The notes beneath the pieces are model-generated. The model saw nothing but the letters and a program-made list of their open reading frames with translations. It ran no database searches and was not told where the DNA came from. Source: Gammaproteobacteria bacterium (GTDB lineage: Bacteria; Pseudomonadota; Gammaproteobacteria; Burkholderiales; Gallionellaceae). Taken from it: DNA of 64,000 nt. The stretch spans positions 1 through 64,000 of the forward strand of contig JAHJNJ010000042.1 in the NCBI GenBank assembly GCA_018820925.1, in the 5' to 3' direction. The position numbers were made by a program, and so were the translations under genes. Below are positions 1-64,000 of the stretch, in pieces; the first letter of the stretch is position 1; each line of letters begins with the position of its first letter.

Positions 1-17
1 GCTAACGTGATGGGACC

Positions 18-146
18 TCATTCAGCGAATTCCATCAGGGATAGAGGCGAAAGCCTCACGAGAAATCCGGATGTATGGCTGCAATCAACACCTACCTCAA
101 AATCACCGATTGAAAGCTTGGCAAAAGTGGGCGTCCATGTATGCAG
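18..146 (-). pseudogene. 5'-truncated cassette ORF remnant
   Basis: An open frame of 42 codons on the minus strand ends in TGA at 18-20. It has an in-frame stop (147-149) just before it and no ATG. The translation (for example KLSIGDFEVGVD) looks like the end of a real protein. It abuts an attC-like sequence whose outer core is missing, which suggests a deletion fused the inside of a cassette gene to the attC. I do not recognise the family. It may simply be chance coding. Confidence 0.3.
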
Positions 147-211
147 CTAAGGGGCGCGCCGAAGGCGCGTCCCAGCGACCAAAGGGAGCGAACTTGAGCG
201 TAGGGTTAGAC
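142..211 (-). repeat. attC-like site, outer core lost (copy 1)
   Basis: This copy shares the body of the two sites at 468 and 903: the GGGCGCGCC-GAA-GGCGCGTCCC hairpin, then GAGCGAACTTGAGCGTAGG. It ends in the core GTTAGAC at 205-211, which fits GTTRRRY. The opposite core (RYYYAAC) is replaced by unrelated sequence near 135-142. It lies directly behind the ClpX-zinc-finger cassette gene, as an attC should for a minus-strand cassette. Confidence 0.65.
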
Positions 212-221
212 ATAACCAACA

Positions 222-461
222 CTATGACTCCTCCATGATTTTCTGAACAGAAGAAACACACTCATCGCAAATATGAACCGAAGGACCAGCGACCATTTTT
301 CGAACCTCGTTGATACCCTTGCCACAGAAAGAGCAATACGGCGGTTTTGGCGCAACAAATTCAGGGAGTGGGGCTCCCGTCAGCGCACTGAGCGCCTGCA
401 TAGCGTCATGTAACTCGCGCTGAGCAAGCTTGTAGTCAATGTCATCGCCTTCTTTTGCCAT
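222..461 (-). CDS. cassette-encoded stand-alone ClpX C4 zinc-finger protein
   Basis: The protein has 79 aa. Residues 42-76 (CSFCGK, then [10 protein letters not shown]) closely match the N-terminal zinc-binding domain of ClpX, with all four zinc cysteines in two CxxC pairs. No AAA+ domain follows. About 40 N-terminal residues are unrelated to ClpX. In ClpX this domain dimerises and docks adaptors and substrates such as SspB, so a free copy could bind the same partners; that is inference. The ATG lies a few bases after the attC core GTTAGAC and there is no clear Shine-Dalgarno, as is common for cassette genes. It is framed by attC copies 1 and 2. Confidence 0.8.
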
Positions 462-467
462 GACTAT

Positions 468-545
468 GTCTAACGTGCAGATAAGGGGCGCGCCGAAGGC
501 GCGTCCCAGCGACCAAAGGGAGCGAACTTGAGCGTAGGGTTAGGT
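468..545 (-). repeat. attC site (copy 2)
   Basis: A 78-bp site bounded by the inverse cores GTCTAAC (468-474, RYYYAAC) and GTTAGGT (539-545, GTTRRRY). The centre is a GC-rich imperfect palindrome (GGGGCGCGCC/GGCGCGTCCC). The body is almost identical to the copies at 142 and 903, the homogeneity expected of a chromosomal integron lineage. It separates two minus-strand cassette genes. Confidence 0.8.
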
Positions 546-548
546 GAT

Positions 549-899
549 TCATAGAAGTATGATACCAAGCGCGATTAAACTTAAGAACACAAAAGGCATA
601 TACCAATTGTCTGCAGTAACACCACCCCTTTCAATTTCTATATTATTGATAATAAGTTTGTAGCGGACATAAATTGCTGAAGAAGGAAATAATGTTTGAA
701 CTTCACCTTCAATAATTCTTTCGGCTTCATGTATCTTAAAATTTACAACCTCTTTAAGACGCATATTTATTGACCCCATGTAAACATCTTTGCCGTCAAC
801 CTCTACGCTAAATCTAAAAACATTCCACAAATATTTCGGTAGCGAATGTGACCTTACTTCAATTCTGTGATTTTCCCATTGATGTTTGTTCATACACAT
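549..899 (-). CDS. cassette-encoded membrane-tail protein of unknown function
   Basis: The protein has 116 aa and belongs to no family I recognise. It is largely soluble, rich in hydrophobic and basic residues, and ends in one hydrophobic segment (about residues 99-116, WYMPFVFLSLIALGIILL) with no tail behind it. A single C-terminal anchor is therefore likely. The gene is visibly AT-richer than the chromosomal genes around it, a sign of foreign origin. ATG at 899 follows the attC core by few bases with AGGTGA as a possible ribosome site; ATG at 893 is an alternative. It is bounded by attC copies 2 and 3. Confidence 0.6.
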   Translation of the reverse strand: MCMNKHQWENHRIEVRSHSLPKYLWNVFRFSVEVDGKDVYMGSINMRLKEVVNFKIHEAERIIEGEVQTLFPSSAIYVRYKLIINNIEIERGGVTADNWYMPFVFLSLIALGIILL

Positions 900-902
900 T
901 TC

Positions 903-980
903 ACCTAACGTGCAGCTAAGGGGCGCGCCGAAGGCGCGTCCCAGCGACCGGAGGGAGCGAACTTGAGCGTAGGGTTAGAG
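903..980 (-). repeat. attC site (copy 3)
   Basis: A 78-bp site from ACCTAAC (903-909) to GTTAGAG (974-980; the last base departs from GTTRRRY). The palindromic GC-rich body is the same as in the copies at 142 and 468. The stop codon of the next cassette gene (975-977) lies inside the core, a common arrangement in integron cassettes. Confidence 0.75.
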
Positions 981-1406
981 GGAGCATATGAGTTGCCATA
1001 GCACGTAACTGCATGGTACGCCGAAAACCACTGCAACTAAAACTGCAAACAAGATGGAAAGATAGCCTGCAAAAATTGCTTGCCGCCCTGTACGGACTTT
1101 AGTTCTCCTAACTACGATAGTGCCGGATGGCGGATAACTACCGAGCTTGAGCGTAAGGTAACCTTGGCGGCCAAAGTGCACAACCCAGAACAGTGCAATG
1201 ATAAAGGCAATGACGTTGGTACAAAGAGCGAGAAAGAGCATGAGTCTTGTTGCTGCTACTTGTTCTTGCAAGGGCGCGCTTTGGCTTGGTGTTAGGTAAT
1301 TGATGATTGGGTTAAGTGATGCGGCCAATAAGGCCGCAAAAATGATTGCGAGCAACACGATGACTTGCGCTCTGCGATTTGGCTCAAGATACAGATCGTC
1401 CACCAC
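975..1406 (-). CDS. cassette-encoded three-helix membrane protein, unknown function
   Basis: The protein has 143 aa, starts with GTG, and has three hydrophobic segments at about residues 13-33, 55-77 and 112-137. A basic loop (VVRRTKVRTGRQ) precedes the last helix. I recognise no family. Small multi-helix membrane proteins of unknown role are frequent integron cassette cargo. The gene stops inside attC copy 3 and begins just after a GTTAGAG core-like sequence at 1419-1425. This is the cassette nearest the chromosomal genes, which would be the attI-proximal position if the array were complete. Confidence 0.6.
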   Translation of the reverse strand: MVDDLYLEPNRRAQVIVLLAIIFAALLAASLNPIINYLTPSQSAPLQEQVAATRLMLFLALCTNVIAFIIALFWVVHFGRQGYLTLKLGSYPPSGTIVVRRTKVRTGRQAIFAGYLSILFAVLVAVVFGVPCSYVLWQLICSL

Positions 1407-1639
1407 TTTCTCCGCGTCCTCTAACAGTTATTAGACGGACCCGCCGGTCCGTATTATTAAAAATAGTGAGGCGTGCTTTATTTTCATAACTAATTGGTTG
1501 ATATTGAACTGCCTATTTTTGTCTGTCCGCATATGCGTAATAGTACAGGCGGGTGCAGATGTCTCCAACTGGGCACATAGCGGAAGTACCGCACCTCTTT
1601 CCTGAATTTCCGCTAAGGCCGAATTGCGGGCATTCATTC
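1407..1639. other. array boundary without integrase
   Basis: This 233-bp stretch lies between the first cassette gene and the end of the chromosomal hypothetical gene. It holds a core-like CTCTAAC (1419-1425), then a short perfect stem CGGACC/GGTCCG around 1435-1450. Beyond that I see nothing coding that I trust. An intI gene would be expected diverging from attI here, but neither intI nor a recognisable fragment of it is present. Confidence 0.4.
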
Positions 1640-3262
1640 TCACTGCCACTCAAAACTCACCTGCTCGTAGTCGTCGCCCTCGGCGATGATCGCCACCAGC
1701 TTGATGGTGCGGCTCTTTTCGCCCAGCATCACCTCGAACAACGTACCAACCACGAAGCTGCCGCATTCCATCAGCATGGTGGCATGCACGTAGGAGTTGT
1801 GTTCGTCGGGAATCAGGATGACCGGCAAGTAGTCGAAAGCAAACGATCCCGAGCTGGTCTGCCAGTTGGAGACGCGCTCCGCGCCCTTGCCCAGCACGCG
1901 CAGCCATACCGATAGCGGCTGTTTGGTCAGCACCCGGATGCCGACGTGCACCTTGCCCTGCATGTCGGTTTTGAGGCGACGGATCATGCCGACCCACCAT
2001 TGGTTGGCGTTCTTGCCCTTGAGTCCGCACAGGGCACCGATCTTCACCCAGTCGCCGGTCGTGCGCGGGACGATGCCGCCGACGCCTTCCGTGCTGATGT
2101 CCAGCACCGGCCAGGTCTCGGAAGTGTATTTGATCTCCTCGCCCACCAGCCCGAAGCCGGAGCGTTCCTTGAGCTGGGCGGCGTCTTCTTCGGAGAGGTT
2201 GGTAGCCTCGCCGATATCGAAATGCTTGACGAGTTTGCTGATGGTCTTGAGGCTGCGCACCACTTCGATCTCGGTCTGGATCGCGTGGCGATCCTGATTG
2301 CGATGCACGTGCTCCTTGCTCCAGTAGACCAGCAAGTGCTTGAGCATGGTCAGCTTGCCTTCGGGCGTGAATTCGCTCTCGAAGCGGTATTCTTCCTCGA
2401 CCTGGCCGCGCTCGTTCTGGTGAATGATTTCTTCCAGCCGGGATACGGCCCTGGATGCGCCGAAGAAGCGCATGCTCTCGCCGACCTCCGGCTTGGCGGC
2501 TATCCATTTCGGCATGGCCGGATGCGCAAGATCGATCAGGTAAGGCGTTTCCGCGCTGTATTCGCGCGCAAGGTCGAAGAAGCTCGACAGGCGCGCCGCG
2601 ATGCGGCTGCTCATTTCAATCTGGCTGGAAGAGAGCGCGCCCGGTGCCGATTCGAACAGCACCAGCGCGCACAGCAGTTCGCGCTGCGGCGACGAATGGA
2701 TGACGTGCCCCGGATAGGCGATGACCATGGTCTCGGCCAGGCCGGCCTCCTCCGCAAGTTGATAGCCCCGGCACAGGTTTTCCCAGACCTCCTTCTGCAC
2801 GTCCATGTAGCGCATCAGCTCCAGCTTCAATTGTTCGATCACCGAACGCAGGAAGCGCACACAGACGATGGCGGTTTGTTCGTTCGCGGTCTCGTTCTTC
2901 TTTGCCGATTGCGTCAGCTCGCGCAAGCACACGGCAAACAACTCGATGCGGGCAATGGCGAATTCATGCATGGCCCGCCACAGCTTCATGCCTTCGAGAT
3001 CCTGCAAGTGGGAAGCTGCGGTGTAGCCGCGCTTCACCTCGGCATAGATCGGTGCGGCCGTGTCATCCAGCAGCATGGACACACCGAGGCGATTACCGGG
3101 CTTGAAGCCGGGCGTGCCGCCAAAAGAATTCATCCAATCGGAGATCTCCTTCAATGCCTCGAGCGGATCGTCCTCCGGCAGTTCGGCCAGCAGCTGTTTG
3201 GCCGCATCCACATTGGTCATCGGATGATCCGGCGCATTTCCCAACTTGTCGAGCCAAGACAT
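1640..3262 (-). CDS. hypothetical protein with PilZ-like motif
   Basis: The protein has 540 aa, is cytoplasmic, and has no signal peptide or membrane segment. The N-terminal two thirds look helical. Near residues 388-393 the sequence DISTEG fits the DxSxxG half of the PilZ c-di-GMP-binding signature, followed by a beta-rich C-terminal region. A convincing upstream RxxxR is not obvious, so c-di-GMP binding is only a suggestion. The ATG has a good Shine-Dalgarno (AAGGGAGA). It begins 14 bp after the addA stop, so it is probably the last gene of the addAB unit. Its function is unknown. Confidence 0.7.
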   Translation of the reverse strand: MSWLDKLGNAPDHPMTNVDAAKQLLAELPEDDPLEALKEISDWMNSFGGTPGFKPGNRLGVSMLLDDTAAPIYAEVKRGYTAASHLQDLEGMKLWRAMHEFAIARIELFAVCLRELTQSAKKNETANEQTAIVCVRFLRSVIEQLKLELMRYMDVQKEVWENLCRGYQLAEEAGLAETMVIAYPGHVIHSSPQRELLCALVLFESAPGALSSSQIEMSSRIAARLSSFFDLAREYSAETPYLIDLAHPAMPKWIAAKPEVGESMRFFGASRAVSRLEEIIHQNERGQVEEEYRFESEFTPEGKLTMLKHLLVYWSKEHVHRNQDRHAIQTEIEVVRSLKTISKLVKHFDIGEATNLSEEDAAQLKERSGFGLVGEEIKYTSETWPVLDISTEGVGGIVPRTTGDWVKIGALCGLKGKNANQWWVGMIRRLKTDMQGKVHVGIRVLTKQPLSVWLRVLGKGAERVSNWQTSSGSFAFDYLPVILIPDEHNSYVHATMLMECGSFVVGTLFEVMLGEKSRTIKLVAIIAEGDDYEQVSFEWQ

Positions 3263-3276
3263 CGTCGCGTCTCCCT

Positions 3277-6200
3277 TCAGTCAATTTCCGACAGCGTTCC
3301 GCCTGCGAACAATAGCGCACAATGGACTTCTTTTCCCGCATACACCGACTGCATCGCTGTGCGGTATTCCTGCATCTGCGCACGGTAACGTGCTGCATCC
3401 CCTGAATCGCCCAGCTTGTAATCCAGCACCCACACTTCGCCGTCGAATTCCACCAGGCGGTCGATGCGTTTCAGTTCGCCTTTGGCGTTGATGTAGGGCA
3501 TTTCGTTGCTGGCTGTTCGATACTGCTTTGCATCGAAGAAGCGGGCGAGATGGGGTGCGGCGAGCAGGTGTTGGGCTTGTTGCCAGAGGGTTACTATTTC
3601 ATCCGATGGAATGGCGAGGCGTTGTTGGAGTTCGGCTCTCTGCGCATCATCCCTCTCCCCTGGCCCCGTGAAAACACCCTCTCCCTCTGGGAGAGGGCAT
3701 GGGGTGAGGGGCGGGAGAGGGGAATCTGACGCCAAGTGTTGCAGCAAAGCATGCAGCCAGATGCCGCGCTGTTGCTGCGCTGTGTTGCGGGTGGTGCGTT
3801 TGCCGGTGGTGAGGATGGGGGGCAACACAACTGCCGTTCGCCCTGAGCCTGTCGAAGGGTGAATGGATGAACCCAGTGGACTTTGTGGAGGCTTCGACAA
3901 GCCTGTCCTGAGCTCAGTCGAAGGGCTCAGCCCGAACGGCCCCTTCTGATTTTCCTGCGCTGCCGCAATGCGGTCGTACCACGACGGCGCTTTCTTCTTT
4001 TCTTCCTTGTCTTCGCCCTTGCTGTTGCCGCTCACGATGAGCGCCTGTTGCGCGCGGGTCATGGCGACGTAGAGCAGGTTCATTTCTTCGCGGGCCTGCT
4101 GGGCGGCGTCCAGCTCGAACAGCGGCGCGCGTTTTTTGCCGCGCGAAGCCTGGTCGGCATACAAAGAGAAGTGTTGCGGTCGTGGTTCGTGCGTGGGCCA
4201 ATCCAGCAGCACGTCATTGTTATCCTTCTTGCTTTGCTCGGCATTTGCGTCCAGCAGCCAGACGATGGGCGCTTCCAGTCCTTTCGATTCGTGCACGGTG
4301 TAGATGCGCACTGCATCGCCTGCCGTGCCGAGCTTGCCTTCGTCCGGGGCGTCGTCGCTGCTGTCGCGCAATTCGCGCAGGTCCTGCAGGAATCGCGGCA
4401 GGCTGGGATAGCGTCCGGCGTCGATGTCGAGCGCCATCTTCATGAAGGCGTGCAGGTTGGCGGCGACCTTGGCGTGCATTTCGATGGGCAGCACGGCGGT
4501 GTAGCGCGCCAGCACGTCGCCTTCGAAATAGATGCGGTCGAGCAGGTCGTGCACCGGGAGTTTGTCGGCGAGGGCGAGCCAGCGTTGCAGGAGTTCGGTT
4601 GCACGTTTTAGCGCTGGTGATGGTTCAGACAGGTGTTGCAGGCGCTGCCACCAGCAAAGCTTTACCCCCTCTCCCCCGCCCTCTCCCCGCTGAGGCGAGG
4701 GAGCATCTTGGGCGATACACATCAGGTCCGCATCACTGCACGCAAAGATCGGCGTGCGCAGCACCTGCGCCAGCGCCAGATCAGCGAACGGGGTGATGAG
4801 GAACATGAGCAGCGCCTGCACGTCTTCCGCTTCCAGCGTGTCGAGCAGTCCGCCGCGACGGGAACTGATGAAGGGGATGTGTTTTGCGCGCAGGGCTTCT
4901 TCGTACACTTGCAGATGGGTGCGGCTGCGCACCAGCACCATGATATCGCCCCAGGTGGCGCGGCGTGTTTGGCCTGAGTCGTTGACAGACCAATCGCTGG
5001 AGATGGTTTTCAGCTGGTCGGCGAACTGGATCGCTTCCTTGTGGCGTCCACCTTCTTCGGCTTCGTCGCGCGCTGTCGTCAGGGGATCGCGCAGAACGAG
5101 TAGCACATCTTCTGCGGCCTCTTCCTTGCCTTGCTCGGCAACAGCCAAAGGCAGCACCACGACAGAGCCGGGCAAGCCGGTATGCTCGGCAGTGTGTGGC
5201 TCGAAATCCACGAAGCCTTCCGGATGCCCGGCGAACACGGCATTCACGGCGGCCAGCACCGCCGGTGCGTTGCGGCGGGTATGGTTGTTGTGCAGCTCAT
5301 GCGCCGCAAAATGTGCTTTGAGGTATTCGCGCGCCACGCCGAACAGTCGCGCATCGGCGCGGCGGAAACGGTAAATGGATTGCTTGGGGTCGCCGACGAC
5401 GAACACGGTGGGTTGCGAATCGACCGCCACCGAGGCATCAAACCACGCGCGCAGGATTTGCCATTGCAGCGGGTTGGTATCCTGGAACTCGTCCAGCAGC
5501 ACATGGCGGTAGCGGCTGTCGAGTTTGTACTGCATGGTCTCGGCGTGCTCGCCCTGCTGCAGCAGGCGGCACAGCTGCCATTCCAGATCGGAGAAGTCCA
5601 TCTGCTGCTTTTGTGCCTTGAGTGCCTGGTAGCGCTCGAGGAAGGCCGCGCCGCAATGCAGTACGGCTTGGTTCAGGCGGTAGGTTTGCTGATCGGCCAG
5701 AATGTCGCGCACGATTTGCAGATTGGCGTGCAACATGGCCAAGGCTGAAGCAAATAAATTCTCATCCTGATTCTTGGTGGACTTCAGTTTGCGCGGCTCG
5801 TCTTTTTGCGTGAACAGCAACGGCCAGACTGCATCGAATCTCGCTTCCGGTTCAATATCCGTCCAGGCGCGTTCCAGCTCGGAAGCTTTATCTTTTTGCG
5901 TCTGCGTACCGTTGCCCTTGAGCTGATGGACAAAGGCAAACAGCGCTTCTTCGCTGTTGCCACACATGCCCCAGTCTTCCACCGGGTCGAACTCCATTTC
6001 CACGTCAAGATCGGCGAGGAGTTTATCCAAAGCGAAGTTCACTGAATCGTAACCCTCCCCCCCGGCCCCGTTGATACCCCCTCTCCCACCGGGAGAGGGC
6101 ATGGGGTGAGGGGCGGGCGAGGGGAGATGAGATGTATACGCCCACCATTCCGCGCGCTTGGCGAGGAAGTTGAACAGCAGTTTGCGCGTATTGAACAGCC

Positions 6201-6729
6201 CGCACTCGCCGAACAGCCACTGCATGTACTGCGCTTCGGCACTCTCCGGTTGCTTGCGCATCTGCTCCAGCAATTCTTCCCAGGCTTCTTCCTGCTCAGC
6301 CCCGGCGCGTTCCAGCAAACTCATCCCCTGCATCACGTCCGCATTCAGCGGCGCGCGCTGCATGACTTGCATGAACCAGCCGTGGAAGGTGCTGATGGTG
6401 ATGCCGGGTTGCGCCAGCAACACGCTGCTGTAGAGGCTGCGGGCGCGCTGCAATTGCGCATCGCTCAGTTCATCCACGCCGCGCTCGGCGCAGAATTTGC
6501 GCACAGAAGCTTCATCACCCATCGCCAGATCTCGCAGCCACAACTGCAGGCGTGCCTGCATTTCCTGCGCGGCTTTGCGCGTGAAGGTGATGGCGAGGAT
6601 TTGCGACGGTGCCGCGCCATCCAGCAGCAGACGCACGATGCGCGACACCAGTAGCCAAGTCTTGCCGCTGCCGGCGCAGGCTTCGACGACGACGCTGTGT
6701 TTTGGATCCAGAGCAATGTGGTTACTCAT
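3277..6729 (-). CDS. addA: AddA-like UvrD/RecB helicase-nuclease
   Basis: An ATP-dependent 3'-5' helicase with a C-terminal nuclease for processing double-strand breaks with AddB. Walker A is ACAGSGKT at residues 17-24, then TFTRKAAQEMQ. Helicase motifs include LLDEFQDTNPLQW, GDPKQSIYRFRRAD and VHESKGLEAPIV. The nuclease motif near residue 1088 is RIDRLV followed by DYK (1103-1105). The start is ATG 6729, overlapping the addB stop as ATGA; an upstream in-frame ATG at 6777 lies inside addB and is less likely. Length is 1150 aa. Four low-complexity insertions (about residues 201-226, 676-690, 931-965, 1003-1027) are encoded by palindromic repeat elements read in frame. Confidence 0.9.
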   Translation of the reverse strand: MSNHIALDPKHSVVVEACAGSGKTWLLVSRIVRLLLDGAAPSQILAITFTRKAAQEMQARLQLWLRDLAMGDEASVRKFCAERGVDELSDAQLQRARSLYSSVLLAQPGITISTFHGWFMQVMQRAPLNADVMQGMSLLERAGAEQEEAWEELLEQMRKQPESAEAQYMQWLFGECGLFNTRKLLFNFLAKRAEWWAYTSHLPSPAPHPMPSPGGRGGINGAGGEGYDSVNFALDKLLADLDVEMEFDPVEDWGMCGNSEEALFAFVHQLKGNGTQTQKDKASELERAWTDIEPEARFDAVWPLLFTQKDEPRKLKSTKNQDENLFASALAMLHANLQIVRDILADQQTYRLNQAVLHCGAAFLERYQALKAQKQQMDFSDLEWQLCRLLQQGEHAETMQYKLDSRYRHVLLDEFQDTNPLQWQILRAWFDASVAVDSQPTVFVVGDPKQSIYRFRRADARLFGVAREYLKAHFAAHELHNNHTRRNAPAVLAAVNAVFAGHPEGFVDFEPHTAEHTGLPGSVVVLPLAVAEQGKEEAAEDVLLVLRDPLTTARDEAEEGGRHKEAIQFADQLKTISSDWSVNDSGQTRRATWGDIMVLVRSRTHLQVYEEALRAKHIPFISSRRGGLLDTLEAEDVQALLMFLITPFADLALAQVLRTPIFACSDADLMCIAQDAPSPQRGEGGGEGVKLCWWQRLQHLSEPSPALKRATELLQRWLALADKLPVHDLLDRIYFEGDVLARYTAVLPIEMHAKVAANLHAFMKMALDIDAGRYPSLPRFLQDLRELRDSSDDAPDEGKLGTAGDAVRIYTVHESKGLEAPIVWLLDANAEQSKKDNNDVLLDWPTHEPRPQHFSLYADQASRGKKRAPLFELDAAQQAREEMNLLYVAMTRAQQALIVSGNSKGEDKEEKKKAPSWYDRIAAAQENQKGPFGLSPSTELRTGLSKPPQSPLGSSIHPSTGSGRTAVVLPPILTTGKRTTRNTAQQQRGIWLHALLQHLASDSPLPPLTPCPLPEGEGVFTGPGERDDAQRAELQQRLAIPSDEIVTLWQQAQHLLAAPHLARFFDAKQYRTASNEMPYINAKGELKRIDRLVEFDGEVWVLDYKLGDSGDAARYRAQMQEYRTAMQSVYAGKEVHCALLFAGGTLSEID
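3650..3723 (+). repeat. GC-rich palindromic element inside addA (type A, copy 1)
   Basis: A roughly 72-bp element of CCCTCTCCC / GGGAGAGGGCATGGGG / GGCGGGAGAGG type. It is nearly the same sequence, in the same orientation, as 6052-6125 but is translated in a different frame (residues about 1003-1027 of AddA, PLTPCPLPEGEG). The gene stays open through it. Confidence 0.8.
3836..3939 (+). repeat. TTCGCCCTGAGC...TCGAAGG inverted element inside addA (type B)
   Basis: Two facing arms, GTTCGCCCTGAGCCTGTCGA (3836 on) and a CTTCGACAAGCCTGTCCTGA arm (3892 on), form an imperfect inverted repeat of about 100 bp. It is read in frame as AddA residues 931-965 (PSTGSGRT). The same family occurs in cysS at 43498-43572, where PSTDSGRT is produced, and inside the MITE near 41478-41502. 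Confidence 0.75.
4660..4704 (+). repeat. short type A palindromic element inside addA
   Basis: CCCCCTCTCCCCCGCCCTCTCCCCGCTGAGG-like DNA of about 45 bp, related to the elements at 3650 and 6052 but shorter. It adds PSPQRGEGGGEG to AddA at about residues 676-690 without breaking the frame. Confidence 0.6.
6052..6125 (+). repeat. GC-rich palindromic element inside addA (type A, copy 2)
   Basis: Second full copy of the element at 3650-3723, same orientation, with the stem CTCTCCCACCGGGAGAG. It is read as AddA residues about 201-226 (APHPMPSPGGRGG), a different frame from copy 1. Confidence 0.8.
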
Positions 6730-9341
6730 AACCACTCCCCCTTGCGGCATACTCCGCGCATCTCGCAATATCCGCACACCGCATCAATGCCGTTCGCAAC
6801 CAACCCTGCCCCGCCGCGTATCGCGCCCATCACGTTCACCAAGCGCTCCGCATTCAGCTGCGCCAGCAACGGCACGTCGTGTTTGGGCTCGACCAGTTTC
6901 ACTTTGCCATTCTCGATGCTGACGAAGGCCGCATCCGCCGCTTCATGCGCGTAGGCATAGCACGCCAGTTGCACGTCTTCGCCCGGTTCGCGCAATTTGT
7001 TGCGCAGCACTTGCTCACTTTGCGTCTTGTAATCGAGGACGCGCTTGGCTTCGCCGTTCACATCCAGCCGGTCGATACGTCCGCGTAGCCTCACGACTTC
7101 CAGGTCCCAGTCGAAGGCACTCTCCGACTCGGCATGGCGCCAGCCTTGCGCTTCGTTCTGTTTCTGCCATTCGATGTAAGCAAACAGGGATTTGAACCAG
7201 CGCGCCAGCCAGGCCCGCGCCTCGAAATCCTGCTGCAGCAGGTCGGCAAACACGTCTTCGCTGATCTGGCGCAATGCAGTCTGCAGTTCATCATCCGGGT
7301 GTTCACTTGCCAGCGGATAGCGCCCGTGGAAGCGCTGCAATATTTTATGCACGCGCTCGCCGTAGTCGCGTTTCTCGATGACTTCCTGCACTTCGTCGAG
7401 TTCGTTCAGGCGCAGGATATGACGCGCATGAAATTGGTAGGGACAGGCGACCAGCGAGTTGTAGCCGCTGATGGAGACACTCGGGGGAACGAGATCGGCT
7501 GCCGCCGCCGGGGCGGGTTGCGTCGCCGCCGGCAGCTCGACCGAATGCGCATCTTCCGCCGCAAGCCAGGCATGCAACCCCGATTCCGTGAGATCGTCGC
7601 CGTAAGTCAGCTCATGCAGGTCGCGCAGCATTTCCAGATACGGGCTGAGCAGCCCCGCTTCGCCGTTCCTGTCCTTCTGCCAGGTGACCAGCACACTGTC
7701 GTTCAGGGCCAACAAAGCCAGCAGGTCATCGCGCTGCCGTGCGGCATGCGTGGCGCGCGTGGGCAGGTTCAGCGCTGCGCGCACGGCGTCGTTAAACCAG
7801 CGCCCGCCGTCGGAGACGCCGGGCAGATGATCCGCATCGCAGCCCAGCAGCAGCACCGCATCGAAAGCGCGCCAGCGCGTGGCCGCGAGGTGGGTGAAAC
7901 GCACCGGGCTGTCGATGCTGCTGTCGCGAAAGGTTTCGGTATCCAATTGTTGCGCCAGCCAGCGCCGCCATTCGGCGAAACGGTAGCGGCCTGCGTCAGC
8001 CGCCAATTCCTGCTGCCAGTGCTGCAGCGCGCCCAGCAATTGCAAACCGGCATCGTCCTGCTGCAAACCCTTGTCGATACCCAGCACTTGCAGGCTTTCG
8101 CGCAATGCATCCAGCCACTCGGCCAGGGTTTTCTTTTTGTTTTGCTCCAGCAATGCGGCCGCCTGCCGCAAACGGGCCAGCGGCTGGTGCAGCACCAATT
8201 CGGATTCGGCGAGTGCGCTGAATTTTTCCAGTCCGGCGACGACACCCTGTTTGCGCAGCAGTTGTTCGAGCTGGTACACCGCCGACTTGCGTTCGCCCGC
8301 CGCCATGTCGGCAAAAATGAAAGGCGACTTGAGCAGGTCGAGCAGATCCTGATGATAGAAGTCGCTTTGCAGTGCACTGAGCCAGCGATCCAGCACCGTG
8401 CTCACCGACAGCGTGGCGAAAGTCCAGCCGGTTTCGTCCGCCACCAGTATCTCGGCGCGTTCCAGCAAGGCGCGCATGCGCCGAGCCACCACGCGATCCT
8501 GGGCGACAATGGCGATGTCGCGTTTGCCGGCCTGCAGCCACAAGCGTACTTGCATGGCGGCGGCGCGGGCTTCCTGTTCGAGGCTGGTGGCGGCGAAGAA
8601 GTGCAGTCTATCCCCGAGCGCGGGGATACTCTGCTCGCGCAACCCGTTGGATGTAGCGCGCAGCAAGCCGCCCCATTGCGTATCCATCTCGCGCAAGTCG
8701 AACACCACGACCGCCGCACGCTCTGCATACTCATCCAGGAAACGCTGCTCCAGCGCATTCCAGTCCGAGGTGCGCAGCACATACAGCGGTTGTGCGGCCT
8801 GCCCCGCCAGCCCGGCCAACCGCGACTGGTAAACGCGCGCCGCATCCAGCTCCGCGCCGCTCTGCATGGCGTGCCACAGTTCGAATACCAGCCGCGCTTC
8901 CAGCTGCAATGTGCTGTTTTGCCGCGCCTGATACGCTTTCTGCACGGCAGCCGCAAACTCTTCAGCATTGCCCGGCAAGTCGGCAAGCGAATATGTCAGT
9001 TCGTCGAACAGCGCCAGCAGTTCCTGCGTCATGCTCCACAGGTCGGCGTTCTCGAACCATTTTTTATCGCGCAGTTGTTGATACAGCAGCGCGCTGCGCT
9101 GGCTGTCGCTGACGACAAGCGCATCCGGCACAATGTTTTGCGCCCAGTCGTTGAGTGTCACCATTTGCGGCAGCAGCAGCGCCGGACGCTGCGCACCGCG
9201 CATCAGCGCGCGGGCCAGCGGTTGGGCAACGTGGAAGTTGGGAAGCAGTACTGTGATGCCGCGCAGATCGGGAAGCGAGCTTGCGTGCGCAGTCAGGATG
9301 CGCCGGGCGATACGGTCAAAGAAGTCGTCGGAAACACTCAC
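6726..9341 (-). CDS. addB: AddB-like PD-(D/E)XK exonuclease subunit
   Basis: An 871-aa partner of AddA in end resection. The C-terminal nuclease has [10 protein letters not shown] followed by VLDYKT. Four cysteines around it ([10 protein letters not shown] near residue 640 and [10 protein letters not shown] at the extreme C-terminus) match the iron-sulphur-staple arrangement of AddB/RecB-family nucleases. The N-terminal helicase-like half lacks a clear Walker A, as in many proteobacterial AddB proteins. Its start overlaps the ferredoxin stop by 4 bp and its stop overlaps the addA start by 4 bp (ATGA both times), so translation is probably coupled along the unit. Confidence 0.85.
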
Positions 9342-9661
9342 CGTTTCAGGAATTTGAGTTTATCTTTCACGTTGAGCCATTCGTCCGCATCTGCAGGGGC
9401 GTCTTTCTTTACAACGATGGGTTTCCACTGTTTGGCGAGTTCGGCATTCAGGGAAATGAACAAGCGCTGATTTTCCGGCAAATCATCTTCGGCATAGATC
9501 GCGCCCGCCGGGCATTCCGGTACACACAGCGCGCAGTCGATGCATTCGTCCGGATCGATCACCAGGAAGTTCTCGCCCTCGCGAAAGCAATCTACCGGGC
9601 ACACGTCGACGCAGTCGGTGTATTTGCAGCGGATGCAGTTTTCGGCGACGACGTAAGTCAT
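9338..9661 (-). CDS. fdxA: 7Fe-8S ferredoxin FdxA
   Basis: A 107-aa bacterial-type ferredoxin carrying one [3Fe-4S] and one [4Fe-4S] cluster. It shows [14 protein letters not shown] near the start and [12 protein letters not shown] at about residues 40-51, plus the long C-terminal extension typical of the FdxA/Azotobacter FdI class. It is a low-potential cytoplasmic electron carrier. It lies 9 bp after the amidotransferase and overlaps addB by 4 bp. The neighbouring AddB is itself predicted to be an Fe-S protein, but a functional link is only inference. Confidence 0.92.
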
Positions 9662-9670
9662 GGGACACCT

Positions 9671-10378
9671 CTAGTTTGCCAAACCGCGCGACCAATAGCG
9701 GTAAAGCCGATCCGCGACGCGATGCAATTCCGGCAATTTTTCTTTCATTTGCGCCTGCATCTCCTGGGCGGATTGTACCGCCGGACTGGCGGCATTGGCA
9801 GCAAGTTCTGCCGCGCCGACCGAACACCATTCACGGATCATGTGCTCGGTCATCTCGACGTGGCATTGCAAGGCCAGGTGTTTGCCGATGACAAAAGCCT
9901 GGTTCGCGCAGTGGGCGCTGGACAGCACATGCACCGCATCCTGCGGCAGGCTGAAGGTTTCACCATGCCAGTGAAAAGAATCGAAAGCGCGGGCATTGCC
10001 GAACCACTCGCGCGCCGTGGCGTTATCGGCGACTTCCGTCCTGCCCCAGCCCAGCTCCTTCACCGGATTCTTCGTCACCACGCCGCCGAACGCCTTGGCC
10101 ATGAGCTGACCACCCAGGCAATGGCCGAGTACGGGAACATCCTTGGCATAGGCATCGCGGATCAGCGCCAGCGTAAGCGGTATCCAGGGCAGGTCGTCGT
10201 TCACGCTCATCGTCCCGCCCATGAACACGAGTCCGGAATATTCCCGCACATCGAACGGAACGGGGTCGCCGCCGTCAATACGAATCAGTTCCCACGGAAT
10301 GGCGTGCTCATTGAAGAAGGTGGAAATGTAACCGGAACCTTCGGTAGCTGAGTGGCGAAAAATGGCGACAGGTTTCAT
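9671..10378 (-). CDS. class I glutamine amidotransferase-like protein
   Basis: A 235-aa free-standing GATase1 domain. The nucleophile cysteine sits in LGHCLGGQ and the His/Glu pair in CHVEMTEH, so the triad looks intact. It resembles the GMP-synthase-like amidotransferases of unknown ammonia acceptor often annotated GuaA-like. The start at ATG 10378 (MKPVAIFRH) fits the family; an earlier in-frame codon at 10429 would add 17 atypical residues. It is first in the unit leading to fdxA-addB-addA. Confidence 0.8.
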   Translation of the reverse strand: MKPVAIFRHSATEGSGYISTFFNEHAIPWELIRIDGGDPVPFDVREYSGLVFMGGTMSVNDDLPWIPLTLALIRDAYAKDVPVLGHCLGGQLMAKAFGGVVTKNPVKELGWGRTEVADNATAREWFGNARAFDSFHWHGETFSLPQDAVHVLSSAHCANQAFVIGKHLALQCHVEMTEHMIREWCSVGAAELAANAASPAVQSAQEMQAQMKEKLPELHRVADRLYRYWSRGLAN

Positions 10379-10485
10379 ATCGGATCCGGGAAGAGTCAAG
10401 GGAACTGGGAATGCGCCTGCGGCGCTCAAGGGATAGAGCGGATTTTACTCTTCTCTTCCCTTTTTGCCCGTCCCCGTTATTTGCC

Positions 10486-12387
10486 TTATTTCCCCATCTC
10501 CAGCATCAACTGGTTGATGCGTTTGACGAAGCCCGCCGGGTCGTCGAGCTGGCCGCCTTCGGCCAGCAGCGCCTGGTCGAACAGCACGGCCGCCCAATCG
10601 TCGAAGTGCGCATCTTCATTCTGCAGACGCAGTACCACCGGATGCCCGGGATTGATTTCGAGGATGGGCTGTGAATTCGGCGCCTTCTGCCCGGAAGCCT
10701 TGAGCAGGCGCGCCAGGTTGCCGCTCATGTCATGTTCGTCCGCCACCAGGCAGGCGGGGGAATCGGTGAGGCGGTGCGTGACGCGCACTTCTTTCACCTT
10801 GTCCGCCAGGCTGGTCTTGATCTTGTCGGTGAGGCCCTTGAATTCGCCGGCCTGTTTTTCCTGTTCCTGTTTCTCGGCTGCATCTTCCAGCGAGCCCAGG
10901 TCGAGGCCGCCCTTGGCGACGGAGACCAGTTGCTTGCCTTCGAACTCGGGCAGGTTGCTCACCACCCACTCGTCCACACGGTCGGACAGCAGCAACACTT
11001 CGATACCTTTCTTGCGGAACACTTCCAGGTGCGGGCTGTTCCTGGCGGCGTTGAAGCTGTCGGCGGTGACGTAGTAAATTTTCTCCTGGCCGTCTTTCAT
11101 GCGCTCGATATATTCCTTGAGCGACACGCTCTGTTCCGCCGTGTCGGCCTTGGTGGTGGCGAAGCGCAGCAGCGCGGCGATCTTGTCCTTGTTGGCGAAG
11201 TCTTCGCCCACGCCTTCCTTCAGCACCTGGCCGAACTCGCCCCAGAATTTGGCGTACTTTTCTTTATCGTTCCCGGCCAGGTCGGACAGCAGGCCCAGCA
11301 CCTTGCCGGTGCAGCCTTTGCGGATGGCTTCGATGTCTTTCGATTCCTGCAAAATTTCGCGCGACACGTTGAGCGGCAGGTCGGCGGAATCGACCACGCC
11401 GCGCACGAAGCGCATGTATTGCGGCGTCAGTTGTTCGGCATCGTCCATGATGAACACGCGGCGCACATAGAGCTTGATGCCGTGGCGCGTGTTGCGGTCG
11501 TACAGGTCGAATGGCGCATGGCCGGGGATGTACAGCAACTGCGTGTATTCCTGCTTGCCTTCGACGCGCGCGTGCGTCCACGCCAGCGGATCGTCGAAGT
11601 CGTGGCCGACATGTTTGTAAAATTCCTTGTACTGTTCTTCGGTGATTTCGTTCTTGCCGCGTGCCCACAGTGCGGAGGCCTGGTTGACGGTCTCGTCTTC
11701 GGCCAGCGTCTCGTACTTGCCGTCCTTCCACTCTTCCTTGAGCATCAGGATGGGTTGCACGATGTGGTTGGAATATTTCTTGATGATTTCGCGCAGCTTG
11801 TAACCGGCCAGCAGATCGTCCTGGCCTTCGCGCAGATGCAGCGTAATTTCGGTACCGCGCGTTGCCCTGTCCACCATCTCGATGGAGAATTCGCCGCCGC
11901 CGTCGGATTCCCAGCGCACACCCTGGTCGGTTTTCTCGCTCGCCCGGCGCGTCAGCACGGTTACCTTGTCGGCCACGATGAAGGCGGAATAGAAACCCAC
12001 CCCGAACTGGCCGATCAGGTGTGCGTCCTTTTGCTGGTCGCCGGAAAGCTGGGTAAAGAATTCGCGCGTACCGGATTTTGCAATCGTGCCGAGGTTGGCG
12101 ATCACTTCGTCGCGGTTCATTCCGATGCCGCTGTCGCTGATGGTCAGCGTGCGCGCTTCCTTGTCAAAGCTCACGCGGATGTTGAGGTCGGAATTACTTT
12201 CATACAGCGCGTCGTTGTGCAGCGCCTCGAAGCGCAGTTTGTCGCAGGCGTCGGACGCGTTGGAAATCAGTTCTCTCAGGAAAATCTCGCGGTTGGAATA
12301 CAACGAGTGGATCATCAGGTGCAGCAGCTGTTTGACTTCGGTCTGGAAGCCCAGCGTTTCGCGGCTGGCAGTGGTGCTCTCGGTCAT
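10486..12387 (-). CDS. htpG: molecular chaperone HtpG (bacterial Hsp90)
   Basis: A 633-aa ATP-dependent dimeric chaperone of the cytosol. The N-terminal ATPase shows [13 protein letters not shown]-type sequence ([15 protein letters not shown]), [14 protein letters not shown] and [11 protein letters not shown], the GHKL nucleotide pocket. Length is normal for the family. A strong Shine-Dalgarno (AAGGAGA) precedes ATG 12387, and a sigma-32-type promoter lies 30-58 bp upstream, so it should be heat inducible. Confidence 0.97.
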
Positions 12388-12416
12388 GGTATCTCCTTGA
12401 AAAATTGGTTTTGGCT

Positions 12417-12445
12417 AACTGGGGGCGTGCCGCTGCTTTTTCAAG
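12417..12445 (-). promoter_or_regulatory. sigma-32 heat-shock promoter of htpG
   Basis: Read on the minus strand: CTTGAAA (12439-12445), a 14-base spacer, then CCCCAGTT (12417-12424). This matches the sigma-32 consensus CTTGAAA-N11-16-CCCCATNT with one or two departures. It is placed correctly for htpG. Confidence 0.7.
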
Positions 12446-12462
12446 AGCAAGGAGTGGGAAAC

Positions 12463-12514
12463 TGCGTAGCGATACCCATCGTTGATCGAGATAGTTGATG
12501 GGTATCGCTATGCT
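12463..12514. repeat. REP-like inverted repeat between folE2 and htpG
   Basis: TAGCGATACCCATC (12467-12480) and GATGGGTATCGCTA (12497-12510) are perfect 14-bp inverse copies, extended outward by a few more pairs, with a 16-base loop. It is followed by CTCAACCCATCCTAC, wording I associate with dispersed repetitive palindromes in this group of bacteria. There is no U-run, so it is not a classical terminator, though it could stabilise the folE2 mRNA end. Confidence 0.55.
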
Positions 12515-12551
12515 CAACCCATCCTACCGGCTGTATCTGGCGGATATCTCG

Positions 12552-13349
12552 TCAAACTTTGGTCTTGTCCCGCTCAATCAGGGCGTAAGCGGAGTGGTTG
12601 TGGATGGATTCGAAGTTCTCCGACTCGACAATATAAGCCTCGATACGGTCATCCGCGTTCAGCACGGCCGCCACATCGCGCACCATATCCTCGACGAACT
12701 TGGGATTGTCATAAGCGTGTTCGGTGATGAATTTCTCGTCGGGGCGCTTCAGCAAGCCGTACAGCTCGCTGGATGCCTGTTCTTCGGCAAAACGCACCAC
12801 TTCTTCGATCCACACCGAGCGCTTGGTGCGGATAGTGAGGGTCACGTGCGAACGCTGGTTGTGTGCGCCGCGGTCGGAGATTTCCTTGGAACAGGGGCAC
12901 AGGCTGGTTACCGGCACCAATACCTTCATGGTGAAGCGGTAGTTGCCATCGACGATCTCGCCGATGAAAGTGATGTCGTAATCCAGCAGACTCTGTACGC
13001 CGGACACCGGTGCGGTCTTGTTCACGAAATAGGGGAAGGACATCTCGATATACCCGGATTTCGCTTCCAGTTTCTCTACCATCTCGCGCAGGATACCCTC
13101 GAACGATTCCACCGAGATTTCTCGTCCGCGCTGATTCAGAATCTGCACAAAACGCGACATGTGCGTGCCTTTGAAGTTGTGCGGCAAATGCACGTACATG
13201 TTGAAGGTGGCAATGGTGTGCTGCACGCCCACGCTTTTGTCCCTGACGACGACAGGGTGGCGAATACTCTTGATACCGACCTTGTTGATCGCCAGACGGC
13301 GGGTGTCGGCGCTGTTTTGTACGTCTGCGATGGGTGTAACGGAATTCAT
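12552..13349 (-). CDS. folE2: GTP cyclohydrolase FolE2 (type IB)
   Basis: A 265-aa enzyme converting GTP to 7,8-dihydroneopterin triphosphate, the first step of folate synthesis (and of queuosine where present). It shows family landmarks including [19 protein letters not shown], with the metal-binding cysteine, and [10 protein letters not shown]. FolE2 enzymes work with metals other than zinc and are often used under zinc shortage, but I saw no convincing Zur box here. It stands alone between htpG and dxs with short flanks. Confidence 0.95.
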
Positions 13350-13392
13350 GGCGAACTCTCTGAGTAATGTTTGTGATGAATTATACCAAATA

Positions 13393-13411
13393 CCCGACAG
13401 TTACCGTCGGG
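13393..13411 (-). terminator. possible terminator after dxs
   Basis: CCCGAC/GTCGGG stem with a 7-base loop just past the dxs stop, followed on the minus strand by TATTTGG, a weak U-rich tract. It lies inside the folE2 leader, so it could also act as a leader hairpin. Confidence 0.4.
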
Positions 13412-13416
13412 CAAGG

Positions 13417-15261
13417 TCAGTTAACTGTTCTTTCCAGGATGGAACGGGCAATGCCGGCCCCGTCCAGGCCACAATCGGCCAGCATTTGCGCCGGATTGCC
13501 CTGCTCCAGGAACTCGTCCGGCAACCCCAGGTGCAACATGGCGATATGCAGACCATGCCGTGCCAGGCATTCGGCCACGGCACTGCCCGCCCCGCCCTGC
13601 ACGACGTTTTCTTCCACCGTGACCAGCAGCGCATGTTCGCGCGCCAGTTTCAGTACCAGTTCCTCGTCCAGCGGTTTGACGAAGCGCATGTTGGCGACAG
13701 TGGCATCCAGTTGATCGGCAGCCTGCAGCGCGGGGGCCAGCATGGAGCCGAACGCCAGGATGGCCACATTGTGTCCTTCGCGCCGCACTTCGCCCTTGCC
13801 CACGGGCAAAACCTGTAAATCCGCTTGTATCGCCACGCCGGGGCCGGTACCGCGCGGATAACGCACCGCGCTGGGTGTGCCGAGCCGGAACGCGGTGCTC
13901 AGCATCTGGCGGCATTCGTTCTCGTCTGCCGGCGCCATCACCGTCATATTGGGGATGCTGCGCAGGTAGGACAGATCGAAACTCCCGGCATGGGTGGCGC
14001 CGTCCGCACCGACCAGGCCGCCGCGATCGATGGCAAACGTGACCGGCAGGTTCTGGATCGCGACATCGTGAATGAGCTGGTCGTAGGCACGCTGCAAAAA
14101 GGTGGAGTAGATCGCCACCACCGGCTTGTAGCCCTCGCACGCCAGCCCTGCGGCAAACGTGAGCGCATGCTGCTCGGCGATGCCCACATCGAAATAACGA
14201 TCCGGGAATTTTTCCGCAAAGTCGGGCATGCCCGAACCTTCGCACATGGCCGGCGTGATGCCGACCAGTTTTTCGTCCTGTGCCGCCATGTCGCACAGCC
14301 AGTCTCCGAACACCTCGGTATAGGTCGGATGAGAACCGGACTTGAACACGACACCGTTGGCACGGTCGAACTTGCCGACACCGTGATACAACTGGCAGTC
14401 CTCTTCCGCGAGGGGATAGCCTTTGCCCTTCTGCGTGACGATGTGCAGGAACTGCGGGCCTTCCAGTTGGCGGATGTTACCCAGCGTATCCAGCAGTACA
14501 TCGATATCATGGCCGTCGATCGGGCCGATGTAGTTGAAGCCGAATTCCTCGAACAGCGTGCCGGGAATCCACATGCCTTTGAAGTGTTCCTCCGCGCGCT
14601 TGGCGAACTCCAGCATGGGCGGCACGCCTTTCAGCACCTTCTCGCTGCCGCGCCGCATCGCGGCGTAAAAACGGCCCGACATCAGTTTGGCCAGGTAGTT
14701 GTTCAGTGCGCCGACCGGACGCGAGATGGACATGTCGTTGTCGTTGAGGATCACCAGCAGGTTGGCATCCATCGCCCCGGCGTTGTTCAGCGCCTCGAAG
14801 GCCATGCCGCCGGTCATGGCACCGTCGCCGATGATGGCCACCGCGCGCTCGTCCGAGCCGCGCAGCTTGGCGGCAACCGCCATGCCGAGTGCGGCGGAAA
14901 TGGAGGTGCTGGAGTGGCCGGTGCCGAAGGTGTCGTAAGGACTTTCGTTGCGTTTGGGAAAACCCGAGATGCCGTGCGCCATGCGCAAACCACCCATCGC
15001 AGCGCGCCGTCCGGTCAGTATCTTGTGCACATAGGTCTGGTGGCCCACATCCCACACCAGTTTGTCTTCCGGTGTGTTGAAGATGGTGTGCAGCGCAATG
15101 GTCAGTTCGACCGCCCCCAGATTCGAGGCAAGATGCCCGCCGGTCTTGCTCACCGACTCGATCAGGAATTCGCGCAGTTCGGCCGCCAGCTGCGGTAACT
15201 GCTCGCGCTCCAGTTGGCGCAGATCTTCCGGGGAATTGATGGTTTCAAGCAGCTTGAACAT
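13417..15261 (-). CDS. dxs: 1-deoxy-D-xylulose-5-phosphate synthase
   Basis: A 614-aa thiamine-diphosphate enzyme joining pyruvate and glyceraldehyde 3-phosphate, the entry step of the MEP isoprenoid pathway. It shows [31 protein letters not shown] and the ThDP motif GDGAMTGG...LNDN, then the transketolase-like middle and C-terminal domains ([13 protein letters not shown]). The start ATG overlaps the ispA stop (TAATG), so dxs and ispA are translationally coupled and supply sequential prenyl-precursor steps. Confidence 0.97.
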
Positions 15262-16148
15262 TAATACTTTCTCATCACGATAAAGTCGGCCAACTCGCGC
15301 AAGCGCCGGGCTGCCGTGCCGAATTCAGTTAGTGCATCCAGTGCTTCGTGGTGCAATTCCTCTGCCATTTTCTTCGCGGCAGGCACACCGAGCAGGGTGA
15401 CATAAGTCGGCTTGTTGTTGTCCGCATCCTTGCCCGCCGTCTTGCCCAGCGTAGCGGTGTCCGCCTCGCTGTCCAGCACGTCGTCCACCACCTGGAACGC
15501 CAGCCCCATGCATTTTCCGTAGTGGTCGAGTTTGTCGAGTTGCGCCTGGTCCAGACCGCCACAATGTGCGCCGAGCATGATGGCCGCGCGGATCAGCGCG
15601 CCGGTCTTGTGGATGTGCATCTGCTCCAGTTCCGGCAGCGTGAGCTGTTTGCCCACGCTGGCCAGGTCGATGGCCTGGCCGCCCGCCATGCCGCGCGAAC
15701 CGCTGGCCACGGCCAGCAGCTTCACCATCTGCAGCTGTCTGGCCGGATCGTCGCTCAGGCGATGTTCGGACAGCAACTGAAAAGCCAGGCTTTGCAGCGC
15801 GTCGCCCACCAGCAGCGCCGTCGCTTCGTCATATTCGACATGGCAGGTCGGTTTGCCGCGGCGCAGCACATCGTCGTCCATGCACGGCATGTCGTCGTGC
15901 ACCAGCGAATAGGCGTGGATGAGTTCGACGGCAGCGGCGGCAATCTCGACGCGTTCAACCGGCGCATCGCTCAATTCACCGGCAGCGTAAGCCAGCAACG
16001 GACGCACGCGCTTGCCGCCGTCCAGCACGCTGTAACGCATCGCGGCGTGCAGGCGTTGCGGTGTGACCTCGGCCTGCGGCAACAGGCGCTTCAATACGGC
16101 TTCAAACAGGGATTGACGGGTGGATACCCAGGAAGAAAAATCAGACAT
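15261..16148 (-). CDS. ispA: farnesyl diphosphate synthase
   Basis: A 295-aa trans-prenyltransferase making farnesyl diphosphate from IPP and DMAPP. The first aspartate-rich motif is DDMPCMDDD and the second is DDVLD. Also present are GGKRVRP near the N-terminus and [14 protein letters not shown] 16148 (MSDFSSW) is chosen over TTG 16154, which overlaps the xseB stop. It lies between xseB and dxs in the common proteobacterial order. Confidence 0.95.
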
Positions 16149-16150
16149 CG

Positions 16151-16387
16151 TCAATTCGCATCGGGGGATGCGGTAAAATCCTTCAACACACCTTCTTCCA
16201 GCACACGTACCTGCTGTTGCGCATCGTCCAGCCGGGAGCGGCAGAACGACAACAATTCCGCGCCGCGCTTGTAAGCCGCCAGCGAATCCTCCAGTGTCAG
16301 CTTGCCGGACTCCATGTCCGCCACCACCTGTTCCAGCTCGGCCAGCGCCGCTTCGAAACTCTGTGTCTTGCCGGATTTTGCCACCAT
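16151..16387 (-). CDS. xseB: exodeoxyribonuclease VII small subunit
   Basis: A small helical subunit (78 aa) that pairs with XseA to degrade single-stranded DNA. It carries the family pattern SFEAALAELEQVVADMESG...LEDSLAAYKRG. ATG 16387 (MVAKSGKTQ) is preceded by AAGGGA at good spacing and is preferred to the upstream TTG at 16408. xseA is not in the window. The stop lies 2 bp before the ispA ATG. Confidence 0.93.
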   Translation of the reverse strand: MVAKSGKTQSFEAALAELEQVVADMESGKLTLEDSLAAYKRGAELLSFCRSRLDDAQQQVRVLEEGVLKDFTASPDAN

Positions 16388-16609
16388 CTCGATTCCCTTG
16401 TGCACCAATATCTGCGTAAGGGCAGCATTCTACCCAAAGGCATTGGTACAGGACAATTTTTGTGTCTGGCAGCCATGCCCGTCAGCGGCTTTGATAACTT
16501 GTCGGCCATATGGCTGAATGGCCTCAATAAGGCTGTTTTAGTGGACAAAAGACGTGACTGCTCCACTTGACATATACTTTGCACAATCAAAATTTCCTGC
16601 CGAGCCCCC
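16388..16609. other. divergent intergenic region xseB / corA
   Basis: A 222-bp divergent spacer. TTGACA occurs at about 16573-16578 and TATACT immediately after, so a corA promoter is likely but I cannot assign the two boxes cleanly. I saw no riboswitch-like structure for magnesium. Confidence 0.35.
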
Positions 16610-17575
16610 ATGCTGCTCAATTGCGTTGCCTACCAGAACGGCGTCAAACTCGCCGATCTCCCTGTCGAAAAAATCAGCAATTACCTTGAACGAAAAGATT
16701 GCTTCGTCTGGGTGGCGCTGCGCGACGCGAGCAATGAGGAGCTCGACCAGATGCAGGAGGAATTCGGGCTGCACGATCTGGCGGTTGAGGATGCCCGTCA
16801 CGGACACCAGCGCCCCAAGATCGAGGAATACGGCAATGAACTGTTCGTGGTGATGCACGTCGTGGAAGTCGACAATTGCGAACTGACGGTCGGCGAAATG
16901 AGCATCTTCGTCGGCAACAACTTCATCCTTTCCATCCGCAACCGCAGCCAGCACAGTTTTCTCGGCGTGCGCGGGCGCTGTGAACGCGAGCCGGAATTGC
17001 TGCGGATGGGCTCGGGCTTCGTGCTGTATGCATTGATGGATGCGGTCGTAGATCAATACTTCCCGGCGATAGACGATCTGGAGTCGCAACTGGAAACCAT
17101 CGAGGAACGCCTGTTCGACAAGAATGCGGCACTCTCCAACATCGAGCAGCTCTATGCACTCAAGCGCAAGGTCGTGGTACTCAAACATGCAGTCATGCCG
17201 CTGATGGAAGCAGCCGGAAGACTGCACGGCATGCGTGTATATCCGATTTGCGTGACAACCCAGGATTATTTCCGCGATGTCCATGACCACCTGACACGCA
17301 TCAACGCCACAGTAGACGCCATACGCGACACCATCACCACCGCCATCCTGGTGTGCCAATCCACGGTATCGATCGAACAGAACGAGGTCAACAAACGCCT
17401 GGCCGCCTGGGCCGGTATCTTCGCCGTCGCCACCGCCTTTGCCGGCATCTGGGGCATGAACTTCCACCACATGCCGGAGTTGTCGCTGGAATACGGCTAC
17501 CCGCTGGCGCTGATTGCGATCGGCGGAACCTGCGGATATCTGTACTATCGTTTCAAACGTTCCGGCTGGCTGTAA
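16610..17575 (+). CDS. corA: CorA-family magnesium/cobalt transporter
   Basis: A 321-aa inner-membrane pentameric channel protein for Mg2+ or related divalent cations. It has a long cytoplasmic N-domain, then two C-terminal membrane helices (about residues 262-282 and 294-312). The signature GMN (IWGMNFHHMPE) closes the first helix, and the basic tail RFKRSGWL is typical. Divergent from xseB. Zinc or nickel transport by a CorA relative cannot be excluded from sequence. Confidence 0.93.
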   Translation: MLLNCVAYQNGVKLADLPVEKISNYLERKDCFVWVALRDASNEELDQMQEEFGLHDLAVEDARHGHQRPKIEEYGNELFVVMHVVEVDNCELTVGEMSIFVGNNFILSIRNRSQHSFLGVRGRCEREPELLRMGSGFVLYALMDAVVDQYFPAIDDLESQLETIEERLFDKNAALSNIEQLYALKRKVVVLKHAVMPLMEAAGRLHGMRVYPICVTTQDYFRDVHDHLTRINATVDAIRDTITTAILVCQSTVSIEQNEVNKRLAAWAGIFAVATAFAGIWGMNFHHMPELSLEYGYPLALIAIGGTCGYLYYRFKRSGWL

Positions 17576-17691
17576 CTTTTCATCTTTCAAAGCCAGTCGG
17601 AAGGCCCTGCTTCGGCATTTTTTATTGCCCCTCCTTGTGATTTCGGGGACAATCCCGGGTCCTTAAAACCGTATTCACAGAAAGAGTGGGT

Positions 17692-18798
17692 ATGTCAGAA
17701 ATCGCAAAAAAACAGCAGTTCAACCCGGTATCCGCGCAACCGCCGTTGCGCTGGTATTTTGATCCCAAGATTCTTGAAGTCGAGCAGCGCGTATTGCTAG
17801 ATGCCGGACCGCAGTATGTCGGCCACGAACTGATGGTGCCCAATCCCGGCGATTACCACGTGATCGAGTGGATGGACAAAGCCAAGATGCTGGTGCGCAA
17901 CGAGAACGGCGTCGAGTTGCTGTCCAACATCTGCCGCCACCGCCAGGCCACCATGTTGGAAGGGCGCGGCACCGCCACGAATATCGTGTGTTCCCTGCAT
18001 CGCTGGACTTACAAGAACGACGGCGAACTGATCGGCGCACCGCATTTCCCCGACAATCCCTGCCTACACCTGAACAAGACCCCGTTGCAGAACTGGAAAG
18101 GCCTGCTGTTCGCGGGCAAGCGCGACATCGCCAGGGATCTGGCCAACATGCCCGCGTTCGACGAGATCGATTTCTCCGGCTACATGCTGGACCGTGTGGA
18201 GATCGACGAATACGACTTCAACTGGAAGACCTTCATCGAGGTCTATCAGGAGGATTACCACGTCGTGCCGTTCCATCCCGGACTGGGCCAGTTGGTCAAT
18301 TGCGACGACCTGAAGTGGACCTTCGGCGAGCAGTTCAGCGTGCAGACCGTGGGCATCAACGACCTGCACAAGAAGGCTGGCAGCCCGGTCTACGAACAAT
18401 GGGCCAAGCAGATACACCGCTATGGCAAGGGCGAGATGCCCAAGTACGGCGCGATCTGGCTGACCTACTACCCCAACATCACGGTCGAGTGGTACCCGAA
18501 CACGCTGGTGGTGAGCACCGTCGTGCCGCGCGGCACGGATGCCTGCACCAACATCGTGGAGTTCTACTATCCCGAGGACATCGTGCTGTTCGAGCGCGAA
18601 TACATCGAGGCCGAGAAGAAGGCTTACCGCGAAACCGCAGTGGAAGACGACATCATCTGCCTGCGCATGCACCAGGGCCGGCGCGCCCTGTACAAGCAGG
18701 GCGTCGAGGAAGCAGGCCCCTACCAGTCGCCGACCGAAGACGGCATGCTGCACTTCCACGAGTTCCTGCGCCGCAACCTCGAGCCGCATTTGAAATAA
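17692..18798 (+). CDS. Rieske non-haem iron oxygenase, alpha-subunit type
   Basis: A 368-aa ring-hydroxylating-type oxygenase. The Rieske [2Fe-2S] ligands are C81-R-H83 and C100-SL-H103. The catalytic mononuclear iron site shows EDYHVVPFH (H190, H195). No reductase or beta subunit is adjacent, so the electron donor must lie elsewhere and the substrate is unknown. ATG 17692 is used; GTG 17686 is in frame but less likely. Seven bases separate it from the DMT-family exporter, suggesting one transcript. Confidence 0.85.
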   Translation: MSEIAKKQQFNPVSAQPPLRWYFDPKILEVEQRVLLDAGPQYVGHELMVPNPGDYHVIEWMDKAKMLVRNENGVELLSNICRHRQATMLEGRGTATNIVCSLHRWTYKNDGELIGAPHFPDNPCLHLNKTPLQNWKGLLFAGKRDIARDLANMPAFDEIDFSGYMLDRVEIDEYDFNWKTFIEVYQEDYHVVPFHPGLGQLVNCDDLKWTFGEQFSVQTVGINDLHKKAGSPVYEQWAKQIHRYGKGEMPKYGAIWLTYYPNITVEWYPNTLVVSTVVPRGTDACTNIVEFYYPEDIVLFEREYIEAEKKAYRETAVEDDIICLRMHQGRRALYKQGVEEAGPYQSPTEDGMLHFHEFLRRNLEPHLK

Positions 18799-18804
18799 CG
18801 TAAC

Positions 18805-19659
18805 GTGGGTGCACTCTGGATGCTGGTTGCAGGCCTGCTCTTCTCCTGCATGGGCGTGCTGGTCAAATACGGTGCAGCGCACTTTTCCATCAGCGAACTG
18901 GTTTTCTATCGCTCGCTGTTTGGCCTGTTCATTCTGTACGCGATGTTGCGCCGCAGAAAGATCTCGCTGTCCACGCGCCACTGGCAAAATCACCTGTGGC
19001 GCGGACTGTCCGGCACGGCCGCCATGATGCTGTTCTTTTATTGCATCAGCGTATTGCCGCTGGCGACCGCCATCACACTCAACTACACCTCGTCGTTGTT
19101 CATCTCGGCGCTGACCGTTCTGGTGCTGAAGGAAAAATTTCACCTGCCTTTAAGCAGCGCATTGGCAGTCGGCTTTGCCGGTGTGGTATTGCTGCTGCAC
19201 CCGACGCTGGAACACGATCAACTGATACCCGGACTGCTCGGGCTATCCTCTGGCCTCCTCGCTGCGGTTGCGCTGCTCAATGTGCGCCACCTGGGTGTAC
19301 TGGGCGAACCGGGCACGCGGGTGGTCTTTTATTTCAACCTGATTTCCGCCCTGGCCAGCGGCGTATGGATGCTGGCCGGCGGGCTGCACAGGATTGCGCT
19401 GTCGGATCTGCCGTTGCTCGCCGCCATCGGCGCTTCCGCCACGTTTGCGCAGCTCGCCATGACCCGTGCCTACCGCACCGGGCAGACGCTGGTGGTCGGC
19501 AGCCTGGCCTACAGCACCATCGTGTTCTCCGCCCTGTTCGGCCTGTTGTTCTGGCACGAACTGCTGAGTTTGAGCGCATGGCTCGGCATCGCGCTCATCA
19601 TCGCCAGCGGCATGTTAAGCTTGCGTCTGGGACCAACAAACGCAGGGGCAGTTAAATGA
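18805..19659 (+). CDS. EamA/DMT-family transporter
   Basis: A 284-aa inner-membrane protein with about ten hydrophobic helices arranged as two EamA repeats, the drug/metabolite transporter layout. The second half contains the typical AYRTGQTLVVGSLAYSTIVF stretch. Substrate unknown. It starts with GTG 6 bp after the Rieske gene, and its stop overlaps the next start (ATGA), so the three genes look like an operon. Confidence 0.88.
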   Translation: MGALWMLVAGLLFSCMGVLVKYGAAHFSISELVFYRSLFGLFILYAMLRRRKISLSTRHWQNHLWRGLSGTAAMMLFFYCISVLPLATAITLNYTSSLFISALTVLVLKEKFHLPLSSALAVGFAGVVLLLHPTLEHDQLIPGLLGLSSGLLAAVALLNVRHLGVLGEPGTRVVFYFNLISALASGVWMLAGGLHRIALSDLPLLAAIGASATFAQLAMTRAYRTGQTLVVGSLAYSTIVFSALFGLLFWHELLSLSAWLGIALIIASGMLSLRLGPTNAGAVK

Positions 19660-20003
19660 TTACCATCGAAGAAGGCAACAATTTCGTCAATATCGCCGTG
19701 ATGGGCGAATTCACGATAGCGGATTTCAAACAATTTGAAGAACATGCGCTGTACAAACTCAAGGCGCCGGGCAAGATAAACCTGCTGTTCGACCTGCGCG
19801 GCATGCTCGCCTACACCCCGGATGTCGCCTGGGAAGAGATCAAATTCTTCAGCCGCGAACACAACCACGACTTCAGCAAGATCGCCGTCGTCACCGACGA
19901 CCAGTGGCTCACCTGGCAGGCTTGGCTGTCGCGCCTGTTCGTGGATGCGGATATACGCGCATTCAGCGATTACAGCGAAGCTCAGGATTGGGCCAGCAAG
20001 TAG
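19656..20003 (+). CDS. SpoIIAA-like (STAS-fold) protein
   Basis: A 115-aa soluble protein of the SpoIIAA-like/STAS superfamily. The N-terminus MITIEEGNNFVNIAVMGEFT leads into a beta-alpha pattern with LLFDLRGM and a conserved-looking tryptophan-rich region (WLTWQAWLSRLF). Related proteins are often membrane-associated or bind hydrophobic ligands, but no role can be assigned. Translationally coupled to the transporter before it. Confidence 0.75.
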   Translation: MITIEEGNNFVNIAVMGEFTIADFKQFEEHALYKLKAPGKINLLFDLRGMLAYTPDVAWEEIKFFSREHNHDFSKIAVVTDDQWLTWQAWLSRLFVDADIRAFSDYSEAQDWASK

Positions 20004-20025
20004 ACCTCCTGCCCGACCGGGTGAG

Positions 20026-20388
20026 ATGAAACTTCCGAAGGCAGCCTCGACGATTTCCCTGGCCTGTGCACTGACTGCCTGTGTCGTCGTACCCGTGGTA
20101 GACCGATACGACGACACGCCATCCACCTGCAAAACCTACACCAGGAGCATGTCGCTCAAGGCGGTCGAGATGACGCCGAACAATGCCCGCTGCAATGACG
20201 AGGCCTGTTTTGCTGTGGTGCTGGCCATTTCTGCGGGAAGCGTGCTCATTTCGGGCAGCATCGTACTCACCGGCAACACCATTCATTGGCTGGAATACCA
20301 GGGAACGTGCAGCGACGGCTATCTTAATGCCGTCAAGGAAATGTTCCTCAAGACCTCAAACAAACCCAAAGCAGCTTCTGAAATTTAG
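20026..20388 (+). CDS. small lipoprotein-like protein, unknown function
   Basis: A 120-aa product beginning MKLPKAASTISLACALTAC, with LTAC at the right place for a lipobox (cysteine at residue 19). The mature part has further cysteines (SKTCKTYTR-like TCKTY, RCNDEAC, TCSD) and one hydrophobic stretch (AVVLAISAGSVLISGSIVL). The ATG at 20026 is preceded by GGTGAG. No family recognised. It is followed by a bidirectional terminator. Confidence 0.65.
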   Translation: MKLPKAASTISLACALTACVVVPVVDRYDDTPSTCKTYTRSMSLKAVEMTPNNARCNDEACFAVVLAISAGSVLISGSIVLTGNTIHWLEYQGTCSDGYLNAVKEMFLKTSNKPKAASEI

Positions 20389-20400
20389 TCGTGTAAAAAG

Positions 20401-20423
20401 AAAAACCCGCTTTCGCGGGTTTT
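20401..20423. terminator. bidirectional rho-independent terminator
   Basis: AAAAACCCGC-TTTC-GCGGGTTTT: a strong stem flanked by A and T runs. It lies between the plus-strand lipoprotein gene and the minus-strand rpmG and serves both. Confidence 0.85.
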
Positions 20424-20449
20424 CTAATGCACACCTGAAACTCACTGAA

Positions 20450-20620
20450 TTACTTCAGCTTGGTTTCCTTGTATGCAACGTGCTTGCGAACCACCGGGTC
20501 GAATTTCATGAACTCGAGTTTTTCCGGGGTGGTGCGCTTGTTCTTGTTGGTCGTGTAGAAATGCCCCGTACCGGCGGAGGATTCCAGTTTGATTTTTTCG
20601 CGTGCGCCTTTAGATGCCAT
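20450..20620 (-). CDS. rpmG: 50S ribosomal protein L33
   Basis: The 56-aa product begins [19 protein letters not shown] and ends [11 protein letters not shown], typical of proteobacterial L33. The zinc cysteines of C+ paralogues are absent, so this is the C- form. ATG 20620 is preceded by AGGAGAAG. It is the second gene of the rpmBG pair. Confidence 0.97.
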
Positions 20621-20632
20621 GTTGCTTCTCCT

Positions 20633-20869
20633 TTATACCTTCTCGCCGCGAGCACGCATCTCGAACAGGACGGCGTCGATGCCGTTCTTGTCGATGGTAC
20701 GCAGACCAGCATTGGTCAGGCGCAAAGACACCCAACGATTTTCAGACTCTACCCACAAGCGGCGACGTTGCAGATTCGGCAAGAAACGGCGCTTGGTTTT
20801 ATTGTTCGCGTGGGAGATGTTGTTGCCCACCATGGGCTTTTTCCCGGTTACTTGACAGACGCGTGCCAT
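20633..20869 (-). CDS. rpmB: 50S ribosomal protein L28
   Basis: A 78-aa protein ([17 protein letters not shown] start, [17 protein letters not shown] centre). ATG 20869 gives the family length; an in-frame upstream codon at 20887 would add six residues. Twelve bases separate it from rpmG. Confidence 0.97.
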
Positions 20870-20904
20870 GACAATCACTCCAACCATTTTTCAAAGAGGC
20901 GCGG

Positions 20905-20933
20905 ATTCTACATAAACACCCGCAAAGACACAA
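20905..20933 (-). promoter_or_regulatory. sigma-70 promoter of rpmBG
   Basis: On the minus strand TTGTGT (20928-20933), a 17-base spacer and TAGAAT (20905-20910), with initiation expected about 30 bp before the rpmB ATG. The spacing is ideal. Confidence 0.6.
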
Positions 20934-20942
20934 CCCAAAGTT

Positions 20943-22241
20943 TCAATTCCCTTTCCGGTACAGGGCCGACTGGGCATGCGCCTGCAAACCCTCGCCGAAA
21001 GCCAATGTAGAGGCGATTTCGCCCAGTTTTTGGGCGCCTTTGGGGGAAACCTGGATCAGGCTGCTGCGTTTCTGGAAGTCGTACACGCCCAGCGGAGAGG
21101 AGAAACGCGCCGTACCGGAGGTGGGCAGGACGTGATTGGGACCCGCACAGTAGTCCCCCAGCGATTCCGAGGTGTAACGCCCCATGAAGATGGCGCCGGC
21201 GTGCTTGAGCTTGGGTAACCAGGCCTGCGGCTCGCCCACGGACAGCTCCAGGTGTTCCGGGGCGATACGATTGCTGATGCGGCAGGCTTCGTCCAGGTCG
21301 GCGACGTGAATCAGTGCGCCGCGGTTCTCCAGCGCCGTCTGGATGATGGCCTTGCGCGGCATCTGCTCCAGCAGCTTGTCGGCGCTGGCGGCCACGGCAT
21401 CGATGAAAGCGGCATCCGGCGACAACAGGATGGCCTGCGCCAGTTCGTCGTGTTCGGCCTGCGAAAACAAGTCCATCGCCACCCAGTCCGGGTTGGTCTT
21501 GCCGTCGCAGATGACCAGGATTTCGGACGGGCCCGCGATCATGTCGATGCCGCATACGCCGAACACACGGCGTTTGGCGGAGGCCACATAGGCATTGCCG
21601 GGACCGACGACCTTGTCCACCTTGGGGATGGTCGCCGTGCCATAGGCCAGCGCGGCCACGGCCTGCGCACCGCCGATGGTGAATACGCGATCCACCCCCG
21701 ACAAGTACGCGGCCGCCAGCACCAGTTGGTTCTTCACACCATCCGGCGTGGGCACCACCATGATGAGCTCGGCCACGCCCGCCACCTTGGCCGGCAAGGC
21801 ATTCATCAGCACGGATGACGGATAAGCCGCTTTGCCGCCGGGGACGTAGAGTCCGACGCGATCCAGCGGCGTGACTTGCTGGCCGAGCATGGTGCCGTCG
21901 TCATCCAGGTAATTCCAGGAGGTTTGCACCTGCTTCTTGTGATAGTCGGTAACGCGCGTGGCGGCCTGTTCCAGCGCGGTCTTCTGATCGGCCGGAAGCC
22001 CCTCGAAGGCCGTCTTCAATTCGGATTTCGGCAATTCCATCGCTGCAGCATTGGCCAGCGGCAGGCGGTCGAACCTGCGTGTGTAATCCAGTACGGCATC
22101 GTCGCCGCGCTTCTTCACATCGGCAAGAATGGCGGCAACGGTCGCTTCCAGTTTTTCGTCGGCCGTCTCCTCGAAGGCCAGCAGCTTGCCCAGCCTGGCG
22201 TCAAAATCGGGTTGTCGGGTGGTGAGTCGGGTAATGTTCAT
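20943..22241 (-). CDS. hisD: histidinol dehydrogenase
   Basis: A 432-aa enzyme oxidising L-histidinol to histidine by two NAD-dependent steps. It shows [42 protein letters not shown] and the zinc/catalytic region [17 protein letters not shown], then [16 protein letters not shown]. Length is normal. It follows hisG by 11 bp in the same direction. The remaining his genes are not in the window on this side. Confidence 0.97.
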
Positions 22242-22252
22242 GAATCGTGTCT

Positions 22253-22888
22253 CTATTTAATGGCACCCGCAAATGCATCCAGCATCGGCTGGATGGTTGC
22301 GCGTTTCAGTTTCAACGAGGCCTGATTGACGATCAGGCGCGACGAGATATGCACGATTTCTTCCACCGCGACCAGATTGTTCGCCTTCAAAGTTGCGCCA
22401 CTGCTCACCAGATCGACGATGGCATCGGACAGCCCCACCAGCGGCGCCAGCTCCATCGAGCCGTACAGCTTGATGAGGTCGACATGCACGCCTTTGGAGG
22501 CGAAATGTTCGCGCGCGGTTTTGACATATTTGGTGGCCACGCGCAGACGCGCGCCCTGCTTCACCGCCGATTCGTAATCGAAATCGTTGCGCACCGCCAC
22601 CATCATGCGGCACTTGGCGATGTTCAAATCCAGCGGCTGGTACAAACCTTCACCGCCATGTTCATTCAATACATCCTTGCCCGCTACGCCCATGTCCGCC
22701 GCGCCGTATTGCACATAAGTCGGCACATCGGATGCGCGCACGATGATGAGCCGCACGTCGTCGCGATTGGTCGGCAGAATGAGTTTGCGCGAAGTCTCCG
22801 GGTCTTCCAGCGCGGTCACCCCCGCCGCCTGCAGCAGCGGCATGGTTTCTTCAAAGATGCGGCCCTTGGATAAGGCGATGGTAATCAT
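22253..22888 (-). CDS. hisG: ATP phosphoribosyltransferase, short form
   Basis: A 211-aa catalytic subunit for the first step of histidine synthesis (ATP + PRPP). It begins [19 protein letters not shown] and contains the PRPP loop [14 protein letters not shown]. It lacks the C-terminal ACT-like regulatory domain of the long form, so by family knowledge it should need HisZ, which is not in this window. Lies between murA and hisD. Confidence 0.95.
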
Positions 22889-22902
22889 TTCTCTGTTTTC
22901 CG

Positions 22903-24183
<1,281 letters not shown>

Positions 24184-24186
24184 TTA

Positions 24187-24477
24187 TTATGATGATTGGC
24201 TCAATGGCAGCGCGTCGGCCACCCCATACAGATCGGCGAGGCTGCGCAGGTTATCCGGGACATTGACGAAAGTCAGTTTGGCATCATGCCGCTGCGCACT
24301 GCGCAGCCAGGACAACAGCATGCTTACTGCGGCGGAATCTGCCGCCTCGACCTGCGCCAGATCGACTGTCCAGCTCTTGCCCTCGGGCGGCAGCATGGCC
24401 TCTGCAAACAACGCACCTATCGTATCCATGGTCAGTTGACCGGACACCCGCAGGTGTTCACCTTCGCGTTGAATCAC
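24187..24477 (-). CDS. mlaB: MlaB, STAS-domain subunit of the Mla ABC transporter
   Basis: A 96-aa STAS protein that binds the MlaF ATPase and stabilises the MlaFEDB complex. It shows the beta-alpha pattern with WTVDLAQVEAADSAAVSMLL, where the AADSAAV loop corresponds to the STAS serine region. It overlaps mlaC by 4 bp (ATGA). Confidence 0.88.
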   Translation of the reverse strand: MIQREGEHLRVSGQLTMDTIGALFAEAMLPPEGKSWTVDLAQVEAADSAAVSMLLSWLRSAQRHDAKLTFVNVPDNLRSLADLYGVADALPLSQSS

Positions 24478-25121
24478 TTTGCCTCCGCCTTTTGCGCCAG
24501 ATTTGCCTTGTCCGCAGCCGCTTTATTCATATCAGTCAGCGTCTTGATCAAACCGTCGATACCGACTTGCTGCACCTGATCGGCAAAGGTGCCGCGATAG
24601 CTGGTCACCAGACTCACGCCCTCCACTATCAGGTCGTAAACTTTCCAGCCGTCCGGCATCTTCTCCATGTCGTAATCCACCAGGATCGGCTGTTGCGAAC
24701 CCGGCTTGACGATGGCGGTTTTGACCGTCACTTCGGTCATGGATAAGTCCAGTTTGAGCGGTTTAACCTCGACAATTTGATCGCGATAGGAGGTAAACGC
24801 CTTGGTGTACGTGCGTACCAACAGGGTGCGAAACTCGGTTATCAGCGCCTGTTTTTGCTCCGGCGTCGCAGTGCGCCACGCCCGCCCAACCGCCAGCTTT
24901 GTCATGCGCTCGAAATTGAAGTGCGGCAGGACTTTCGCATCCACCAGTTCCAGTAATTTTTTCTGGTCGCCGGCGCGCAGATCCTTGTCGTTACGCACGA
25001 TCTCCAGCACATCGCGCACCGTATCCTTGATCAGCACGTCAGGATCGGGCACATCGGCACGTACTCCCGACGCCGCGCACTGCAGCAAAACGCCAAACAA
25101 CAAGGCAATTATCTTTTTCAT
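24474..25121 (-). CDS. mlaC: MlaC, periplasmic phospholipid shuttle
   Basis: A 215-aa secreted protein with an N-terminal signal peptide (MKKIIALLFGVLLQCAASGVRA). The body matches MlaC/Ttg2D: FERMTKLAVGRAWRTATPEQ and YDMEKMPDGWKVYDLIVEG. It ferries phospholipid between the outer-membrane MlaA complex and MlaFEDB. Next to mlaD with a 19-bp gap. Confidence 0.93.
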   Translation of the reverse strand: MKKIIALLFGVLLQCAASGVRADVPDPDVLIKDTVRDVLEIVRNDKDLRAGDQKKLLELVDAKVLPHFNFERMTKLAVGRAWRTATPEQKQALITEFRTLLVRTYTKAFTSYRDQIVEVKPLKLDLSMTEVTVKTAIVKPGSQQPILVDYDMEKMPDGWKVYDLIVEGVSLVTSYRGTFADQVQQVGIDGLIKTLTDMNKAAADKANLAQKAEAK

Positions 25122-25140
25122 GTATTACGCTCTCCGTCAA

Positions 25141-25599
25141 TCATTTGGCATCAACACTCGATGTGAAGAATTTGCCGATCAAATCCTCCAGCACAATCGC
25201 CGATTGCGTCTTCTTGAACTCATCACCATTCTGCAGCATCTTGTCATCGCCGCCCGGCATCAGCCCGATGTATTGTTCACCCAGCAACCCGGAAGTCAGG
25301 ATGTTGGCAAAAGTATCCGTGGGAAACTGGTAACGCTTGTCGATACTCATCGTCACTCTGGCTTCATACAGGTTGGTATCCAGCACGATGTTTGTGACAC
25401 GCCCCACCAATACACCGGCGCTGCGTACCGAAGCCGTTGGCTTCAGTCCCCCGACGTTCGTGAAATGCGCCTGCAACTGGTATGACTCCGACACGTTGTA
25501 GGTACTCAGGTTCCCCACCTTGAGCGCCAGCACCACCAGCGCCCCGATACCCGCAACCACGAATGCGCCCACCCACAAATCCAATGTTGTACGTTCCAT
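25141..25599 (-). CDS. mlaD: MlaD, membrane-anchored MCE protein
   Basis: A 152-aa protein with one N-terminal membrane helix (LWVGAFVVAGIGALVVLAL) and one MCE domain (GLKPTASVRSAGVLVGRV...SGLLGEQYIGLMPGG). It forms the hexameric periplasmic ring that passes lipid to MlaE. Three bases separate it from mlaE. Confidence 0.94.
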   Translation of the reverse strand: MERTTLDLWVGAFVVAGIGALVVLALKVGNLSTYNVSESYQLQAHFTNVGGLKPTASVRSAGVLVGRVTNIVLDTNLYEARVTMSIDKRYQFPTDTFANILTSGLLGEQYIGLMPGGDDKMLQNGDEFKKTQSAIVLEDLIGKFFTSSVDAK

Positions 25600-25602
25600 A
25601 CC

Positions 25603-26391
25603 TTAAGCTCCTTGAAACATGAATGCGGTCAAAATGAAATCCAGCATCAGTATCGCCAGCGACGATTCCACCACCGTGCGCGTGGTGGCACCCGACACGC
25701 CTTCCGCTGTAGGCGGTGCGTCGTAGCCTTCGAACAACGCGATGGCAGTAACCGCCAGGCCGAACACAAGGCTCTTGATCACGCCGTTCAGCACGTCATG
25801 CTGAAAGTCCACTGAACTCTGCATTTGCGACCAGAACGATCCCTCGTCAACGCCGATGACCACCACGCCGACCACGTAGCCGCCGAACACGCCCATCGCC
25901 GAGAACATTGCCGCCAATAACGGCATGGAAATCACGCCCGCCCAGAACCGCGGTGCGACCACGCGTGCGACCGGATTTACCGCCATCATTTCCATCGCCG
26001 CGATCTGCTCGGTGGCTTTCATCAAACCGATCTCGGCGGTCATCGCCGATCCCGCGCGGCTGGCAAACAACAGCGCCGCCAGCACCGGCCCCAGCTCGCG
26101 CACCAGGCTCAGCGCCACCAGCGAACCCAGTGCCGATTCCGATCCGTAGCGTTTCAACGTCTCGTATCCCTGCAGTCCCAGCACCATGCCGACGAACATG
26201 CCTGCCACCAGAATGATGATGAGCGACATCACGCCGCTGGAAAACATCTCTTTTACGATCAGGCGGAAACGGCGAAAGCTGGTGCCGGAATAAAACAGCG
26301 TCATGACAAAGAAACGCGCGGCAAAGCCGATGCGCCACACCGCATTGATAACGCGGTGACCGATCGTCCTCAGACTCTTTGCGATAGGCAT
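25603..26391 (-). CDS. mlaE: MlaE, permease of the Mla ABC transporter
   Basis: A 262-aa inner-membrane permease with about five helices. Conserved MlaE sequence includes LVRELGPVLAALLFASRAGSA and AEIGLMKATEQIAAMEMM. Its ATG overlaps the mlaF stop by one base (TGATG). Confidence 0.94.
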   Translation of the reverse strand: MPIAKSLRTIGHRVINAVWRIGFAARFFVMTLFYSGTSFRRFRLIVKEMFSSGVMSLIIILVAGMFVGMVLGLQGYETLKRYGSESALGSLVALSLVRELGPVLAALLFASRAGSAMTAEIGLMKATEQIAAMEMMAVNPVARVVAPRFWAGVISMPLLAAMFSAMGVFGGYVVGVVVIGVDEGSFWSQMQSSVDFQHDVLNGVIKSLVFGLAVTAIALFEGYDAPPTAEGVSGATTRTVVESSLAILMLDFILTAFMFQGA

Positions 26392-27194
26392 CAGGCAGAT
26401 ACTCCCAGATCTTGACGGTAATCCCCGCCGGGAAAGTGGAACGGCACCGGACCGTCCATTTCGCCATGCACAAATTGATGCACGAACGATTTGCCGGAAG
26501 CGCGTATCTCGTCCGGCGTTCCTTCAGCCACAATCACGCCATCGGAGACAAAATAGATGTAATCGACGATCTTCAGCGATTCCTGCACATCATGCGTCAC
26601 CACCACCGAAGTCGCACCCAGCGCGTCGTTCAACTTGCGCAGCAACTGCCCCACCACGCTGAGCGAGATCGGATCGAGACCGGCGAACGGCTCGTCGTAC
26701 AGGATCAGCATCGGATCGAGCGCCACGGTGCGCGCCAGCGCCACGCGCCGCGCCATGCCGCCGGACAGTTCGGCCGGCATCAGGTTGTGCGTACCGCGCA
26801 GGCCGACCGCATGCAGCTTCATCATCACCAGGTCGTGAATGACTTCTTCCGGCAAGTCGGTATGTTCGCGCATCTGGAACGCCACATTGTCGAAAACCGA
26901 CATATCGGTGAACAGCGCCCCGAACTGGAACAATACCCCCATTTTGCGGCGCATCTCATACAAGCCCTGCTGATCGAGCTCGTGCATGACCTGTCCGTCT
27001 ATGGTGATCTCGCCTTTGGTAGGCTTGAGCGCGCCGCCGATCAGGCGAAACAGCGTGGTCTTGCCGCAACCGCTGCCGCCCATGATGGCAATGACCTTGC
27101 CCTTGTTGAAGGACATATTAATGCCCTTCAGAACAGGGCGGTTATCGTAGGCGAAGTTGACATCCCGTATCTCTACTAGTGATTGCGAAGACAC
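26391..27194 (-). CDS. mlaF: MlaF, ATPase of the Mla phospholipid transporter
   Basis: A 267-aa ABC ATPase. Walker A is GGSGCGKTT, the signature is LSGGMARRVALA, Walker B is LILYDEPFAGLD, and the switch histidine is in VVVTHDV. GTG 27194 is the preferred start because AAGG lies six bases before it and the domain begins soon after. Upstream in-frame codons to 27266 would add 24 residues with no family support. First gene of mlaFEDCB, followed by murA-hisG-hisD. Confidence 0.93.
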   Translation of the reverse strand: MSSQSLVEIRDVNFAYDNRPVLKGINMSFNKGKVIAIMGGSGCGKTTLFRLIGGALKPTKGEITIDGQVMHELDQQGLYEMRRKMGVLFQFGALFTDMSVFDNVAFQMREHTDLPEEVIHDLVMMKLHAVGLRGTHNLMPAELSGGMARRVALARTVALDPMLILYDEPFAGLDPISLSVVGQLLRKLNDALGATSVVVTHDVQESLKIVDYIYFVSDGVIVAEGTPDEIRASGKSFVHQFVHGEMDGPVPFHFPGGDYRQDLGVSA

Positions 27195-27338
27195 TTGCGA
27201 CCTTATCAATCGTTGAAGAGATGCGCATTCTAAACTACGCCACCACAACTTGGAAACCGGCCACAACTTGAGCTTGGCGCGAATGCGGGCTATCCTGCGC
27301 CTGTTACACGCTTCGTGACCACTATTCAGGATAACTAC

Positions 27339-28754
27339 GTGACGCTCCCAGCCCTGCTCATTGTCGATGACGACCCCCTTATTCGCGATTCATTGCGACT
27401 GATTCTGTCCGACGAATTCGACATTCATCTCGCCGAAGACCGCCCGCAAGCCATCCGCCTGCTGCGCGACATGGCGAAACCGCCGGAATTGGCTCTGGTC
27501 GATCTGGGTTTGCCGCCCACGCCGCACCGTCCCGAGGAAGGTTTTAGGCTCATCACCGAACTGCTGGCGCATTCGCCCAACATCAAGGTCATCACCCTGT
27601 CCGGACAGAACGAGGAAAGCAATGCGCGCCATGCGCGCACGCTGGGCGCCATCGAGTTCGTCCCCAAACCCTGTGGGCCGGAAATATTGCGGGAATTGCT
27701 GCGCGATGCGCTGCGTTTCCAGCACAGCGAACAGACAGAACAGGGTGCAATTCATTCGCAACTCGGCATCATCGGCAACAGCCCCCCCATTCAGGCGATG
27801 CGCAGCCAGATCGAGTTGTATGCCAAGACCCCCTACCCGGTGTTGATTGAAGGCGAATCCGGCAGCGGCAAGGAACTGGTTGCCGATGCCCTGCAACGCC
27901 TGAGCGGCAAACCCGACGCATCCTATGTTGTATTGAACTGCGCCGCCATTTCGCCCAACCTGCTGGAATCCACGTTGTTCGGCCATGCCAAGGGCGCCTT
28001 CACGGGCGCCACCAACGCGCAGGTCGGCTTCTTTGAAAAAGCCGAAAACGGCTCGTTATTCCTCGACGAGATCGGCGAAATGCCGCAGGAATTGCAGGCC
28101 AAGTTGCTGCGCGTACTGGAAAACGGCGAATACCAGCGCGTCGGTGAAGCCAACACGCGCAAGAGCAATGCGCGCATCTTCGCCGCCACCAACCGCGACC
28201 TGCGACAGGGTGTACGCAACGGAACCTTCCGCACCGACCTCTACCACCGCCTGAGCATCTTCACCATTCAAGTCCCGCCGCTGCGCACGCTGGACGAGGA
28301 CAAAATGCTGCTGCTGGAGCATTTCAAGGACTTCTACGCCACACAGGCGCAGCGCCCGCCTTTCCGGCTCGATGCGGCCGCACAGGACGCCTGGCGCCGG
28401 TATTCCTTCCCCGGCAACACCCGCGAGTTGCGCAATATCGTCATCCGCCTGACTACAAAATATCCGGGCGCCGAAGTCAACTCCCGGCAATTGGAGGCCG
28501 AGTTCGATCCGCAACCGGAAATGAACGGAGACGCAAAGGCCGAACAATCGGCCGAGATCCGGCAGGTCTTGCAACAGGGTGGATTCGATCTGGATGAGCT
28601 GTTGATGGGCTATACTGCCCGTTACATCGACGCCGCCATGGATCTGGCGCACGGCAACGTCAGCGAAGCCGCCAAATTGTTGGGTATCGCGCGCACCACG
28701 CTATACAGTCGCATGGAAGCCGTACAAAAACATAAAGCACAGAAAGTTCAATAA
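27339..28754 (+). CDS. sigma-54-dependent response regulator
   Basis: A 471-aa NtrC-type regulator. The receiver domain (LLIVDDDPLIRDSL) has a phospho-acceptor in LALVDLGLP and the lysine in FVPKP. The AAA+ domain has GESGSGKE, the sigma-54 contact loop GAFTGA and FLDEIGEMP. A Fis-type helix-turn-helix is at the end (VSEAAKLLGIARTTLYSRM). GTG 27339 is preferred (AGGA eight bases before); GTG 27315 is also in frame. No sensor kinase is adjacent. It lies 11 bp before mshM and is the likely regulator of the pilus cluster. It resembles the PEP-CTERM/exosortase-associated regulators in layout. Confidence 0.88.
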   Translation: MTLPALLIVDDDPLIRDSLRLILSDEFDIHLAEDRPQAIRLLRDMAKPPELALVDLGLPPTPHRPEEGFRLITELLAHSPNIKVITLSGQNEESNARHARTLGAIEFVPKPCGPEILRELLRDALRFQHSEQTEQGAIHSQLGIIGNSPPIQAMRSQIELYAKTPYPVLIEGESGSGKELVADALQRLSGKPDASYVVLNCAAISPNLLESTLFGHAKGAFTGATNAQVGFFEKAENGSLFLDEIGEMPQELQAKLLRVLENGEYQRVGEANTRKSNARIFAATNRDLRQGVRNGTFRTDLYHRLSIFTIQVPPLRTLDEDKMLLLEHFKDFYATQAQRPPFRLDAAAQDAWRRYSFPGNTRELRNIVIRLTTKYPGAEVNSRQLEAEFDPQPEMNGDAKAEQSAEIRQVLQQGGFDLDELLMGYTARYIDAAMDLAHGNVSEAAKLLGIARTTLYSRMEAVQKHKAQKVQ

Positions 28755-28765
28755 GGGGGACGCAG

Positions 28766-30355
28766 ATGTACCTGGAGCACTTCGGCCTGACCGAGCCGCC
28801 TTTCAAGATCACGCCCATCACCGACTTTTTTTTCTCCGGCGCCAACCGCGGCGAAATACTCGATGCGATGATCTATGCCATCAAGGACAGCGAAGGCATC
28901 ATCAAGGTCAGCGGCGAGGTCGGCAGCGGCAAAACCATGCTGTGCCGCATGCTGCTGGACAAGCTGCCCTCCAACATCAAAGCCATTTACCTCGCCAACC
29001 CGAGCATGTCGCGCGACGAATTGTTGTATGCCATCGCCGACCGCCTCGACCTCAACCTGGAAGGACAGCGCGTCAACGTCATCCTGCAGACCCTGCAGAA
29101 CCAGCTGGAAGCCATGTATGCGCGCGGCGAACGTTGCGTTGTCCTGGTTGACGAAGCGCATGCGATGCCGCTGGACACACTGGAAGAGTTGCGTTTGCTG
29201 TACAACCTGCAAGTCGGCAAACACAAGCTGATCCAGATCGTGCTGTTCGGGCAGCCCGAACTGGACGAGAAGCTCGACCAGAGCAACATGCGCCAATTGA
29301 AAGACCGTATCGTGCATCACTTCAGCATCCTGCCGATCTCGCGCAAAGTGATCGACGACTACCTGATGTTCCGCATGCGTGCCGCCGGTTACAAGGGACC
29401 CGATGTATTTTCAGCCGCAGCCGTACTCCACATCGGCAAGGCTTCGCAGGGACTCATGCGCCGCGTCAACATTCTCGCCGACAAGGCCCTGCTGGCGGCC
29501 TTCGTCGAGAACACGCACAAGATCGAAGCGCGTCACGTTCAAGCCGCCATTCGCGACAGCGAAATGGTTCCCATGCATAACTGGTTCAACCGCAAGATCA
29601 TCTCGATGACAGGCGGTACTATCCTGTTCGCTGCCACATTGGCGGGCGCCGGCTGGTTCATGGGACATAAGACCGGCCAACTGAACGAAGTGGCGGCGCG
29701 CCCTGCCCAATCGGCGCAGGCTGTTGACGCCGCCGCCCAGCCACCATCCACGGGAGCCGCTTCCGAAGTGGCTGATGCCTCTGCTGCCGAATACATGGCC
29801 GCATCGACTGTCGCAGACGCATCAAACGGCACGATCCTGCCCCTTGAAAGAACGCTCACACTGCCTGCGGAACATCGTGCTGCCGTATCGCCGCAACCTG
29901 CAGCGCAACCTGCAGCGCAACCTGCAGCGCAACCTGCTGCGCAACCCGCACGACAGCCCGCGCCGCGCCCCTCTGCCGCACCGCGCGAAGAGGTGGCGGA
30001 AAAACCGGTTATTGCCGAAGCAATGGTTCCGCTCCTTCGTCAAAGACTCGACTCAACTCAAACTGCATTGTCCGCAGCCACCCCGGGAAGCGCCAGCATC
30101 CAATTGTTCTATACCGACGATGTCCGCCCCGAGCGCATGGAACGTTTCCTTGCCCGGGCTCAAAAATTGGGCGTACTTGCCGAGATATACATTGTGCCGA
30201 TCAAATTGCGGGGCAAAGGCGGATACCGTGTACTATTTGGCTCCTATGCCAATAGCGACGCGGCCCTCGCAGGCATGGACGATTTGCCGCAACGCTACAA
30301 GGAAGCTTTTGCGCCGACTTTGTACATGCTAGATGACTCGCAAAATGCGCCCTAA
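28766..30355 (+). CDS. mshM: MshM/ExeA-like AAA ATPase with C-terminal SPOR-like domain
   Basis: The protein has 529 aa. Residues 1-270 are an ExeA/MshM-type ATPase: YLEHFGLTEPPFKITP start, Walker A GEVGSGKT (50-57), VLVDEAHAM Walker B. A membrane helix follows at about 285-303, then a proline/alanine/glutamine linker containing tandem QPAA units. The C-terminal ~85 residues (SIQLFYTDDVRPERM...YRVLFGSYANSDAA) resemble a SPOR fold. So a cytoplasmic ATPase is joined through the membrane to a periplasmic domain that may bind peptidoglycan, as in GspA/DamX-type proteins. First structural gene of the cluster. Confidence 0.82.
   Translation: MYLEHFGLTEPPFKITPITDFFFSGANRGEILDAMIYAIKDSEGIIKVSGEVGSGKTMLCRMLLDKLPSNIKAIYLANPSMSRDELLYAIADRLDLNLEGQRVNVILQTLQNQLEAMYARGERCVVLVDEAHAMPLDTLEELRLLYNLQVGKHKLIQIVLFGQPELDEKLDQSNMRQLKDRIVHHFSILPISRKVIDDYLMFRMRAAGYKGPDVFSAAAVLHIGKASQGLMRRVNILADKALLAAFVENTHKIEARHVQAAIRDSEMVPMHNWFNRKIISMTGGTILFAATLAGAGWFMGHKTGQLNEVAARPAQSAQAVDAAAQPPSTGAASEVADASAAEYMAASTVADASNGTILPLERTLTLPAEHRAAVSPQPAAQPAAQPAAQPAAQPARQPAPRPSAAPREEVAEKPVIAEAMVPLLRQRLDSTQTALSAATPGSASIQLFYTDDVRPERMERFLARAQKLGVLAEIYIVPIKLRGKGGYRVLFGSYANSDAALAGMDDLPQRYKEAFAPTLYMLDDSQNAP
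29892..29951 (+). repeat. 12-bp tandem repeat inside mshM
   Basis: Five head-to-tail units of CGCAACCTGCAG: three identical, the fourth with one change, the fifth with two or three. They encode the QPAA repeats of the periplasmic linker. The unit number could vary by slippage without shifting the frame. Confidence 0.85.
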
Positions 30356-30457
30356 GCACTTGAAGGAGCAAGTATATAGGGCATAAAGACATATTGCTGC
30401 GGTAGGGAAATGATGTTACCTTTCACCAAAACAATATGCAGAATGGGAGAAAAGGGA

Positions 30458-32281
30458 ATGAGGTTCACTCACGTACTACTGTGTTCGGCTTGTATCTCGC
30501 TTGCCGCTTGCAGCACAAGGTCGTTCGCCCCTTCCGACAAGCATATCCAACAGAGCAGCGTCCCCCCCGCCGCCATGGGCGAAATCCCGCAACCCAGCAA
30601 ACGCTCCGTTGTCCTCCCGCCACCCAAACCCGCAGCCAAAGTCGAGACCTATAGCGTGGTTGTCACCAATGTCTCCGCGCGCGAAATACTGTTTGCCCTG
30701 GCACGCGATGCCAAAATCAATATCGACATCGGCTCCGGGATCGAGGGCGTCGTCACGCTGAACGCCATCAACCAGACGTTGCCGCAAATTCTGGATCGCA
30801 TTTCCAAGCAGGTTGATATTCGCTACACCATCGAAAACGGCAACCTGTTCGTGGAAGCGGACAAGCCTTACCTGAAAACCTACAAAATCGATTTCATCAA
30901 CATGTCGCGCACGGTGAAGAGCTCTGTTTTCACCAGCAGCCAGATCGGAGGAACTGCTGCCAGCACAACTGCCGGCGGAAACTCCGCTTCAACCTCGGTC
31001 ACCAGCGAAACGAAAAATGACCTGATGGAAAGCCTGGTTGCCAACGTCAAGGCCATCCTCTCCGACGAAGACCGGATCAGGTATACGGAACGAGTCGAGC
31101 GTCGCAACGACATGATCGCCTCGGCCAGAGGCACGGGTAGCGCATCCGATGGCTTTACCGGCAGCAAAGAATCGTCCGGCAAGACTGGCGACGGGGTTTC
31201 CGGCAAAGGCAATGAGGACCTTTCCAAAAAAGGCTCAGAAGTACAGCAAATAGGCAAATACGAACCCGCCGTGAACATCAATGCCAACAAGGAAACCGGC
31301 GTGTTGCTCGTTCGTGCCACGGGGCGCCAGCACAAAAAAATCCAGGAATTCATCGACAAGGTCATGACCACTGCGCGGCGTCAGGTGCTGATCGAAGCGA
31401 CCATCGCGGAAGTCACGCTGAGCAGCAATTTCCAGCAAGGGATCGACTGGTCGCGCATGCGTCTGGGTGCAAAAGGATTCCAGCTTACGCAAGCGGCAAC
31501 GAACCTGGGAACGGGTTCTGCCTTGTCTGCCGGCCAAACCGGACAGATGCTGCTGCTGGATTATGCCAACCCCACTTCCAAGCTTGGTGCGCTCGCAGCG
31601 AGTGTCTCGCTGCTTGACTCCTTCGGCGATGTCAAGGTGCTCTCCAGCCCCAAGTTGAGCGTGATGAACAACCAGACGGCGACTCTCAAGGTCGTGGATA
31701 ACCGGGTTTATTTCTCCATAACCGTCACGCCCGGCAGTATCACCAACGGTACGATCACACAGCCTGTCTACACGACAACACCCGTCCCGGTTTCTGTCGG
31801 CTTCACCATGAATGTCACGCCCGAGATCAACGATACCGACTATGTGACCATCAACGTGCGCCCGACCATCACGCGCATCATCCGCTACGTGGACGACCCC
31901 AACCCGAGCCTGGCCAATCCCTGCGGAGTTGGCGTTGAGAACTGTAACATCGCGGCCGTCAAGAACCAGATTCCCGAACTTCGGACCCGTGAAATGGAGT
32001 CCATCATTCGCATCAACAGCGGGCAGATCGCCGTGCTGGGCGGCTTGATGCAGGACGAGCTGAATAATGCGACCGATGGCATTCCGATGCTGGACGAGAT
32101 TCCGGTCGCAGGCAACCTGTTCAAGAACCGCAACGACTCCAAAAGCAAGACCGAACTGGTGATTTTCCTGCGCCCGATCGTAATCAAGGACGCCAGTCTG
32201 GATGGCGATTACAGCGCGTATCGCAGCAACCTGCCGGATGCCAACTATCTCAAGCCTGAAGACGAGAAAGCGAAGCCATGA
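30458..32281 (+). CDS. mshL: MshL-like outer-membrane secretin
   Basis: A 607-aa lipoprotein secretin. The signal MRFTHVLLCSACISLAAC has its lipobox cysteine at residue 18. An N-terminal STN-like region (VSAREILFALARDAKINIDI) follows, then a serine/glycine-rich segment. The secretin core ends with VAGNLFKNRN and KTELVIFLRPIVI. It forms the outer-membrane pore through which an MSHA-type pilus would pass. ATG 30458 is chosen because of GGGAGA upstream and the signal peptide; an earlier ATG at 30410 would bury it. Overlaps mshN by 4 bp. Confidence 0.9.
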   Translation: MRFTHVLLCSACISLAACSTRSFAPSDKHIQQSSVPPAAMGEIPQPSKRSVVLPPPKPAAKVETYSVVVTNVSAREILFALARDAKINIDIGSGIEGVVTLNAINQTLPQILDRISKQVDIRYTIENGNLFVEADKPYLKTYKIDFINMSRTVKSSVFTSSQIGGTAASTTAGGNSASTSVTSETKNDLMESLVANVKAILSDEDRIRYTERVERRNDMIASARGTGSASDGFTGSKESSGKTGDGVSGKGNEDLSKKGSEVQQIGKYEPAVNINANKETGVLLVRATGRQHKKIQEFIDKVMTTARRQVLIEATIAEVTLSSNFQQGIDWSRMRLGAKGFQLTQAATNLGTGSALSAGQTGQMLLLDYANPTSKLGALAASVSLLDSFGDVKVLSSPKLSVMNNQTATLKVVDNRVYFSITVTPGSITNGTITQPVYTTTPVPVSVGFTMNVTPEINDTDYVTINVRPTITRIIRYVDDPNPSLANPCGVGVENCNIAAVKNQIPELRTREMESIIRINSGQIAVLGGLMQDELNNATDGIPMLDEIPVAGNLFKNRNDSKSKTELVIFLRPIVIKDASLDGDYSAYRSNLPDANYLKPEDEKAKP

Positions 32282-33378
32282 GTCTGTTACTCGACGCGCT
32301 AAAAAAGTCCGGCGATAACAAACAGCAGGGCACCGGACTTTCCAACCTGGCACTGGAAGATGCGCCTGCATCGCGCTCTTCTTCAACGTCTTCGGCAACG
32401 GCGGCGTCCCGAGCCGCCGGGGAAACCATGTTCGCTGCCAAGAAAAAAAAATCGGCCGGTTTCCAATGGAAGCTGGGGCTGGTTCCCACAACTTTATTGT
32501 TCGCATTGGTGTTCGGTTCCGCATACGGTTATTACGTCTGGCTGGAAATACAGCCGCCGAAACAATATGTGGCGCAGCGCACCGCACCACCGCCGCCCCA
32601 GCCTGCCGCTCCCGTTGTCAGGGCTGCCCCCGCATTGGTGCCGTTTATCCCGCCGCAGCAGGAGCAATCCCCGCCCGCACAACCTGAACAACCCATGGTC
32701 ACGGCGCGAAACCAGGATTTCGATGCGCCGCGCAGCAAACCGGCACCGGTCAGGCAGCGTAGCTACGCCGCCACGAAGAGCGTCAATATCCAGCGCAAAG
32801 TGGCAACCGATACCGTCACGCCGTCGTTGCTTGACGCTTACCAGGCCTATCAGCGCGGCGACTACGTCATTGCCGCACAAGGTTACCGCCAGGTTTTAGG
32901 TCAGGATGCGCACAACCGGGATGCCCTGCTCGGTCTGGCAGCCATCGCCCAGCAGCAGGGACAGGACGAGGCGGCCCAGCAGTATTATCGTCAGTTGCTG
33001 GTGCTTGACCCGCGCGACCCTGCAGCACTGACTGCACTGATGACTTACGCGCCGGATGAAGGCAATACTGAAAGCCGCCTCAAAACCATGCTGGCCGACA
33101 ACCCGCGCTCCGTCGCTTTGCATTTTGCGCTCGGTAACTATTACGCCGACCTGTCGAGCTGGGGTGATGCACAGCAATATTATTTCAACGCACTCACGCT
33201 GGCGCCAACCAATGCGCAGTTCGCCTTCAATCTTGCCGTGAGTCTGGATCATCTGGGCCAGCGCAAACTTGCCGCCAGGTATTACGAACAAGCCGTGATG
33301 CTCGACAAGTCCGGCAATTCCGGGTTCGACCACGCTCAAGCGCAACAACGTCTGGATGAACTGAACTCCGTCCACTAA
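32278..33378 (+). CDS. mshN: MshN-like TPR protein
   Basis: The protein has 366 aa. It begins MSLLLDALKKS, the usual start of MshN/GspB-like inner-membrane proteins. One membrane helix is at about residues 66-86 (GLVPTTLLFALVFGSAYGYYVW), followed by a long proline-rich periplasmic linker. At least four TPR-like units occupy the C-terminal 190 residues (YQRGDYVIAAQGYRQVL, AAQQYYRQLLVLDP). Expected to bridge inner membrane and secretin. Overlaps mshL (ATGA). Confidence 0.82.
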   Translation: MSLLLDALKKSGDNKQQGTGLSNLALEDAPASRSSSTSSATAASRAAGETMFAAKKKKSAGFQWKLGLVPTTLLFALVFGSAYGYYVWLEIQPPKQYVAQRTAPPPPQPAAPVVRAAPALVPFIPPQQEQSPPAQPEQPMVTARNQDFDAPRSKPAPVRQRSYAATKSVNIQRKVATDTVTPSLLDAYQAYQRGDYVIAAQGYRQVLGQDAHNRDALLGLAAIAQQQGQDEAAQQYYRQLLVLDPRDPAALTALMTYAPDEGNTESRLKTMLADNPRSVALHFALGNYYADLSSWGDAQQYYFNALTLAPTNAQFAFNLAVSLDHLGQRKLAARYYEQAVMLDKSGNSGFDHAQAQQRLDELNSVH

Positions 33379-33386
33379 GGAAAAAG

Positions 33387-35093
33387 ATGGCTGCACAGCA
33401 ACAACAGACCCAGCAGCCCATCGGGCATTTGCTGATAGCGAAGGGGGTGATCAGTGAAGACCAGCTTCGCATCGCCACCCAGGAGCAGAATAAAACCCCG
33501 CAACCGCTGGGGCGGTTGCTGGTGCGTCTCGGTTTTTTGTCCGAAGCGACCATCCGCGATGTACTTTCCGAGAATCTCGGCCAGGAAAGTGTAGACCTTA
33601 CCAACGTCCTCGTTGACCCGGCTGCCATTGCGCTGATCCCGAAAGAAATCGCGCGCCGCTATATCCTGTTGCCGCTATCGGTCGAAAGCGCCAACAAGAC
33701 TCTGACCATCGCGATCGCCGACCCGGACAACATCATTGCGCTCGACCAGGTGCGAGCCTTGTTGCGCGACGAATACCGTCTCGTCACGCAACTCGCCAGC
33801 GAGTCGGACATCCTGCGCGCCATCGACCAGTACTACGGCTTCGAACTGTCCATCGACGGCATCCTGCACGAGATCGAGCCGGGCGAGATGGATCACCAGA
33901 ACCTGCAGCAGGGGGTGAACGAATTCAGCCAGCCGGTGGTGCGCCTGATCGACGCGCTGCTCACCGAGGCCGTGCAGCAGGGCGCATCCGATATCCACTT
34001 CGAGCCGGAAAGCAGCTTCCTGCGCATCCGCTACCGCGTCGACGGCGTGTTGCGCCAGGTACGCAGCTTGCACAAAAGTTTCTGGCCGGCCATGGTGGTA
34101 CGCCTGAAAGTCATGAGCGGCATGAACATCGCCGAAACACGCGCACCGCAGGACGGCCGCATCTCGCTGCGCCTTTCCGGCCGCCCCATCGATTTCCGCG
34201 TCGCCTCGCACCCGACCTCGTACGGCGAGAACCTGGTGCTGCGTATTCTGGACCGGCTGAAAGGGCTGGTGCAGATCAACCAGATCGGTCTGGACGACAC
34301 TGCGCTCAACACCCTTAAATCCATCATCGCCAAACCGGAAGGTATCGTGCTGGTGACCGGCCCCACGGGTAGCGGTAAAACGACCACACTGTATTCGATA
34401 CTGAACCACGTCAATACCGAGTCGGTGAACATCATGACCCTGGAAGATCCGGTGGAATATCCCATTCCGCTGATCCGCCAGAGCTCGGTCAACGAAGCCG
34501 CAAAGCTGGATTTCGTGAGCGGCATCCGCTCCCTGATGCGCCAGGATCCGGACATCATCCTGGTCGGTGAAATTCGCGACCACCCGACCGCCGAGATGGC
34601 GTTCCGCGCCGCGATGACGGGTCACCAGGTGTATTCGACGCTGCACACCAACTCCGCCATCGGCGCCATTCCGCGCCTGCTGGACATCGGCATCCTGCCG
34701 GACATCATGGCCGGCAACATTATCGGTATCCTCGCCCAGCGCCTGGTACGCATACTGTGCCGCCACTGCAAATACCCGTACCACCCGGATCACAACGAAT
34801 GCAAGATGCTCGGCGTAAGCCCGGACGAAAACATCACCATTTATCGCGCTGCCGGATGCGAGGCCTGCCAGCACCAGGGTTATTCGGGGCGGCAAGCCAT
34901 CATGGAAATTCTCAAACTGGACAGCGATATGGACGACCTGATCGCACGCCGTGCCAGCATCCGTGATTTGAAAAACAACGCACTGGAGCGCGGCTTCCGG
35001 CCGCTGGCACAGGACGGCATCCGGCGCATCCTGCAGGGCGTAACCTCCGTCGCCGAGGTCTCGCGCGTGGTCGACCTGAGCGACCGGATGTAA
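33387..35093 (+). CDS. mshE: MshE-like pilus extension ATPase
   Basis: A 568-aa GspE/PilB-family ATPase. Two MshEN motifs lie at the N-terminus (IGHLLIAKGVISE, residues 12-24; LGRLLVRLGFLSE, 41-53), which in Vibrio MshE bind c-di-GMP. Walker A is GPTGSGKTTT (325-334), the Asp box is TLEDPVEYP, and Walker B is IILVGEIRD. A tetracysteine zinc site follows (CRHC...CEAC). It powers pilus assembly from the inner membrane. Placed between mshN and mshG. Confidence 0.93.
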   Translation: MAAQQQQTQQPIGHLLIAKGVISEDQLRIATQEQNKTPQPLGRLLVRLGFLSEATIRDVLSENLGQESVDLTNVLVDPAAIALIPKEIARRYILLPLSVESANKTLTIAIADPDNIIALDQVRALLRDEYRLVTQLASESDILRAIDQYYGFELSIDGILHEIEPGEMDHQNLQQGVNEFSQPVVRLIDALLTEAVQQGASDIHFEPESSFLRIRYRVDGVLRQVRSLHKSFWPAMVVRLKVMSGMNIAETRAPQDGRISLRLSGRPIDFRVASHPTSYGENLVLRILDRLKGLVQINQIGLDDTALNTLKSIIAKPEGIVLVTGPTGSGKTTTLYSILNHVNTESVNIMTLEDPVEYPIPLIRQSSVNEAAKLDFVSGIRSLMRQDPDIILVGEIRDHPTAEMAFRAAMTGHQVYSTLHTNSAIGAIPRLLDIGILPDIMAGNIIGILAQRLVRILCRHCKYPYHPDHNECKMLGVSPDENITIYRAAGCEACQHQGYSGRQAIMEILKLDSDMDDLIARRASIRDLKNNALERGFRPLAQDGIRRILQGVTSVAEVSRVVDLSDRM

Positions 35094-35101
35094 AACACAC
35101 C

Positions 35102-36304
35102 ATGGCGCTCTATTCGTACAAGGCCATCGACAGTGCCGGCAAAACAGCCAAGGGCTTGCAGGATGCCGCCAACCTGATCGACCTGGAACAGCGCCTGAAA
35201 CGCGGCGGCATCGACCTCATCAGCGCCAAAGAACAGGAAAATACGTCCTCCTTCGGCAGCAACAGGATCAAGCGCGCCGACCTCATCACCTTCTTCTTCA
35301 ATCTCGAACAACTGGTGCGTGCCGGCGTCCCCCTGCTGGAATGTCTGGGCGACCTGCGCGACACCATGGAAGAACCGGCTTTCCGCGAAATTATCGCCAG
35401 CATGGTGGAATCCATCGTCAGCGGCAAAAAACTTTCGCAAGCCATGTCCGAGCATCCCAATGCATTCGACAAAATCACCGTCAACCTGACCCGGGCCGGC
35501 GAGGACAGCGGACGCCTGGTCGATGTGTTCGCCCACCTTACCGAATCGCTCAAGTGGCAGGATGAAATGGCCTCGCAGACCAAAACCATGATGATCTACC
35601 CGGCCTTCGTCGGTACCGTGGTCCTGGCCATCACCTTCTTCCTGATGATCTATCTGGTGCCGCAACTGGTCGGCTTCATCAAGGGCATGGGGCAGGAAAT
35701 TCCCATCCAGACGCGCATCCTGCTGGCGACCTCCGCTTTCTTCGTCAACTACTGGTATGTCATCCTGCTCACCCCGCCGGTCCTGTTCGGCATCTACAAG
35801 GTTGCGCTCATCAGCAACCCCGGCCTGCAATACCATCTGGACAATTTCAAGCTGCACGTGTGGCCGACCGGCCCCATCCTGCGCAAGATCATCCTGGCGC
35901 GCTTCGCCAACACCTTCGCCATGATGTACAGTTCGGGCATCAGCATTCTGGATTGCCTCGCCAGTTCACGCGACCTGGTCAACAACCAGGTTATCGCGCG
36001 CAGTCTGCAAAATGTGATGCAGGAAATCGAGGCGGGCAAAAACCTGACCCAGAGCTTCCAGCAGACCGGCATCTTCCCGCCGCTGGTGGTGCGCATGCTG
36101 AAAGTGGGGGAAGCCACGGGACAACTCGACCACGCGCTGCTCAATGTCAGTTATTTTTACGACCGTGACGTGAAAGATTCAATCAAGAAAGTGCAAGTGA
36201 TGATCGAACCGACCATGACCATCATTCTCGGCGCGATACTGGGCTGGGTCATGCTGTCGGTGCTTTCGCCCATCTACGACCTCATTGGCAAGGTACAACT
36301 GTAA
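35102..36304 (+). CDS. mshG: MshG-like inner-membrane platform protein (GspF/PilC family)
   Basis: A 400-aa protein with two T2SSF domains (FFFNLEQLVRAGVPLLECL and FANTFAMMYSSGISILDCL) and three membrane helices, near residues 167-187, 215-235 and 370-392. It is the platform that couples the MshE ATPase to pilin insertion. The stop is directly followed by the next ATG. Confidence 0.93.
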   Translation: MALYSYKAIDSAGKTAKGLQDAANLIDLEQRLKRGGIDLISAKEQENTSSFGSNRIKRADLITFFFNLEQLVRAGVPLLECLGDLRDTMEEPAFREIIASMVESIVSGKKLSQAMSEHPNAFDKITVNLTRAGEDSGRLVDVFAHLTESLKWQDEMASQTKTMMIYPAFVGTVVLAITFFLMIYLVPQLVGFIKGMGQEIPIQTRILLATSAFFVNYWYVILLTPPVLFGIYKVALISNPGLQYHLDNFKLHVWPTGPILRKIILARFANTFAMMYSSGISILDCLASSRDLVNNQVIARSLQNVMQEIEAGKNLTQSFQQTGIFPPLVVRMLKVGEATGQLDHALLNVSYFYDRDVKDSIKKVQVMIEPTMTIILGAILGWVMLSVLSPIYDLIGKVQL

Positions 36305-37786
36305 ATGGCCCACACCCTACTCTTCCTCAGCGCCGAATCCTTCCACGCCTCCATCTGGAGCGGCGGCAAGCTGGGGGCGCCGCTTTATTTCTCCAATGAC
36401 GTTAGCGGGCGCGAGTATTTTTCCGCCTTCCTGAAACAGCACCGCAATCCGGCCTACCTGCTGGTCGACGTCATCGAAGAAGACTTCCGGCTGGAAACCG
36501 TGCCGCATCTGACCGGCTCCGCCCGTACCAACCTGCGGGAAAGAAAGTTTGAACAGTTTTATCGCGGCACACCGTTCCGCCAGGCCACCCTCATCCGGCG
36601 CCAGGAAGAAGGACGCCGCGACGACGACATGCTGTTCTCGGCGCTGACCAACCCGCAACGCATCTCACCCTGGCTCGATGCCCTGCTGTCGAATCGAATA
36701 CCGCTCGTCGGTATTTACTCGCTGCCCAACATCAGCACACCGCTGCTCAAGGACATCGACTCGGATCATGTGCTGCTGTTGTCATGGGAAAAGGATGCCG
36801 GGCTGCGGCAAACCTATTTCAACAACAAGAGCCTGCATTTCTCGCGCCTGATCCCGATCAACACCGGCGATTCATTCAGCGACTCCGTCGCCACGGAAAC
36901 GCCGCGCACACAGCAATACCTGAAAAGCCTGAGCCTGCCGCCGCCCGGCGAAGTGCTGGACGTTTACATCATCTGCCACGCCAGAGACCGCCTCGACTTG
37001 CAGTCCAAACTCCAAGGCAGCAGCGAACTGCGCTACACCTACCTGGATATCCAGGAACTGGGCAAACGCGTCAAATCCAAAGACAGCTTTGCCGATTCGG
37101 ATGCCACCCCGCTATTCCTGCATCTGCTTGCCAGCAAGGCGCCGGGCAGCCATTACGCCAATTCCGGACACACGCATTTCTACCTGTTGTGGCAATTGCG
37201 CCTCCTCATGTTCATCCTCGCCGCACTGATATTCACCATCAGCGCGCTATGGAGCGGCATGGCTTTCTGGCAAGGGCGGGAATATGTTGCGGATACCGAT
37301 CCGCTCAGCATGCAAACTGAACGCATCAATCAGCAGAAGCAGGACATTCAGCGCAGCTTCGCCAACTCATCAATTCCCGCCGCGGACATGAAGACGGCGG
37401 TATTGCTGGCGCGCAACCTGAACAAATACACGCCTCCGGCCGAGGAATTTCTGCAAGGCCTGACCCTCGTCCTGGACAAATTCTCCCGGATCAAAGTCGA
37501 CAAACTCGCCTGGCAGACCAGCGCAACGGACGCAGCCCCTTCTTCCTATCCGGCACAGGTCATCACCTTCGACGGCAGTCTCACCGACTTCGGCAACGAC
37601 TACCGCATCGCACTCGACTACCTGGATCGCTTCCAACAAGCGCTCGTGCAGCAGGGGTATACTGTTATCGTGCTAAAACTGCCGTTGGACATCACCCCCA
37701 AAGGCAGCATCAGCGGCGACATCCGCAAGAGCGATGACAATCCCGCGTTGTTCACGCTGAAGATCATCTGGAGACAGAAAGAATGA
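36305..37786 (+). CDS. MshI-like pilus assembly protein (PilM/PilN-type fusion)
   Basis: The protein has 493 aa. The N-terminal ~285 residues have no signal and look like a degenerate actin-fold PilM-type domain (it begins MAHTLLFLSAESFHASIW). One membrane helix is at about 300-322 (LLMFILAALIFTISALWSGMAF), and a periplasmic PilN-like part with a coiled-coil start follows. This is the MshI position in the cluster. Sequence similarity that I can see by eye is weak, so the assignment rests on layout and neighbours. Overlaps the next gene by 4 bp. Confidence 0.65.
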   Translation: MAHTLLFLSAESFHASIWSGGKLGAPLYFSNDVSGREYFSAFLKQHRNPAYLLVDVIEEDFRLETVPHLTGSARTNLRERKFEQFYRGTPFRQATLIRRQEEGRRDDDMLFSALTNPQRISPWLDALLSNRIPLVGIYSLPNISTPLLKDIDSDHVLLLSWEKDAGLRQTYFNNKSLHFSRLIPINTGDSFSDSVATETPRTQQYLKSLSLPPPGEVLDVYIICHARDRLDLQSKLQGSSELRYTYLDIQELGKRVKSKDSFADSDATPLFLHLLASKAPGSHYANSGHTHFYLLWQLRLLMFILAALIFTISALWSGMAFWQGREYVADTDPLSMQTERINQQKQDIQRSFANSSIPAADMKTAVLLARNLNKYTPPAEEFLQGLTLVLDKFSRIKVDKLAWQTSATDAAPSSYPAQVITFDGSLTDFGNDYRIALDYLDRFQQALVQQGYTVIVLKLPLDITPKGSISGDIRKSDDNPALFTLKIIWRQKE

Positions 37787-38379
37787 GCTTCTCCTCAGCC
37801 GACCTGCCGATACTCAAATGGAGCCTGGGGGCTTTAATGCTCAGTCTCGCCCTGAGTGCCGGCATCGTTTACTTGAGCAACAGCTATCTGGAACAGTCCC
37901 TCAAAGAGCGCCAAACCGCACAACAACAGCTTTTCGACGCGCGTGCCCAACTGCTTTCCGCACAGAACGACAAGGAAAACATGGCCGCTTATGCATACGA
38001 ATACAACTCACTACTGCTGCAAAAAGTCATCGGCGACGAACAACGGCTCGATTGGCTGGAAGGTCTGGAAAAACTGCGCCAGCAAGGCAGCGTCCTCGAC
38101 TTCAAATACACCATTGCCCCGCAGCAAAATTACGCCCCCAATCCCCCGATCGATGCCGGCAACTTCAAACTCAGCCGCAGCGGCATGTCACTGCAAATCG
38201 ACCTGCTGCATGAGGAACAACTGCTGCACCTCTTCGCCGAAATGCGCGGCAAACTGAACGGCTGGTTCATGCTCGACGGCTGCACCCTCTCCCGAACCAG
38301 CACCACCGAAGAACTCGCCCCGCTCAAAGCCACCTGCACCGGCGGCTGGTTCACCATGAAAAACAAGAACGCGCCATGA
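37783..38379 (+). CDS. MshJ/PilO-like pilus assembly protein
   Basis: The protein has 198 aa. One N-terminal membrane helix (residues 11-30) is followed by a coiled coil (LKERQTAQQQLFDARAQLLS) and a small alpha/beta periplasmic domain (LQIDLLHEEQLLHLFAEM). This is the PilO/GspM architecture and the mshJ position. The identification is from architecture and order. Overlaps the genes on both sides by 4 bp. Confidence 0.62.
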   Translation: MSFSSADLPILKWSLGALMLSLALSAGIVYLSNSYLEQSLKERQTAQQQLFDARAQLLSAQNDKENMAAYAYEYNSLLLQKVIGDEQRLDWLEGLEKLRQQGSVLDFKYTIAPQQNYAPNPPIDAGNFKLSRSGMSLQIDLLHEEQLLHLFAEMRGKLNGWFMLDGCTLSRTSTTEELAPLKATCTGGWFTMKNKNAP

Positions 38380-38735
38380 ACAGATACTCGCTAACGTTCC
38401 TGCTGCTAACCCTGATCGGCCTGCTCCCCACCGCGCAGGCGGGCGAACTGGGCCGCCTGTTCTTCACCCCGCAACAACGCCAGCAACTGGATATGACAGG
38501 GAACAGCGGCGACAACAACGCACAGCGCAACTACATCATCGTCAACGGCGTCGTGCAAAAGAAAGGCGGCAAACGCACCGTGTGGATCAATGGCACAGCC
38601 CAAACCGCCGAGCAAGGCAATGACAAAGCTCCGTCCACCGCCACCGTCGATGTACCGGGCAAATCGCGGCCTGTGCAGCTCAAGGTCGGGCAAAAACTGC
38701 TGCTTGATACAACCGAACCTGAAGAAGAAAAATAG
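38376..38735 (+). CDS. MshK/PilP-like periplasmic protein
   Basis: The 119-aa product has a signal peptide (MNRYSLTFLLLTLIGLLPTA-QA). The mature part begins GELGRLFFTPQQRQQLD and contains NYIIVNGVVQKKGGKRTVWING and VKVGQKL-like VQLKVGQKLLLD, reminiscent of PilP/GspC homology regions. It occupies the mshK position. Function by context only. Confidence 0.6.
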   Translation: MNRYSLTFLLLTLIGLLPTAQAGELGRLFFTPQQRQQLDMTGNSGDNNAQRNYIIVNGVVQKKGGKRTVWINGTAQTAEQGNDKAPSTATVDVPGKSRPVQLKVGQKLLLDTTEPEEEK

Positions 38736-38749
38736 GCGGGGCGCGCATC

Positions 38750-40009
38750 ATGAATACCTTGCGCACAACTCATTCGATCATGCGGCGGCAACGCGGCGCG
38801 GCATTCATTGTGATGTTGGTCATTATGATCATGGGCATAACTGCGTATCTCGTGAGTGCTCTGAGCAACACTGCGGTGAGTAACAAACGGGACGAGACTA
38901 CTGTAAGTGCATTGGCGCAAGCCAAGGAAGCGTTAATCAGCTATGCCGTCACCTATAGCGATACCCACCCTGGACAGGGGTTCGGCTTTCTGCCCTGCCC
39001 GGATCAAAATGGTACTGCTGGCGTAAATGGAGAGGGATCTTCCGAAACCTGCGGCAATCAAAATGTCAGCGCGATTGGCAGGCTGCCGTGGAAAACACTT
39101 GGGCTAATGCCGATGCGCAATGGTAATAACGAATGTCTATGGTATGCCGTGGCGGGCACATATAAAAACAACCCGATGACCTACAATATGATGAACTGGG
39201 ATAACAATGGTTTGTTTCAGGTGCTTGCTGCAAGCGGCGTGGTTCTGACCGGACAGACAATGGACTCAAACGCAGCTGCGGTCATATTCGATCCCGACCT
39301 ACCGCTTAACATCCAAGGTCAGAATCGCGCACCCGATGGGCTAGCCCCCATTTGTGGCGGCAATTACACCGACAGCAACTTTCTTGATAGCGATGTTGCT
39401 ATCGGAGCCAACAATGCCACCCCGTCAACAACAGCAAATGCAGTCAGTCAGTTTTTCAATACTGGTGCCACAACAAATATCAACGACCGAATTGTATTCA
39501 TTACCAAAAGCGATATTTTCAACGCGATAAAGAAACGTAACGACTTCGGGATATTTATTTCCAATGGACTAAGCAGTACTGCCACTTCAGCTTGCATGAC
39601 ACCCCTCCCTCCCCCTCAGCCAGTAGCTATAAATTTCAACAACGCGCCACCGACAGAATCGGCTGGAACTTCCGTGGGAATTCTTGATATTGGACGAGTT
39701 CCAAAAGCCTGCCTCGCTTCCCCCTTAGATAATTGGCAGGATAATTTTCTATATGCCAGATGTACATCTGGATTAAGTTGCCTGACGGTAAACGGAACAA
39801 GCTGTAGGGGCGTCATTATCTTTGCTGGGGAACGAAATGCTTTTCAAACGAGACTCAATAACACCCAAAAGAATACGTGGAGCAACTATTTGGAGGATAC
39901 CCCTAATGCCAACCTCACTGAATTCATTACGGGCGGAAACTCTTTCTCAGGCGCATCGGCGTTCACTGCCGCAACACCTTCCTCAGACATTTTGGCCTGC
40001 ATCTTATGA
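38750..40009 (+). CDS. large pseudopilin-like protein (PilX-type N-terminus)
   Basis: The protein has 419 aa. After a short basic leader (RRQRG) comes a hydrophobic helix AAFIVMLVIMIMGITAYLVS, the layout of minor pilins of the PilX class, although the usual GF cleavage pair is GA. The body is cysteine-containing and rich in N, T and S. It carries FLPCPDQNG...GRLPWKTLG, a motif shared with the next gene. The coding sequence is visibly AT-richer than the msh genes upstream. Overlaps the next gene by 4 bp. Likely a minor pilin or tip component; exact role unknown. Confidence 0.6.
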   Translation: MNTLRTTHSIMRRQRGAAFIVMLVIMIMGITAYLVSALSNTAVSNKRDETTVSALAQAKEALISYAVTYSDTHPGQGFGFLPCPDQNGTAGVNGEGSSETCGNQNVSAIGRLPWKTLGLMPMRNGNNECLWYAVAGTYKNNPMTYNMMNWDNNGLFQVLAASGVVLTGQTMDSNAAAVIFDPDLPLNIQGQNRAPDGLAPICGGNYTDSNFLDSDVAIGANNATPSTTANAVSQFFNTGATTNINDRIVFITKSDIFNAIKKRNDFGIFISNGLSSTATSACMTPLPPPQPVAINFNNAPPTESAGTSVGILDIGRVPKACLASPLDNWQDNFLYARCTSGLSCLTVNGTSCRGVIIFAGERNAFQTRLNNTQKNTWSNYLEDTPNANLTEFITGGNSFSGASAFTAATPSSDILACIL

Positions 40010-40653
40010 TTCGTAAAAGCGCTCTGACAAATCAACATCAAGGCTTTTCGCTTGTCGAAATGGCTATCGTGCTCACTATCGTTGCACTGTTGCTCGGTGG
40101 CTTACTCCCCACGTTGTCCGGCCAGATGGAGCGACAACACAGGAATGAAACACGCAAGTATATGAATGATGTACGCGATGCACTCTTGGGATATGCCCTC
40201 GTCCACAAGTACCTGCCATGTCCCGATGGCAACGGCGATGGTTCTGCGGAAGCAACATGTACGACCACCGCATCGCAGATTGGCACATTGCCTTACAAAG
40301 ACTTAGGCGTAACTGACAAAGATGCTTTTGGCGGTGTGCTCATATATGCCGTAACCAAGGAGTTCGCCGACAGCGGATCACCTTTCACTTTGAGCACAGT
40401 GGGAGTCGCGAATACGATGAGAGTTTGCACCACTGCTGCCTGCACAGCCAACCTCACTAATAATGCCGTAGTAGTAATCGTCTCGCGTGGCGCTAATTGG
40501 GGGAGCCCCGCAGTAGGCGACGAGACGGAAAACACTGATCCCGACACCGATTTTGTTAGCCATGATTTTGCAACGAACTTTGACGACCTTGTAGTTTGGC
40601 TGTCTCCCAACATCCTATTCAACCGCATGGTTGCTGCGGGCCAACTGCCATGA
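40006..40653 (+). CDS. type IV prepilin-like protein
   Basis: The 215-aa product has a clear type III prepilin leader: QGFSLVEMAIVLTIVALLLGG, cleavage expected after the glycine with Glu at +5. A C-terminal domain follows with YLPCPDGNGDG...GTLPYKDLG, the same LPCPD/G-LP-K-LG pattern as the preceding protein. It may be the major or a minor pilin of the cluster; no other GFSL-type pilin gene is present in the window. Its stop overlaps the FecR-protein ATG. Confidence 0.72.
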   Translation: MIRKSALTNQHQGFSLVEMAIVLTIVALLLGGLLPTLSGQMERQHRNETRKYMNDVRDALLGYALVHKYLPCPDGNGDGSAEATCTTTASQIGTLPYKDLGVTDKDAFGGVLIYAVTKEFADSGSPFTLSTVGVANTMRVCTTAACTANLTNNAVVVIVSRGANWGSPAVGDETENTDPDTDFVSHDFATNFDDLVVWLSPNILFNRMVAAGQLP

Positions 40654-41306
40654 CGATAGTTCACCCAACCATGAGTCGCGTTGTCCTGCTCCTTCTCTTG
40701 ACCAGCAGCCTCTGCGTCCCCTGCGCCAACGCTGCCGAACCCGCCATCGTCGGCTCGGTCATGCAGATGCGCGGGGCTGCGTATGCCGACCATCAGGATT
40801 CCTCCGACAATCTGTACCGGGGCATGACAGTGCATGTCGGCGACCGCATCGTGACCGGGCGCAATGCGCGCGTGTCGTTGAAGATGTCGGACGGGGCGGT
40901 GTTGACGCTGGGGGCGGATACCGAGTTCGTGATCGGCGATTACCGTTACTCGAAAAAGCTTCAGCAGGGTTCCGCCACGCTGGAACTGGTGCGGGGCGCT
41001 TTCCGCGCGGTGACCGGCGCCATCGGCAAGCTCAAGGGGCGGGATTTCAAGGTCAGGACGACGGCGGGTGTGATCGGCATTCGCGGCACCGATTTCTGGG
41101 GCGGTTTCCATTTCTCCGAGGCGCTGGATGTGGCACTGCTGGGCGGTGACGGTATCTATGTGGAGAATGCGGCCGGCCGCATCGAGATCACCAATGCGGG
41201 CGAAGGCACCACGGTGCAGAACGCGGAGACCGCGCCTTCCTCTCCCATCCGCTGGAGTGAAGAGAAACTGAATGCCGCGAAACGATCCGTGGCGTGGGAT
41301 GAGTAG
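40650..41306 (+). CDS. secreted FecR-domain protein
   Basis: The 218-aa protein has a signal peptide (MTIVHPTMSRVVLLLLL...CANA). A FecR domain follows: GRNARVSLKMSDGAVLTLG, the beta-rich core, then KVRTTAGVIGIRGTDFWGGF. It lacks the cytoplasmic anti-sigma part and membrane helix of FecR proper, so it is a periplasmic or secreted version. ATG 40650 overlaps the pseudopilin stop (ATGA); ATG 40671 is an alternative. Its role in a pilus cluster is unknown; related proteins often accompany surface adhesin systems. Confidence 0.75.
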   Translation: MTIVHPTMSRVVLLLLLTSSLCVPCANAAEPAIVGSVMQMRGAAYADHQDSSDNLYRGMTVHVGDRIVTGRNARVSLKMSDGAVLTLGADTEFVIGDYRYSKKLQQGSATLELVRGAFRAVTGAIGKLKGRDFKVRTTAGVIGIRGTDFWGGFHFSEALDVALLGGDGIYVENAAGRIEITNAGEGTTVQNAETAPSSPIRWSEEKLNAAKRSVAWDE

Positions 41307-41387
41307 TCAGGCAGACTCAATGTCGGGCATCAGTCCGCTGGCAGTAATTTCCCGTCCAATCAGGATTATTCATCCGTCCAATATGGA
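41307..41387. other. spacer between pilus cluster and MITE
   Basis: 81 bp with no feature that I can support. It is the first part of a 417-bp gene-free stretch (41307-41723) whose remainder holds the MITE, a cysS fragment and a promoter. Confidence 0.5.
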
Positions 41388-41539
41388 TTAAGGAAGGTCT
41401 GATTAAGTCCGTCACACCGGCGAAGGCCGGTGTCCAGTTCATTGAAAGCACAGGATTCCGGCCTGACCACAGGTCAGCCTGTCCTGAGCTCGCCGAAGGG
41501 CCGGAATGACGAATGAGGACTTAATCAGACCTTCCTTAA
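41388..41539. mobile_element. IS5-type MITE with TTAA target duplication
   Basis: A 152-bp element with perfect 23-bp inverse ends (41388-41410 and 41517-41539). The terminal repeat GGAAGGTCTGATTAAGTCC resembles IS5-family ends, and the outermost TTAA on each side fits the YTAR 4-bp target duplication of that family. The interior has no ORF. It contains short nested palindromes, including a CCTGTCCTGAGCTCGCCGAA stretch related to the repeats in addA and cysS. The transposase source is not in the window. Confidence 0.8.
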
Positions 41540-41562
41540 CGTATGCGTGGATTCGCGTCCCC

Positions 41563-41643
41563 ATCCTCCAACACGATTCCCGCTTCCAGCCTTTCCTTAC
41601 GAATTCCATCTACTTCGGAGAAATTCCCGGTTTTCTTGGCATC
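41563..41643 (-). pseudogene. decayed fragment of a cysS 3' end
   Basis: On the minus strand this 81-bp segment reads DAKKTGNFSEVDGIRKERLE and then AGIVLED. The intact CysS C-terminus at 43123-43203 reads [20 protein letters not shown] then AGIVLED. Hand alignment gives about 61 of 81 identical bases without gaps, including an 18-base identical run. An in-frame stop at 41647-41649 precedes it and the reading diverges after the ED, next to the MITE. It is a truncated relic, too diverged to be a recent copy of the neighbouring gene. Confidence 0.75.
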
Positions 41644-41664
41644 AGCTCACCCCGCAAAGTGGTA

Positions 41665-41697
41665 TTGCCAAATCCATCAACATGGCTATACTGTACA
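41665..41697 (+). promoter_or_regulatory. promoter and likely autoregulatory operator of the toxin-antitoxin pair
   Basis: TTGCCA (41665-41670), a 16-base spacer and TATACT (41687-41692) make a plausible sigma-70 promoter. The palindrome TGTACA (41692-41697) overlaps the end of the -10 box. TGTACA is the core of YefM/Phd operators in E. coli yefM-yoeB, so antitoxin binding here would repress the pair. Confidence 0.5.
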
Positions 41698-41723
41698 TAA
41701 TAGCTAGTTAAAAGGAGATAGAC

Positions 41724-41999
41724 ATGAAAACAATGAGTTCGGTGCAAGCCCAGAACAACTTTGGAGAGTTACTGGATACCGCCCAGCGTGAGCCAGTGAC
41801 AATTACTCGGCGCGGTCGCACGGTGGCTTTTTTGGTGTCGCCACAGGATATGGAAGATTTGACTGATGCCCGCCGAAAACGCGAGCAGGCGTTGGCCGAT
41901 TTCGAGGCATTCTTCTCGCGCGCCGACGCCAAATTAAGCGCGGAGGCGAAAAACCTGACCGATGCCGACATCGACCGGATGGTGAATGAACTTCGTTAG
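41724..41999 (+). CDS. Phd/YefM-family antitoxin
   Basis: The protein has 91 aa. The N-terminal Phd DNA-binding fold shows SSVQAQNNFGELLDTAQREPVTITRRGRTVAFLVSPQD; the C-terminal half is a helical toxin-binding tail. A strong Shine-Dalgarno (AAGGAGA) precedes ATG 41724. It overlaps the PIN toxin gene by 14 bp, as is usual for such pairs. Confidence 0.88.
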   Translation: MKTMSSVQAQNNFGELLDTAQREPVTITRRGRTVAFLVSPQDMEDLTDARRKREQALADFEAFFSRADAKLSAEAKNLTDADIDRMVNELR

Positions 42000-42408
42000 G
42001 CGCATCGTGCTGGATACCAGCACGCTGATCGGTGCTGTGTTGCGCCCGCAATCTGTGCCCAGACAGGCGCTATTGAAGGCATTCGCCAATGGTACGTTAT
42101 GCGCCTCTCCGTCCACACTGAACGAATTTGAACTGGTGCTGATGCGTGAAAAGTTGGATCGCTATCTGGATCAGGAAACTCGCCGGGAGTTTTTATCCAT
42201 GTATCGCAACCATGTGAGGCTGTTTCCTGTTACCGAGGTCGAAGAAGCCGCTTTACCCCTTTCCTGTCGAGATCCCCGCGATAACAAGTTCCTGGCACTC
42301 GCCTTGGCTTGTTCTGCGGATGTGCTGGTATCCAGTGACGACGATCTGCAGGCACTGAACCCTTACCAGGGTATTCCTGTTTTATCGCCGAAGGAATTCC
42401 TGCTTTAA
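41986..42408 (+). CDS. PIN-domain toxin (putative ribonuclease)
   Basis: The protein has 140 aa. Acidic metal-binding residues sit in VLDTSTLIGAVL, LNEFELVL and DPRDNKFLALALA, and a final SSDDDL, giving the PIN active site of toxin-antitoxin RNases. It belongs to the PIN group usually annotated as a toxin component with a Phd partner. Its start lies inside the antitoxin gene. The RNA target is unknown. Confidence 0.87.
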   Translation: MNFVRRIVLDTSTLIGAVLRPQSVPRQALLKAFANGTLCASPSTLNEFELVLMREKLDRYLDQETRREFLSMYRNHVRLFPVTEVEEAALPLSCRDPRDNKFLALALACSADVLVSSDDDLQALNPYQGIPVLSPKEFLL

Positions 42409-42453
42409 GCGTGCTATCAGGCGCGCCGCCAGGTTGTACACAGTGGCGCTCTT

Positions 42454-42512
42454 GTAGGAGCCCGATTTATCGGGCGATCTTGAGATTGTCGCGCAATGAA
42501 TTGCGCTCCTAC
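42454..42512. repeat. 59-bp REP element, left of RAYT
   Basis: Begins GTAGGAGCCCGAT and ends ATTGCGCTCCTAC, with inner stems CCCGAT/ATCGGG and GCGCAAT/ATTGCGC. It is a direct repeat of 43029-43087 with only a few differences. Lies just downstream of the RAYT gene's stop. Confidence 0.85.
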
Positions 42513-42961
42513 AGCCATATCGCATCCCAATGCGGGTACTCGCCCGCACTCTTGGTCAGACCCGAACGCACGGGATTGGCTACAACATATCGCGCTATGT
42601 CGCGTATATCTTCATCGTCGCGCAGCGCATGATCATGGAATCCCCGCTGCCAGATCTGCTGCCGGAGAGTATTCGAAACCTTGGCTTTGAATAGACGGAC
42701 GGCTTCGGACAAGTTTCCATCGTCTGCAAGCTGAAGCAACCAATGGATATGATCGGGCATCACGACGAAGGCCAGCGTTTGCGCATGCCGCACAACATCC
42801 CCGTCATGAAAACACTGTATTGCCAGACGTGCGGCGGCAAAAGACATAAAAACCGGTTTGCGTGATGCGGTGACGGCAGTCACCAAATAGGCATGGTTCG
42901 GCAGGGAAACGCGGCCTTTGCGCAGGTTCTTTCCGCCAGGTTGTTTTGCTGCGTCGCTCAT
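42509..42961 (-). CDS. REP-associated tyrosine transposase (RAYT)
   Basis: The 150-aa protein is of the Y1/IS200-like (Transposase_17) family. The HUH pair is in MPDHIHWLLQL and the catalytic tyrosine is probably in ARYVVANPVRSG. ATG 42961 (MSDAAKQPGG) is chosen; an upstream in-frame codon at 43045 would run into the REP copy. RAYTs act on the REP sequences that flank them, and two 59-bp copies do so here. No second IS200-type gene or terminal structure is seen, so it looks domesticated. Confidence 0.88.
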   Translation of the reverse strand: MSDAAKQPGGKNLRKGRVSLPNHAYLVTAVTASRKPVFMSFAAARLAIQCFHDGDVVRHAQTLAFVVMPDHIHWLLQLADDGNLSEAVRLFKAKVSNTLRQQIWQRGFHDHALRDDEDIRDIARYVVANPVRSGLTKSAGEYPHWDAIWL

Positions 42962-42991
42962 GACGAAAGCCTCGTATGAATCGCACGGCAT

Positions 42992-43013
42992 TCGCGCAAT
43001 AAATTGCGCTCCT
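42992..43013. repeat. partial REP copy upstream of RAYT
   Basis: TCGCGCAATAAATTGCGCTCC matches the right half of the 59-bp element and lies in the RAYT leader. It makes a two-unit arrangement with 43029-43087. Confidence 0.7.
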
Positions 43014-43028
43014 GGAATTTGCCACGCC

Positions 43029-43087
43029 GTAGGAGCCCGATTCATCGGGCGACCTTGAAATTATCGCGCAATAAATTGCGCTCCTAC
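43029..43087. repeat. 59-bp REP element between RAYT and cysS
   Basis: Second full copy of the 42454-42512 element in the same orientation, starting GTAGGAGCCCGATTCATCGG and ending GCGCTCCTAC. It ends two bases before the cysS stop codon. Confidence 0.85.
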
Positions 43088-43089
43088 AA

Positions 43090-44559
43090 CTACGCTCGCC
43101 GCCAGGTCGTTCCGGCTGCGGTATCTTCCAGCACGATTCCCGCTTCCAGCAATTCTTTGCGGATGCGGTCAGCTTCGGCGAAGTTCTTGGATTTTTTGGC
43201 GGCGATGCGGGCTTCGATCTGGGCGTTGATATATTCCTCACCTCGCACAATCTCCGCCTCAGCCGAGCTTGATACAACTGCGACTGATTTGCCCTGCAAA
43301 AACGCTTGCGGATCGCGTTGTAACAGCCCGAGCACGCCTGCCAATGCCTTGAGTTGTGTTGCCGCTTCGACCGACTGATTGCGGTTCACTTCGTTGGCGA
43401 GGTCGAACAGCACGGCGACGGCTTCGGGGGTGTTGAAGTCGTCGTCCATGGCGGCTTTGAAGCGCTGGGCATATGAATCATTCCAGTCAACCAAGCCCGT
43501 CCGCCCTGAGTCTGTAGAAGGGGAACGACCTTGCGAAGATTCATGTGCTTCGACAGGCTCAGCACGAACGGAGGTGGATTTCAGTGCCGTATAAAGCCGC
43601 GTCAACGCGCCCTTGGCATCGTCCAGATGCTGGTCGGAATAATTCAGCGGGCTGCGGTAGTGCGCGCGCAGGATGAAGAAGCGCACCACTTCGGCGTCGT
43701 ATTTCTTCAGCACTTCGCGGATGGTGAAGAAATTACCCAGGCTCTTGGACATTTTTTCGTTGTCCACGCGCACGAAGCCGTTGTGCATCCAGTAGTTCAC
43801 GTACTGGCACTGGTGTGCGCCTTCGCTCTGCGCGATTTCATTCTCGTGATGCGGAAACTGCAGGTCGGCGCCGCCACCGTGGATGTCGAAATGTTTGCCC
43901 AGTAATTCCGAACCCATCGCGGAACATTCCAGATGCCAGCCGGGACGGCCCTTGCCCCATTTTGAATCCCATTTCACTTCGTCCGCTTCGCCATCCTTGG
44001 CGTGTTTCCACAACACGAAGTCGAGCGGGTCATTCTTGTCGGAAGCCACTTCCACACGCTCACCGGCGCGCAAGTCTTCCAGCGATTTGCCAGAGAGCTT
44101 GCCGTAACCTTCAAATTTGCGCACCGCGTAGTTCACGTCACCGTCCGCCGCCTGGTAGGCCAAACCGTTCTTTTCCAGTTGCGCGACCATCTCCAGCATC
44201 TGCGGCACGAACTGCGTGGCGCGCGGTTCGTGGTCGGGGCGCTGCACGCCGAGCGCGTCGGCATCTTCGTGCATGGCGTCGATGAAGCGCTGCGTCAGCG
44301 TATGGATGGATTCCTTGTTCTCCGCCGCGCGCTTGATGATCTTGTCGTCGATGTCGGTGATGTTGCGCACGTAGGTGACATCGTAACCGCTCGCCTTGAG
44401 CCAGCGGTACACCATGTCGAACACCACCATGACGCGCGCGTGGCCGAGGTGACAGTAGTCGTAGACTGTCATGCCGCACACGTACATGCGCACTTTGTTC
44501 GGCTCGATGGGTTTAAAGTCCTGCTTGTCGCGGGCGAGGGTGTTGTAGATTTTTAACAT
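43090..44559 (-). CDS. cysS: cysteinyl-tRNA synthetase with repeat-derived insertion
   Basis: A 489-aa class I enzyme charging tRNA-Cys. HIGH-type motif HLGHA, KMSKS in [13 protein letters not shown], zinc ligands in YVCGMTVYD and GWHLECSAM plus HHENE. The C-terminal anticodon-binding helix is [17 protein letters not shown]. Residues about 327-355 (including SVRAEPVEA and PSTDSGRTG) are not conserved synthetase sequence: they come from a palindromic repeat inserted in frame between the catalytic and helical domains. Confidence 0.96.
43498..43572 (+). repeat. type B palindromic element inside cysS
   Basis: An inverted arrangement of CCGCCCTGAGTCTGTAGAAG and GCTTCGACAGGCTCAGCACG arms, the same family as 3836-3939 in addA. 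It is translated as about 25 extra residues without breaking the frame. Confidence 0.75.
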
Positions 44560-44590
44560 GGAAACCTTTACCGCAAAAAATAATTACCGC

Positions 44591-44686
44591 TGACTCCTTC
44601 CCCCTGACAGGGGGAAGGCTGGGATGGGGGTAAACTCTTCAATACTTCTACCCCCTCCCTAGCCCTCCCCCTGCAAGGGGGAGGGA
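44591..44686 (+). repeat. type A palindromic elements in the cysS upstream region
   Basis: Two adjacent copies with CCTTCCCCCTGACAGGGGGA and CCCTCCCCCTGCAAGGGGGA cores. They are intergenic relatives of the GC-rich elements found inside addA, in the 160-bp gap between cysS and the universal stress protein gene. Otherwise I see nothing in the gap. Confidence 0.65.
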
Positions 44687-44720
44687 ATGTTCGTGCATCG
44701 CCTTGTCTCTTCGCCAAAAA

Positions 44721-45170
44721 CTATGCGCCGCGCACCAGCAACACCGGCATGCTCGCCGTGCGCATCACACCTTCTGCCACGCTTCCCATTAGCAAGTGGT
44801 CCAGCCCTTTGCGTCCGTGCGTTCCAATCACCAGCAAGTCGGCCAGCCATTGTTCGGCTTCCTGGCTGATTACCGCGCCGATACGCCCTTTATAGTCTTC
44901 AACCAGCCTGGTTTCGGCGTCGATGCCCGATTCCGTCGCGCGCTGCTTGTCCTTGTGCAGCAATTGCTTGCCCGACTCGACAAGTGCCCTGGTCACATCT
45001 TCCATCGGGAAAGAAGTCATGCCGTCCACATTCCAGACAACGGGCATTTCTTCGCACACATGGAGCAAGAGCAAGGTCGAGTTCATCAGCTTGGCAAGTT
45101 TGATGGCCTCATTCAAGGCGATGGTCGATGGATCGCCACCATCCACTGCAACTGCAATTCGCTTGTACAT
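44721..45170 (-). CDS. universal stress protein (UspA family)
   Basis: A 149-aa single Usp domain: MYKRIAVAVDGGDPST start and the ATP-binding type end GTHGRKGLDHLLMGSVAEGVMRTASMPVLLV, with the G-2x-G-9x-G-S pattern. Usually a dimeric cytosolic protein induced by starvation or stress. Eleven bases after glnS in the same direction. Confidence 0.92.
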   Translation of the reverse strand: MYKRIAVAVDGGDPSTIALNEAIKLAKLMNSTLLLLHVCEEMPVVWNVDGMTSFPMEDVTRALVESGKQLLHKDKQRATESGIDAETRLVEDYKGRIGAVISQEAEQWLADLLVIGTHGRKGLDHLLMGSVAEGVMRTASMPVLLVRGA

Positions 45171-45181
45171 GGAAACCTCCT

Positions 45182-46861
45182 TTAGCCCTGCTCTTTAGCC
45201 CAGGAATCGCGCAATGTCACGGTACGGTTAAACACCAGCATGCCGCCGGGCTGATGGTCGCGGCGGTCGGTCACGAAATAACCCAGGCGCTCGAACTGGT
45301 AGCGCGTTTCCGGTGCGGCATCTTTCACGGCGCTTTCCACCCAGCCTTGCACCACCGTCAGCGAGGTCGGGTTCAGGTGCGTGCAAAAATCCACCTCCTT
45401 GTCGGCGTCCGGTTCCGGCACGTTGAACAGGCGATCGTACAGGCGAATCTCGGCGGGCAAGGCGTGTTCGCGCGACAGGAAGTGGATCACGCCTTTGACT
45501 TTGCGCCCTTCCGGATTCTTGCCCAGCGTGTCGTGGTCGATGCTGCACTTGAGTTCAATCACTTTGCCGTTCGCATCTTTCACCGCTTCGTCGCAGCGCA
45601 TCACGTAGCTGTGGCGCAGGCGTATCTCGCCGCCAAGGATCAGGCGCTTCCAGCCGGGCGGCGGGACTTCGGCGAAGTCGTCGGCTTCGATCAACAGTTC
45701 GCGACTGAACGGCACGATGCGCTTGCCCAGTTCCGGCATATTCGGATGAAAATCGGCTTCGCGCGCTTGTGCGCCTTCGGCGTTGGTGATGGTCACTTTG
45801 AGCGGGTTGATGATGGCCATCACGCGCGGAGCGCGCAGTTCCAGGTCTTCGCGGATCGCACCTTCCATGATCGCCATGTCGACAGTGTTTTCGCTCTTGG
45901 AGACACCGATGCGTTTGGCGAATTCGCGTATGCCTTCCGGCGTATAGCCGCGTCTGCGCATTCCGGAAATCGTGGGCATGCGCGGGTCGTCCCAGCCGCT
46001 CACGTGTTTTTCAGTGACCAATTGCAGCAACTTGCGCTTGCTGGTGATGGTGTAGTGCAACTCCAGCCGCGAGAACTCGTATTGGCGCGGATGGCAGGGG
46101 ATGGTGATGTTGTCCAGCACCCAGTCGTACAGCGGGCGGTGATCATCGAACTTCAGCGTGCAGATGGAATGGGTGATGCCTTCCAGCGCGTCGGAAATGC
46201 AGTGCGTGTAGTCGTACATCGGGTAGATGCACCATTTGTCGCCGGTGCGGATGTGGTGCGCGCGCTTGATGCGGTAGATGACCGGGTCGCGCATGTTGAT
46301 GTTGGGCGAGGCCATGTCGATCTTGGCGCGCAGCACCATGGCGCCGTCGGCAAATTCCCCGTTCTTCATGCGCGTGAACAGGTCGAGACTCTCCTTCGCC
46401 GGGCGATCGCGGTTCGGGCTGCTCTTGCCGGCCTGGGTCAGCGTGCCGCGATATTCGCGCATCTGCTCCGGGGTGAGGTCGTCAACATAGGCCAGACCTT
46501 TGTTGATCAGTTCCACCGCATAGTCGTACAGCGCATCAAAATAATCCGACGCCCAGCGCACTTCCCCGTTCCACTGAAAACCCAGCCAGTGCACATCGTC
46601 CTGGATGGATTGGGCGTATTCCTCGCTTTCCTTCTCCGGGTTGGTGTCGTCGAAGCGCAGGTTGCATTTGCCGTTGTAGTCTTTTGCCAGACCGAAGTTC
46701 AGGCAGATGGATTTGGCGTGGCCGACGTGCAAATAACCGTTCGGCTCCGGCGGGAAACGGGTGACGATGCTGCTGTGTTTGCCGCTGGCAAGGTCGCCGT
46801 CGATAATCGTACGGATAAAATTGGAAACGGGGGCGGTGGAGGGGGGTGTTTTGCTGCTCAT
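45182..46861 (-). CDS. glnS: glutaminyl-tRNA synthetase
   Basis: A 559-aa class I enzyme. HIGH motif in [25 protein letters not shown]-type motif [16 protein letters not shown] followed by the variant loop VVMSKR-like [12 protein letters not shown]. The C-terminal beta-barrel tRNA-anticodon domains end [15 protein letters not shown] 46861 ([15 protein letters not shown]) matches the family start; 52 codons are open upstream but run through the promoter region. Confidence 0.96.
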
Positions 46862-47020
46862 TTTTGTCAAAAAAGTGTCGGCATTGAAGGTTGGGAATTC
46901 TACCCGAAAACCGCCCGTCCCACGCCGCAGCGCAATCCGTGTAAGCCTGCCGCATATTTGGTAGAATCGCCCCTCTTTGAATTGGCGTTGCCATGGCAAC
47001 TTTTCCGGAAAAACCACACG
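46862..47020. promoter_or_regulatory. divergent promoter region glnS / TPR gene
   Basis: Each strand has a TAGAAT-type -10: ATTCTA at 46897-46902 for glnS (minus) and TAGAAT at 46962-46967 preceded by TGG (extended -10) for the plus-strand TPR gene. The -35 boxes are not clear. Confidence 0.4.
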
Positions 47021-48049
47021 ATGAAAATGTTAAAACTGTTTAGTCGGGCCGCTGTACTGGGTCTCCTGTTGGCGATCACCATTCCCGTTCAGGCGGATGA
47101 CCTGCAGGACGCAAACAAACTGTTAAAGCAAGGATTGCACGCCCAGGCCATGGAAAAGGTCAATGCCTTCCTCGCCGCCAAACCCAAAGATGCACAGGCG
47201 CGTTTTCTCAAAGGCCTGATCTTCGCCGAACAAAACAATGCGGATGAGGCCATCGCGATTTTCACCGGTCTCACCGAGGACTATCCCGAGTTGCCGGAAC
47301 CGTATAACAACCTTGCCGTGCTTTACGCCGGACAGGGCCAATACGAGAAAGCAAAAAGCGCTTTGGAAATGGCGATCCGCACCCATCCCAGCTATGCCAC
47401 CGCCCACGAGAACCTCGGCGACATCTACGCCAAAATGGCGAGCCAGGCCTATGACCGGGCACTGCAACTGGACAAGAGCAATACCAATACCAAAACCAAA
47501 CTGGCGCTGATCCGCGAGCTTTTCAGCAAAAACGTCCGCACCGGCAAGCCGGCGGTTACTGCGCAAGCCGATACTGCTCCGGCAGTGACGCCCGTTGCAC
47601 CTGCCGCGCCTGCCGTTGTTGTAGCCGCGCCTGCGGTTGTTGCCGCCCCGGTGGTTACACAGGCCGCACCGCCCAAGCCGGCCGTCACTGTTGTTGCAAT
47701 CAGCGTCGATCCCGCAGCCGACGTGTTGAAGGCCACCCATGACTGGGCTGCAGCCTGGTCTGCAAAAAACAGCAACAAATACCTCGCGTTCTATACCAGG
47801 GATTTCAATATGCCGGGCCTGAGCCATAGCGCGTGGGTAGCACAGCGCAAAGCGCGCATTGCCGCCCCCAAATCCATCCAGGTCGAAATAATCGATGCCA
47901 AAACCAAAGTGGTGGATGACACGCACGTGAGCGTCAGTTTCAAACAGCATTACCGTGCCAGCCACCTGAACAGCTACTCGATCAAAACACTGGAATGGGT
48001 GATGGCGGACGGACAATGGCTGATCGCCGAAGAGCGTTCGGGTAAGTAA
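47021..48049 (+). CDS. secreted TPR protein with C-terminal NTF2-like (Cds6-type) domain
   Basis: The 342-aa protein has a signal peptide ([25 protein letters not shown]). Three to four TPR-like repeats follow ([40 protein letters not shown]), then a proline/alanine/valine linker. The C-terminal ~110-residue domain ([25 protein letters not shown]...[13 protein letters not shown]) resembles the NTF2-like domain at the end of the next protein. Periplasmic. Three bases separate it from the L,D-transpeptidase gene, so they probably act together in envelope maintenance. Confidence 0.75.
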
Positions 48050-48052
48050 ACC

Positions 48053-49216
48053 ATGCCCAGCCGTTTACTCGCCCTGTTGCTGATTTTATTCTCTGTCCCG
48101 GTTGCGGCGGGAGACTCCGCATCGCGCGACATGGAGCTGGGGCTGGCGAAGAGCTTGCATGCAGTGCGCAACAACAATCTCGATGTGGCACTGACCGAAG
48201 TCGATTCGCTGCTCAAGGTCAACCCCAATTTCAAACTGGCGCAACTGGTCAGGGGCGATCTGCTGCTGGCGCGCGCCAGACCGATCAGCAGTTTTGGAAA
48301 CGCGCCAAACGCGCCGCGCAGCCAGATTCAGGATCTGCGCGAAGAAGCCAATGCGCGTTTGCAGCGCGCACAGCAGCAGCAACCCGTCGGCGTGCCGAAG
48401 TATCTGTGGCAGCTTTCGCCAAAACAGCGTTACGCCGTGGTCATCGACACCGACAAATCCACGCTCTACCTGTTCGAGAACGTGAATGGCGAACCGCGCT
48501 ATGTGGCGGATTTCTACATCAGCGTCGGCAAAAAAGGGGCGGACAAAGTCTCGGAAGGCGACCAGAAAACTCCGCTGGGGGTGTATTTCGTCAACGCGCA
48601 TCTGACCAAAGACAAGCTCACCGACTTTTACGGTACCGGCGCGTATCCGCTGAGCTATCCCAACGAATGGGACAAACGCCTGGGACGCAACGGCCACGGC
48701 ATCTGGCTGCACGGCACGCCCAGCGACACCTATAGCCGCCCGCCGCGCGCCAGCAACGGCTGCGTGGTACTCGCCAACAACGATCTCAACGATCTCGGCC
48801 GCCATCTGCAAATCGGGCTTACACCGGTCATTATCGCCAGCACGATCGACTGGAGCGACGATGCCGATCATGCCGATCGTGCCGGTTTGCTGAAAGCAAT
48901 CGAGCAGTGGCGCAGCGATTGGGCCAGCCGCAATACCGAGGCATACCTGGCGCATTACGCGCGCGACTTCTCCGCCGGCAACATGAATCTGTCCGCATTT
49001 GCGCAACACAAGCGGCTGGTCAATTCCGGCAAGACCTGGATCAAGGTCAAGTTATCCAACCTGAGCGCGTTCCCCTATCCCAGCCAGCCGGATCTGGTGG
49101 TGGTCGATTTTGACCAGGACTACGACAGCAACAACCTCACCAACCGCATGAGCAAGCGCCAGTACTGGAAGAAACAGGACGGGCACTGGCTGATCGTCTA
49201 TGAAGGAGCCGCATAA
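48053..49216 (+). CDS. L,D-transpeptidase (YkuD) with C-terminal NTF2-like domain
   Basis: The 387-aa protein has a signal peptide (about residues 1-19). A TPR-like N-terminal region (residues 26-75) precedes the YkuD domain with the catalytic motif [21 protein letters not shown] (His...Ser-Asn-Gly-Cys). The C-terminal domain ([20 protein letters not shown]...[12 protein letters not shown]) is paralogous to that of the preceding protein. YkuD enzymes form 3-3 cross-links or attach proteins to peptidoglycan. Overlaps the start of the cyclophilin region only in its last bases. Confidence 0.9.
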
Positions 49217-49217
49217 C

Positions 49218-49805
49218 ATGAAATTGATCCGTATCGTTCTCGCATTATTACTGGCCGGACTCTGTGTCCTGCCCGCACAAGCCGCATCCACCACCGCAAC
49301 CAAAGGAAAAATGAAAATGGTAAAACTGCATACCAACCAAGGCGTCATCACCCTGCAACTCGACGCCGAGAAAGCACCGCTCAGCGTCCAGAATTTCCTC
49401 GACTACGTGAACAGCGGCTTTTACAGCAACACGATTTTCCATCGCGTGATCCCCAATTTCATGATCCAGGGCGGCGGATTCGAACCCGGCCTGAAACAGA
49501 AACCGACCAACGCGCCGATCAAGAATGAAGCGGCCAACGGCCTGAAGAACGACATCTACACCATCGCCATGGCGCGCACCGGCGATCCGCATTCCGCCAC
49601 CGCCCAGTTTTTCATCAATACCAAGAACAACGGCTTCCTCGACTATCCCGGACAGGACGGCTGGGGCTACTGCGTGTTCGGCAAAGTGGTGGAAGGCAAG
49701 GAAGTGGTCGATGCCATCGGCAAAGTCCGGACCGGCAGCAGTCGCGGCTATCAGGACGTTCCGGTTGAGGACGTCATCATCACCAAGGCGGAAGTGGTGC
49801 AATAA
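49218..49805 (+). CDS. ppiA: periplasmic cyclophilin-type peptidyl-prolyl isomerase
   Basis: The 195-aa protein has a signal peptide [22 protein letters not shown]. The cyclophilin core shows [32 protein letters not shown] and [13 protein letters not shown]. It catalyses proline isomerisation during periplasmic folding. ATG 49218 gives the signal peptide; an in-frame ATG at 49200 lies inside the previous gene. A terminator follows. Confidence 0.92.
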
Positions 49806-49811
49806 CAGGAA

Positions 49812-49836
49812 GACGGCGCCTCGGCGCCGTTTTGCT
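49812..49836 (+). terminator. rho-independent terminator after ppiA
   Basis: ACGGCGCC-TC-GGCGCCGT followed by TTTGCTTT. It ends directly before the lpxH ATG, so lpxH either has read-through or its own signals within the hairpin region. Confidence 0.7.
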
Positions 49837-49838
49837 TT

Positions 49839-50567
49839 ATGTCCCACAGCCTGTTCATCTCCGACCTGCACCTGAGCACAGCGCACCCGCGCAGCACGGA
49901 GTTGTTCCTGCGTTTCGCCGCGGACATCGCCCCGGAAGCCGAAGCACTTTTCATCCTGGGCGACCTGTTTGAATATTGGGCGGGCGATGACGACCTGAAC
50001 GACCCGTTCCATCAGCGCATCTGCAACACCCTGCGTGAACTCAATGCGCGCGGCACACGCATTTTCATCATGCACGGCAACCGCGATTTTCTGATGGATG
50101 AGGAGCTGGGTTCGGCCTGCAATGCCACCTTGCTTGACGACCCGACGCTGATCGATCTTTACGGCACACCCACCCTGCTCACGCACGGCGATACCCTGTG
50201 TACCGACGACACGGAATATCAGCGTTTCCGCGGCATGGTGCGCGACAATGCCTGGCAAACGCAATTTTTGTCGCAGCCGTTGACGCAACGCAAAGCCCAG
50301 ATCGAGCAATTGCGCCTGCAGAGCGAAGCGCAAAAACGCGGCAAGGAAATGGCTTTGATGGACGTGAATAGCGCAGCGGTGAACGAACTGCTGCGCCAGA
50401 ATAACTACCCGCGCCTCATCCACGGCCACACGCACCGCCCGGCTAAGCACCTGCATCATGTGGACGGGCACACCTGCAAACGCTGGGTGCTGGGAGACTG
50501 GGACAGCAAGGCGAACGCCCTGCGCTGCGACCACAGCGGCATCAGGTGGGAAGAGATTCCGGACTGA
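49839..50567 (+). CDS. lpxH: UDP-2,3-diacylglucosamine diphosphatase
   Basis: A 242-aa calcineurin-like phosphoesterase hydrolysing UDP-2,3-diacylglucosamine to lipid X in lipid A synthesis. Metal motifs are in order: SDLHLS, GDLFEYWAGDD, HGNRD, LTHGD and HGHTHRPA. Peripheral inner-membrane enzyme. The ATG is 33 bp from the ppiA stop across a terminator. Confidence 0.95.
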   Translation: MSHSLFISDLHLSTAHPRSTELFLRFAADIAPEAEALFILGDLFEYWAGDDDLNDPFHQRICNTLRELNARGTRIFIMHGNRDFLMDEELGSACNATLLDDPTLIDLYGTPTLLTHGDTLCTDDTEYQRFRGMVRDNAWQTQFLSQPLTQRKAQIEQLRLQSEAQKRGKEMALMDVNSAAVNELLRQNNYPRLIHGHTHRPAKHLHHVDGHTCKRWVLGDWDSKANALRCDHSGIRWEEIPD

Positions 50568-50616
50568 TCAGCTTAAGCGATTGCAGTAGCAACCGGCGCA
50601 TACGCGCCGCGCATCC

Positions 50617-51786
50617 TCAAGGCATGATCTCGACGTACTCGTACACCTCGGCATCAATCAACTGCTTCCTCACCGCCAGTGCAGCCTCGGCGAACCAGGC
50701 GTGCGGGTCATGTTTATCGATCTCGCTGCCCATGAAACGGACCAATTCGCAAATCGGCTCGACCACATTGGCCCGGTAGCGCTCGTCCTTCTTCACATAT
50801 CCCAGATAGAGATTCTTCATGCAGTTGCCCCGGCACCAGGCATAGGCTTCACAAGCGTTGCACGGCATGTCCGGATGCGCTTGCAACGGGCTTCTGATCA
50901 ACCAGTTGCCCTGTATCTCGCCCATCTGCATGCTCGGCACGTAGGTCATGTCGGGACAGGGGAATATCTTGCCGTCCGGCATGATGTTGAGAATATGCGT
51001 CGAGACGCGACACTGGGTCTGTCCGGCGTAAAGTTCCCGGGTGCGGCTCGGCATGACCTTGTTGCGCACAATGCCCATGATCGGGATCAACGGATAGAGT
51101 TTGTCGGTACGGCGGAAAAATTTGTCGATGAGCTGAGTCAGCACCGCTTTGCGTTTTCCCAGCGAGTTTTCGAAATATTGTTCATCGGCAACAAACTGCC
51201 AGTACAGGTAATCGAAGGATTCCGCGAGGTCGTCGAGTTCCTCGAAGCTCGTATCGGGATGTCCCCAGGTCACCCGCGCCGTGGCGCTGCCGCCGAGCCG
51301 GTCGCGCACATGGTTCACGTTCTTGAGCACCTGGCGCCATACGCCGCGGCCGCGGTAAGCATCCGTGGTCTGCTCTCCGCCATCGATGGAAACCAGGATA
51401 TTGGACAATCGGTGCAACATCCAGTCGGGCAGGTTATCCAGCAGCGTGCCATTGGTCTGCAACTGGTAACGGAAAGCCGGGAAACGGCGCATGACCGTCT
51501 CCATCGTCTCGCGGTTGAGCGTCGGTTCGCCGCCATAGAAGGTGACGTAGATTTCCTTGCCGGCCAGCTGCCGTTCAATAAAGGCGGCGAGTTGTTCGAT
51601 GTCGTATTTCAGCTCGGTTTGCGAGCCGAGCACATCACCCACCTCCATCGAACAGTAGCTGCACTTCAGGTTGCACTTGAGCGTGGTGAGCAGTTGCAGT
51701 TCGACACGTCCGCCGACGACAGGGTCGGCATCTGAATCGGCAATTTTGTTTTCAAAAGCAGGCAAATTATTGGTGTTGGTGTTCAT
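50617..51786 (-). CDS. radical SAM/SPASM-type protein of unknown substrate
   Basis: The protein has 389 aa. The radical SAM cluster is C38-NLK-C42-SY-C45, followed by TFYGGEPTLN (the GGE motif). The C-terminal part has SPASM/Twitch-like cysteines (CRVSTHILNIMPDGKIFPCPD, CNACEAYAWCRGNC) expected to bind one or two auxiliary [4Fe-4S] clusters. This layout is typical of peptide-modifying or anaerobic sulfatase-maturing enzymes. I found no convincing precursor peptide next to it. It stands alone between convergent lpxH and divergent dbpA. Confidence 0.8.
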   Translation of the reverse strand: MNTNTNNLPAFENKIADSDADPVVGGRVELQLLTTLKCNLKCSYCSMEVGDVLGSQTELKYDIEQLAAFIERQLAGKEIYVTFYGGEPTLNRETMETVMRRFPAFRYQLQTNGTLLDNLPDWMLHRLSNILVSIDGGEQTTDAYRGRGVWRQVLKNVNHVRDRLGGSATARVTWGHPDTSFEELDDLAESFDYLYWQFVADEQYFENSLGKRKAVLTQLIDKFFRRTDKLYPLIPIMGIVRNKVMPSRTRELYAGQTQCRVSTHILNIMPDGKIFPCPDMTYVPSMQMGEIQGNWLIRSPLQAHPDMPCNACEAYAWCRGNCMKNLYLGYVKKDERYRANVVEPICELVRFMGSEIDKHDPHAWFAEAALAVRKQLIDAEVYEYVEIMP

Positions 51787-52015
51787 TTTGTTTCTGCGCT
51801 GAAAGTTGGCTGTTCTTGTGTTGTGCTACGGCAAGATCAGTGAAACGCGGCCGGTTGACAGCCGACTCGCCCAAGCGGCTATTTTGCAACAACCGGCTCC
51901 CTCACTATTTGATCTTGCTCATAATTGCTGCCCGTACGGGCTTGCATCAGCGCACTACGGTCCGAATCGACGAATATTTTCAGGCGCGCCTTGCTGCAGA
52001 CGGGGATAATTGCGC

Positions 52016-53443
52016 ATGACCAAAACCAATCCCCCCTCCCCCGCTCCCGCGACCGGCACAACCGGCCGCACCTTCAAGGAATTGCCGCTGTCACCGGCCA
52101 TGCTGGATATCCTGCAGCAGCTCGAATACCGCACAATGACGCCCATCCAGGCCGAAAGCCTGCCGATCACGCTGGCCGGGCACGACCTCATCGCCCAGGC
52201 CAAGACCGGCAGCGGCAAGACCGCAGCCTTCGCGTTACCGCTGCTCACCAAATTGAACCCGCGCCACTTTGGCGTGCAGGCCATGGTGCTGTGCCCGACG
52301 CGCGAACTGGCCGACCAGGTCACGCAGGAGATGCGTCGTCTGGCGCGCTTTGCCGACAACATCAAGATTCTGGCGCTGGTCGGCGGCAGCACCATGCGGC
52401 CGCAGCGCGACAGCCTGGAACACGGCGCGCATATCGTCGTCGGCACGCCGGGCCGCATCATGGATCACCTGGAGCGGGGCAGCCTCAAGCTGGACGGGCT
52501 CCACACGCTGGTGCTGGACGAGGCGGATCGCATGCTGGATATGGGCTTTTACGACGACATCGCTTTTGTGGCGAAACAATGCCCGGCCCGGCGCCAGACC
52601 CTGCTGTTCTCGGCCACCTATCCCGAAGGCATCGCGCGCCTGGCGCAGAAGTTCCTGCGCAATCCGCAGGAAGTGAAACTATTGGAACAACATGAAGGCA
52701 GCAAGATCCGCCAACGCTTTTACGAGGTAAAACACGATGAGCGTTTGCAGGCGGTTGCCTTATTGCTCAAACATTACCGCCCGGTGAGCACGCTGGCGTT
52801 CTGCAACACCAAACAGCAATGCCGCGACCTGGTCGACGTGCTGCATGCGCAACGCATCCACGCGCTGACGCTGAACGGCGACATGGAACAACGCGAACGC
52901 GACCAGGTGCTGATCCAGTTTGCCAACCGCAGCTGCTCGGTGCTGGTGGCGACCGACGTGGCCGCGCGCGGATTGGATATTGCGCAACTGGAAGCCGTCA
53001 TCAACGTCGATGTCACGCCCGATCCCGAGATTCACATCCACCGCATCGGCCGTACCGGACGCGCCGGCGAAGACGGCTGGGCGCTGAGCCTGTGCAGCCC
53101 GGCCGACATGAACCGCGTCTCCAATATCGCCAAAATGACGGGCAACGAACCGGAGTGGCACTCGCTGGAATCGCTGAAGAGCGAAAACAACGCGCCGTTG
53201 ATTCCGCCCATGGTCACGCTGCAAATCCTCGGCGGCCGCAAAGAGAAAATTCGTCCCGGCGATGTGCTGGGTGCATTGACCGGGGAAGCCGGATTCACGC
53301 GCGAACAGGTCGGCAAGATCACCGTGACCGACATGTCCACCTATGTCGCCGTGACACGCAACATCGCCCGCGAAGCAGTTAAAAGATTGTCGGCAGGCAA
53401 AGTCAAAGGCAAGACGGTGAAGGTGCGGGCGCTGGAAGACTGA
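52016..53443 (+). CDS. dbpA: DEAD-box RNA helicase DbpA
   Basis: The protein has 475 aa. Motifs: Q region PIQAESLP, Walker A AKTGSGKT, PTRELADQV, VGTPGRIMDH, DEADRMLDMG, FSATYP and HRIGRTGRAG. The C-terminal ~75 residues (VTLQILGGRKEKIRPGDVLG...VTDMSTYVAV) form the RNA-recognition-like DbpA domain that targets 23S rRNA hairpin 92, so a role in 50S assembly is expected. ATG 52016 is used; TTG 52010 is in frame. Confidence 0.93.
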   Translation: MTKTNPPSPAPATGTTGRTFKELPLSPAMLDILQQLEYRTMTPIQAESLPITLAGHDLIAQAKTGSGKTAAFALPLLTKLNPRHFGVQAMVLCPTRELADQVTQEMRRLARFADNIKILALVGGSTMRPQRDSLEHGAHIVVGTPGRIMDHLERGSLKLDGLHTLVLDEADRMLDMGFYDDIAFVAKQCPARRQTLLFSATYPEGIARLAQKFLRNPQEVKLLEQHEGSKIRQRFYEVKHDERLQAVALLLKHYRPVSTLAFCNTKQQCRDLVDVLHAQRIHALTLNGDMEQRERDQVLIQFANRSCSVLVATDVAARGLDIAQLEAVINVDVTPDPEIHIHRIGRTGRAGEDGWALSLCSPADMNRVSNIAKMTGNEPEWHSLESLKSENNAPLIPPMVTLQILGGRKEKIRPGDVLGALTGEAGFTREQVGKITVTDMSTYVAVTRNIAREAVKRLSAGKVKGKTVKVRALED

Positions 53444-53492
53444 GATGCAGCAAGAATTACCGGGTATTGCAACCGGCCACTGTTGGCTGGCG

Positions 53493-53534
53493 CCCCTATC
53501 CGGAAACGTGCAGCAAACCAATTCCGGATAGGGG
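53493..53534. repeat. perfect 13-bp inverted repeat downstream of dbpA
   Basis: CCCCTATCCGGAA (53493-53505) and TTCCGGATAGGGG (53522-53534) around a 16-base loop. There is no U-run afterwards. It may be the transcript end of dbpA or a dispersed palindrome; the rest of the 164-bp gap holds nothing I can name. Confidence 0.6.
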
Positions 53535-53607
53535 AGACCGATTGCAAAGGCCGGGTTTATTGGATGACCACTGTCTGGTCAGTAGTGGCCATTCGTAGCG
53601 GCACTAG

Positions 53608-53901
53608 TTATTTAGTGTCTTCCCAAGCATCACTCGAAGGCACAACTGGAATCAACGTTGTGTGATATTCAAACAATCGCATCAATGCGGAAACAACCGG
53701 CATGGGGAAACCCTGACGCCCACCTCTTTCATCGAAGATGGTTTTGCTGAGATACTCCTGCAACCCGATCGTCCCCCACATCACTGAAATCTTCTCGGCA
53801 ACTTTCGGAAATTGTTGTTGAACCAAAGAAAAATCGGGCGCGATATCCGGCGGTAGCGCCGGTTGCTTGGGTATTTTGGGGGAAACTATATTGATCGCCA
53901 T
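53608..53901 (-). CDS. hypothetical protein, 97 aa
   Basis: A soluble small protein starting MAINIVSPKIPKQPALPPD with no signal or helix. A run GTIGLQEYLSKTIFDERGGRQGFP near the centre looks structured. AAGGA lies upstream of ATG 53901. It is followed by no obvious terminator and preceded by another small unknown gene in the same direction. I recognise no family. Confidence 0.55.
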   Translation of the reverse strand: MAINIVSPKIPKQPALPPDIAPDFSLVQQQFPKVAEKISVMWGTIGLQEYLSKTIFDERGGRQGFPMPVVSALMRLFEYHTTLIPVVPSSDAWEDTK

Positions 53902-53927
53902 ATCCAGTCATCCTTCAATAACAGAAC

Positions 53928-54131
53928 TCAATAAAGAGGGTATCCGTTGCTGCGTTTCACCTGGCCGAACAGGAAACCCGTGAAAGAAGGATACGCCGAT
54001 TCGCAATTTAACACCAAAGACCCTTTCCCGATATATGCCTGAATATATAGGCCAGTATCCTTACCCTCCGTGCGCGCCTGCAGAAAAACCGGCAATTGAT
54101 CGGGAAAGCGGAATACTATTTCCCTCCACAC
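53928..54131 (-). CDS. hypothetical protein, 67 aa
   Basis: A short frame starting at GTG 54131, just inside the end of the nuclease gene (whose stop is at 54116-54118). An ATG at 54185 would lengthen it but overlaps the nuclease by 70 bp. Content such as DTGLYIQAYIGKGSLVLN suggests beta structure. No family recognised; it could be chance. Confidence 0.35.
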   Translation of the reverse strand: MWREIVFRFPDQLPVFLQARTEGKDTGLYIQAYIGKGSLVLNCESAYPSFTGFLFGQVKRSNGYPLY

Positions 54132-54910
54132 AGGCTCTCGCAAGGCGAGCCATCGTGATTTCCGTCCAACGTATTCAGACCGCAATGTGTGAAGTAGAAA
54201 CGTGCTTCGTCACAGGAGTCCATTTGCGAACAGCGGCGTTTTTCTCCGCACTTCATATCCGGCTTCATGAGTTTGTCCGGTTGGACGGTACTATCCCGGG
54301 GATCGGCTTGCGTGGCGGGTATAAACGATGGATGCAGTTTGCGCCACTGCCGCGGGGCCTGCGGGTCGGATTGCGCCCAGAGCCCGCGACGAGCCAGCCG
54401 GGCTTCGTTTTGCAGCGTGATGTAGGTCTCATCGGCAGGAAAGCGGGATAGCTTCTTGTCGGCGAGAACGTCGTTTGATTGTTGATCTTGCGGCGGCCTT
54501 GACTCCGGGCGCCCGCTTTTTCGCCCTCCGGCAGAAGCCCACGCCATTCCCCGCCTCACCTGTTCCCGATTGATGTCGCGCCCGTCAACTGAAATCAGTC
54601 CGACGATGCGTCCATACTGGTCAACGGCCAGGCTGTCGATCCGCACTATTTTTTTGCCCACCATTTCCAGCAACGAATCGCGGGATTGTCGGCCGAAGGC
54701 TTGCTCTTTTTGCGAGTTGGTCGGCTTGCCGCCCATCCCTGCATGACCCACTTCCGGCGCATCGATGTGGGCCAGACGGACTTTCAGCTTGTGACCGCCC
54801 CGCAATACCATGACAGTGTCGCCATCCATCACCACGATCACTTTGGCACTGAAGGTCTCGGCTTGCGCGCCCCATACAAAGCAACAGTACAGCGCAAGCA
54901 GGAGTCTCAC
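54116..54910 (-). CDS. secreted thermonuclease-like protein with Excalibur-type tail
   Basis: The 264-aa protein has a signal peptide (RLLLALYCCFVWGAQA) and an SNase domain with VVMDGDTVMVL, VRLAHIDAPEVG and DQYGRIVGLI. A C-terminal cysteine-rich, calcium-type segment (CSQMDSCDEARFYFTHC...LDGNHDGSPCESLC) matches the Excalibur pattern DxDxDGxxCE in spirit. GTG 54910 overlaps the pgpA stop (GTGA) and places the signal peptide at the very start; ATG 54940 lies further inside pgpA. Likely a periplasmic or extracellular nuclease. Confidence 0.8.
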   Translation of the reverse strand: MRLLLALYCCFVWGAQAETFSAKVIVVMDGDTVMVLRGGHKLKVRLAHIDAPEVGHAGMGGKPTNSQKEQAFGRQSRDSLLEMVGKKIVRIDSLAVDQYGRIVGLISVDGRDINREQVRRGMAWASAGGRKSGRPESRPPQDQQSNDVLADKKLSRFPADETYITLQNEARLARRGLWAQSDPQAPRQWRKLHPSFIPATQADPRDSTVQPDKLMKPDMKCGEKRRCSQMDSCDEARFYFTHCGLNTLDGNHDGSPCESLCGGK

Positions 54911-55413
54911 ACCAGAATGCTTTTGACCACGGCCAGACACAGGAGCGCGTAACCGGCCGCCAGGATGTCATCGAACATGACACCCAATCCGCCATGCCAT
55001 GTCTTGTCGAAATGGCGAATGGGTTGCGGCTTGACGATATCAAAGAAGCGGAACAGTGCGAACGCCAGCACCTGCCAGACCAGCCCCTCCGGCGTGAAAA
55101 ACAGGACCAGCGTGAATGCAACAATCTCGTCCCAGACGATGCCGCCGTAGTCTGGCACACCGAGCGCCTTGCCCGTGATGTCGCACACCCACACACCGAA
55201 AGAAAAAGCCCAGATCAGCACCAGCAGAAACAGCGCTTCGCTCAGCCGGGGCGCAAGGTACCAGTACATGGGAAAGGCGATCAGCGTGCCTGCCGTGCCG
55301 GGCGCGCGCGGGAACAGACCCGCGCCGAAGCCGAAGGAAAGGAAATGCGCGGGGTGGCTGAACAAGAATCCCCAGGATGGTTTGACTTTCAATTGGTCAT
55401 TCGAAGTGGTCAT
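54907..55413 (-). CDS. pgpA: phosphatidylglycerophosphatase A
   Basis: A 168-aa inner-membrane phosphatase converting phosphatidylglycerol phosphate to phosphatidylglycerol. Family motifs: GFGAGLFPRAPGTAGTL, DYGGIVWDEIVAF and FRFFDIVKPQPIRHFD, with GGLGVMFDDILAA. Several membrane helices. Overlaps the thiL end by 17 bp; this thiL-pgpA order is common in proteobacteria. Confidence 0.94.
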   Translation of the reverse strand: MTTSNDQLKVKPSWGFLFSHPAHFLSFGFGAGLFPRAPGTAGTLIAFPMYWYLAPRLSEALFLLVLIWAFSFGVWVCDITGKALGVPDYGGIVWDEIVAFTLVLFFTPEGLVWQVLAFALFRFFDIVKPQPIRHFDKTWHGGLGVMFDDILAAGYALLCLAVVKSILV

Positions 55414-56344
55414 AGCCGCTTTCCTTTATTTTCAGAACGCCACCCTCTGCCGTACGCACCGTGCAGTCTTTGCCTGCATTGACGCTGCCGATGCGCGTGA
55501 GCGGCAACTGCAGTCTCAACGCAAGCGCTTCGATCTCCCCTGATCTTGCTGCGGGTGCGGTAAAACACAATTCATAATCGTCGCCGCCGGCCAGCACGCA
55601 GTGCCGGAGTGTCGATTCATCGATATCGTGTGCCTTAACCTTCGGGATGGCAGCAAATTGTAACTCCGCGCCGACCCCGGAGCTTTCCAGAATATGCCCG
55701 AGATCGGCGAGCAAGCCGTCCGAGATGTCTATGGCACTGTGGGCAATGTCGCGCAACGCCACGCCCAACGCAACCCTGGGTTGCGGTTGATGCAAGGCGG
55801 CAAGGCAGGGAAGGCGGGCATCTTCGTGCAATTTGATCGTTTTCTGCAGATGGGCCAGTCCCAGTGCCGCCAGACCCAACGTGCCGGAAACCCAGATGTC
55901 GTCCCCGGCCTTCGCGCCGCTGCGGCGCAACGCCTTGCCTGCAGGCACTTCGCCCATGATGGTGACGCACAGATTGAGCGGCCCGCGCGTGGTATCGCCG
56001 CCGACAAGGTCAACGCCGTGTTCTTCCGCCAATGCAAAAAATCCCGCGCTGAATTGTTGCAGCCAGTCTTCGTTCGCATTCGGCAGCGACAAGGCCAGCG
56101 TCGCCCAGCGCGGCACTGCGCCCATCGCCGCCAGGTCGGAGAGATTGACCGCCAGCGTCTTATGGCCCAGCAAATAAGGATCGGTATCGGGGAAAAAGTG
56201 GGTGCCGCCCACCAGCATGTCGGTGGAAACAGCCAGTTCCATACCGTCGGCGATACGCAACAGTGCGGCATCGTCGCCCACGCCCAGGATTACGTTCGGC
56301 GTGGAACGGGTGAAGTAGCGCTTGATGAGATCGAATTCGGACAT
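55397..56344 (-). CDS. thiL: thiamine-monophosphate kinase
   Basis: A 315-aa ATP-dependent kinase making thiamine diphosphate. It starts MSEFDLIKRYF, then VGDDAALL, STDMLVGGTHFF, VNLSDLAAMGA, VGGDTTRG and DISDGLLADL; the C-terminal part holds VLAGGDDYELCF. Follows nusB after a 61-bp gap containing repeat sequence. Confidence 0.95.
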   Translation of the reverse strand: MSEFDLIKRYFTRSTPNVILGVGDDAALLRIADGMELAVSTDMLVGGTHFFPDTDPYLLGHKTLAVNLSDLAAMGAVPRWATLALSLPNANEDWLQQFSAGFFALAEEHGVDLVGGDTTRGPLNLCVTIMGEVPAGKALRRSGAKAGDDIWVSGTLGLAALGLAHLQKTIKLHEDARLPCLAALHQPQPRVALGVALRDIAHSAIDISDGLLADLGHILESSGVGAELQFAAIPKVKAHDIDESTLRHCVLAGGDDYELCFTAPAARSGEIEALALRLQLPLTRIGSVNAGKDCTVRTAEGGVLKIKESGYDHFE

Positions 56345-56350
56345 AGGAAC

Positions 56351-56423
56351 AGTCGTTAGTCGTTACAAAAACTGCGCAGCAACCATATCAACTAGCGACT
56401 ACAAACTAACGACTAGCGACTAT
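56351..56423. repeat. ACTAACGACTAGCGACTA-type repeat between thiL and nusB
   Basis: AGTCGTTAGTCGTTAC, then ACTAGCGACTACAAACTAAC and GACTAGCGACTA: short direct and inverse copies of one word. The same word builds the nrdR-glyA intergenic region at 61238-61326. Confidence 0.65.
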
Positions 56424-56861
56424 TTCAGTTGCACGCACTTGTGCCGCCAACTTGTCCAGCACGCCGTTGACAAACTTGTGTCCATCGCTGCCGCCAAAGG
56501 TTTTGGTCAACTCCACCGCCTCGTTGATGACGACGCGATAGGGCACCTCGGGATGATGGGTCAATTCATACGCGCCCAACAGCAGCACGGAGAATTCAAC
56601 CGGGCTCAGTTCCTTAACGGCGCGATCCAGATGCGGGGCGATCTGTTCCGACAATTCCTCGTGCTGCGCGATTGCACCGTGCAGCAGTTGCCCGAAGAAT
56701 TCGCTGTCATAGCGTCCCAGGCTTTTCTCGTCGCGCGTGGCTTTTTCGATCAGCGCCGCGCTTTTGCCGGAAAGACGCCATTCGTATATGCCCTGCATCG
56801 CCAGTTCGCGTGCGCGGTGACGCATGCTTTTGGCCGGGTTGTTCTGCTTCACTTCGCTCAC
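56406..56861 (-). CDS. nusB: transcription antitermination factor NusB
   Basis: A 151-aa all-helical protein that with NusE (S10) binds boxA RNA in rRNA antitermination. Family sequence: [50 protein letters not shown] and [11 protein letters not shown]. It overlaps ribH by 4 bp (ATGA), the usual ribH-nusB pairing. Confidence 0.95.
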
Positions 56862-57310
56862 GCAATGCCTTTCAACAGGTGCACCATTTCGATGGCGACC
56901 AGGGCCGCTTCGGCCCCTTTCACGTTCATGCGCACTTCGGCCTGTTCGTCGGTATCGGTGGTCAGGATCGCGTTGGCGATGGGAACGCCGCTGTGCAATT
57001 GCACCTCGCCCACGCCGCGCGCCGATTCGTTGGAAACCACTTCAAAATGATAAGTATCGCCGCGTATCACTGCACCCAGTGCGATAAGTGCGTCGTACTT
57101 CTTGCTCTGCGCCATGGTTTGCAATACCAGCGGTATTTCCAGTGCGCCCGGTACGTTGGCCAGTGTGATGTCGTCTTCACTCACGCCGCTTTGCACCAAT
57201 TGCGCACGGCAGGCCGCCAGCAAACCTTCGCACACCACTTCGTTGAAACGGCTCTGCACGATGCCGATGCGCAAACCTTTGCCGTTCAGATTCTGTTTGA
57301 TCTCTTTCAT
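56858..57310 (-). CDS. ribH: 6,7-dimethyl-8-ribityllumazine synthase
   Basis: A 150-aa enzyme forming dimethylribityllumazine, the penultimate step to riboflavin. It shows [37 protein letters not shown] and [15 protein letters not shown] 57310 (MKEIKQN) fits the family and overlaps the ribBA stop (ATGA). Confidence 0.96.
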
Positions 57311-58407
57311 TGTGTTTCCTTGCATTGACAATAACGTACCACTTCCAGACCGAAGCCGGTCATGCTGGGCAGTTTGCGCGGGGTGGCGATGAGGCACATC
57401 TTGCCGACGTTGAGGTCGCGCAGGATCTGTGCGCCTATGCCGTAGCTGCGCGGGTCCCACTGCGCATGGTGCGGTTCGGGCGTGGCCGCCGCACGCGCCA
57501 GCAGGTTCTCCGAGGTCTCGGTGTGGTGCATCAGCACCAGCACGCCCGCGTCGGACTGGCTGATTTTCTTCAATGCGTCATGCACGCTGGTGGTATTGGG
57601 AGAACTGACCTGCTCCAGAAAGTCCAGGGCGGACAGCGGTTCATGCACGCGCACCACCGTCTCGGTCTGCGGCTGGATATCGCCTTTCACCAGCGCCAGA
57701 TGGGTGCGCTGCGTGGTCTGGTCGGTATAGGTAACCAGATCCAGTTCACCGTAGGCAGTCTGTACCTTGCGCCGTGCCACGCGTTCGACCAGTGTCTCGT
57801 TGTGCATGCGATATTCGATCAGGTCGGCGATGGTGCCGATCTTCAAGCCGTGCTCCTTGGCGAACGGAATCAGGTCGGGCAAGCGGGCCATTTCACCGTC
57901 TTCCTTGATGATTTCGCAAATTACGGAGGCCGGCATCACCCCAGCCATTTGCGCCAGGTCGCAACCGGCTTCGGTATGTCCCGCACGCACCAGCACGCCG
58001 CCCGGACGTGCCATGATGGGGAAAATATGGCCGGGTTGCACGATATCCGCTGGGCCTGCTTTTTTCTTCACCGCAGCGCGGATGGTGGTGGCTCGGTCGG
58101 ATGCGGAAATGCCGGTGGTGACGCCTTCCGCAGCCTCGATGGATACGGTGAAATTGGTGCCGAGCGGGCTCTTGTTGTCACGCGCCATATGCGAAATGCC
58201 GAGCTGGCTGCAACGCTCTTCGGTCAGGGTCAGACAAACCAGTCCGCGCGCATGGCGGATCATGAAGTTGATCGCTTCCGGGGTAACGAATTCGGCCGCA
58301 AACAACAGGTCGCCTTCGTTCTCGCGGTCTTCTTCGTCCACCAGAACAACCATGCGTCCGGCGCGTATTTCGTCGATAATTTCGGTTATTGGTGCTATAT
58401 CAGTCAT
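57307..58407 (-). CDS. ribB: 3,4-dihydroxy-2-butanone-4-phosphate synthase with degenerate RibA-like domain
   Basis: The protein has 366 aa. Residues 1-205 are a complete Rib[16 protein letters not shown], the [10 protein letters not shown] region, and [10 protein letters not shown]. The C-terminal half has RibA layout (ends [13 protein letters not shown]) but lacks the C-x10-C-x-C zinc cysteines and the RQEGRGIGL motif of GTP cyclohydrolase II, so that activity should be absent. The true RibA must be elsewhere. ATG 58407 (MTDIAP) is chosen. No FMN riboswitch precedes it. Confidence 0.92.
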
Positions 58408-58521
58408 GTGTACGGCTCTGGTGTTCAATATTAAGGGGGTAGATTCTATCATCATCACTGCAACTCAAGCCCGGACGCGTGTAGTATTCGCGGATATATA
58501 CATCTCAAGGAACATCTGTCT

Positions 58522-59070
58522 ATGCTGGAATGGCTCGCCTTTTTCACCGGAACTGTTTTTTTGACCTATGTCTCGCGCAATTCATTGCGCATACCTAAAT
58601 CGCACGGTTTTTACCGTTTTTTTGCCTGGGAATTGATGCTGGTCATGATCGTGCTGAACATGGACGGCTGGTATAGCGCCCCGCTCACGCTTGACCAGAC
58701 CGTGTGCGGGATATTGATGGGCATCTCGCTGTTACTGGTCATCGTCAGTTACGAATCACTGCGGCAATACGGAAAACAGGATGACAAACGCAGCGACCCG
58801 CACCTTTTGCCGTTCGAGAAAACCACTGAACTGGTCACCAGCGGAATATACCGTTTCATCCGCCACCCCATGTACAGTTCGCTGATCTTTCTGGATTGGG
58901 GATTGTTCTTCAAGCGCATGTCATGGTTGAGTGCCAGCCTCGCATCGATCGCCTGCATCTTTCTGGTGATCGCCACGCTCGCCGAGGAAAACGAGAATAT
59001 TCGCTACTTCGGCACGAAATACCGGGAATACATGAAACGCTCCAAACGCTTCGTGCCTTTCGCGCTATGA
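58522..59070 (+). CDS. isoprenylcysteine carboxyl methyltransferase-family membrane protein
   Basis: The 182-aa protein has four to five hydrophobic helices and the ICMT/PEMT-like motif TSGIYRFIRHPMYSSLIFLD, followed by EENENIRYFGTKYREYMKR near the end. These are the cofactor-binding signatures of the membrane methyltransferase family. The bacterial substrates are mostly unknown. It is alone on the plus strand, divergent from ribBA and convergent with ribE. Confidence 0.8.
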   Translation: MLEWLAFFTGTVFLTYVSRNSLRIPKSHGFYRFFAWELMLVMIVLNMDGWYSAPLTLDQTVCGILMGISLLLVIVSYESLRQYGKQDDKRSDPHLLPFEKTTELVTSGIYRFIRHPMYSSLIFLDWGLFFKRMSWLSASLASIACIFLVIATLAEENENIRYFGTKYREYMKRSKRFVPFAL

Positions 59071-59071
59071 A

Positions 59072-59668
59072 TCAAACTGCTTCCGCTGTCAGCATGCGCT
59101 CGACGTAGCGCGCAATCAGGTCGATCTCCAGATTCACTTTTGAACCGACCTTCAGTTCATTCAGCGTCGTCACATCCAGCGTATGCGGTATCAGATTCAC
59201 CTCGAATTCCGCGCCCGCAACCTGATTCACCGTGAGGCTGACGCCATCGATGGTGATGGAACCTTTCATCGCGATGTACTTGGCGAGCTCGTGTGGCGCA
59301 CGCACCACCAGGCGCCAGCTTTCGCCGATGTCGTTAAACGCGATCACCTCGCCCACGCCGTCCACATGCCCGCTCACCATATGCCCGCCCAAACGGTCGG
59401 ACAGGCGCAGGGCTTTTTCCAGATTGACGTGCCCGCCCTGTTTCTGAAGGCCGGTGGTGCAGTTCAGCGTCTCGCGCGAAACATCAACGCTGAAATCGTT
59501 GCCCTCGCGCTTCACCACGGTGAGGCACACGCCGTTTACCGCGATGCTGTCGCCGAGCTGCACATCATCCATACCGAGCGCTTCGGTATTCACGGTCAGG
59601 CGCAAACCGCCTTCCCTGTCCTGTGCCAATTTGATCAGACCAACATCGGCCACGATTCCGCTGAACAT
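59072..59668 (-). CDS. ribE: riboflavin synthase, alpha chain
   Basis: A 198-aa enzyme dismutating two dimethylribityllumazines to riboflavin. It has two lumazine-binding repeats: MFSGIVADVG...DSIAVNGVCLTV and GHMVSGHVDGVGEV...GSITIDGVSLTV. ATG 59668 with GGAG eight bases upstream fits the family; GTG 59674 overlaps the ribD stop and is possible. Confidence 0.96.
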   Translation of the reverse strand: MFSGIVADVGLIKLAQDREGGLRLTVNTEALGMDDVQLGDSIAVNGVCLTVVKREGNDFSVDVSRETLNCTTGLQKQGGHVNLEKALRLSDRLGGHMVSGHVDGVGEVIAFNDIGESWRLVVRAPHELAKYIAMKGSITIDGVSLTVNQVAGAEFEVNLIPHTLDVTTLNELKVGSKVNLEIDLIARYVERMLTAEAV

Positions 59669-59670
59669 AG

Positions 59671-60759
59671 TCACTTCTCCTTTGATATTTTAACCACGAC
59701 GCGCAAGTCGTTGCCCACTTGCCGCACATCATTCCATTGCAATGCCACGCGTTGCTGCAGTTGCGTCAGTTCCCCAAGGTCTGCGAGCCCCCGTGCCGCA
59801 TCGCCCAGTAACTGCGGCGCCAGATACAGCACCAGTTCGTCCACCAAGCCTGCTTTCAGGAGCGCGCCATTCAGTTTGCGCCCTGCTTCAACCAGCACCT
59901 CGTTGATCCCGCGTTTCCCCAGGTCGCGCAGTACGGCGGGCAAATCCACCTTGCCATCCTCTCCCGCCAACACCATCACTTCCGTGCCTTTCCTGTGCAA
60001 CGCTGCAAGCCTGCTCGCATCCGGGAAAGCCGTATAAATCAGCGCCCCGCCTGAAAGGATGGAAGCATCCGGCGGTATGTGCAACTGGCTGTCCAGCACC
60101 ACGCGCAGCGGCTGCCGCCCGCATTCAATTTCGCGCACATTGAGCTGAGGATCGTCCGCCAGAACCGTGCCCATGCCCGTCAACACCGCGCAGGAACGTG
60201 CCCGCCAGTGTTGCACGTCGCGTCTGGCAGCGGGGCCGGTGATCCATTTGCTAGTGCCGTTCGCCAAGGCAGTACGCCCGTCCAGACTCGCGGCAATCTT
60301 GCTGCGCACCCAGGGTGTACCGCGTGTCATGCGCGCAACAAAACCGATATTCAGGTCGCGCGCTGCACTGTCCATCAGGCCGTGTTCGACTTCAATCCCG
60401 GCGGCACGCAATTTTTCCAGCCCCTGACCGGCAACCAGCGGATTGGGATCCTGCATCGCCGCAACCACGCGTGAAACGCCCGCTGCGATCAGTGCATCCG
60501 CGCAGGGCGGCGTGCGCCCGAAATGGCTGCAGGGCTCCAAAGTAACGTAGGCCGTTGCCCCGCGCGCCGCTTTTCCCGCCTCGCGCAAGGCGTGTACCTC
60601 TGCATGCGGCTCGCCGGCACGCTCATGCCAGCCTTCGCCAACGATCCTGTTTGCTTTTACCAGTACGCAGCCCACGCGGGGATTGGGCGAGGTCGTGTAC
60701 AACCCGCGTTCCGCAAGGCGCAGCGCCCGAGCCATCCATTGCTGGTCTGCCCCATTCAT
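59671..60759 (-). CDS. ribD: riboflavin biosynthesis deaminase/reductase
   Basis: A 362-aa bifunctional enzyme. The N-terminal deaminase has the zinc motifs [11 protein letters not shown] and [17 protein letters not shown]. The C-terminal reductase follows ([18 protein letters not shown]...[14 protein letters not shown]). Catalyses steps two and three of the pathway. Overlaps nrdR by 4 bp and runs into ribE. Confidence 0.96.
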
Positions 60760-61232
60760 TTATTGTCACTCTTGCGGCGCCGCGTATTTTTTACGGCATC
60801 GATGGCATCGGAAAAATCGCCGACGTCCTGGAAGCTCTTGTACACCGAGGCAAAACGGATGTAGGCAACCTTGTCGAGTTTCAACAGCTCTTTCATCACC
60901 ATCTCGCCGATCTGGCGCGAACCGATCTCGCGTTCGCCTATGGCAAAAATTTTCTGGGTGACATTATCGATAGCCGCATCGACCAGCTCGGTGGGAACCG
61001 GGCGCTTGTGCAGTGCACGGGTAAAACTGGTACGCAGCTTCTCGTCGTCGAACTCACTGCGCATGCCGTTCTGCTTGACCACCTGCGGCATGCGCAATTC
61101 CACCATCTCGTACGTGGTGAAGCGCTTGTCGCACGACAGGCAGCGCCGCCGCCGCCGGATGCTGTCGCCCTCCTCGCTTTCGCGCGTGTCCACGACCTGA
61201 GTGGAAGGGTGTTTGCAGAAAGGGCATTTCAT
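60756..61232 (-). CDS. nrdR: transcriptional repressor NrdR
   Basis: A 158-aa repressor of ribonucleotide reductase genes. The N-terminal zinc ribbon is [19 protein letters not shown] then [16 protein letters not shown]; the ATP-cone domain follows ([20 protein letters not shown]). Located between glyA and ribD as in many proteobacteria. Confidence 0.96.
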
Positions 61233-61237
61233 AAGGG

Positions 61238-61326
61238 CAGTCGTTAGTTTTTAGTCGCTAGCTGTTAGTTGGTTTTGTCCCCGCTTCGCGGCGGTTTTAA
61301 CTAACGACTAGCGACTAACGTCTGGC
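61238..61326. repeat. inverted ACTAACGACTAGCGACTA repeat between nrdR and glyA
   Basis: AGTCGCTAGCTGTTAGTT (from about 61253) and AACTAACGACTAGCGACTAA (from about 61299) are near-perfect inverse arms. They surround a small CCGC-TTC-GCGG hairpin. Related to the copy at 56351-56423. May serve as the glyA 3' end. Confidence 0.65.
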
Positions 61327-61328
61327 AA

Positions 61329-62576
61329 CTAGGCTCCATATACCGGAAATTGCGTCGTCAGCTTCTTCACTTCGCCGACAACGCGTGCGAGTACGACATC
61401 GTCGTTCGGCGCATCCAGCACATCGGCGATCAGGTGCGCCAGCTTCTCGGCTTCCAGTTCCTTGAAACCGCGTGTCGTCATCGCCGGGGAGCCGATGCGG
61501 ATGCCGGACGTAACGAAAGGCTTTTCCGGATCGTTGGGAATGGCGTTCTTGTTCACGGTGATATGCGCTTTGCCCAATGCGGCTTCCGCATCCTTGCCGG
61601 TCAGCTTCTTGGCGCGCAGGTCAACCAGGAATACGTGGCTGTCGGTGCGTCCGGAAACGATGCGCAAGCCGCGCTCGGTCAGCACTTTCGCAATCACGCG
61701 CGCATTGTCGATGACCTGCTTCTGGTATTCCTTGAACTCCTTGCTCGCCGCTTCCTTGAACGCCACCGCTTTGGCCGCGATGACGTGCATCAGCGGGCCG
61801 CCCTGCAATGCGGGGAAGATGGCGGAGTTGAGCGCCTTTTCATGTTCGGCCTTGGCCAGGATCAGCCCGCCGCGCGGTCCGCGCAGGGTCTTGTGGGTGG
61901 TGGTGGTCACGAAATCGGCGATGCCGACCGGGCTGGGATAGTAGCCCGCAGCAACCAGGCCTGCGTAGTGCGCCATGTCCACGAACAGATAGGCGCCGAC
62001 GCTGTCGGCAATCGCGCGGAAACGTTTCCAGTCGATCACCAGCGCGTAAGCGGATGCACCCGCCACGATCATCTTCGGCTTGTGCTCGGTGGCCAGCTTC
62101 TGCACCTGGTCGTAGTCGATCTCTTCCTTGTCGTTCAGGCCATACTGGATGGCGTTGTACAGCTTGCCGCTGATGTTCACCGAGGCGCCATGGGTCAGGT
62201 GACCACCGTGCGCCAGGCTCATGCCCAGGATCGTGTCGCCGGGCTTCAACACGGAGACGTATACACCCTGATTTGCCTGCGAGCCGGAATGCGGCTGCAC
62301 GTTGGCGTATTCCGCACCGAACAGCGCCTTGGCACGGTCGATGGCCAGTTGCTCGGCCACATCGACGAATTCGCAGCCGCCGTAATAGCGCTTGCCGGGA
62401 TAGCCCTCGGCATATTTGTTAGTCAGCTGGCTGCCCTGCGCCTCCATCACCGCCGGACTGGTGTAATTTTCCGAGGCGATCAGCTCGATGTGATCCTCCT
62501 GGCGGCGATTTTCGTTCTGGATGGCGGCCCAGAGCTCGGGGTCGGTCACGGCGATGGTGTTTTTGCTGGAGAACAT
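61329..62576 (-). CDS. glyA: serine hydroxymethyltransferase
   Basis: A 415-aa PLP enzyme interconverting serine and glycine with tetrahydrofolate. It shows [54 protein letters not shown] and the lysine motif [15 protein letters not shown]. Length typical. An extended -10 (TGGTAGAAT on the minus strand, 62619-62624) lies upstream. Confidence 0.97.
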
Positions 62577-62699
62577 GGCTTACATCCCTAAAAATAGTTG
62601 AAAAACAGGAAGGCGCGGATTCTACCATGCCAAGCTACAGGCCTTACAAATGCTCCCTGTCGCCTTTTCCGGCTGGCTAGGAGCGAACTTATTCTTCGA

Positions 62700-62726
62700 T
62701 TGGCACTCGAATTGCCCGAGTGCTAG
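62700..62726. promoter_or_regulatory. CIRCE operator overlapping the rpoH promoter
   Basis: TTGGCACTC-N9-GAGTGCTAG, a near-perfect match to CIRCE (TTAGCACTC-N9-GAGTGCTAA), the HrcA binding site. It also supplies a sigma-70 promoter: TTGGCA (62700-62705), an 18-base spacer and TAGAAT (62724-62729). HrcA binding would therefore block rpoH transcription until heat shock. Confidence 0.88.
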
Positions 62727-62754
62727 AATTACGCCCACTTTAGGAGGAAATGCC

Positions 62755-63618
62755 ATGAATACATCCATGAGTCTACCGATACCCTCTGCCGTTGGCAGTA
62801 TCGAGGGGTATGTGCAGGCCGTGAATCGCTTCCCTGTGCTGACACATGAGGAAGAGTTGTCCCTGGCGAACCGCTTCAAAACACAGAATGATTTGGCCGC
62901 TGCACGCCAGTTAGTGCTTTCTCACTTGCGCGTCGTGGTCAGCATTGCGCGCGGCTATGCCGGGTACGGGCTACCCCAGGCCGATCTGATCCAGGAAGGC
63001 AATATCGGGCTGATGAAAGCAGTGAAACGCTATGACCCGGAACGGGGGGTGCGCTTGGTATCGTTTGCCCTGCACTGGATACGCGCCGAGATTCACGAGT
63101 ACGTGATACGCAACTGGCGCATGGTGAAGATCGCCACGACCAAGGCTCAACGCAAACTGTTCTTCAACCTGCGCAGCATGAAGCAAGGGCTGGAGCCGCT
63201 CAAACCGCAACAAGTGCGCGAGATCGCGCAACAACTCAACGTGAGTGAGCACGATGTTGTGGATATGGAGGCACGTTTTGCCGGACATGAATTGGCGCTT
63301 GAACCGCTGGCCGGAGAAGATGACGAGAGCTATGCACCCATCAACTATCTCGCCGACAACCCCGAGCATGAGCCCTCCCATATTCTGGAAGCAGCAGAAC
63401 GTGAACACCTGCACACTGCAGGCTTGGCCCAGGCGCTGGCAAGCCTGGACGAGCGCAGCCGCCGCATCGTCGAGGCGCGTTGGCTTCGCGAGGAAAACGG
63501 GGCTACGCTGCACGATTTGGCAGCCGAGTTCAAAGTTTCTGCCGAGCGCATCCGCCAGATCGAGCAGAAAGCCCTGAGCAAGATGCAGACGCAGTTGGCA
63601 TTGCCTGCGACAGTTTAG
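62755..63618 (+). CDS. rpoH: RNA polymerase sigma-32 factor
   Basis: A 287-aa heat-shock sigma factor. Region 2 has DLIQEGNIGLMKAVKRYDPERG and FALHWIRAEIHEYVIRNWRMVKIATTKAQ; the RpoH box is QRKLFFNLR; region 4 ends LHDLAAEFKVSAERIRQIEQKAL. ATG 62755 follows a strong TAGGAGG. An in-frame ATG at 62650 lies upstream of the promoter and is rejected. Controlled by the CIRCE site; likely drives htpG in this window. Confidence 0.96.
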   Translation: MNTSMSLPIPSAVGSIEGYVQAVNRFPVLTHEEELSLANRFKTQNDLAAARQLVLSHLRVVVSIARGYAGYGLPQADLIQEGNIGLMKAVKRYDPERGVRLVSFALHWIRAEIHEYVIRNWRMVKIATTKAQRKLFFNLRSMKQGLEPLKPQQVREIAQQLNVSEHDVVDMEARFAGHELALEPLAGEDDESYAPINYLADNPEHEPSHILEAAEREHLHTAGLAQALASLDERSRRIVEARWLREENGATLHDLAAEFKVSAERIRQIEQKALSKMQTQLALPATV

Positions 63619-63637
63619 TTTTAACAACCCGCCAATG

Positions 63638-63668
63638 AAAAAGCCGCAGATTTCTCTGCGGCTTTTTA
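63638..63668. terminator. bidirectional terminator between rpoH and sspB
   Basis: AAAAAGCCGCAGA-TTTC-TCTGCGGCTTTTT: a 9-bp GC-rich stem flanked by A and T runs, serving both convergent genes. Confidence 0.9.
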
Positions 63669-64000
63669 TTTCACCACCCTCAACGTCGGTTTACCCTGTG
63701 GTGGCGGCTCATCATCCGGCGATCCACCATCGCTCGCCACGGTGGCACCCATCGGCGAGGATTCCTGCCCCTGGAATACCAGGCCCTGACCGGTTTCTTT
63801 GGCAAAAATACCGATGACCGCTGACATCGGAACGATAAGCTGATGCGCGACGCCGCCAAAACGTCCTCCACAGGTAATGTCCTCGTTGCCCAATTGAAGA
63901 TTGCGCACGGCGTCCATGCCGATGTTCAGGACAATCTTGCCATCCTTGACGTAGGCCATCGGAACCTGGGTGTATTCATCCACCTGTACCGCCAGATACG
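63666..64000 (-). CDS. sspB: ClpXP specificity-enhancing factor SspB (N-terminus beyond window)
   Basis: At least 110 C-terminal residues are present, and the frame stays open to the window edge (YLAVQVDEYTQVPMAYV). The fold sequence KIVLNIGMDAVRNLQLGNEDITCGGRFGG and VPMSAVIGIFAKETGQG is typical. SspB delivers ssrA-tagged proteins to ClpXP. The flexible acidic tail ends TLRVVK, the XB peptide that docks on the ClpX zinc-binding domain. The start codon lies outside the window. Confidence 0.93.
   Translation of the reverse strand, partial: YLAVQVDEYTQVPMAYVKDGKIVLNIGMDAVRNLQLGNEDITCGGRFGGVAHQLIVPMSAVIGIFAKETGQGLVFQGQESSPMGATVASDGGSPDDEPPPQGKPTLRVVK

Follow-up and report, generated by a model that had tools for sequence, protein, structure and literature searches.

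Palindromic repeats of about ten families inserted in frame at five fixed sites of AddA in Gallionellaceae

Several related systems have been described. Rickettsia palindromic elements lie in frame in conserved proteins as well as between genes (PMC2229807, PMC3733652), and in the case of R. conorii Gmk the insert-bearing protein is made and active (PMC2229807). REPs have been found inside ORFs, many of them for DNA synthesis and repair, and the recB genes of Xanthomonas campestris and oryzae carry different REPs at about the same site (PMC3733652). In Wolbachia, in-frame palindromic regions were reported in addA (three), addB (two) and priA (two), and were judged not to be inactivating, except that in six isopod strains a stop within a palindromic region of addA removes the nuclease domain (PMC4224334); such inserts are therefore not always harmless. 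Palindromic REPs have also been described as targets of insertion sequences (PMC1525189).

Here we analyse a window of 64,000 nucleotides (the whole stretch of DNA under study) from a genome most closely related, among named organisms, to Sideroxyarcus, Gallionella, Sideroxydans and further Gallionellaceae, a family of iron oxidisers and their kin; in it an addA-like gene carries four palindromic elements. Our main reading, to which we give a probability of roughly 0.85, is that these are dispersed, non-autonomous REP/MITE-like palindromes that were inserted in frame into addA, and that the copies in loops and linkers are the ones that survived.

Four palindromic elements in addA

Genes in the window were called from ORFs and a codon score, with no gene finder. 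The features needed below are the following:

3277..6777, minus strand: addA-like helicase-nuclease ORF, 1166 aa from GTG
3651..3723, minus strand: E1, family-A composite palindrome at site S1018, read SPLPPLTPCPLPEGEGVFTGPGERD
3830..3945, minus strand: T2, inverted family-B copies at site S945, the helicase-nuclease linker
4661..4710, minus strand: E3, shorter family-A element at site S690, QDAPSPQRGEGGGEGVK
6053..6125, minus strand: E2, family-A composite palindrome at site S216, read LPSPAPHPMPSPGGRGGINGAGGEG, in a phase differing from that of E1
6726..9341, minus strand: addB-like ORF adjoining addA, which served as control
43090..44559, minus strand: cysS; its family-B insert (motif matched exactly at 43549-43568) is absent from E. 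coli CysS

The probable start of the addA ORF is an ATG at codon 17 (window position 6729). Its product matches NCBIfam TIGR02784 with an E-value of 1.2e-135, which is under that model's cut-off, and contains the Pfam domains UvrD-helicase, UvrD_C and PDDEXK_1; the AddB-like product matches TIGR02786 (E 9.9e-41, also under the cut-off) and Pfam PDDEXK_1.

E1 and E2 had been described in the first-pass annotation as nearly identical, equally oriented and translated in different frames. They are indeed direct repeats, and on the minus strand, which codes for AddA, their phases are 0 and 1, respectively; 'nearly identical' is slightly strong for 73-nt elements that agree at 64 positions (88%). 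For the shorter relative proposed near 4660, the covariance model of family A gives a match at 4667-4703 with E 0.0014, and the second repeat type proposed near 3836 holds family B, which is dispersed in the genome and whose motif TTCGNNNTGAGCYTGTCGAA matches exactly at 3837-3856. All four elements are in frame and the 1166-aa ORF stays open, as that annotation had claimed.

Folded as RNA, E1 reaches -48.9 kcal/mol (z -4.98), and E3 (4661-4710) and T2 (3830-3945) have z-scores of -3.37 and -3.38; the folding of E2 is weak (z -1.59, with 8 of 200 shuffles equally good). A scan of the window against Rfam at the gathering score gave no matches. When the genome was searched with E1 in a blastn-type search, 11 matches were found, and only E1 and E2 were longer than 43 nt. 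The long form at S1018 is also present in three relatives (L013, L015 and L016), whose copies agree with that of the window at 66 of 73 positions. The S216 copy may derive from S1018, but the two window copies are no closer to each other (64/73) than the S1018 copy is to these relatives.

Filled and empty sites in related genomes

We aligned 92 AddA loci (from 30 of 61 genomes searched, plus 62 named loci), which left 66 rows after removal of identical sequences; these rows share common ancestry and come mostly from metagenome bins, and two genes are each split into two rows (L035/L098 and L100/L103). Inserts occur at five fixed sites, S216, S555, S690, S945 and S1018, of which S555 is additional to the four occupied by the window elements. 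At the E2 site, an insert of at least 5 residues is present in 15 of 63 rows where others are uninterrupted (for example, WAYTSHLPSPAPHPMPSPGGRGGINGAGGEGYDSV in the window versus WAYTQGQQDTL in L049), and the count of insert-bearing rows at the E1 site is 27 of 60. The first-pass annotation had asked whether related proteins contain the same residues without the DNA palindrome; relatives lacking the palindrome also lack the residues. These are true in-frame insertions, at sites that are empty in many relatives and filled in others. Ten AddA rows that represent the order outside this family contained no family motif and had inverted-repeat scores of at most 9 in the stretches they cover (L117 is without S1018 and nearly all of S945).

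About ten palindromic repeat families, which we label A to K, fill the five sites:

S216: motif in 12 of 63 rows; families A, B, D; inverted-repeat score of 12 reached in 5 of 63
S555: motif in 22 of 62 rows; families A, D, E, G, I, K; score of 12 reached in 6 of 62
S690: motif in 49 of 62 rows; families A, B, E, G, H; score of at least 12 in 27 of 62
S945: motif in 39 of 62 rows; families A to G, I, J, K; score of at least 12 in 22 of 62
S1018: motif in 26 of 60 rows; families A, D, G; score of 12 reached in 1 of 60

Motifs were called by regular expression, and the background to these counts is 37 of 1102 pieces of 120 bp, or about 3.4% chance matches per piece, the site stretches themselves differing from 120 bp in length. 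Some single entries of a family at a site are chance matches, surely so for family A in the 30-nt S690 stretch of L088 and in a 21-nt S720 stretch. For the inverted-repeat score, which reaches 12 only seldom at S216, S555 and S1018, the background 99th percentile is 9 and the maximum 12. Of the 57 rows that span the five sites, 6 are motif-free; the other 51 have one motif or more, and 6 of the 57 have motifs at every site.

Copies of the commonest family, A, occur in all three reading phases. Counting its plus-strand pattern alone (the palindrome matches the other strand too), we found phase 0 in 10 of 11 rows at S216 and phase 2 in the other, phase 2 in 14 rows and phase 1 in 3 at S1018, and phase 2 in 5 rows and phase 0 in 6 at S555; by reading, both orientations occur at S216. 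Repeated in-frame insertion thus causes the same DNA to be read as different protein pieces.

Several families are dispersed outside addA. Family A has 87 matches at E <= 1 among the 150 scored of 944 candidates, with some places called on both strands. For the family-B motif, the genome contains 56 exact matches and 22 with one mismatch, against none for the pattern read backwards. In family B (for example at window 3837-3859) the three variable bases of TTCGNNNTGAGCYTGTCGAANNN are fully complementary to the three following CGAA in 53 of 56 copies, against 12.4 expected if they were independent; they would form a covarying stem that crosses the TTCG/CGAA pairing. Families G and H, which are absent from the window's own genome, are dispersed in 11 and 9 of 34 genomes of the genus, with up to 21 and 33 partly overlapping matches and none for the reversed patterns. 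No copy of families E, H or K was found in the 0.93 Mb examined outside addA, H being dispersed in the wider search of the genus.

Close relatives differ in the family that fills a given site. At S690, L037 has H where L103 has B (the two being 93.9% identical in DNA outside the sites), L018 and L026 (94.8%) carry H, a weak call, and G, and L030 and L070 (92.7%) carry G and B; the last pair also differs at S555, with I versus E. In addition, all 11 family-D copies in addA sites lie within another repeat when their flanks are read: seven within A, two within C and one each within F and K. Among the 29 family-D matches listed, those beyond these 11 are copies elsewhere, which are not all nested, and some chance matches. 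D also lies within A (L219) and within B (L229) in the CysS of relatives. The differences between close relatives, together with the nesting of D, imply that repeats act as landing pads for repeats, and the best reading is that at least one family prefers existing repeats as its target.

Could these be ordinary fast-evolving linkers whose repetitive look stems from G+C bias, with no mobile DNA involved? The lengths of S690 and S945 do vary even in motif-free rows. Still, we consider this explanation extremely improbable, as B, G and H occur as dispersed copies while their reversed patterns give no matches, S690 and S945 are palindromic far above the rest of the gene, and family A appears in several phases and D inside other families. 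A more serious possibility, if still an unlikely one, is that the variation spread chiefly by homologous exchange between relatives after few original insertions. The very similar S690 insert common to the distant rows L014 and L027 fits such exchange; many insertions are nevertheless required by the number of families, by their occurrence in both orientations and several phases, and by the nested copies, and insertion and homologous exchange probably both act.

Strong inverted repeats are denser in addA than in other ORFs. At a score of at least 13 in 25 loci with long flanks, addA holds 27 in 89.0 kb (3.04 per 10 kb), compared with 2 in 43.9 kb of addB (0.46), 3 in 62.7 kb of other ORFs of at least 300 aa (0.48), 4 in 57.5 kb of ORFs of 100-299 aa (0.70) and 12 in 23.9 kb of intergenic DNA (5.03). 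The excess of addA over addB and the long ORFs is 6.5-fold (p 6.6e-6, not corrected for common ancestry).

Selection on addA and placement of the sites

That addA might be a pseudogene had been named as a point against the first-pass annotation. Outside the sites, dN/dS is 0.059-0.133 in 7 pairs, indicating purifying selection, and all 54 rows tested have no stop codon from the probable start on; the stop test omitted 8 of the 62 tree rows, namely the window (which is open), L033, L035, L083, L085, L093 and L103 (partial or frameshifted) and L060 (fused to addB). The dN/dS values and the open frames together rule out a pseudogene, and judged by its sequence addA is functional. In the L085 bin, addA is frameshifted near residue 870 and repeats lie in the shifted part, which could be an assembly error or true decay. 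L034, L048 and L071 have additional fragments of the AddA C-terminus (within residues 1048-1166) beside a complete gene, and L034 and L071 are possibly one genome.

The AlphaFold model of the window AddA was poor (pLDDT 57.2, pTM 0.34) and was therefore set aside in favour of L078, a protein that is motif-free at every site. Modelled with outgroup rows, L078 reached pLDDT 83.8 and pTM 0.68, and its best structural match was B. subtilis AddA in AddAB (4cej_A, E 5.7e-45). On this model S216, S690 and S1018 fall in six-residue coils between helices, S945 in a low-confidence helicase-nuclease linker and S555 in a low-confidence stretch with a short helix; coil makes up 34% of the model. Insertion into tolerant loops, as first proposed, is supported by the open frames and by the position of the sites in loops or low-confidence linkers of this model; the first suggestion that selection acts for frame maintenance alone reaches further than these data.

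Alternatively, the hairpins or peptides might be kept for a function: a hairpin in the mRNA could delay ribosomes between domains, for example, or a linker could adjust AddAB. Motifs are present in most rows at S690 (49/62) and S945 (39/62) despite changing sequence and family, and shuffled sequences fold clearly worse than three of the four elements in the window. We nevertheless hold retention for function to be improbable: 6 of the 57 five-site rows are motif-free, the order-level AddA rows have no motifs, orientation, phase and family all vary, and the folding of E2 hardly beats shuffles. Strong hairpins at fixed places could also allow the segment to be skipped or removed from the mRNA, by ribosome bypass or RNA processing, yielding a protein without it. 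This is very improbable, because an insert that is bypassed need be neither open nor in frame, whereas the frames are open in 54 of 54 rows tested.

Under our preferred reading, in-frame insertion of dispersed palindromes, copies that keep the frame and land in surface loops or linkers would survive, and other copies would be removed because AddA is needed. A palindrome in a harmless loop may then become a landing pad for further palindromes, which would make it a loop where one family succeeds another. The inserts would be translated and near neutral, and turnover would proceed through nesting plus erosion or recombination.

Other host genes and possible means of movement

We examined 100 repeat clusters (48 of A and 52 of B) in stretches of the window's own genome that make up part of it. 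A first scan placed 11 in frame, 2 as possibly split, 20 with coding sequence on one side, 63 without coding flanks and 4 at edges, and a scan with longer flanks placed 15 in frame; only one of the four known addA elements was flagged by the first scan, so these scans are insensitive. The in-frame clusters of both scans fall in 14 host proteins, 5 of them DNA-repair proteins (the names Mfd and AmgK and the NCBIfam CheR match being under cut-off):

Repeat hosts: AddA, PolA, MutS, Mfd, MutY, HsdM, MnmC
Further repeat hosts: FolC, AmgK, TIGR00275 flavoprotein, CzcA-type transporter, CheR-TPR protein, CysS, IF-2B-family protein

Without AddA, from which the search started, repair proteins are 4 of 13; if they are assumed to take up 3-5% of coding length, p is roughly 5e-4 to 3e-3. 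It is conceivable, if rather doubtful, that nucleic-acid repair genes, addA above all, are preferred shared reservoirs of palindromes; their tolerant loops would be exchange sites in which palindromes land in palindromes and one family replaces another between close relatives with the frame intact, and the hairpins may tune DNA repair and thereby the rate at which such elements spread.

In CysS of Gallionellaceae, 11 of 19 rows have at least 7 extra residues after residue 333, and 10 of these 11 resemble A, B, D or E repeats by peptide reading (L218 has only 7 residues, and L223 shows no resemblance); no extra residues were found there in 11 other rows. PolA carries family-A-like peptides near residues 280-293 in the window's own genome and in L245, L246, L247, L248, L250 and L273, the last with a further J-like insert after 512; the extra residues near 280-293 in L254, L257 and the order-level L272 are not clearly repeats. 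Downstream of cysS, window 41551-43090 contains two ORFs named by eye, one a Phd/YefM-like antitoxin and the other PIN-like, together with a RAYT-like gene (42653-42898) that has GTAG-type repeats; at 41551-41643 lies a second piece of the cysS 3' end, 68% identical to residues 453-483. This region looks like an insertion at the 3' end of the gene with partial duplication, and cysS 3' fragments are also seen in G010 and G011.

The palindromes would move by transposition, through RAYT enzymes for the GTAG-type families and through some enzyme in the case of A and B. The window's own genome has four Y1_Tnp matches, three of them over the cut-off; by reading, three have GTAG-type flanks, L105 does not, and next to none of the four genes do family-A copies or a clear pair of family-B copies stand as flanks. 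Copies of families A and B inspected by eye have no GTAG or CGTC tag at the palindrome end. Inspection also showed that family-I copies in relatives' addA start GTAGGTCGGGAT and that family-J copies read GTAGGAGC in L019 and GTGGGAGC in L060. As to MITE features, inverted repeats are present, and the empty/filled pairs established no target-site duplication.

Comparison with known systems

We found no literature on palindromic inserts in Gallionellaceae AddA beyond the papers cited here, in a search that left subscription journals mostly outside its coverage. Since in-frame REPs in repair genes (PMC3733652) and in-frame palindromes in Wolbachia addA (PMC4224334) are already described, the kind of event is known. 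What is new is the scale, the succession of several families at fixed loops of AddA, and nesting that takes place within coding genes. Beyond the first-pass annotation, the analysis adds the five sites, the roughly ten families, the differences between close relatives, the nested insertion and the other repair genes. What was a curiosity of Rickettsia and REP-rich genomes becomes, across dozens of related genomes, a natural experiment in which the same loops of a repair enzyme are empty or variously filled, in different frames, allowing tests of how non-coding mobile DNA turns into protein, of frame as the main filter and of repair genes as recurrent hosts.

The elements behave like Rickettsia palindromic elements, being in-frame palindromes in conserved ORFs that are also dispersed elsewhere; by description, the Rickettsia elements are 105-146 bp and Rickettsia-specific, whereas those found here are mostly shorter and belong to several families. 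Wolbachia, whose addA is described as similarly invaded, is an endosymbiont, and the Gallionellaceae addB is poor in inverted repeats. Compared with REPs as insertion-sequence targets (PMC1525189), the arriving family D is a short, gene-less repeat, and it lands inside coding genes. Finally, in contrast to the intragenic GTAG/CGTC REPs (PMC3733652), window families A and B carry no GTAG/CGTC tag on inspection, and here a single gene has five sites that are filled by about ten families, with nested copies and with close relatives differing in the family they hold.
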